DNA of 24,829 nt from a virus. Positions within the stretch are counted from its first letter, which is position 1. Every line of letters begins with the position of its first letter. The position numbers were made by a program, and so were the translations under genes. The notes beneath the pieces were generated by a model. It was not told the DNA's origin, did not search any database, and saw only the letters and a program-made list of their open reading frames with translations. Shown piece after piece: positions 1 through 24,829 of the stretch. Where the stretch lies: positions 1 to 24,829 of IMG/VR virus record IMGVR_UViG_3300042402_001517; one strand, written 5' to 3'.

Positions 1-33
1 ACCTATCTTATAACCAAAAAGTTTTATTGCCAT
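1..33 (-). CDS. 20: Start of probable portal protein gp20 (partial, runs off window)
   Basis: An ATG at 33-31 opens 11 codons reading MAIKLFGYKIG before the window ends. A purine-rich ribosome site (GAGAGAGA) lies a few bases upstream. In T4 and its relatives the gene after tail tube gp19 is the portal gene gp20, so position argues for portal. The visible residues alone do not prove it. The portal is the dodecameric ring at the head vertex through which DNA is packaged by the terminase encoded in this window. Only the beginning is present. Confidence 0.6.
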   Translation of the reverse strand, partial: MAIKLFGYKIG

Positions 34-44
34 TTATTCTCTCT

Positions 45-76
45 CATAAAAATAGGGGGCGTAATAGCCCCCTATT
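45..76 (-). terminator. Rho-independent terminator after the tail tube genes
   Basis: Positions 51-60 and 67-76 form a perfect 10-bp stem (AATAGGGGGC / GCCCCCTATT) with a 6-base loop. Read on the minus strand the stem is followed at once by a T-rich run (TATTTTTAT). The stem has a run of G-C pairs at its inner end. It lies between the second gp19-like gene and the start of the probable portal gene, so it should end or attenuate transcription between them. Confidence 0.85.
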
Positions 77-110
77 AGTGAACACTATTACGCAACTATA
101 TTTATGTTGC
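59..110 (-). other. Nested inverted repeats overlapping the terminator
   Basis: A perfect 9-bp inverted repeat pairs 59-67 with 85-93 (GCGTAATAG / CTATTACGC). It overlaps the inner end and loop of the terminator hairpin. A further 5-bp repeat pairs 92-96 with 106-110 (GCAAC / GTTGC). The terminator loop (61-66) is complementary to 87-92, so the leader could fold as a pseudoknot or as an alternative hairpin. Whether any of this is functional is inference. Confidence 0.5.
99..106 (-). promoter_or_regulatory. Possible late promoter for gp20 (CATAAATA)
   Basis: The minus strand reads CATAAATA, one base from the T4 late consensus TATAAATA. It sits in the only sizeable gap before the portal gene. 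Three other gaps in the window carry the same ATAAATA core, which supports it. It is the weakest of the four, and transcription from it would still meet the terminator at 45-76. Confidence 0.4.
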
Positions 111-122
111 GAAATAACTCAA

Positions 123-695
123 TTATAAAGTCGCAATTGAAGTCGCAAGTGTATAAGTAATATAGCTATATTGAAACGTCACAGAAAATTCAGAAATCGT
201 ATCTGTTGTATCATAAGACAAATCGATTGCAGAAACATCAGTGGGAAAAGAATCTTTTAAAACGTAGAAGCCATTAGCAATATTATTTCCAGAAACATCA
301 AGTTGTTGAACTTGAATGTTTTGTTTATAGTCAGCAATCGTTGATTTAGACCTATTTTCAAAGTTATTGGTTGATATACCAGCTATCCAATCCTCAAAAT
401 ATTTTCTTAATACTTGATCCTGATCTGCAATAAATGTTGCGGTCCAGTCGCCGTAAGTTCTGTCACCAGGAAGCTTCATTCTTCTTCCACCTTGAACTGG
501 AATTTCTACAACACCAATGGTAAATGCGGGTATCGCGGCAGATTTGCATAACAAAGAATATGAACCGGAATCAGCAATAGTGCTGGTGAAACGTGGAAGA
601 TTTAATCCTAATGGATTACCAAAAGTAATTTTAAAGTTATTTGGTCTAGAACCTTGTCCCAGCGCATTTTTAAATGTTGATAGTGTGAACGACAT
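123..695 (-). CDS. Second gp19-like tail tube protein
   Basis: A 190-residue protein clearly related to its upstream neighbour. Both share an N-terminal L-S-T-x-K-N / G-x-G-x-RPN segment, a central block LCK-A-A-x-P followed by IG-x-x-E-x-P and GGRR-x-KL-x-GDRT, and a C-terminal block D-x-SAIDLSYD-x-TD-x-ISE. These are features of the T4 gp19 tail tube family, whose hexamers stack to form the inner tube of the contractile tail. T4 gp19 is 163 residues. This copy has an extra stretch near residues 27-45 and lacks the long insertion of its paralogue. The start at 695 is backed by an AAGGAAAGGA ribosome site. It follows the other copy by 14 bases, so the two are co-transcribed. One may be the main tube and the other a specialised ring; the sequence does not tell which. 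Confidence 0.85.
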   Translation of the reverse strand: MSFTLSTFKNALGQGSRPNNFKITFGNPLGLNLPRFTSTIADSGSYSLLCKSAAIPAFTIGVVEIPVQGGRRMKLPGDRTYGDWTATFIADQDQVLRKYFEDWIAGISTNNFENRSKSTIADYKQNIQVQQLDVSGNNIANGFYVLKDSFPTDVSAIDLSYDTTDTISEFSVTFQYSYITYTLATSIATL

Positions 696-709
696 TTTTA
701 TTCCTTTCC

Positions 710-1333
710 TTATAACGTTCTAGTGTGATAATCATACACCCACGTTACGGTGTACTCGGAAATAGCGTCCGTACTATCGTAAGATAAATCAATTGCAGAA
801 ATATCACTAATGAAACAATTGGCTAAATTATACGTTATAATGGGCGGTTGTGATACAACCACTTGGGTCACAACGTCTTCTACTCGCGTTACGGTTCTAC
901 TTCTGCCAAAAAGGCCACCACCTACACGTTCAACTATCGTTACTTGTTTTATTACTTCTTTTGTCACATCACCGGCGGCAAGTTGAGATACTATAACAGT
1001 CCCAATGCTGCCTTTGCTTGAAGATGCTGCGACTGAATCAAAATTTATACTTGCAGAAGAATTCTGTAACCTCTCAAGTACAACTCTTTCATTATACTGT
1101 GGATCCAAAAGCATAGTTGTGGTCCATTCACCAAATGTTCTATCTCCAGCAAGCTTATAACGTCTACCACCAGACATAGGAACCTCAATGGTTCCTATGG
1201 ATGATCCTGGTAGAGATGCTGCTTTACATAAAATTGTTGTGTTGAGTGAAGGTAAAGAAACAGAAAATAAATTAGGTCTAGCTCCTACCCCTATTAAATT
1301 TTTTAGGGTACTTAGTGTTGCTAAATTAGACAT
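710..1333 (-). CDS. 19: Tail tube protein gp19
   Basis: A 207-residue protein of the gp19 tail tube family, placed directly after the sheath gene as in T4. The conserved central motif (GGRR-x-KL-x-GDRTFG-x-WT) and C-terminal motif (SDISAIDLSYD) are intact. It is about 45 residues longer than T4 gp19. The excess is a valine- and charge-rich insertion around residues 122-163 with a GGG turn (GGGLFGRSR), which could form a long beta-hairpin. The start at 1333 has a strong AAAAGGAG ribosome site 7 bases upstream. A GATAAATA late-promoter-like element lies 30 bases before the start. A paralogue follows 14 bases downstream. Confidence 0.9.
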   Translation of the reverse strand: MSNLATLSTLKNLIGVGARPNLFSVSLPSLNTTILCKAASLPGSSIGTIEVPMSGGRRYKLAGDRTFGEWTTTMLLDPQYNERVVLERLQNSSASINFDSVAASSSKGSIGTVIVSQLAAGDVTKEVIKQVTIVERVGGGLFGRSRTVTRVEDVVTQVVVSQPPIITYNLANCFISDISAIDLSYDSTDAISEYTVTWVYDYHTRTL

Positions 1334-1362
1334 TTTTTTCTCCTTTTATGTCTCGTTGACCT

Positions 1363-1370
1363 TATTTATC
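1363..1370 (-). promoter_or_regulatory. Late promoter upstream of gp19 (GATAAATA)
   Basis: The minus strand reads GATAAATA in the 38-base gap between gp18 and gp19, about 30 bases before the gp19 start codon. It matches the T4 late promoter consensus TATAAATA at seven of eight positions. The placement suggests a late transcript start just ahead of the tube genes, which are needed in large amounts. Confidence 0.6.
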
Positions 1371-1371
1371 C

Positions 1372-3267
1372 TTAAACTTCGGCAATGTTAGATGCGCCTC
1401 TAACTGAAACGAAATTAAGTTGAATAAAGTTAATTGATGAAATTGGACGAACAAAAATGTCAGCAACAAATTCATTTGCTTCAGTAACGGCTGGAGGATT
1501 ATTAGTTTCATCGCAGACAACTCTGAATTCTGTGATGCCTCTTCCACCAACGACGCTTCTTAGATATGGCTCAACAGCATTCAAGAAAGCCTCTCTAGTT
1601 TGTGCATCATTCTGTTCAAATAGAACGCTACCGGCAAATGCGCCAATTGATTCTCTGATAGTGATGAACAGTCTGCGAACATTGATTCTATTGAACGAAG
1701 AGTCGGTTGTTACAAAAGTCTTATCGCCAAATAGAACTGTTCCGCGTCCAGGCTGTGTAAAGATCGGATTCACGGCACGCTTGTAGAGAAGGTCTCTATT
1801 CGTTTCGTTTGGATTCCAAGCAAGCTTAACTGAATTTAGAATGTTTCCATTTGTGTATCCAGCAGGTGAGAACCATGGTGCACGATCTCTGTCTGTTCTT
1901 GCTAGTAATCCTGCAACATCAGCATTACATGGAACGTAAACATAATTGTCTAGGTACTTGTTGTACTGATATTTCCAGTTTCCATCCATGATGCCGTATG
2001 TTGATGCTGTGACAGTATCAGCAAATGCAATAATGTCATCTGCTTCATCGCCTGCATTGTTAACAACATCAGCAGATTCTGGAGAGAAGCAAACAACAAA
2101 GTCTTTACGATCTTCAGCAACACCAATTGCATAGTTGACAACAGTGGCACTTGCTGCACCCATTGGCATGACAGAGATTGGAAGATTTGATTTATTTTCA
2201 AACACGCCAAGTGCGGTGATTTTTTGACTATCTGTTGCTGCCGCACCATCTGCACCACCAGCAAGACTGTAATTTTTGACTGCGGTGACTGCGGTGAATG
2301 TTAATCCACTAGCAAGTGCTGAACCCCAATTTGTTCCTGCGGCATCTTGATCCATCCAACGAACATAGTTGGAACGATCATTGATAACATTCTTATAGTA
2401 GTTATTTCCACCATTTGTAGTTTTACCATCAGAAGCTTTTGACACTGCGGAAAACTTTTCTAGAAGAGTATTCTTTGTTCCTGTGATAAGACCGTCTTCA
2501 TCGACAACAACAACGTGCATTTCATCGTTCGTTGAACCTTTTGATGCTGCAAATGTTGATGTTCCTGGAGCCTGATCAAAAACCCCAAAGAATTCCCAAC
2601 GTCTAACTGCTGATGCACCAGTTGCGCCTGTTAGATGTTTTGATTCTAGTGTGAAGTGTGTTGCATTTGTGATTGATGCGACTTGAATTGAACGTCCACC
2701 TAGAACAACAATATCACCAACAACTAATTCAGTGTTAGCAGATGAACCTGTTCCAACAACTGTTGTACTGCCTGCGGTAACTGTAAAGGTTCCAGTTAGA
2801 TTTGACTGCCATGCTGCCGAACTTGGGCATGTAGAAACTTTTAGTGAGTTTCCTAGTGCGCCAGGATACTTTGCTGCCCATGGACCAACATCACCCGAAC
2901 CATCAACATAAGATTCGTATGCTGCATCATTCTTGATTGCAAGTCCTGTTCCAGCGGTACCGCTTCCTGTCGTTGCTTCGGCAGTTGCGTTAAGTGCGCC
3001 AGTTGTATTTGCGGCGCGAACAACCTGAAGTGACGAACCATAGGCTAAAAAGTTTGCTGCTGTTAGGAAATCCACTGCATTAGTTGCATTGGGCGTTCCG
3101 AAATTCTGAACTAATTCTGTTTCGCTAGTGACCAAAACTGCCTGCTCAACTGGGCCCCATCTAAAGGCTCCAGCAAAACCACCAGTTGTGGTACCAACGG
3201 CACGAACTGATGAAATTTGATCAGTTTCTGTGACTTTGATTCCTGGTGAGATTAAATTGATTGCCAT
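1372..3267 (-). CDS. 18: Tail sheath protein gp18
   Basis: A 631-residue contractile tail sheath subunit; T4 gp18 is 659. It polymerises around the gp19 tube and contracts during infection. The N-terminus (MAINLISPGIKVTETD) and the C-terminal part, including the segment around GVLFGDKTF, SSFNRINVRRLF and a terminal domain ending near NFIQLNFVSVRGAS, are typical of myoviral sheath proteins. The middle (about residues 130-290) is threonine- and glycine-rich and probably forms the surface-exposed insertion domains. The start has an AAGGAG ribosome site 6 bases upstream, and a perfect late promoter (TATAAATA) lies about 65 bases upstream. It follows terminase gp17, as in T4. Confidence 0.95.
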   Translation of the reverse strand: MAINLISPGIKVTETDQISSVRAVGTTTGGFAGAFRWGPVEQAVLVTSETELVQNFGTPNATNAVDFLTAANFLAYGSSLQVVRAANTTGALNATAEATTGSGTAGTGLAIKNDAAYESYVDGSGDVGPWAAKYPGALGNSLKVSTCPSSAAWQSNLTGTFTVTAGSTTVVGTGSSANTELVVGDIVVLGGRSIQVASITNATHFTLESKHLTGATGASAVRRWEFFGVFDQAPGTSTFAASKGSTNDEMHVVVVDEDGLITGTKNTLLEKFSAVSKASDGKTTNGGNNYYKNVINDRSNYVRWMDQDAAGTNWGSALASGLTFTAVTAVKNYSLAGGADGAAATDSQKITALGVFENKSNLPISVMPMGAASATVVNYAIGVAEDRKDFVVCFSPESADVVNNAGDEADDIIAFADTVTASTYGIMDGNWKYQYNKYLDNYVYVPCNADVAGLLARTDRDRAPWFSPAGYTNGNILNSVKLAWNPNETNRDLLYKRAVNPIFTQPGRGTVLFGDKTFVTTDSSFNRINVRRLFITIRESIGAFAGSVLFEQNDAQTREAFLNAVEPYLRSVVGGRGITEFRVVCDETNNPPAVTEANEFVADIFVRPISSINFIQLNFVSVRGASNIAEV

Positions 3268-3329
3268 TTTCTTCTCCTTGATTTATATGTTATATGCTTC
3301 AAAAATTGTTCAATCATTATTATTCTTTT

Positions 3330-4955
3330 TTATTTATAAAAAACGAAATCTTCATCTTTTTGCCAAACTTGGCCTGAAGCATCGGTAAAAGTTTCTTCTT
3401 CGTGTCCCGTTGATATAATACCGAAAGGAGTCATTTCTTCTTCAATGTCTTGAATTCTTTTTTCATATAATTCCTTGCGTATATTTATATTTGTAAGGTC
3501 TTTGAAATACGGGTTGGTAGTGAGCCACGAAAATAAAACTAATGGCATAACTAAATCATCATGATATCCTTCGTCGGCAGCGTAACTGTTCTTTTTTTGA
3601 ATGAATGTAGATATTTCAGATATCGTATCTGCATCTTTAATCAAAAGCATTTTGCCTTCGACTAGGGATTTAAAGTTCGAACATCCAATTCTTTTGATTT
3701 TTTTGTCTGTGACTACGCCCAATTGAGTTTTGCCGCCTCCAAATCCACCAGAAACTACTTGTCCATTGGTAGTTCTGTTTACAAAAATGATATTTTCATA
3801 TTCATACTCGTTGTAAAGAATTTCAGCAACTTGCTCTGAACTATTGATTTCAATTAGAACATATGCTTCGTTGAATTCTTTAGCTATTTTGTATATTACG
3901 GAGGGATATAAAAGAGGACTTATCTTGTTATCTCTGAATTTTCCTATTTGCTTATACGGCATTGACGTAACATCGATGATGTTGAACGCTGAGTAATCTC
4001 CGTCTACACCTTTAGCGGTGTCGGCAACTATAACATAAACTCTATTTTTTTCGACTCTTTCGTATACATCTAATCCATCTTTGCTATAAATTGGCTCGTC
4101 TGGTGATAGTTGTCCTATTGTATCTGCGGCAATCAAAGTCATGCTGGAACCCAAGAAATTACAAAGAACTTCTTGGTTAAAGCGTAACTCCCCTAGAAGT
4201 CTTCTCTGCTCTTCGGCCCAAGCCTCATCTCTCCCAGGAATCTCCCAGTATGGTATGAATAATGGCACAAATCCATTTCGATCATTCTGTGCATCGTTCC
4301 AGAATTTCCAGAAATGATTATATCCTAGCGGTGTGGACGATAAAAGAATCTTTGTTGTTTCACCAGCAGAGATTGTAGGATACACTGAGGTAAAGAATTC
4401 TTCTGCTAAATTGTTAGGTATGATTGCAGTTTCATCAACGTAGAGTAAGTTAACAGATTTACCACGAATACCTGCGCGGCTTGTTGCTGCGGTGAACACA
4501 ATTGACCCGTTTTCAAGTGCAATGTCACCTTTGTTCCACGTGCTAACGCCTTGCTGAAGCCAAATAGGAAGGTTTTCATACATGATCTGATAACGATACA
4601 AAACTTCTCTAGCGGCCGCGGCTTTGTTAGCTAGAATTGCAACTGTTTTGCTTTCTTGAAATAGGGTATACCATAGAATGTAGGCAGCCGATGATGTAGT
4701 TTTTCCTTGCTGGCGGCCTTCCATCAAAATAACTTTACGATTATTATGAATAATGTTTATTTTATTTACTTGACACGGATACAAATTAAAAGTTTGTAGG
4801 CCATGGTCCAATGTAACTATTTTACAATAGTTTGTAATAAAATAGATTGGATCTTCAGCACACTTTTTGTATTCTTCTATTTGTTCAAGTGTGTAAGATA
4901 GTCTAACGTTAATTGCTTTTAAATTAGCATTACCTAAATAATTTTTAGTCGCCAT
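3330..4955 (-). CDS. 17: Terminase large subunit gp17
   Basis: The ATP-driven DNA packaging motor and headful nuclease, 541 residues (T4 gp17 is 610). The N-terminal ATPase has a Walker A motif GRQQGKTT at residues 80-87, a Walker B strand LLYVDE at 170-175 with its catalytic Glu175, and a coupling motif SSTPLG at 206-211. The C-terminal RNase-H-like nuclease shows the three acidic positions expected from T4: Asp312 in VIVADTAKG, Glu369 in LIEIN, and Asp466/467 in YHDDLVMPL. The distance from the first to the second acidic residue (57) equals that in T4. It overlaps the small subunit gene by 11 bases, suggesting translational coupling. It works with gp16 and docks on the portal gp20. Confidence 0.97.
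   Translation of the reverse strand: MATKNYLGNANLKAINVRLSYTLEQIEEYKKCAEDPIYFITNYCKIVTLDHGLQTFNLYPCQVNKINIIHNNRKVILMEGRQQGKTTSSAAYILWYTLFQESKTVAILANKAAAAREVLYRYQIMYENLPIWLQQGVSTWNKGDIALENGSIVFTAATSRAGIRGKSVNLLYVDETAIIPNNLAEEFFTSVYPTISAGETTKILLSSTPLGYNHFWKFWNDAQNDRNGFVPLFIPYWEIPGRDEAWAEEQRRLLGELRFNQEVLCNFLGSSMTLIAADTIGQLSPDEPIYSKDGLDVYERVEKNRVYVIVADTAKGVDGDYSAFNIIDVTSMPYKQIGKFRDNKISPLLYPSVIYKIAKEFNEAYVLIEINSSEQVAEILYNEYEYENIIFVNRTTNGQVVSGGFGGGKTQLGVVTDKKIKRIGCSNFKSLVEGKMLLIKDADTISEISTFIQKKNSYAADEGYHDDLVMPLVLFSWLTTNPYFKDLTNINIRKELYEKRIQDIEEEMTPFGIISTGHEEETFTDASGQVWQKDEDFVFYK
3331..3338 (-). promoter_or_regulatory. Late promoter upstream of gp18 (TATAAATA)
   Basis: A perfect match to the T4 late promoter consensus on the minus strand. 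It overlaps the last codons of gp17 and lies 64 bases before the gp18 start. Transcription would begin around 3322-3326, giving an untranslated leader of roughly 55-60 bases that contains the AAGGAG ribosome site of gp18. Confidence 0.75.
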
Positions 4956-5334
4956 TGTTTTTCAATAACTTCTGCAATTCTGCTGTGCTTCCAACGAATA
5001 GATTATTGTTTACTTGCGTAGGCTGAGATTTATCCTCGCCTTTAAGTTCTTTTGATTTCTTCGCTAAGTCTAACAAATCTTTATTTGTCTCTGCTAATGT
5101 TTTAATAAGTTGGCCAACGACCTCATATGCTCTAGGTGATTCACCTTCTTTTGCTAAGAATATGATATTTTCTATGGCATGCTTGCCGTTTTCTATTAGG
5201 CCTCGCAAATTGTTTCTTGCATACTCATAATCGTCCTGTGCCACATCTTCTTTATCTTCTATTGCGGGCAAAAGTTCAACTGTCGGCTCTATTTGTAGCG
5301 CGGTATTTAATTTTTCGTCAACTGTTTTTTTCAT
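4945..5334 (-). CDS. 16: Terminase small subunit gp16
   Basis: A 129-residue, mostly helical, charged protein (T4 gp16 is 164). The central segment (YEYARNNLRGLIENG and GESPRAYEVVGQLIKTL) is typical of the gp16 family in T4-like marine phages; this part forms the oligomerisation core. It recognises phage DNA and stimulates the gp17 ATPase. The start codon overlaps the gp15 stop (ATGA), and its 3' end overlaps gp17 by 11 bases, the standard order of T4-like genomes. Confidence 0.9.
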   Translation of the reverse strand: MKKTVDEKLNTALQIEPTVELLPAIEDKEDVAQDDYEYARNNLRGLIENGKHAIENIIFLAKEGESPRAYEVVGQLIKTLAETNKDLLDLAKKSKELKGEDKSQPTQVNNNLFVGSTAELQKLLKNNGD

Positions 5335-6059
5335 GTCGTTGTTTCTTCTATTTCAAATTCACTGTTTCCAGAAAAAACTTGAATTGCATCGGGTGTAGTT
5401 GCATCAAGGCCTTCAAAGTATGATATTGTTGCTTTATTAATATATTTATTTTTGGTGACAGGACCAAACAAATATCCTTTTACAACAAAGTCTAAGTCCC
5501 ATGTCAATACTCTTTGATCATCAAACGATCCTTCATATGAATCATCTGATGTAACAGACAAAAGTTCAATCGGTATATCTAAATTTATATTGAGTTCTGG
5601 CAAAACTTTCATCGTAACCGTGAAGTCTGGTGTAAAGAACGGTACAATTTGTTCTATTACTTGTATACCATCCTCAGCATTCTTAGTGAAAAGATTTAAG
5701 GAGAAATTAAAGTCGTATGGCACAGGTGAATATGCCCTCGCAAAATCCAATCCACCAGTATTTACACCTTTTACAAATCTATGTCCAGAGTTTAATTTTC
5801 TGATAGGATTGTAACTCATACTGTCCATAGAAAATCCAAGTCTTGGTAGAGTAATCGATGTTGCTCTATTCAGTGTTGGATCGGCACTTACTCTGGTAAT
5901 GAATCTTTGCTTTGGACCGTAGGCGATTGGAACATTTATTGTCTGTATTTTGTTTCCTGCATTGTCAAATCTTTTGACTTGTATCTCATTGAATATGTTA
6001 CCGAACATAATAACATATCGTCTAATTGTTCCATTGTAAAAATCGTGACCGAACATCAT
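5331..6059 (-). CDS. 15: Proximal tail sheath stabiliser gp15
   Basis: A 242-residue protein of the gp15 tail terminator family (T4 gp15 is 272). It caps the finished tail and joins it to the neck (gp13/gp14). The N-terminus (MMFGHDFYNGTIRRYVIMFG) and the segment VPIAYGPKQRFITRV are strongly characteristic of gp15 in T4-like phages. Two adjacent ATG codons are available; a GGGAG ribosome site lies 7 bases before the first. It sits one base after gp14, and its stop overlaps the gp16 start. Confidence 0.93.
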   Translation of the reverse strand: MMFGHDFYNGTIRRYVIMFGNIFNEIQVKRFDNAGNKIQTINVPIAYGPKQRFITRVSADPTLNRATSITLPRLGFSMDSMSYNPIRKLNSGHRFVKGVNTGGLDFARAYSPVPYDFNFSLNLFTKNAEDGIQVIEQIVPFFTPDFTVTMKVLPELNINLDIPIELLSVTSDDSYEGSFDDQRVLTWDLDFVVKGYLFGPVTKNKYINKATISYFEGLDATTPDAIQVFSGNSEFEIEETTT

Positions 6060-6060
6060 A

Positions 6061-6873
6061 TTAAAACTCCCTTACCGCAGAAAAAGGATTGTATTCTGTA
6101 AAATCTAAAACATCATTTTCATTAAGTTCATCAATTAGGAACTCATTCTCTGCCGTAGTGTCTTTTTCTGCAATATGGACACCCTCTTCAATTAGATATG
6201 TACTATCTTGAAGCAGTAATAGATCGCCGTCTTCCAGTAGTGCTTTGGTAATAAATTCGGAAGATTGACTAAAGATTTCTTCGATGTTATCAATTTCTTG
6301 AACATCAGTATCAATTTTTTCATTTGAGTAGCGATATCGTTCGCATCGAATCTCATGAGTATAGAGTTTACCAAGTTGAAAGAAGTTTTCTATGTTTTCG
6401 GTAAACTTTATTTCATACATGTATCCCGCCATTGGTAGCCAAATCAAATCACCTTCTCTTGGTCTTAAGATTGATTCATAGTCATAGGCTACTTCGTTTA
6501 AAATTTCATTACCATCTTCAAGTTTTAAATTATACCCATATTCTGTTAACATGGATGTTTTGAGTGCTTGATCAAATCTTTTTTGTGCAACTACGAAATT
6601 AATCGACTCGTCGATTTGAAGACCAAACTTCGAAAGAAAATCTTCTTGACCCACGAACCCATCAAATGTTTTAATATACAGTTCTAAATGAATCGCATCA
6701 TCAAACTTCATTGATGCATCTTCGCCATACAATTTATCTAAATTAACATGAGTTCTAGGTAGATAATATGCCTCTACACCATATATCTTTATGGCTTCTA
6801 TAATTAAATCTTCGACAAGATTTTGTTCTTGTCTTATCTGTGTATATTGATTGAAGAATGCGTTACGGGCCAT
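6061..6873 (-). CDS. 14: Neck protein gp14
   Basis: A 270-residue neck protein (T4 gp14 is 256). With gp13 it closes the filled head and forms the tail attachment site. The N-terminal part (MARNAFFNQYTQIRQEQNL, then EAIKIYGVEAYYLPR) is characteristic of gp14 in this phage group. The C-terminal third is very acidic and low in complexity (many E, D, L), likely flexible. Its ATG directly follows the gp13 stop codon (TAA-ATG), so translation is probably coupled. Confidence 0.93.
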   Translation of the reverse strand: MARNAFFNQYTQIRQEQNLVEDLIIEAIKIYGVEAYYLPRTHVNLDKLYGEDASMKFDDAIHLELYIKTFDGFVGQEDFLSKFGLQIDESINFVVAQKRFDQALKTSMLTEYGYNLKLEDGNEILNEVAYDYESILRPREGDLIWLPMAGYMYEIKFTENIENFFQLGKLYTHEIRCERYRYSNEKIDTDVQEIDNIEEIFSQSSEFITKALLEDGDLLLLQDSTYLIEEGVHIAEKDTTAENEFLIDELNENDVLDFTEYNPFSAVREF

Positions 6874-7623
6874 TTAGCCCACCATGTCAGATACGGGTAA
6901 TGAATATGAAGATATCATTTCTTCTTCAAGCTTGGTCAATTCTTCATCTGCTTCATCATATATTTTTTGCCCGTTGAATGTCACACCACCAGGCATTGCG
7001 ATACCTTCGAACTTTTTAAGATTTGTTCCCCACTGTTTTTTAATTAATGCTGTGCAATATCTCTTTAGCCAACGATCATTCCAAACATCACTGTAAGTAT
7101 CTGGGTCCACTATTTGATACGCTTCGACGATGATGTATTCTCCGACAACAATCTTTTCTCCCCACGACATATCAATATAAAGCTTGTCTGTGTGTCGATT
7201 AAATCTTAGGGGTTGCTTGCCCACAAACATCTCTTCGGCTAAGGCAACATTTTGCAGTGCCATATAGTATGGTGCAAAAGGCCCATAGTTGAATGCGAAC
7301 AAATCGTTCAGGGCGATTTGATATCGCAGATTGAAAAGATTGTTTGTTGAATAGCTGTTACCAATGTCAAAGATATTGATGACGCCGATAATGTCTTCTG
7401 GAATGGAAAGATATCTATTGTCTACGTCAGTTTGCGTAACTTGATGGGCCAAAAATACTTTTTGAGTACCATCGAAATGATAATCTTGATAATATGCTAA
7501 AGCTTCATCTATCGCATCCTCTACTTGTTCATCTGCCACATTGATTTCAAGTAGAGGTGCGCCTAGATGTCTTAAGCAATTTTCTTTAAATTCTTCCCTA
7601 TTTGCGGGTCTTGATGAACTCAT
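6874..7623 (-). CDS. 13: Neck protein gp13
   Basis: A 249-residue neck protein (T4 gp13 is 309), needed for head completion. Diagnostic parts are the N-terminal segment REEFKENCLRHLGAPLLEIN followed by VEDAIDEALAYYQDYH, and the C-terminal part with WLKRYCTALIKKQWG and GIAMPGGVTFNGQKI. The ribosome site GGAGG is 9 bases before the ATG at 7623. It is enclosed in the 3' arm of a 13-bp inverted repeat, with a perfect late promoter in the loop, so expression should be restricted to late transcripts. It is the first structural gene after the sugar-modification cassette. Confidence 0.95.
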   Translation of the reverse strand: MSSSRPANREEFKENCLRHLGAPLLEINVADEQVEDAIDEALAYYQDYHFDGTQKVFLAHQVTQTDVDNRYLSIPEDIIGVINIFDIGNSYSTNNLFNLRYQIALNDLFAFNYGPFAPYYMALQNVALAEEMFVGKQPLRFNRHTDKLYIDMSWGEKIVVGEYIIVEAYQIVDPDTYSDVWNDRWLKRYCTALIKKQWGTNLKKFEGIAMPGGVTFNGQKIYDEADEELTKLEEEMISSYSLPVSDMVG

Positions 7624-7625
7624 TG

Positions 7626-7671
7626 AGAATTTCCTCCATTTTTTATACTATTTATAATTGGAGGAAATTCT
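7626..7671 (-). promoter_or_regulatory. Hairpin hiding the gp13 ribosome site
   Basis: A perfect 13-bp inverted repeat pairs 7626-7638 with 7659-7671 (AGAATTTCCTCCA / TGGAGGAAATTCT), with a 20-base loop. The arm transcribed second contains the GGAGG Shine-Dalgarno sequence of gp13. RNA entering from the upstream cassette would therefore fold the site away. The loop holds TATAAATA (7656-7649), from which RNA would start at about 7642-7644, after the first arm, so the site stays open. This is the arrangement known for T4 genes e, soc and 49. No T-run follows the stem, so it is not a terminator. Confidence 0.85.
7649..7656 (-). promoter_or_regulatory. Late promoter for gp13 and the neck/terminase genes (TATAAATA)
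   Basis: A perfect T4-type late promoter element on the minus strand, 26 bases before the gp13 ATG and within the loop of the 7626-7671 inverted repeat. From the usual T4 spacing, transcription should start about six bases beyond it, in the run of A residues just before the ribosome site. Confidence 0.8.
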
Positions 7672-7673
7672 AA

Positions 7674-8522
7674 CTATACTCCCATCTGCTTTCTTATTTT
7701 TGTGGCAGAAATGCTATGAATAGACTCATCAAAGACTTCTTGCTCAATCTTATATCCGACATCTCTACCGTAAGTAATATTTACAACATTTGGAACAACT
7801 TGAATTTCATATTGACCTTGATAAAGAGGGTCTAAGTCTCTGCGAATGAAATTTTTGACTTGTTCTATGGCAAATGGGTTTGTTCCTTGCCAGCCTTGAC
7901 AGTCTCGAATTTGAATAATCACCTGCCCTGTTTTAGATAAAGCACGTTCGAACAAAGCACGATGTCCAGGATGCCAAGGCTGCCAGCGTCCAAGCATTTG
8001 TACAGTTTCTTTTTTCCAATCAAACGATGGACGCCTTTGATTCTTTAGAATCCTTTCACCGACGTAAGGAACCCATTTCTCAGCATTCTGTTCAGTAACT
8101 CTGAAATCATAAATGTCGGGAGGAACAAAAGCTTTATTGGTATCTTCGTATCTACCCGCATCAATCGAATCGATCCAGATTGTCCAATCTGCTTTGAAAT
8201 TGTGGCGCATTTCTGGTAATGGTGCAACGAAATCACAGATTACATAATCGGCCGAACAAGTTAATGCAAACTCAGCCATGCGAATGCTTTGTCGAATTCT
8301 ACCCTCTCTACTGAAGTCCCAATCATTGTATTTTTTTCTCACTTCATCAGCATTGAACCACTGAACACTTACAACGTTACTTCTAGGTACGCTTTCTAGC
8401 GTAGTAAGTCTAATACTAGATAGATTTTGAATTGTGCCGTTTTCTTCAAGATATTTTTTAAGTCTTTCGGCAAAGTATGTCTTTCCCGCGCCTGGCAAAC
8501 CCATAATCAAGATTTTTTTCAT
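7674..8522 (-). CDS. APS-kinase-like domain fused to NadM-like nucleotidyltransferase
   Basis: A 282-residue two-domain protein. Residues 1-165 resemble adenylylsulfate kinase: P-loop GLPGAGKT at 8-15, FNADEVR at 56-62, an arginine-rich segment FSREGRIRQSIRM at 70-82, and CDFVAPLPEMR at 96-106. The tail of this domain (AGRYEDTNKAFVPP) resembles a form often labelled adenylylsulfate kinase in aquatic phages. Residues 176-282 resemble nucleotidyltransferases of the NMN adenylyltransferase (archaeal NadM) type: GRWQPWHPGH at 178-187 with the HxGH signature, TNPFAIEQV at 214-222, and the end motif ISATKIRKQ at 271-279. The real substrates are unknown. APS phosphorylation to PAPS would suit the nearby sulfotransferase; NAD or nucleotide-sugar chemistry are alternatives. 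It is the last gene of the cassette and lies one base after its partial paralogue. Confidence 0.75.
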   Translation of the reverse strand: MKKILIMGLPGAGKTYFAERLKKYLEENGTIQNLSSIRLTTLESVPRSNVVSVQWFNADEVRKKYNDWDFSREGRIRQSIRMAEFALTCSADYVICDFVAPLPEMRHNFKADWTIWIDSIDAGRYEDTNKAFVPPDIYDFRVTEQNAEKWVPYVGERILKNQRRPSFDWKKETVQMLGRWQPWHPGHRALFERALSKTGQVIIQIRDCQGWQGTNPFAIEQVKNFIRRDLDPLYQGQYEIQVVPNVVNITYGRDVGYKIEQEVFDESIHSISATKIRKQMGV

Positions 8523-8523
8523 T

Positions 8524-9474
8524 TCACGTTATCCTTTTAGAAAAGATTCTTTTAACTATTTTTTGAATACTTTCATCACTATCATCAGTGCATTCTATGT
8601 CATAATAAACTGGAGGAACATAAATTTCATTCAGTTCTTGATATTTAGATTCTTTTTTGTCGCTAACCCAAACTATAATATCGGGATTTAATATTTGCCT
8701 CATTTTAGGTAGGGGGCACACCATATTAATTATTGTAACTCCAGTCTGAGAATTTCTTGCCAAATTTAACATTCGATAACAATGTCGCATTTGACCATCA
8801 GGCGTGAAGTCAACGTCTTTATGCTTAATTCTTTCTTCTATTGAACTTAATATAGAAGAACTTTCAAATATTGCGTTAAGTTTTTTTGCAACTGAATTTT
8901 TTGATGATTCTGGCAAGCCCATAACTAAAATTCTAAATTTGTTGTCTGCTAATAGTCGATAATATTGTATCATACCTTCTTCTAAAGAATGAAACACCCA
9001 AGGTCTGAAAAATAAACATTGATTGGTATTCAATAAAATATTGGTATGTATTTTCCATTCAAATAAATTTCTATAATTAAAATCTGTTCTTTCTAGAGCA
9101 TTTTGTGCATTTACAGTTGCAAACTCCCCCATTCGATTTGTTTCATCAACATGATACCAAAAATTTACAGTTGTTGGTTCAAGCGCAACCATAAAACACC
9201 ATTCTTCTGTAGAATCAAATTCTTCAAAATGAATTAAATTGTGAGATGGTTTTCGTATGACACCCGATCTTTTTATGTCAACGGTAACTCGTTCTCCCAA
9301 AACTTTATAGAAAATTTGTTCACTATCAGGAAAAATTAAATTAAAATTTGGTATTTCCATTCCGTGTTGGGTTTCAACAAAAGTTAATCCTTCACTAACG
9401 CTTTTTAAATTTTCTGCGTCATTATCTGGAAAAAATTTGTCGGCATGCACAAGTTGCACCATTCTTCTACTCAA
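8524..9474 (-). CDS. 2OG-Fe(II)-oxygenase-like domain fused to degenerate APS-kinase-like domain
   Basis: A 316-residue fusion. Residues 1-175 look like a double-stranded beta-helix oxygenase. A possible iron-binding triad is His108-x-Asp110 and His162, with Arg173 eleven residues after the second His, where 2-oxoglutarate is usually bound. Residues 180-316 align with the kinase domain of the next gene: DFTPDGQMR matches DFSREGRIR, CPLPKMR matches APLPEMR, and YVPPVYYD matches FVPPDIYD. Its P-loop reads GLPESSKNS (186-194): the glycine before the lysine and the following Thr are lost, so ATP binding is doubtful and it may be a pseudokinase. The start is a TTG at 9474 with AGGAG 9 bases upstream; an ATG at 9462 has a poorer site. 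Substrate unknown. Confidence 0.6.
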   Translation of the reverse strand: MSRRMVQLVHADKFFPDNDAENLKSVSEGLTFVETQHGMEIPNFNLIFPDSEQIFYKVLGERVTVDIKRSGVIRKPSHNLIHFEEFDSTEEWCFMVALEPTTVNFWYHVDETNRMGEFATVNAQNALERTDFNYRNLFEWKIHTNILLNTNQCLFFRPWVFHSLEEGMIQYYRLLADNKFRILVMGLPESSKNSVAKKLNAIFESSSILSSIEERIKHKDVDFTPDGQMRHCYRMLNLARNSQTGVTIINMVCPLPKMRQILNPDIIVWVSDKKESKYQELNEIYVPPVYYDIECTDDSDESIQKIVKRIFSKRIT

Positions 9475-9475
9475 T

Positions 9476-10183
9476 TTACCATTCTCCTGTCCAGTGTTTT
9501 AATCCATTTTCTTTGTAAAAATTTCTCTTCATTGTTTCATGATCTTCAATAATTTCTTTTCCTCTATAGATAAATGTGTTATATGGTGGATTTTCTTCAT
9601 AAATTAATAAACCAGAAAAAGATTTTAATTTATCCAAAAGGTCTAAAAATACATCTTCTCCAGGATTGGTGTTTATTATTTTTTGTGTGAATGTGTATGT
9701 TACCGAATGCATATATGTCTGGGGGCCCAAAAAATAAACGCCGTGATGTCCTTGTTTTCTTCTAAAAAGATAAAGGTCTATGGTGTTAGCAAACAAGATA
9801 TTACCAGGCTCACTAATCATAATGTCGTGAGAAAAATCATAATGTCTACAAGTAGGTAAAACTTGTTTTACATTGTCTGATATAACAGTATCTAAATGCA
9901 CATTCGCCAATCTGTCTAGATCAACGTATATTCCACCTTCATAGTACATTTTATATAGTCTCCAAATGTCAGTCTTTGGCACAATATGAAAATTTTCTAC
10001 AAGACGAAAATCCACTCCCATATTTTCTCTGAGATAATCAATTATTTCCTCGTCGGTATGAACAGAAAATTCCCAATTGGAATTTAAGCTTCTTAATCTT
10101 TGTGCTCCAAGTTTGATCAGATCAAATTCACTGTCTAGAATATTTTTGTCATTCCACGACAAGTGAATCTTTTTTGGAATCAT
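9476..10183 (-). CDS. GT32-like glycosyltransferase with DXD motif
   Basis: A 235-residue protein of the DXD sugar-transferase type (Gly_transf_sug, GT32-like). The N-terminus MIPKKIHLSW is typical, and the core TDIWRLYKMYYEGGIYVDLD (71-90) ends in the DxD motif that binds the metal and nucleotide sugar. I chose the ATG at 10183, which overlaps the upstream stop as ATGA and has GGAAG 7 bases before it; a TTG two codons upstream is possible but lacks a site. There is no membrane segment. It probably adds a hexose to a glycan or protein; donor and acceptor are unknown. Confidence 0.8.
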   Translation of the reverse strand: MIPKKIHLSWNDKNILDSEFDLIKLGAQRLRSLNSNWEFSVHTDEEIIDYLRENMGVDFRLVENFHIVPKTDIWRLYKMYYEGGIYVDLDRLANVHLDTVISDNVKQVLPTCRHYDFSHDIMISEPGNILFANTIDLYLFRRKQGHHGVYFLGPQTYMHSVTYTFTQKIINTNPGEDVFLDLLDKLKSFSGLLIYEENPPYNTFIYRGKEIIEDHETMKRNFYKENGLKHWTGEW

Positions 10184-10965
10184 CTCCAAACTTCCATGTT
10201 AGAATATACTTTAATTAAATCAGGAGGAATGATAAAATTTCTAGGCTTATATTGAACTCTTCGATTAACCTTGTGTAAAGGAACTCCAATTTCTTTATCA
10301 TATTCATCCCAATTTCCTTCGACATTATTAAAATCGTGATCAAAAAAAGGTTCATCAATAAAAGAATATATGGCTTTCATTATTAAGTCTGGAGTTTGAC
10401 ACAATCTATCATATTCGACTATTAGAAGCTTATGTTTTTCATTACCTGTGATAGCTTGTTTAATTCCAATATATGGAAACCCAATTATACCCGTATTTCC
10501 CATAAGTGCTTCTGCTCTAGAATATACCGTCCCCCCAATACTTCCGCTTACTGTGTTGACGGTCATGGGATTTTCAACGTGTGCTTTTTCAAATGAGTCT
10601 ATAATCCAAGCGATGTCTCTGACACAAACAATAAATCTAGATTCTGGAAAAATAGCATTGACTTGAGGAGTCAAAAGAGTCCAGGCTCTATTCGTGTTGA
10701 AAATAACTTCTTTGTCTATTTCTTGATAATACCCACTAAACATTCCTTTCACAGTATTAACTCTTCGTGAAATAGGAACTTCATATTTAATTCCAGGCCC
10801 AGTTTGTATTGTTTCTATAACACCCTTTGTAATATCAGCAAGAGGATCGGTAATTGATGCGTGAAATCTAGGATTTTGTTTCAGAATAGAACTTAAAAGT
10901 GTTGATCCTGATCTAGGCAATCCTGTAATAAAGTGATACTTTTTCATATTAACGTTCTTGTCCAT
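10180..10965 (-). CDS. Sulfotransferase
   Basis: A 261-residue sulfotransferase-family protein, expected to move a sulfuryl group from PAPS to an acceptor such as a sugar. The 5'-phosphosulfate loop is ITGLPRSGSTLLSSIL (13-28). The 3'-phosphate site is seen at RFIVCVRD with Arg116 and Ser124 (WIIDSF). Three starts are possible. The ATG at 10965 (AAAAGG 6 bases upstream) and the ATG at 10947 (starting MKKYHF, four bases after the upstream stop) both put the loop at the usual N-terminal position. An ATG at 11016 follows AAGGAGG by 11 bases but would overlap the previous gene by 68 bases. The APS-kinase-like gene in the same operon could supply the donor; this is inference. Confidence 0.85.
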   Translation of the reverse strand: MDKNVNMKKYHFITGLPRSGSTLLSSILKQNPRFHASITDPLADITKGVIETIQTGPGIKYEVPISRRVNTVKGMFSGYYQEIDKEVIFNTNRAWTLLTPQVNAIFPESRFIVCVRDIAWIIDSFEKAHVENPMTVNTVSGSIGGTVYSRAEALMGNTGIIGFPYIGIKQAITGNEKHKLLIVEYDRLCQTPDLIMKAIYSFIDEPFFDHDFNNVEGNWDEYDKEIGVPLHKVNRRVQYKPRNFIIPPDLIKVYSNMEVWR

Positions 10966-11626
10966 TTGATGCCTTTTTCCTTTTAGTGATTGTTGTTTCT
11001 TCGTGTGGAAGATCATATGCGTAAAATCCTCCTTGTATTACGCCAAAAACATCCGTTCTAATAGTTATATCTAGAGACTCGTTGATTCCATATTTCAAAG
11101 TGTGTGCCAATAAATTTTTAGCACTCAAAGGATCAATTGCATATGCATGGGCCCTAAGAATGAATTTGTAGTTTGCGTTTTTCTGAGCCATTGGAGGAAT
11201 TGGAGTGACGGCCCAACCTGATGCTTGTTCTCTGCCACCAAGATATACAATTTGATTGTATCCATGATGATTTGTGTATGGCATGACCATTATTGAATCA
11301 TGTTCTAAAATAACAATGGGCATATTTACTTCTATACAGTGCGCCCATAAACTAGCATGGCTTAAATATACAGCAACTTCAGTAATGCTAAGTTCAGTGT
11401 CGTATTGTTTAATCCAATTAATCCAATTTTGATTTCTTAAGTTTTCGGGTATGACTATTTCACCAGAAGTGCCATCAAAGGCGTCCCATATTTCATACTT
11501 TTGTTCAACTCTTTCACAACTAAGTTGACACCTTCGAGACAGCATTTCACTCAATTCATGATTTTTAAGTGTGATGATATAAGCCTTATCGACGGTCATG
11601 TCGTTACATGGCATAAGTGTTTTCAT
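10949..11626 (-). CDS. GT25-like glycosyltransferase
   Basis: A 225-residue protein resembling glycosyltransferase family 25 (LPS biosynthesis type). The family start AYIITLKN is at 15-22, the segment EVAVYLSHASLW at 83-94 matches the usual CxLSHxxLW core, and PIVILEHD at 103-110 takes the place of the family's ILEDD motif, with His for the first Asp. The altered acidic motif may change metal or donor use. It lies 7 bases after the FkbM gene and slightly overlaps the sulfotransferase. ATG codons at 11626, 11614 and 11599 are all possible starts; none has a strong ribosome site. Confidence 0.7.
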   Translation of the reverse strand: MKTLMPCNDMTVDKAYIITLKNHELSEMLSRRCQLSCERVEQKYEIWDAFDGTSGEIVIPENLRNQNWINWIKQYDTELSITEVAVYLSHASLWAHCIEVNMPIVILEHDSIMVMPYTNHHGYNQIVYLGGREQASGWAVTPIPPMAQKNANYKFILRAHAYAIDPLSAKNLLAHTLKYGINESLDITIRTDVFGVIQGGFYAYDLPHEETTITKRKKASNGQER

Positions 11627-11633
11627 AAATTAC

Positions 11634-12440
11634 TCAATCATTTGCAAGCAATAATATGTCTCTGTATTCTGTTGTGTTCATTATATTTTTTGTTAAGGTT
11701 AACAAATCAAAGAAATTTAAAGGTTGCAATTTATATGTTGGATTATTAATATCTATTTTCTCAATCATGAATGGTGAATATTTATTTCTATCGATAAAAG
11801 AGAAAATATCAAATACTGAAAATCCACACTGTGCAATTTGAGATGGTGAATATTCTAGTATAATATTGGGTCTGTTGTTTTCAAAAAATTTTGACCCTCC
11901 GTTTAATACTCTACATTCAGAACCTTCAACATCAATTTTTATTAAGCTTATTTTTTTCGTGTCAATATTATGTATTTCACAAAATCGATCTATAGTTGAA
12001 ACTTTAACTTGACAATGGCTGTTATGAATTTCTGGATTACAAAACTTAGGATTCAACATATGATTTCCAAAGTTTTGTTTCGAACTGTATAATTCTCCAA
12101 CGTATTCTGATTCCGCTAATGCTAGTTTAACTGCCGTAACATTATTTAAATTGTTTAATTTTATATTATTTTTTAGAACCTCAAAGTTTTTATTATCTGG
12201 TTCAAATGAAAATACTTTTCCATTTTCTCCTACAATCAAACTTGCAAAAACAGTTTGCCATCCTATATTAGCACCAATATCTAAAAAATAGTCACCTTTT
12301 CTCATAAGATAATTATATGCGTTTATTGCCTCCATGTCAATATTACAGCCATAATTTCTTATGATATTTGATGTTAATTCGTTATCATCATGAATTTCAA
12401 ATATGAATTCGTGGCCAAGCAGATTATAATTTTTTATCAT
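11634..12440 (-). CDS. FkbM-family methyltransferase
   Basis: A 268-residue SAM-dependent methyltransferase of the FkbM type (Methyltransf_21), which usually O-methylates sugars or small molecules. The SAM site is YFLDIGANIG at 51-60 with the acidic partner FSFEP at 77-81. The family signature IKIDVEGSE is at 167-175, preceded by STIDRFC. The first 17 bases overlap the end of the upstream gene, which points to coupled translation. In a cassette with three glycosyltransferases and a sulfotransferase, a sugar hydroxyl is the likeliest target, but the acceptor cannot be read from sequence. Confidence 0.88.
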   Translation of the reverse strand: MIKNYNLLGHEFIFEIHDDNELTSNIIRNYGCNIDMEAINAYNYLMRKGDYFLDIGANIGWQTVFASLIVGENGKVFSFEPDNKNFEVLKNNIKLNNLNNVTAVKLALAESEYVGELYSSKQNFGNHMLNPKFCNPEIHNSHCQVKVSTIDRFCEIHNIDTKKISLIKIDVEGSECRVLNGGSKFFENNRPNIILEYSPSQIAQCGFSVFDIFSFIDRNKYSPFMIEKIDINNPTYKLQPLNFFDLLTLTKNIMNTTEYRDILLLAND

Positions 12441-13806
12441 GTTCTTCTATCAATTTTTCAACTAATTTAGAAACTTCTTCCAGGGGTTCTTTCCATGAAC
12501 GAACTTTTGTTTGTCTAGAAACGTAAAAATTATCTCCATACCAAGGAGATGTTCCATCACGTTTTGATGTTGTCCAAATATAATATTCAGCTATAGGAAC
12601 CATAACAAACGTTCGTTTCCCCATAGCACCAGCGGCATGCACAATGCTAGTGCAAGAAGAAACAATACAATCCATCTGATCTATTAAATCGAGAGTATCT
12701 TCCCAAGATTTTATTCGATCCGATAAATCTATTAATCTAGAACTTTCGTATTGACAAGGTTTTTTGTCGAAGAAATATAATTCACAATTTTCTGGTAACG
12801 CATCAACCATAAGTTCTATGGGTATTTTTCTGTATTCATCTTGTGCGAAATATGGATTACCAGAATTTTTAATACCTATTTTGAATTTTTTATTTTCTGG
12901 CAATTTATTTTTTTCTTGTCTCAATGGTAAAATATATGGTCCATTCCAAAGTTGGGCTTCTGTCAATCCCATTTCTCCTGGCAATCCCATAAGAGGCGTC
13001 CAATAATTTTTTTCATCTATTAAAATTTTGTCAGTCAATACATCAAAACCATTTCTAATTAAGACCTGATTGATGTCTCGATAATACTCACTATCATTTG
13101 ATACTAAAATAGGATTCATACCATAAGATTTTAGTCTTTCAAAAAATCTTATATTAATGATTACGTCGCCATAACCCCCCTCTGCGTCAACATATAGAGT
13201 TTGTCCAGGATGAATAATTCCATCCCATTTTTTATTTTTACTTTTTGTATCTAAAAAATATTTGTCGGGATGAAATTTTCCTATAAAAGACAGAATACCC
13301 TCTGCCAAATTACCTTCACGAAGAAGTTTTCCAGAAAATGCTGATTTTAGTTTTGTGGCATTTTCTGGATATTTCTCTAACATGTCTAATAATATTTTTT
13401 CGGCAACATCTTTTTGACCCATCAACGAAAGATTGGAAGACTTTAAACAATTTAGTTCAAAATCGTCTGGATTATATTGCAAATTTTGTTCCAAATAAAA
13501 AAGTGCTTTTTCTGGCATATTCATTGTATTATATGCTTTTATTAGATTTAATCTAGCAACATATAACTGATCGAAATCTTTCGCTAAACTGTATACATAC
13601 TCTGCACATTTAAGATATGTGTCGCGTTTGTCAGATTTTAATGACAAATATCCTATTGTATCATACTCTATTAAATTTGATGCGGTAGAAAAGTAATGAT
13701 CAATAATATTCCAGGCCAAATCTCTTCTGTTTGCTCTTATTAAATCCATTACCATCGATTTAATAAATTCTGGATTTACGGGTAAAGGTTTACTTTCATC
13801 AGTCAT
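12424..13806 (-). CDS. TPR protein with C-terminal glycosyltransferase-like (GT-B / heptosyltransferase-like) domain
   Basis: A 460-residue two-part protein. Residues about 25-180 are helical and contain TPR-like pairs (LIKAYNTMNMPEKALFYLEQ and LSLMGQKDVAEKILLDML). Residues about 200-455 resemble the GT-B fold of glycosyltransferase family 9 proteins fused to TPRs: GQTLYVDAEGGYGDVIINIR at 201-220 is the N-terminal Rossmann start, and a later segment around DCIVSSCTSIVHAAGAMGKR matches the nucleotide-sugar end. The TPR part may hold the acceptor protein, as in O-GlcNAc transferases. It overlaps the upstream methyltransferase by 8 bases and the downstream one by 17. No secretion signal is visible. 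Confidence 0.75.
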   Translation of the reverse strand: MTDESKPLPVNPEFIKSMVMDLIRANRRDLAWNIIDHYFSTASNLIEYDTIGYLSLKSDKRDTYLKCAEYVYSLAKDFDQLYVARLNLIKAYNTMNMPEKALFYLEQNLQYNPDDFELNCLKSSNLSLMGQKDVAEKILLDMLEKYPENATKLKSAFSGKLLREGNLAEGILSFIGKFHPDKYFLDTKSKNKKWDGIIHPGQTLYVDAEGGYGDVIINIRFFERLKSYGMNPILVSNDSEYYRDINQVLIRNGFDVLTDKILIDEKNYWTPLMGLPGEMGLTEAQLWNGPYILPLRQEKNKLPENKKFKIGIKNSGNPYFAQDEYRKIPIELMVDALPENCELYFFDKKPCQYESSRLIDLSDRIKSWEDTLDLIDQMDCIVSSCTSIVHAAGAMGKRTFVMVPIAEYYIWTTSKRDGTSPWYGDNFYVSRQTKVRSWKEPLEEVSKLVEKLIEEHDKKL

Positions 13807-14356
13807 TTTTCAAAACAACCAATTTTATATGAATTTCACTGATGAGATTGTTATGATGTTCAGCATATTTTTGTATGTCTTGATAGGGAGATATTCCTTG
13901 AGATTGTAAAAAATTTAATTCGTGCGTATCCGGAATATATTCAAAATCTACAATTTCAAAATCAACTTCGTAATATTCACCAAGCCTAGAAGCAGGTTCT
14001 TTATTTTTTCTACACAATTCATTAAATTTTTTACTGAATAATTTAAAAGTCATCGGTGTTATTGGTCTACGATGAGTTGGATCGGCCAAAAATGATTCGT
14101 GTCTTGGATGAGGAACTCTGATATCGATTATTGCGCCATGTTCACAGATACGGTGTAATTCTTTAATACAGTGAAAAAATCCTTCACCCAAGTGTTCAAA
14201 TATGTGATGCGCCTTCACAACTTTTACAGAAGAATCTGTAAAAGGCAATATATCAGTTTCTAAATTTAGAATGTGGGTTGGATTGGTTTTTGGATCAATA
14301 TCAATAGTGATATAATCATTTTCAGGAGTATCCCCTGCACCTATACTTATTTTCAT
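13799..14356 (-). CDS. Class I SAM-dependent methyltransferase
   Basis: A 185-residue short methyltransferase-fold protein. The opening KISIGAGD (2-9) is a shortened SAM loop, YITIDID (15-21) gives the acidic ribose-binding strand, and VVKAHHIFEHL (46-56) matches the motif common in Methyltransf_11 proteins encoded in polysaccharide clusters. The segment FLADPTHRRPITPMTF is characteristic of this group. It is the first gene of the cassette, preceded by AAGGTG 5 bases before the ATG and by a sigma-70-like promoter. Acceptor unknown; a sugar or glycan is likely from the neighbours. Confidence 0.75.
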   Translation of the reverse strand: MKISIGAGDTPENDYITIDIDPKTNPTHILNLETDILPFTDSSVKVVKAHHIFEHLGEGFFHCIKELHRICEHGAIIDIRVPHPRHESFLADPTHRRPITPMTFKLFSKKFNELCRKNKEPASRLGEYYEVDFEIVDFEYIPDTHELNFLQSQGISPYQDIQKYAEHHNNLISEIHIKLVVLKND

Positions 14357-14381
14357 AGATCACCTTAAATATTAAAATATT

Positions 14382-14410
14382 ATTATAGCAAATAAAATTT
14401 GGTAAATCAA
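14382..14410 (-). promoter_or_regulatory. Sigma-70-type (early-like) promoter of the modification cassette
   Basis: The minus strand carries TTGATT (14410-14405), a spacer of exactly 17 bp, and a perfect -10 TATAAT (14387-14382) preceded by TGC, an extended -10. It lies in a 66-base gap, one of the longer gaps in the window. Transcription would start near 14375, about 20 bases before the first cassette gene. T4-like phages use host-sigma-type promoters for early genes, so the cassette can be expressed before the late structural genes. Confidence 0.7.
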
Positions 14411-14422
14411 TTTTTGAATAGT

Positions 14423-15730
14423 TTATCCTGTGCGATTGCGACCTGGTTGTGTCCTGAGTCCTGCCGCGTGACTATTTCCTGCTGAAATTTGCACCCAATC
14501 GGTAAAGCCTCCAACAATAGATGTCGGACTAACTCGATAATTAGTATCGCCAATACCTAAACGCCCGTAAGGATTAGACCCCCAAGCCCATGCTGTGCCA
14601 TTTGATCTTATGCCCATTGAAGTCGTAAACCCTGCTGTCAGTTGAACCCAATTAGTAAAGCCTCCCGCAACGGCGACAGTATTAGAACGATTAGTCATTG
14701 TCCCATCACCCAACCTACCTTCACTATTATTACCCCAGGAACGTGCCGTACCGTTTGCACGTAATCCTAATGAGTGATATCCTCCAGCCGCTACTTGAAC
14801 CCAATCAGTAATTCCACCAATAAGAGAAACTGGGCTTGATCTATAGACTGTAGTATAATCGGCAAGTTGTCCTGAATTGTTGCGACCCCATGACCAAGCT
14901 AAACCGTTGCTTCTAACTCCTAATGTATGAAACCATCCGGCAGAAACCTGTGTCCAATCACTAAATCCCCCCAAGACAGAGACAGGGCTTGATGTGTTGT
15001 AAAACGTATTATTACCGAGTTGACCAAATTGGTTAAATCCCCATGTCCATGCTGTACCATTTGCACGAACACCAACCGAATGAAATCTTCCTCCAGCAAC
15101 TTGTTTCCAATCGGTAAATCCTCCTACGACGGAGGTGGGGCTTGATCTATCATTTGTATAATTGATTCCTAGCTGTCCTCGGCCATTATATCCCCACGCC
15201 CAGGCTTGACCGTTAGCTCTAATTCCTATAGTGTGTCCTAGAAAACTATTACTAACAAAAACCCAATCTGTAAAACCTCCTACAACAGATACTGGACTGG
15301 ATCTACTAGTTCCTGCCCCGCTCAAATTTATTCCGAGTGCTCCATAACTATTTGTTCCCCAAGACCATGCGGTACCGTTTGCTCTAAGGCCGATAGAAAA
15401 ATTTGCCGAAGCTGAAATTTGCACCCAATCGGTAAAACCTCCGACTATTGAAACAGGACTAGACCTTGGAATTACAGTGCCGTCTCCTATTGTTCCTGAA
15501 GAGGAAACTATTTGACCCCAAGACCAAGCCGATGGCGTAGCAACAGTGCTACTTATAGATTCTCTCCAAGCAGCACCGTCCCAGACTATTAACTTATTTA
15601 ATGTGGTATCAAAAAATAATTGTCCAGGAACCCTACTACCCTCCGTAGGTCTTGATGCCGTGGCTCCTGTAGTAAGTTGAACAATCCTGTCTGATGTTAT
15701 GACAGTGGTGCCGCCTACACTAAAAGTCAT
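14423..15730 (-). CDS. RCC1-repeat fibre/adhesin protein, third copy
   Basis: A 435-residue protein. Residues 1-65 are a fibre-type head with a GQLFFDTTLNKLIVWDGAAW segment, shared with the two upstream paralogues. The rest contains seven repeats of about 50 residues. Each runs W-x-WG...G-x-LG...RSSPVSVVGGFTDW-x-Q-x-S-x-G...H...G-x-RANGTA, the RCC1 pattern, which predicts a closed seven-bladed beta-propeller. Blade 5 is altered (GQLADY for GxLG). The C-terminus (LRTQPGRNRTG) differs from the paralogues' short ends. It overlaps the DUF4376-like gene as ATGA. The location beside other fibre genes implies a virion surface or receptor-binding role, but this is not shown. Confidence 0.8.
   Translation of the reverse strand: MTFSVGGTTVITSDRIVQLTTGATASRPTEGSRVPGQLFFDTTLNKLIVWDGAAWRESISSTVATPSAWSWGQIVSSSGTIGDGTVIPRSSPVSIVGGFTDWVQISASANFSIGLRANGTAWSWGTNSYGALGINLSGAGTSRSSPVSVVGGFTDWVFVSNSFLGHTIGIRANGQAWAWGYNGRGQLGINYTNDRSSPTSVVGGFTDWKQVAGGRFHSVGVRANGTAWTWGFNQFGQLGNNTFYNTSSPVSVLGGFSDWTQVSAGWFHTLGVRSNGLAWSWGRNNSGQLADYTTVYRSSPVSLIGGITDWVQVAAGGYHSLGLRANGTARSWGNNSEGRLGDGTMTNRSNTVAVAGGFTNWVQLTAGFTTSMGIRSNGTAWAWGSNPYGRLGIGDTNYRVSPTSIVGGFTDWVQISAGNSHAAGLRTQPGRNRTG
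15287..15338 (-). repeat. Blade segment shared with another RCC1 gene (copy 1)
   Basis: These 52 bases match 16638-16689 in the neighbouring RCC1 gene at 50 positions; the differences are at 15299 and 15317. The copy encodes the unusual loop INLSGAGTSRSSPVS in blade 2 here, but in blade 6 of the other protein. The near identity at synonymous sites points to recent copying between non-equivalent blades. Confidence 0.8.
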
Positions 15731-16389
15731 TCTGTGTTCCCGTTAGGTTTTTTATAAATGTCTTCTATGGCCAATAAATCATCTATAGATTGAGCAGAAT
15801 TTATTGCATTATTTAATTCTAGTTCATAGTTAAATGTAGATTGTACATGATTATGTATCGCTTGTACAATAGATAACATTTGTTGTTTATTTAAGTTTAC
15901 CCAATCGCCGTTATTAAATTTCCAATTGATAATTTCATCATCATTCATGACTAATAATCTATCAGAATATTTAGTTCTATCATCTCGATTGGTGCTGAAG
16001 AATCTTTCAACTCCGTTAATCTCCAAATTAAAGCCAGAAATTTCTTTTTTGTATCTTAAGTCTGCTGCCACTTCTCTATGTTTTATTTTTGCATCTTCTA
16101 AACTATAATAGACAACTTCGTAATGTGCAATTACTTTATTTTCTAAAAATTCCCAAGTTGGTCCATAATACATTTGAGTTAATACGTTTGTAATTGGAGG
16201 CCTATCTTCTTCGGCAGGGTATATGATGATATCATCATTCACAATAAATGGAAATGACTCCGATAACGGTTCATCATACGGAATTTCAATGTTGACACGA
16301 TATCTTACTCTGAAAACATCTTGAATGTATTTGTTATTCCAAGGTATAATTCCCAAAACAACCATATTTTTATATTTTACAGCATACAT
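15727..16389 (-). CDS. DUF4376-like protein, probable tail-fibre assembly partner
   Basis: A 220-residue protein inserted between two RCC1 genes. The C-terminal part (about 110-215) fits the DUF4376 pattern often found beside phage fibre genes: a strand LEINGVERFFSTNRDDRTKY, then a segment around INWKFNNGDWVNLNKQQML and a helix VQAIHNHVQSTFNYE. The N-terminal half is beta-rich and unrecognised. It has a GGAG ribosome site 8 bases before the ATG, and its stop overlaps the next RCC1 gene. By position it could be a folding helper or a fibre tip attachment for the RCC1 proteins; this is inference. Confidence 0.6.
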   Translation of the reverse strand: MYAVKYKNMVVLGIIPWNNKYIQDVFRVRYRVNIEIPYDEPLSESFPFIVNDDIIIYPAEEDRPPITNVLTQMYYGPTWEFLENKVIAHYEVVYYSLEDAKIKHREVAADLRYKKEISGFNLEINGVERFFSTNRDDRTKYSDRLLVMNDDEIINWKFNNGDWVNLNKQQMLSIVQAIHNHVQSTFNYELELNNAINSAQSIDDLLAIEDIYKKPNGNTE

Positions 16390-16406
16390 TTATTTTTCTC
16401 CAAAAA

Positions 16407-17681
16407 TTAAACAGCACGAATCGCATGTGTGGCATATCCTGCCGAAATAAAATCCCAATCTGTAATTCCACCAACAACAGATACTGGACTCGATCTTTGT
16501 GCGGTTGTTCCATCACCTAATCTGCCAGTAGAAAATCCATTATATCCCCAAGTCCAGGCTGTACCATTTGAACGTAAACCCACCATATGGGTGTCCCCAC
16601 ACGAAATTTGAGTCCAGTCTGCAAAACCGCCGACGATAGATACTGGACTTGATCTACTAGTTCCTGCTCCGCTCAAATTTATTCCGAGTTGGCCGTACTG
16701 ATTGCTACCCCAAGTCCATGCAGTGCCATTTGCTCGAAGACCAGCAGTATTTTGCCAGCCTGCACTAATAAGTGTCCAATCTGTCCACCCTCCAACAACA
16801 GATACTGGACTCGCCCTTTGAGTAACAGAGTTATCTCCTAATCTTCCATTTGCATTGTTTCCCCAAGCCCAGGCTGTACCATTTGCACGAACACCAGTGC
16901 TATGTCTAACACCGGCCGAAACTTGTATCCAATTTGTAAATCCTCCAGCAACTGAGACGGGACTCGATCTATTTGTACCAACACCCTCTCCTAATCGACT
17001 ATATCCCCCATCTAGCCCCCAAGCCCAGGCTGTACCGTTTGACCTAACTGCTAATGTATGGTATGCAGAAGCGGAAATGTTTGTCCAAGTAAAGCCTCCT
17101 AAAACAGAAACTGGACTTGATCTATGAACGATTCCTGCAACACCGTTTCCGAGTGCTCCAAAATTGGCTCGGCCCCAACACCATGCTGAGCCATCGGCAC
17201 GTAGTGCTGCGCTGTGATACTGTCCATTTGAAACTTGTATCCAATCTGTAAAACCTCCAATAACAGAAACAGGACTTGACATAGATAATGTCGTAGAAGT
17301 GTTATTTCCTAGATTACCATATTGATTCCATCCCCAAGACCATGCTGTACCATTAGCTCGAATTCCCGTCGTGTGTCGTAATCCTGAAGAAATAGTTACC
17401 CAGTCTGTAAAACCTCCAATAACAGAAACAGGACTAGTCGTTCCAGTACCAGTTCCAGTTCCTAAGCCGCCAGTTGAATTATCACCCCAAGTCCATAATG
17501 CGGCCGCACTTGCTGTTGATGTTATAGAGACCCATGCAGTTCCATTATAAACTTCAAATTGACTCAAAGAGGAATTAAACCGAATCATTCCTGTGACAGG
17601 AGAACCAGGAGTTGCTGTGCCCAAGGTGAACTCCCTAGTTAATAAATTTATAACTGTTGTGCCATTAACTGAAATTGTCAT
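16407..17681 (-). CDS. RCC1-repeat fibre/adhesin protein, second copy
   Basis: A 424-residue paralogue with the same plan: a fibre-type head (SPVTGMIRFNSSLSQFEVYN, then GTAWVSI, within residues 1-60) and seven RCC1 repeats. Blade 4 (WGLDGGYSRLG) and blade 7 (WGYNGFSTGRLG) carry small loop insertions. Loop residues between WG and GxLG, and just before the histidine of each blade, vary most, while the SSPVSV-GGFTDW strands are nearly constant. Variable loops on a constant frame suit a binding surface. The ribosome site is weak (GGTTGAAA, 17 bases after the previous gene's stop), so it may rely on coupling. Confidence 0.8.
   Translation of the reverse strand: MTISVNGTTVINLLTREFTLGTATPGSPVTGMIRFNSSLSQFEVYNGTAWVSITSTASAAALWTWGDNSTGGLGTGTGTGTTSPVSVIGGFTDWVTISSGLRHTTGIRANGTAWSWGWNQYGNLGNNTSTTLSMSSPVSVIGGFTDWIQVSNGQYHSAALRADGSAWCWGRANFGALGNGVAGIVHRSSPVSVLGGFTWTNISASAYHTLAVRSNGTAWAWGLDGGYSRLGEGVGTNRSSPVSVAGGFTNWIQVSAGVRHSTGVRANGTAWAWGNNANGRLGDNSVTQRASPVSVVGGWTDWTLISAGWQNTAGLRANGTAWTWGSNQYGQLGINLSGAGTSRSSPVSIVGGFADWTQISCGDTHMVGLRSNGTAWTWGYNGFSTGRLGDGTTAQRSSPVSVVGGITDWDFISAGYATHAIRAV
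16638..16689 (-). repeat. Blade segment shared with another RCC1 gene (copy 2)
   Basis: Partner of 15287-15338 with 50 of 52 bases identical. It encodes INLSGAGTSRSSPVS in blade 6 of the second RCC1 protein. Confidence 0.8.
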
Positions 17682-17695
17682 CTTTTTTCAACCAA

Positions 17696-18946
17696 TTAAG
17701 TAGAACCTCTAATTGCTGCTGAATTATTATATGCTGAAATTTGCACCCAACTAGTAACCGCTCCTACAACCGATGACGGGCTTGATCTATAAATTGTTGT
17801 TCCGTCACCTATGTTGCCTTGTCCATTATAACCCCAGCCCCATGATGTACCATTTGAACGAATAGCCATAGTATGAGCTTGCCCTGCGTCAATTTGTATC
17901 CAGTCGGTAAATCCTCCAACTACTGAAACAGGGCTAGACCTTGGAACTACAGTGTTGTCTCCAAGTCTTCCTAAGCTATTTTGTCCCCAACACCAAGCTG
18001 TACCATTTGCACGAATAGCAGTAGTATGAAAAGCTGAAGCAGAAATTTGTATCCAGTCGGTAAATCCTCCAACTACTGAAACAGGGCTACTTTTATTTAT
18101 TACAGTGCTGTCTCCAATCTGTCCCCAATTATTTCTACCCCAACACCAAGCCGTACCATTTGCACGAATAGCAGCAGCGCCCTGGCCACCGGCCGATATG
18201 TGTGTCCAATCAGTAAACCCGCCTACTACAGATACAGGACTACTTCTATTAGTTATCGCAATATTACCCAGTCTTCCGTATTGACCATAGCCCCATGACC
18301 ATATAGTTCCATTCGTTCGTCGGGCAAGAGTAAAACTACTTCCACCTGAAATCTCGATCCAATCAGTAAACCCACCTACCACTGAAACAGGACTCGATCT
18401 ATTGATAGTATTATTGTCTCCAATTTCTCCAAAAATACCTTCCCCCCAACACCAAGCTGTACCATTTGCACGAATAGCGGGACTATGAAAACTGCCTCCA
18501 CTGATTTGCGCCCAATCAGTGAATCCACCTACCACCGAAACAGGACTCGATCTATCTACTGCAAAACCGTTGCCTAATTGTCCAGCAAAATTCGAACCCC
18601 ATGCTAGTGCTGTGCCATTATCTCTAATGGCTACATTATGAGAATAACCAGGTGAAATTTGTATCCAATCAGTGAATCCGCCCAATACGGATACCGGACT
18701 TGATTGATTCGCCGCTGAACTGTTCCCTAATCGTCCTGAAGAGCCGAATCCCCATGTCCATGCGTTACCTGATCCACTAGAAGTTAAATCAACCCACGCA
18801 GAACCATTCCATCCTTGAACTATCCTTTTATTTTCATTAAAAAAAACTGTTCCTGTAGTTGGAGTGCCTGGAATTAGAGATGATTGTCCTAATATAACGT
18901 TTCTATTTCCGTCGATAACTAAATTGGATCCTACCCTGATTGTCAT
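17696..18946 (-). CDS. RCC1-repeat fibre/adhesin protein, first copy
   Basis: A 416-residue paralogue. The head (residues 1-62) has the fibre-type segment GTPTTGTVFFNEN followed by GWNGSAWVDL. Seven RCC1 repeats follow, with WG cores at TWGFGSSGRLG, AWGSNFAGQLG, CWGEGIFGEIG, SWGYGQYGRLG, CWGRNNWGQIG, CWGQNSLGRLG and GWGYNGQGNIG. The last blade ends IRGST. Three blades have CWG where the other copies mostly have TWG or AWG. A ribosome site GGAAAG lies before the ATG at 18946. The function proposed is virion-surface binding, from the head domain and location only; in eukaryotes RCC1 propellers bind proteins and nucleosomes. Confidence 0.8.
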   Translation of the reverse strand: MTIRVGSNLVIDGNRNVILGQSSLIPGTPTTGTVFFNENKRIVQGWNGSAWVDLTSSGSGNAWTWGFGSSGRLGNSSAANQSSPVSVLGGFTDWIQISPGYSHNVAIRDNGTALAWGSNFAGQLGNGFAVDRSSPVSVVGGFTDWAQISGGSFHSPAIRANGTAWCWGEGIFGEIGDNNTINRSSPVSVVGGFTDWIEISGGSSFTLARRTNGTIWSWGYGQYGRLGNIAITNRSSPVSVVGGFTDWTHISAGGQGAAAIRANGTAWCWGRNNWGQIGDSTVINKSSPVSVVGGFTDWIQISASAFHTTAIRANGTAWCWGQNSLGRLGDNTVVPRSSPVSVVGGFTDWIQIDAGQAHTMAIRSNGTSWGWGYNGQGNIGDGTTIYRSSPSSVVGAVTSWVQISAYNNSAAIRGST

Positions 18947-18964
18947 ATTTTATTCTTTCCGGTT

Positions 18965-18980
18965 TTAGTAAAAATACTAA
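18965..18980 (-). other. Small AT-only inverted repeat in the fibre gap
   Basis: TTAGTA and TACTAA form a 6-bp stem with a 4-base loop in the 44-base gap between the S74 fibre gene and the first RCC1 gene. It has almost no G-C pairs and no following T-run of note, so it is at best a weak pause or attenuation site. I see no promoter in this gap. Confidence 0.3.
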
Positions 18981-18990
18981 GATTACCTTT

Positions 18991-20682
18991 TTATTCTTTT
19001 TTATTTGTTTCGAGGGTGGTTATTCTATCAGAAAGTTCTTTGATAGACTCAACCAAATATCCGATTAATCCAGAATAATTCAAGGTTTTCATTTCATTGC
19101 CGTCTTTAGTTTCTGTAGTATCAACTAAATGTGGTAATATTTTTTCTACCCACTGAGCAATTAAACCTGATGATTTTTTATCATTGTCTAGCCATTCAAA
19201 TTCTACACCATCGAGCAATTTAATTAAGTCTGTCGCATTATTTATTTTAGTAATATTCTTTTTATGTCTTTCATCTGAAAGTGAATTCAATACCGTTGCG
19301 CTGAAAGTTCCAGTAGAGGGATTGAAAGTTAATTTAGTCGAACTTACGCCAACGGTAGTTGCTGTTCCAGATGTTGCGTCTTCCCAAAGAGGGTATCTAG
19401 TAGCGTTGGTTGAAGTGTCATCTGAGATCGTGGCGCCCGCACTGATGCCAGTTAATTGACTTCCATCACCATAGAATCTAGTTGCATATAAGTAGCCACC
19501 ATAGTTTAATCTAGTTGTTGCAGAAGGATTCGTTGTTCCGCCGTCAAATTGTCCAGATGTAGCAGTAGTACCATTGTATTCGACGAATGATGATGAAGTT
19601 GAGCCGGCAGTTACACCACGATCACCAGGAAGTGTTCCTGATGTAATATTAGTGGCACTGGTTGTGTCAGTGGTTGCTGATGTTGCAAGACCAGAAATTT
19701 TGCTCGTCGCAATAGCAGCACCAGTTGCAATATCAGCATTGACAATTGAACCAGTTAAACTCAACTTACTGTATGCAATAGCAGCACTTGCAGAAATATC
19801 ACCATTTACAATAGTTGCATCAGCAATCATCGTGCTAGTGACGGTGCCACTATCCGCAGTGGTAATTACAGTTCCATTTACCGCTGGCAATGTGATTGTT
19901 GTACTTCCTGCCGCAGCACTGGCTTGAAGAACCGTCGTGCCGCTTGTTGAACCTCTAAATTTAATTGTGTTAGCTAGAACTGCACCATTGACTTGAAGCT
20001 TGCTTGTGCTATCGAAATCTGTGTTTGTGCCAACTAATATTCTACCACTGTACTCTGCAAGTCTGATTTGTCCAGTGTCATAAACTTCAATGCTTGGTAT
20101 ACCAGAAACATCATTAACGGAATATATCACTCCGGTCATCGAATCCGTCACGGAGAATAACTGTCCAGTGCTACCTTCAAAGGATAGAGTGCCTAAGCTG
20201 CTTGTGCTCTCCATTAAAACATTAATTGTATTTGTGCCATTGCTGCTTAAAAACTCTAACTCTTTGACAACACGTAATGATGCACCTGCGCCGCTGTTGT
20301 TTGCGGTAAGCATCGGGCTTGCCGATGAACCGCTAAAAGACGATGCTACAGTTGTTGTTGCGCCTCTTGCAGTTACTGTGGCTAGTGTATCAGATTCTGA
20401 AGTTAAAAATCCTGATACTGTTCCCGTTGCGACAGAAGCTGCGGTAACGTGTCCAAAAGTATCGAATGTAAAACTGATGTCCTGTATAAAAGTGGTTCCA
20501 CCGCTATTATCGCTGGAGATATTACCAACGCTTGAAGTATCCGCGTGAGAAACTGTAGCAGTTGACCCCTCACCGGCAGTGTGAGATACAGAGATTCCAG
20601 ACCCAGAGCCAGCCACGTCGGCTACATAATTGCCATCTGTCTGTGTTCCTAGAACTATTGGGCCGGAAATTAGTAATGCCAT
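18991..20682 (-). CDS. Tail fibre with C-terminal Peptidase_S74 intramolecular chaperone
   Basis: A 563-residue fibre. Residues 1-460 are low-complexity, rich in S, T, G and A, with beta-structural repeats typical of trimeric fibres. Residues 469-563 form an S74 domain: SDERHKKN at 469-476 with the Ser-Asp pair at the expected self-cleavage site, LLDGVEFEWLD, GLIAQ at 507-511 and the helix YLVESIKELSDRI. In this family the domain drives trimerisation and then cuts itself off before the serine, which would leave a mature fibre of 468 residues. A GGGAG ribosome site precedes the ATG at 20682, 11 bases after the preceding gene. Confidence 0.9.
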   Translation of the reverse strand: MALLISGPIVLGTQTDGNYVADVAGSGSGISVSHTAGEGSTATVSHADTSSVGNISSDNSGGTTFIQDISFTFDTFGHVTAASVATGTVSGFLTSESDTLATVTARGATTTVASSFSGSSASPMLTANNSGAGASLRVVKELEFLSSNGTNTINVLMESTSSLGTLSFEGSTGQLFSVTDSMTGVIYSVNDVSGIPSIEVYDTGQIRLAEYSGRILVGTNTDFDSTSKLQVNGAVLANTIKFRGSTSGTTVLQASAAAGSTTITLPAVNGTVITTADSGTVTSTMIADATIVNGDISASAAIAYSKLSLTGSIVNADIATGAAIATSKISGLATSATTDTTSATNITSGTLPGDRGVTAGSTSSSFVEYNGTTATSGQFDGGTTNPSATTRLNYGGYLYATRFYGDGSQLTGISAGATISDDTSTNATRYPLWEDATSGTATTVGVSSTKLTFNPSTGTFSATVLNSLSDERHKKNITKINNATDLIKLLDGVEFEWLDNDKKSSGLIAQWVEKILPHLVDTTETKDGNEMKTLNYSGLIGYLVESIKELSDRITTLETNKKE

Positions 20683-20693
20683 TCTACTCTCCC

Positions 20694-23600
20694 TTACTTG
20701 TACTGAACATCAAACCAGCAGTCTGCTGAGCCGATTGTTTTTGTTGCCGCTGTAGTAGAATTGCCGATAACAATTCCTGTAGTAAAATGTCTTCCATATC
20801 TTCCAAGGTCCAGTGAGAAGTTTGATTGTGCAGGTACAGTAAATACCATGACTGGAACGCCGCCATCTGACGGTAAACTTGCTGCATTGTAAACATGAAT
20901 AAATTGGGCTGAGGCTCTAGCACTATATCCTGTTATCATATACAGTGTACCGGCACTGGCTTTAACTACCAACGAGCTTGCGAGTGCCGTACTAGTTGCG
21001 TTGGTTGGAGCAAATGCTGATATGTTTTCTGGATACGCAGCGGTGGCCATAGCACCATTTAAATTAGTCCAATGTCTGGATACATCACCTGCCGCAACTG
21101 CTGTCGGAACAGAGTTGTTTGCAACACCTCCAGTAAGCACAGGATTGTTTCCTGATACCGCAGCATCATGCGCTTGAATACCACCAATGCCTTGCGAACC
21201 GGCGGTGCCGCCAGTGACTGTTGTAGTTCCACCAACTTGTGCTAGATTGGTGGCTAAGTTAGTAATTGCAGAAGAACCGTCACTCAGTCTAACAAACACT
21301 GGTGTTCCAACTGGTGCATCAACGGTTAAAGAGCCTCCAGAATCAGCAACATTTAATGCGCCAGTAGTTGTTGTCCAGAGTTGAGATACATCACCAGAAG
21401 AAACCGCAGGAGGAGATGAAGTATTTGCTACACCACCAATTAGTACGGGTTTATTTCCTGAAGCCGCCGCGTCGTGCGCTTGAACACCTCCAATCGCAAG
21501 TGTTCCATTAGTACCGCCAGTAACTGTTGTAGTTCCACCTACTTGTGCTAAATTGGTGGCTAAGTTAGTAATTGCAGCAGAACCATCGCTTAATCTCACA
21601 AATACTGGTGTTCCAACTGGAGCATCAACGGTTAAAGAGCCTCCAGAATCATCTATAGATAAACTTGAACCACCATCATCAACGGTTAAAGAGCCTCCAG
21701 AATCATCTATAGATAAACTTGAACCACCATCAGCAACATTTAATGCGCCAGTAGTTGTTGTCCAGAGTTGAGATACGTCACCAGAAGCAACTGCCGGTGG
21801 GGCGGAAGAATTCGCTACAGCACCAATTAGGACAGGTTTGTTTCCTGAAGCTACGGCGTCATGTGCTTGAATACCGCCAATCGCAAGTGTTCCATTAGTA
21901 CCGCCAGTAACTGTTGTAGTTCCACCTACTTGTGCTAAGTTGGTGGCTAAGTTAGTAATGGCACTAGTACCGTCACTCAGTCTAACAAATACTGGTGTTC
22001 CAACTGGCGCATCAACGGTTAACGATCCAGAATTGTCTGAAACGGGAACAACATCATTTGTTGCGATAGTAACTCTCTGGGTGCCAGCATCTCTTGTGCC
22101 AGTGCCCATTGAAATTGCTGTACCACCTAATTGACTTAGATTAGTTACGGTTGATACCGTGGTTACAGCACTTACAGTATTTACGTTACCGATTGAGTTT
22201 GTTCCCGCTGGTAATGAGGCTACAATATCAACCTGAAGTTCGTTTCCTGATACTGCATTATCTAATGTTTCAACCGCGGTTTTAATCGCGGTGATATCAG
22301 TCGCAACAGTGCCAGGCAACGAAGCAACATCGACATCACCAATGTTATTTGTTCCCGCTGGAAGTGCGGTATCTATGGCTGCACTTGCGTACAGTCTTCC
22401 CACATTATTAGTTTTTAGCCAGGTATAATCACCATCAGCACTAGTGCTTGCTGCTATTGTGTCTTGTCTAACTGCGGCTATAGGCAATAGAGAATCAGCA
22501 TCGGCCGATGCGGCGTCTTCTGCTTTGGCTAATGCTAAACTAACTGGTTGTGTTGCTTGCCAGAAAGTTCCCGTAACTGGCACACTATCATTTGTCGCAA
22601 TCGTAACTCTTTGGGTTCCAGCATCTCTGGTGCCAGTACCCATTGAAATTGCTGTACCACCTAATTGACTTAGATTCGTGACGGTAGATACAGTTGTTAC
22701 GGCACTTACCGTATTAACATTACCTATTGAATTTGTTCCTGCCGCTAGTGACGGAAGAGAAGCTAGGCTGACAGGCAGTGTTGTAATAGCAGAAGAACCA
22801 TCACTCAGTCTAACAAATACTGGTGTTCCAACTGGTGCATCAACGGTTAACGATCCCGAATTATCTGAAATAGGAACCACATCGTCTGTAGCAATGGTAA
22901 CTCTCTGGGTTCCAGCAGTTCTGACACCAGAACCCATTGCAATTGCATTTCCGCCTAATTGACTTAGATTCGTTACAGTTGATACAGTGGTTACTGCACT
23001 TATCGTGTTTACGTTACCAATCGAGTTTGTACCTGCGGGTAGTGAGGCTACAATATCAACCTGAAGTTCGTTTCCTGATACTGCATTGTCTAATGTTTCA
23101 ACCGCAGTTTTAATAGCGGTTATATCACTAGCAACCGTACCAGGCAATGAGGCAACATCAACATCACCAATGTTATTGGTTCCTGCTGGGAGTGCAGTGT
23201 CAACAACCGCAGAAGTCCAAAGTCTACCTTGAGAAGTTACTCTAAGTTGTGTATAATCGTTGTCTGCTGGAGTGAGTGTAGCAAGTGCATCATCTCTGAC
23301 AGCCAATGCTAAAACACCAACGTCGGTGGCTCCGGCGGCCCCATCAACTGGTTTTCCTAAATTATTGGCACCAGTTCCTGGAGTTATTGCTCCTCCAATT
23401 GAACCAATGTTAACAGCGTCATCGGTTGCAATCGTAACTCTTTGAGTGCCGGCGGTTCTGACACCAGTGCCCATTGCAATTGCTTGGCCATTTAACTGAG
23501 TTAGACTAGTTACCGTTGTAACTCCAGTCACAGTTGTTACTGTGCCAACGTTCCATGTACCAGATTGTGTTGCGGCTACTGTACCATCAACAGTAAGGCT

Positions 23601-23879
23601 TCCACCCGCATCATCTATCGATAGACTTGATCCACCATCGGCAACATTAAGTGCACCATTTGCTGTAACCCAAAGTTGAGATACATCACCAGATGAAACT
23701 GCTGGAGGAGATGAAGTGTTTGCAACACCACCAATCAGTACAGGTTTGTTTCCTGAAGCTGCGGCGTCATGTGCTTGAATACCGCCAATCGCAAGTGTGC
23801 CGTTAGTGCCACCACTAACTACTTCAGTACCCGCAATCTTTTTCAGATCGGTGGTAGGATTAGATGATCCTTGTGCCAT
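20694..23879 (-). CDS. Large modular repeat structural protein, probable fibre
   Basis: A 1061-residue protein built almost entirely from recurring modules. A module around IGGIQAHDA...GNKPVLIGG...GDVSQLW occurs four times (roughly residues 25-80, 657-720, 789-840 and 889-940). A module ending RTAGTQRVTIATDD or a close variant occurs about five times, APVGTPVFVRLSDG four times, and a long unit LPAGTNNIGDVDVASLPGT through DNAVSGNELQVDIVASLPAG twice. The last 110 residues are a distinct beta-rich domain (GRYGRHFTTGIVIGNSTT, ending ADCWFDVQYK) of a kind found at the ends of phage structural proteins. There is no enzyme motif. Its start overlaps the preceding stop (TAATG). Role as a long virion fibre is inferred from repeats and place. 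Confidence 0.75.
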   Translation of the reverse strand: MAQGSSNPTTDLKKIAGTEVVSGGTNGTLAIGGIQAHDAAASGNKPVLIGGVANTSSPPAVSSGDVSQLWVTANGALNVADGGSSLSIDDAGGSLTVDGTVAATQSGTWNVGTVTTVTGVTTVTSLTQLNGQAIAMGTGVRTAGTQRVTIATDDAVNIGSIGGAITPGTGANNLGKPVDGAAGATDVGVLALAVRDDALATLTPADNDYTQLRVTSQGRLWTSAVVDTALPAGTNNIGDVDVASLPGTVASDITAIKTAVETLDNAVSGNELQVDIVASLPAGTNSIGNVNTISAVTTVSTVTNLSQLGGNAIAMGSGVRTAGTQRVTIATDDVVPISDNSGSLTVDAPVGTPVFVRLSDGSSAITTLPVSLASLPSLAAGTNSIGNVNTVSAVTTVSTVTNLSQLGGTAISMGTGTRDAGTQRVTIATNDSVPVTGTFWQATQPVSLALAKAEDAASADADSLLPIAAVRQDTIAASTSADGDYTWLKTNNVGRLYASAAIDTALPAGTNNIGDVDVASLPGTVATDITAIKTAVETLDNAVSGNELQVDIVASLPAGTNSIGNVNTVSAVTTVSTVTNLSQLGGTAISMGTGTRDAGTQRVTIATNDVVPVSDNSGSLTVDAPVGTPVFVRLSDGTSAITNLATNLAQVGGTTTVTGGTNGTLAIGGIQAHDAVASGNKPVLIGAVANSSAPPAVASGDVSQLWTTTTGALNVADGGSSLSIDDSGGSLTVDDGGSSLSIDDSGGSLTVDAPVGTPVFVRLSDGSAAITNLATNLAQVGGTTTVTGGTNGTLAIGGVQAHDAAASGNKPVLIGGVANTSSPPAVSSGDVSQLWTTTTGALNVADSGGSLTVDAPVGTPVFVRLSDGSSAITNLATNLAQVGGTTTVTGGTAGSQGIGGIQAHDAAVSGNNPVLTGGVANNSVPTAVAAGDVSRHWTNLNGAMATAAYPENISAFAPTNATSTALASSLVVKASAGTLYMITGYSARASAQFIHVYNAASLPSDGGVPVMVFTVPAQSNFSLDLGRYGRHFTTGIVIGNSTTAATKTIGSADCWFDVQYK
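21625..21732 (-). repeat. Perfect 54-bp tandem duplication
   Basis: Positions 21625-21678 and 21679-21732 are identical 54-base units. Each encodes 18 residues (GGSSLSIDDSGGSLTVDD, circularly permuted) and keeps the reading frame of the 1061-residue protein. Complete identity shows a very recent duplication, probably by slippage or unequal recombination, so copy number may vary between relatives. Confidence 0.95.
22215..22259 (-). repeat. 45-bp exact repeat (second copy at 23043-23087)
   Basis: This 45-base stretch recurs without a difference at 23043-23087 in the same gene. It is the core of a longer duplicated unit in which most surrounding differences fall at silent positions. A perfectly conserved core inside diverged flanks suggests local gene conversion. 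Confidence 0.85.
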
Positions 23880-24208
23880 TATTGTACCTCAACTCCGAAA
23901 ATGTTTACTGATAGGTTTGCGTTTCCGGCATAAACTCTTACAACATCTGCGGCGTCTAACGTAATTCCTATTGTTGCAACAAACGTTGAATGTGCATCAA
24001 TTGCCTGATCATAGTACAAATACTGAGAATTTCCATCGGAGGCACCATCAACCGCAACACTTATTCTAAAAGTTGTCGCAGATGATCCTCTATTACAGAC
24101 AGTAATGCTACTGATCGAAACAGATTTTCCTGCCCCAACAGTATAAACATCAGATAATGTTGTTGCTGCTAGGCTTGATTGCCCCAAAACTTTTATCGTT
24201 TCTGCCAT
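23879..24208 (-). CDS. Small beta-rich virion protein (hypothetical)
   Basis: A 109-residue protein with alternating hydrophobic strands (VYTVGAGKSVSISSITVCN, then TFRISVAVDG and ADVVRVYAG), suggesting a single beta-sandwich. Similar small proteins lie beside fibre genes in many aquatic phages and are usually labelled structural. No signal peptide, membrane segment or catalytic motif is visible. Its stop and the next start share one base (TAATG), so it is translated together with the 1061-residue protein and may be a minor fibre or capsid component. Confidence 0.6.
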   Translation of the reverse strand: MAETIKVLGQSSLAATTLSDVYTVGAGKSVSISSITVCNRGSSATTFRISVAVDGASDGNSQYLYYDQAIDAHSTFVATIGITLDAADVVRVYAGNANLSVNIFGVEVQ

Positions 24209-24209
24209 A

Positions 24210-24829
24210 TTAGGCCCCCATGAAAGCGAAAGTTCGTGCCCATAGGGCAGGTTTATTTGTGTGATTGTCTGTATTTAGATAGTATGATCCGTCTTGGCTA
24301 TCAAGTAAATCACTATTTAAGTTTGCAACTAATGTGTTACTCGAATACGTGATTCCAGTGCCATCACCAGTAAATGTTCCAGTTGAAATTATATTTGCTG
24401 CTTCAAAGTCTGCAAGCTGAAATTGCGCATTTGATGTATCTATATTTGCGTTTGCACCAGGTTCTATTGGATAGTTTTGAAACACCTTCCACTTTGAATC
24501 TGTGGCATCTCTAAACATACCAGCGTGAAGATTTGCGCCGTCATAGTAGTGACCAATAAAGCCAAAGTCGAGAACATTACTTGTATTATTTTTTGCCAAA
24601 GAAATAATGTTATCTTCAACAATCAAATTATTTGCAGTTACTGAAGTTACATTACCGCTAAAGACTACGTTTCCAGTTACCGTTAAATCTTGAAAGGTAA
24701 CATTAGCAGAAGTTCCTAAATCTTGCCCTATAGTAGCACTATAAGAATTTCCATCTGCGGTGTAAATTACAAAGTTTGAATTTCCAGAAAAATATTTAAA
24801 ATCAGCAACACCAGCAACATCTGTATTTG
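24210..24829 (-). CDS. Fibre-type structural protein, C-terminal part (5' end outside window)
   Basis: The reading frame is open from 24829 to the stop at 24210, about 205 residues. The TTG at 24626 is not a real start, because the same frame continues upstream with matching fibre-like sequence (NVTFQDLTVTGNVVFSGNV, then TSVTANNLIVEDN). Recognisable parts are the segment GFIGHYYDGANLHAGMFRD, FQLADFEAANIISTGTFTGD, and LNSDLLDSQDGSYYLN, a motif repeated in many phage tail fibres. These are typical of large fibre proteins in T4-like aquatic phages. It probably binds host surface structures or forms part of a fibre network; the missing N-terminus prevents a closer call. Confidence 0.75.
   Translation of the reverse strand, partial: NTDVAGVADFKYFSGNSNFVIYTADGNSYSATIGQDLGTSANVTFQDLTVTGNVVFSGNVTSVTANNLIVEDNIISLAKNNTSNVLDFGFIGHYYDGANLHAGMFRDATDSKWKVFQNYPIEPGANANIDTSNAQFQLADFEAANIISTGTFTGDGTGITYSSNTLVANLNSDLLDSQDGSYYLNTDNHTNKPALWARTFAFMGA

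Follow-up and report, generated by a model that had tools for sequence, protein, structure and literature searches.

A predicted ribosome-binding-site hairpin around the late promoter of the neck gene gp13 in uncultivated T4-like phages

We suggest that a perfect inverted repeat in front of gp13, a virion neck gene, very probably acts in cis as a lock on the translation of gp13 from read-through RNA. The window (the whole stretch of DNA analysed) is a 24.8-kb viral contig of a T4-like phage, and the proposal is built from its sequence and from gp13 loci of related phages. Polymerase arriving from the upstream genes would transcribe both arms of the repeat, and the two-arm RNA would fold, burying the gp13 GGAGG, so that gp13 would be poorly translated from it. 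Late in infection, a gp55-type late polymerase would start within the loop, some 6 nt past TATAAATA, producing an RNA without the 5' arm, with a nearly unstructured 20-nt leader and a free Shine-Dalgarno (SD) sequence, from which gp13 would be translated. Where a terminator or a divergent neighbour already protects gp13, no significant hairpin of this sort was found. We infer that the promoter is used and where it starts, that translation drops, and that the read-through RNA is mainly early. Such a lock would mean that the T4 early/late translation switch, known from lysis and homing genes, also acts on a core virion gene.

The gp13 leader and its predicted folding

The minus strand carries a leftward run of genes: gp13, 14, 15, 16, 17, 18 and two for tail-tube proteins. 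Among named phages, Stenotrophomonas phage DLP_6 has the closest gp13 (58.6% amino acid identity), and a near-DNA search of such phages gave no match. The earlier note had placed gp14 before gp13; gp14 in fact lies downstream, and the upstream ORF is a kinase/cytidylyltransferase-like gene. The features of the locus are as follows.

7674-8522, minus strand: kinase/cytidylyltransferase-like gene, co-directional, upstream of gp13 (PHROG 10255, E 7e-45)
7671-7659, minus strand: 5' arm AGAATTTCCTCCA, upstream of the predicted late start and expected only in read-through RNA
7658-7639, minus strand: loop, 20 nt
7656-7649, minus strand: T4-type late promoter -10 element TATAAATA (sequence match), in the loop
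7643 (about), minus strand: predicted late RNA start (+1), from T4 spacing, 6 nt after TATAAATA
7638-7626, minus strand: 3' arm TGGAGGAAATTCT, carrying the SD
7637-7633, minus strand: gp13 SD GGAGG, in the 3' arm, 9 nt before the ATG
7623-7621, minus strand: gp13 ATG
6874-7623, minus strand: gp13, neck protein/head-tail adaptor Ad2 (PHROG 211, E 2e-42)
6061-6873, minus strand: gp14 (PHROG Hc2), downstream of gp13

On the minus strand the leader reads AGAATTTCCTCCA-AT-TATAAATA-GTATAAAAAA-TGGAGGAAATTCT-CA-ATG, with 2 nt between the end of the 5' arm and TATAAATA. All 13 positions of the arms form Watson-Crick pairs, giving a perfect 13-bp stem; both this repeat, with GGAGG in its 3' arm, and the late promoter in its loop are as the earlier note had described them. 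It ranks first among the inverted repeats of the window with arms at most 40 nt apart. By a hand estimate, about 0.03 perfect 13-bp repeats with loops shorter than 40 nt are expected by chance in the whole window, before any demand that the repeat frame a late promoter and an SD.

A 77-nt RNA with both arms is predicted to fold at -19.0 kcal/mol (shuffle mean -9.9, z -3.6), and none of 200 shuffles was as good, while the RNA from the predicted +1 at 7643 reaches a predicted -2.3 kcal/mol. Since the late start falls at about 7643 by the T4 rule, the 5' arm should be absent from late RNA, and the predicted folds agree with the claim that the SD would be hidden only in RNA containing that arm. 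An intrinsic terminator was considered as another identity for the repeat and ruled out, because no T run follows 7626 (the sequence there is CAATGAG), and the repeat is absent from the terminator scan list. No Rfam family matched the window at the gathering threshold.

The upstream cassette and possible sources of RNA

The same strand upstream of gp13 also carries glycosyl-, sulfo- and methyltransferase genes, RCC1-repeat proteins and tail-fibre-like genes. No copy of TATAAATA occurs within 60 nt of the start of any of these upstream-cassette genes, and no exact TATAAATA was found upstream of the gp13 copy in the 17 kb examined. In seven related contigs nearly all copies of TATAAATA lie on one strand, and homologues of the late sigma factor gp55 were detected in six of the seven. 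The scan revealed no terminator-like site on the gp13 strand from 12312 to gp13. One further element lies within the cassette.

12340-12312, minus strand: perfect sigma-70 consensus, TTGACA-17-TATAAT (12/12 match)

Early read-through RNA could originate from this consensus. Together, the co-directional cassette, the lack of a terminator and the sigma-70 consensus make read-through from upstream into gp13 plausible. The consensus is shared with the near-identical L005 and absent from L007 and L556 (the contig of L008); in L007 and L556 the cassette differs and the hairpin arms are unchanged.

The region 7674-20682 (minus strand), compared with L005, L006, L007, L009 and L556, is a cassette of variable cargo (glycosyl-, sulfo- and FkbM methyltransferases, RCC1 repeats), which differs between phages that are 95% identical across gp13. 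The homologue of the kinase/cytidylyltransferase-like gene sits elsewhere in the DLP_6 genome, and in the Pelagibacter phages Mosig and HTVC008M the place upstream of gp13 is taken by bilin-reductase/heme-oxygenase or 2OG-oxygenase genes. Three RCC1-repeat (beta-propeller) ORFs near the tail-fibre genes (14423-15730, 16407-17681 and 17696-18946, minus strand) possibly have an adhesive role. At the other end of the window, two tandem tail-tube (gp19-like) genes, not one, were found (123-695 and 710-1333, minus strand).

Stems at gp13 in related phages

We gathered gp13 loci from viral contigs, obtaining 169 distinct leaders, and grouped the relatives into 80 clusters. NATAAATA stands before gp13 in 152 of the 169 leaders. 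The hairpin arms are unchanged in L004-L009, and in L009 they are identical though the surrounding DNA is only 80% identical. Many other relatives have perfect or near-perfect stems that flank the promoter and carry the SD in their 3' arm, formed by arms of unrelated sequence, and a large clade around L325-L369 has gp13 stems of 9-15 bp. Examples of gp13 arms are listed below.

L047: GAAGATTCCTTGTTG, 15-16 bp
L051/L052: ATCTCCTTTT(T), 10-12 bp
L054: TGCCCTCAT, 9 bp
L087: TCTCCGAAATAT, 12 bp
L357: AAACTCCAGTCATT
L368: AACTCCAACCATT

The arrangement is absent at gp13 in RB51, DLP_6, phiM12, P-SSM2 and S-RIM2, and phage Mosig has the promoter and a weak 8-bp SD stem at gp13. The cultured Caulobacter phage Cr30 (L537) carries a 7-bp stem, TCCTTCT/AGAAGGA, over the gp13 SD, without TATAAATA. 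The gp13 leaders of L057-L063, L067 and L070 contain the palindrome TATTTATAAATA, which seems to represent back-to-back late promoters of gp13 and of a divergently transcribed gene encoding about 233 aa.

The place of the hairpin is fixed relative to the gp13 ATG, its 5' arm beginning 37-56 nt before it, and its distance to the upstream stop varies from -8 to +44 nt. This bears on translational coupling, in which gp13 on a polycistronic RNA would be translated only when ribosomes terminating on the upstream gene open the stem. The upstream stop lies 2 nt before the 5' arm in the window and within 10 nt in roughly half of the loci that have a hairpin, as coupling would have it; but in L327, L368, L369, L336, L510 and L328 the gaps of 18-44 nt are beyond a terminating ribosome and the stems are equally strong. 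Coupling also has no need of a late promoter in the loop, and since the stem is tied to gp13 and not to the upstream stop, we regard it as an improbable main function. Within a read-through lock, ribosomes terminating on the upstream ORF of the window could still briefly open the stem, the 5' arm being within their footprint.

To compare the presence of stems with the upstream context, we took a single locus from each cluster, applied dinucleotide shuffling to the 40 nt that precede its promoter, and counted stems at p<=0.01 as significant. Of the 54 clusters whose upstream gene is co-directional and not followed by a terminator, 13 have a significant stem; of the 10 with an intrinsic terminator between the upstream gene and gp13, and of the nine with a divergent upstream neighbour, none has one (13/54 against 0/19, Fisher p 0.016, clusters counted without correction for relatedness). 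Terminators were called by a simple in-house rule; one such call, in L052, looked spurious and was reassigned manually. Swap controls using the arms of other phages agree with the shuffles; we quote the shuffles because the swap controls are inflated by related arms. According to the earlier note, relatives that keep the promoter with unpaired arms would speak against the switch. Many such relatives exist, including 41 of the 54 co-directional clusters at p<=0.01, and with three quarters of these clusters lacking a significant stem the lock must be optional; the absence of significant stems from all 19 terminator or divergent clusters, on the other hand, fits a read-through function. Intrinsic terminators just before the gp13 late promoter (L011, L025-L027, L029, L031, L032, L035, L036, L040, L041, L044, L050) are an alternative insulation.

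The arms are symmetric around the promoter, as they would be in a palindromic DNA operator for a dimeric repressor of late transcription, and I-TevI, for comparison, represses its own promoter. A protein site would, however, conserve sequence, whereas here the arms of different lineages are unrelated beyond the SD complement and keep their pairing instead. The terminator and divergent contexts, moreover, retain the promoter without a significant stem. We therefore give the operator reading very little weight.

At the same loci, strong stems (at least 9) occur at 26 of 83 gp13 TATAAATA promoters and at one of 32 other late promoters; the single exception precedes a homing endonuclease, the textbook class for a ribosome-binding-site hairpin lock. 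That the gp13 stem arose by chance, or as a by-product of selection for an SD and a pyrimidine-rich stretch near the promoter with no regulatory effect, is hardly credible: many relatives do lack it, and short CTCC/GGAG pairings turn up often near AT-rich cores of any kind, but the perfect 13 bp beat all shuffles, stems of 9-16 bp recur at gp13 and not at other late promoters, and the L009 arms are unchanged amid diverged DNA.

The compensatory changes that the earlier note proposed to look for were found in one clade, at two pairs (U-A to C-G and G-C to A-U, both sides changed). In this L325-L369 clade the arm pair occurs as CCAGTCAT/ATGACTGG, as CCAACCAT/ATGGTTGG or as CTAGTCAT/ATGGCTGG. The paired fraction of cells in an alignment of 12 rows is 82.6% and falls to 28-44% when the arms are slid, and the covariation score was matched by 5 of 500 shuffles. 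RNAalifold returned no consensus structure for the wider 20-row clade alignment, which contains rows misregistered by MAFFT and stemless rows, and only 8 pairs for a subset. The covariation support for the stem is thus modest, and the pairing of unrelated arms is the stronger evidence. On the gp13 tree the hairpin label (with L010, p 0.02, and L051 added by hand) needs 7 to 11 changes, indicating repeated gain or loss of the hairpin. A paired test on this tree always gave the same direction and was not significant, with too few informative pairs.

Relation to known phage switches

Control by a late promoter and a ribosome-binding-site hairpin is established for T4 e, soc, 49, I-TevI/II/III and segB and for Aeh1 mobE (PMC3014915, PMC2988022), so the switch logic that the earlier note cited for e, soc and 49 is well founded in published systems. 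The gp13 site shares its elements: a promoter just upstream, a predicted SD-sequestering helix, and a 5' strand that would be absent from late RNA, given the start inferred from T4 spacing. In T4 gene e (lysozyme), as at gp13, the TATAAATA late promoter lies where the 5' strand of the SD-sequestering helix is encoded, and late RNA lacks that strand (PMC3014915). Unlike e, gp13 is a virion neck gene and not a lysis gene, its sequence is not homologous, and its control is a prediction from sequence; the gp13 of the T4-type phage RB51 is without such a promoter and stem. T4 soc and gene 49 are likewise late genes carried on longer upstream transcripts, with the SD hidden in the long RNA (PMC3014915, PMC2988022), but their upstream transcripts are known to be early/middle, whereas the timing of the RNA upstream of gp13 is presumed. 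In I-TevI/II/III, segB and Aeh1 mobE the late promoter is also immediately upstream and the hairpin forms in early/middle RNA only (PMC2988022); these are mobile genes inserted in early operons, whereas gp13 is a structural gene with variable cargo upstream.

The mechanism is thus already known from T4, and its use at gp13 appears undescribed: our literature searches found no account of a ribosome-binding-site hairpin lock at gp13, in line with the earlier note, which knew of none. What the present analysis adds is the repeated evolution of the hairpin at gp13 and its absence in terminator and divergent contexts. The many natural variants with unrelated stems make the rule that read-through risk selects for a lock testable by sequence alone.

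More tentatively, the site upstream of gp13 may be a recurrent cargo junction with repeatedly evolved, interchangeable insulators: some T4-like phages would have a terminator there, others a divergent gene, and others the SD hairpin that encloses the late promoter. Any of these would prevent turnover in the cargo and tail-fibre operons from mistiming the neck/packaging operon. We consider this possible, though somewhat less likely than its opposite. The gp13 lock itself suggests how phages could accept new cargo beside an essential late operon without disturbing its timing.

A scan of the collection for CTCC-TATAAATA-GGAG did not separate the real from a scrambled promoter (10/43 against 4/17 with at least 9 bp before ORFs, among the matches listed), and we do not count it as evidence. 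The pattern scan also displayed late-promoter SD hairpins before other ORFs in L145, L169 and L122, which by eye look like a prohead protease, a baseplate hub/lysozyme-like protein and an HNH endonuclease. In L527 (3753-4508, plus strand) the SD of a homing endonuclease gene has the late promoter itself as its pairing partner (TAAATACTCT/GGAGTATTTA).
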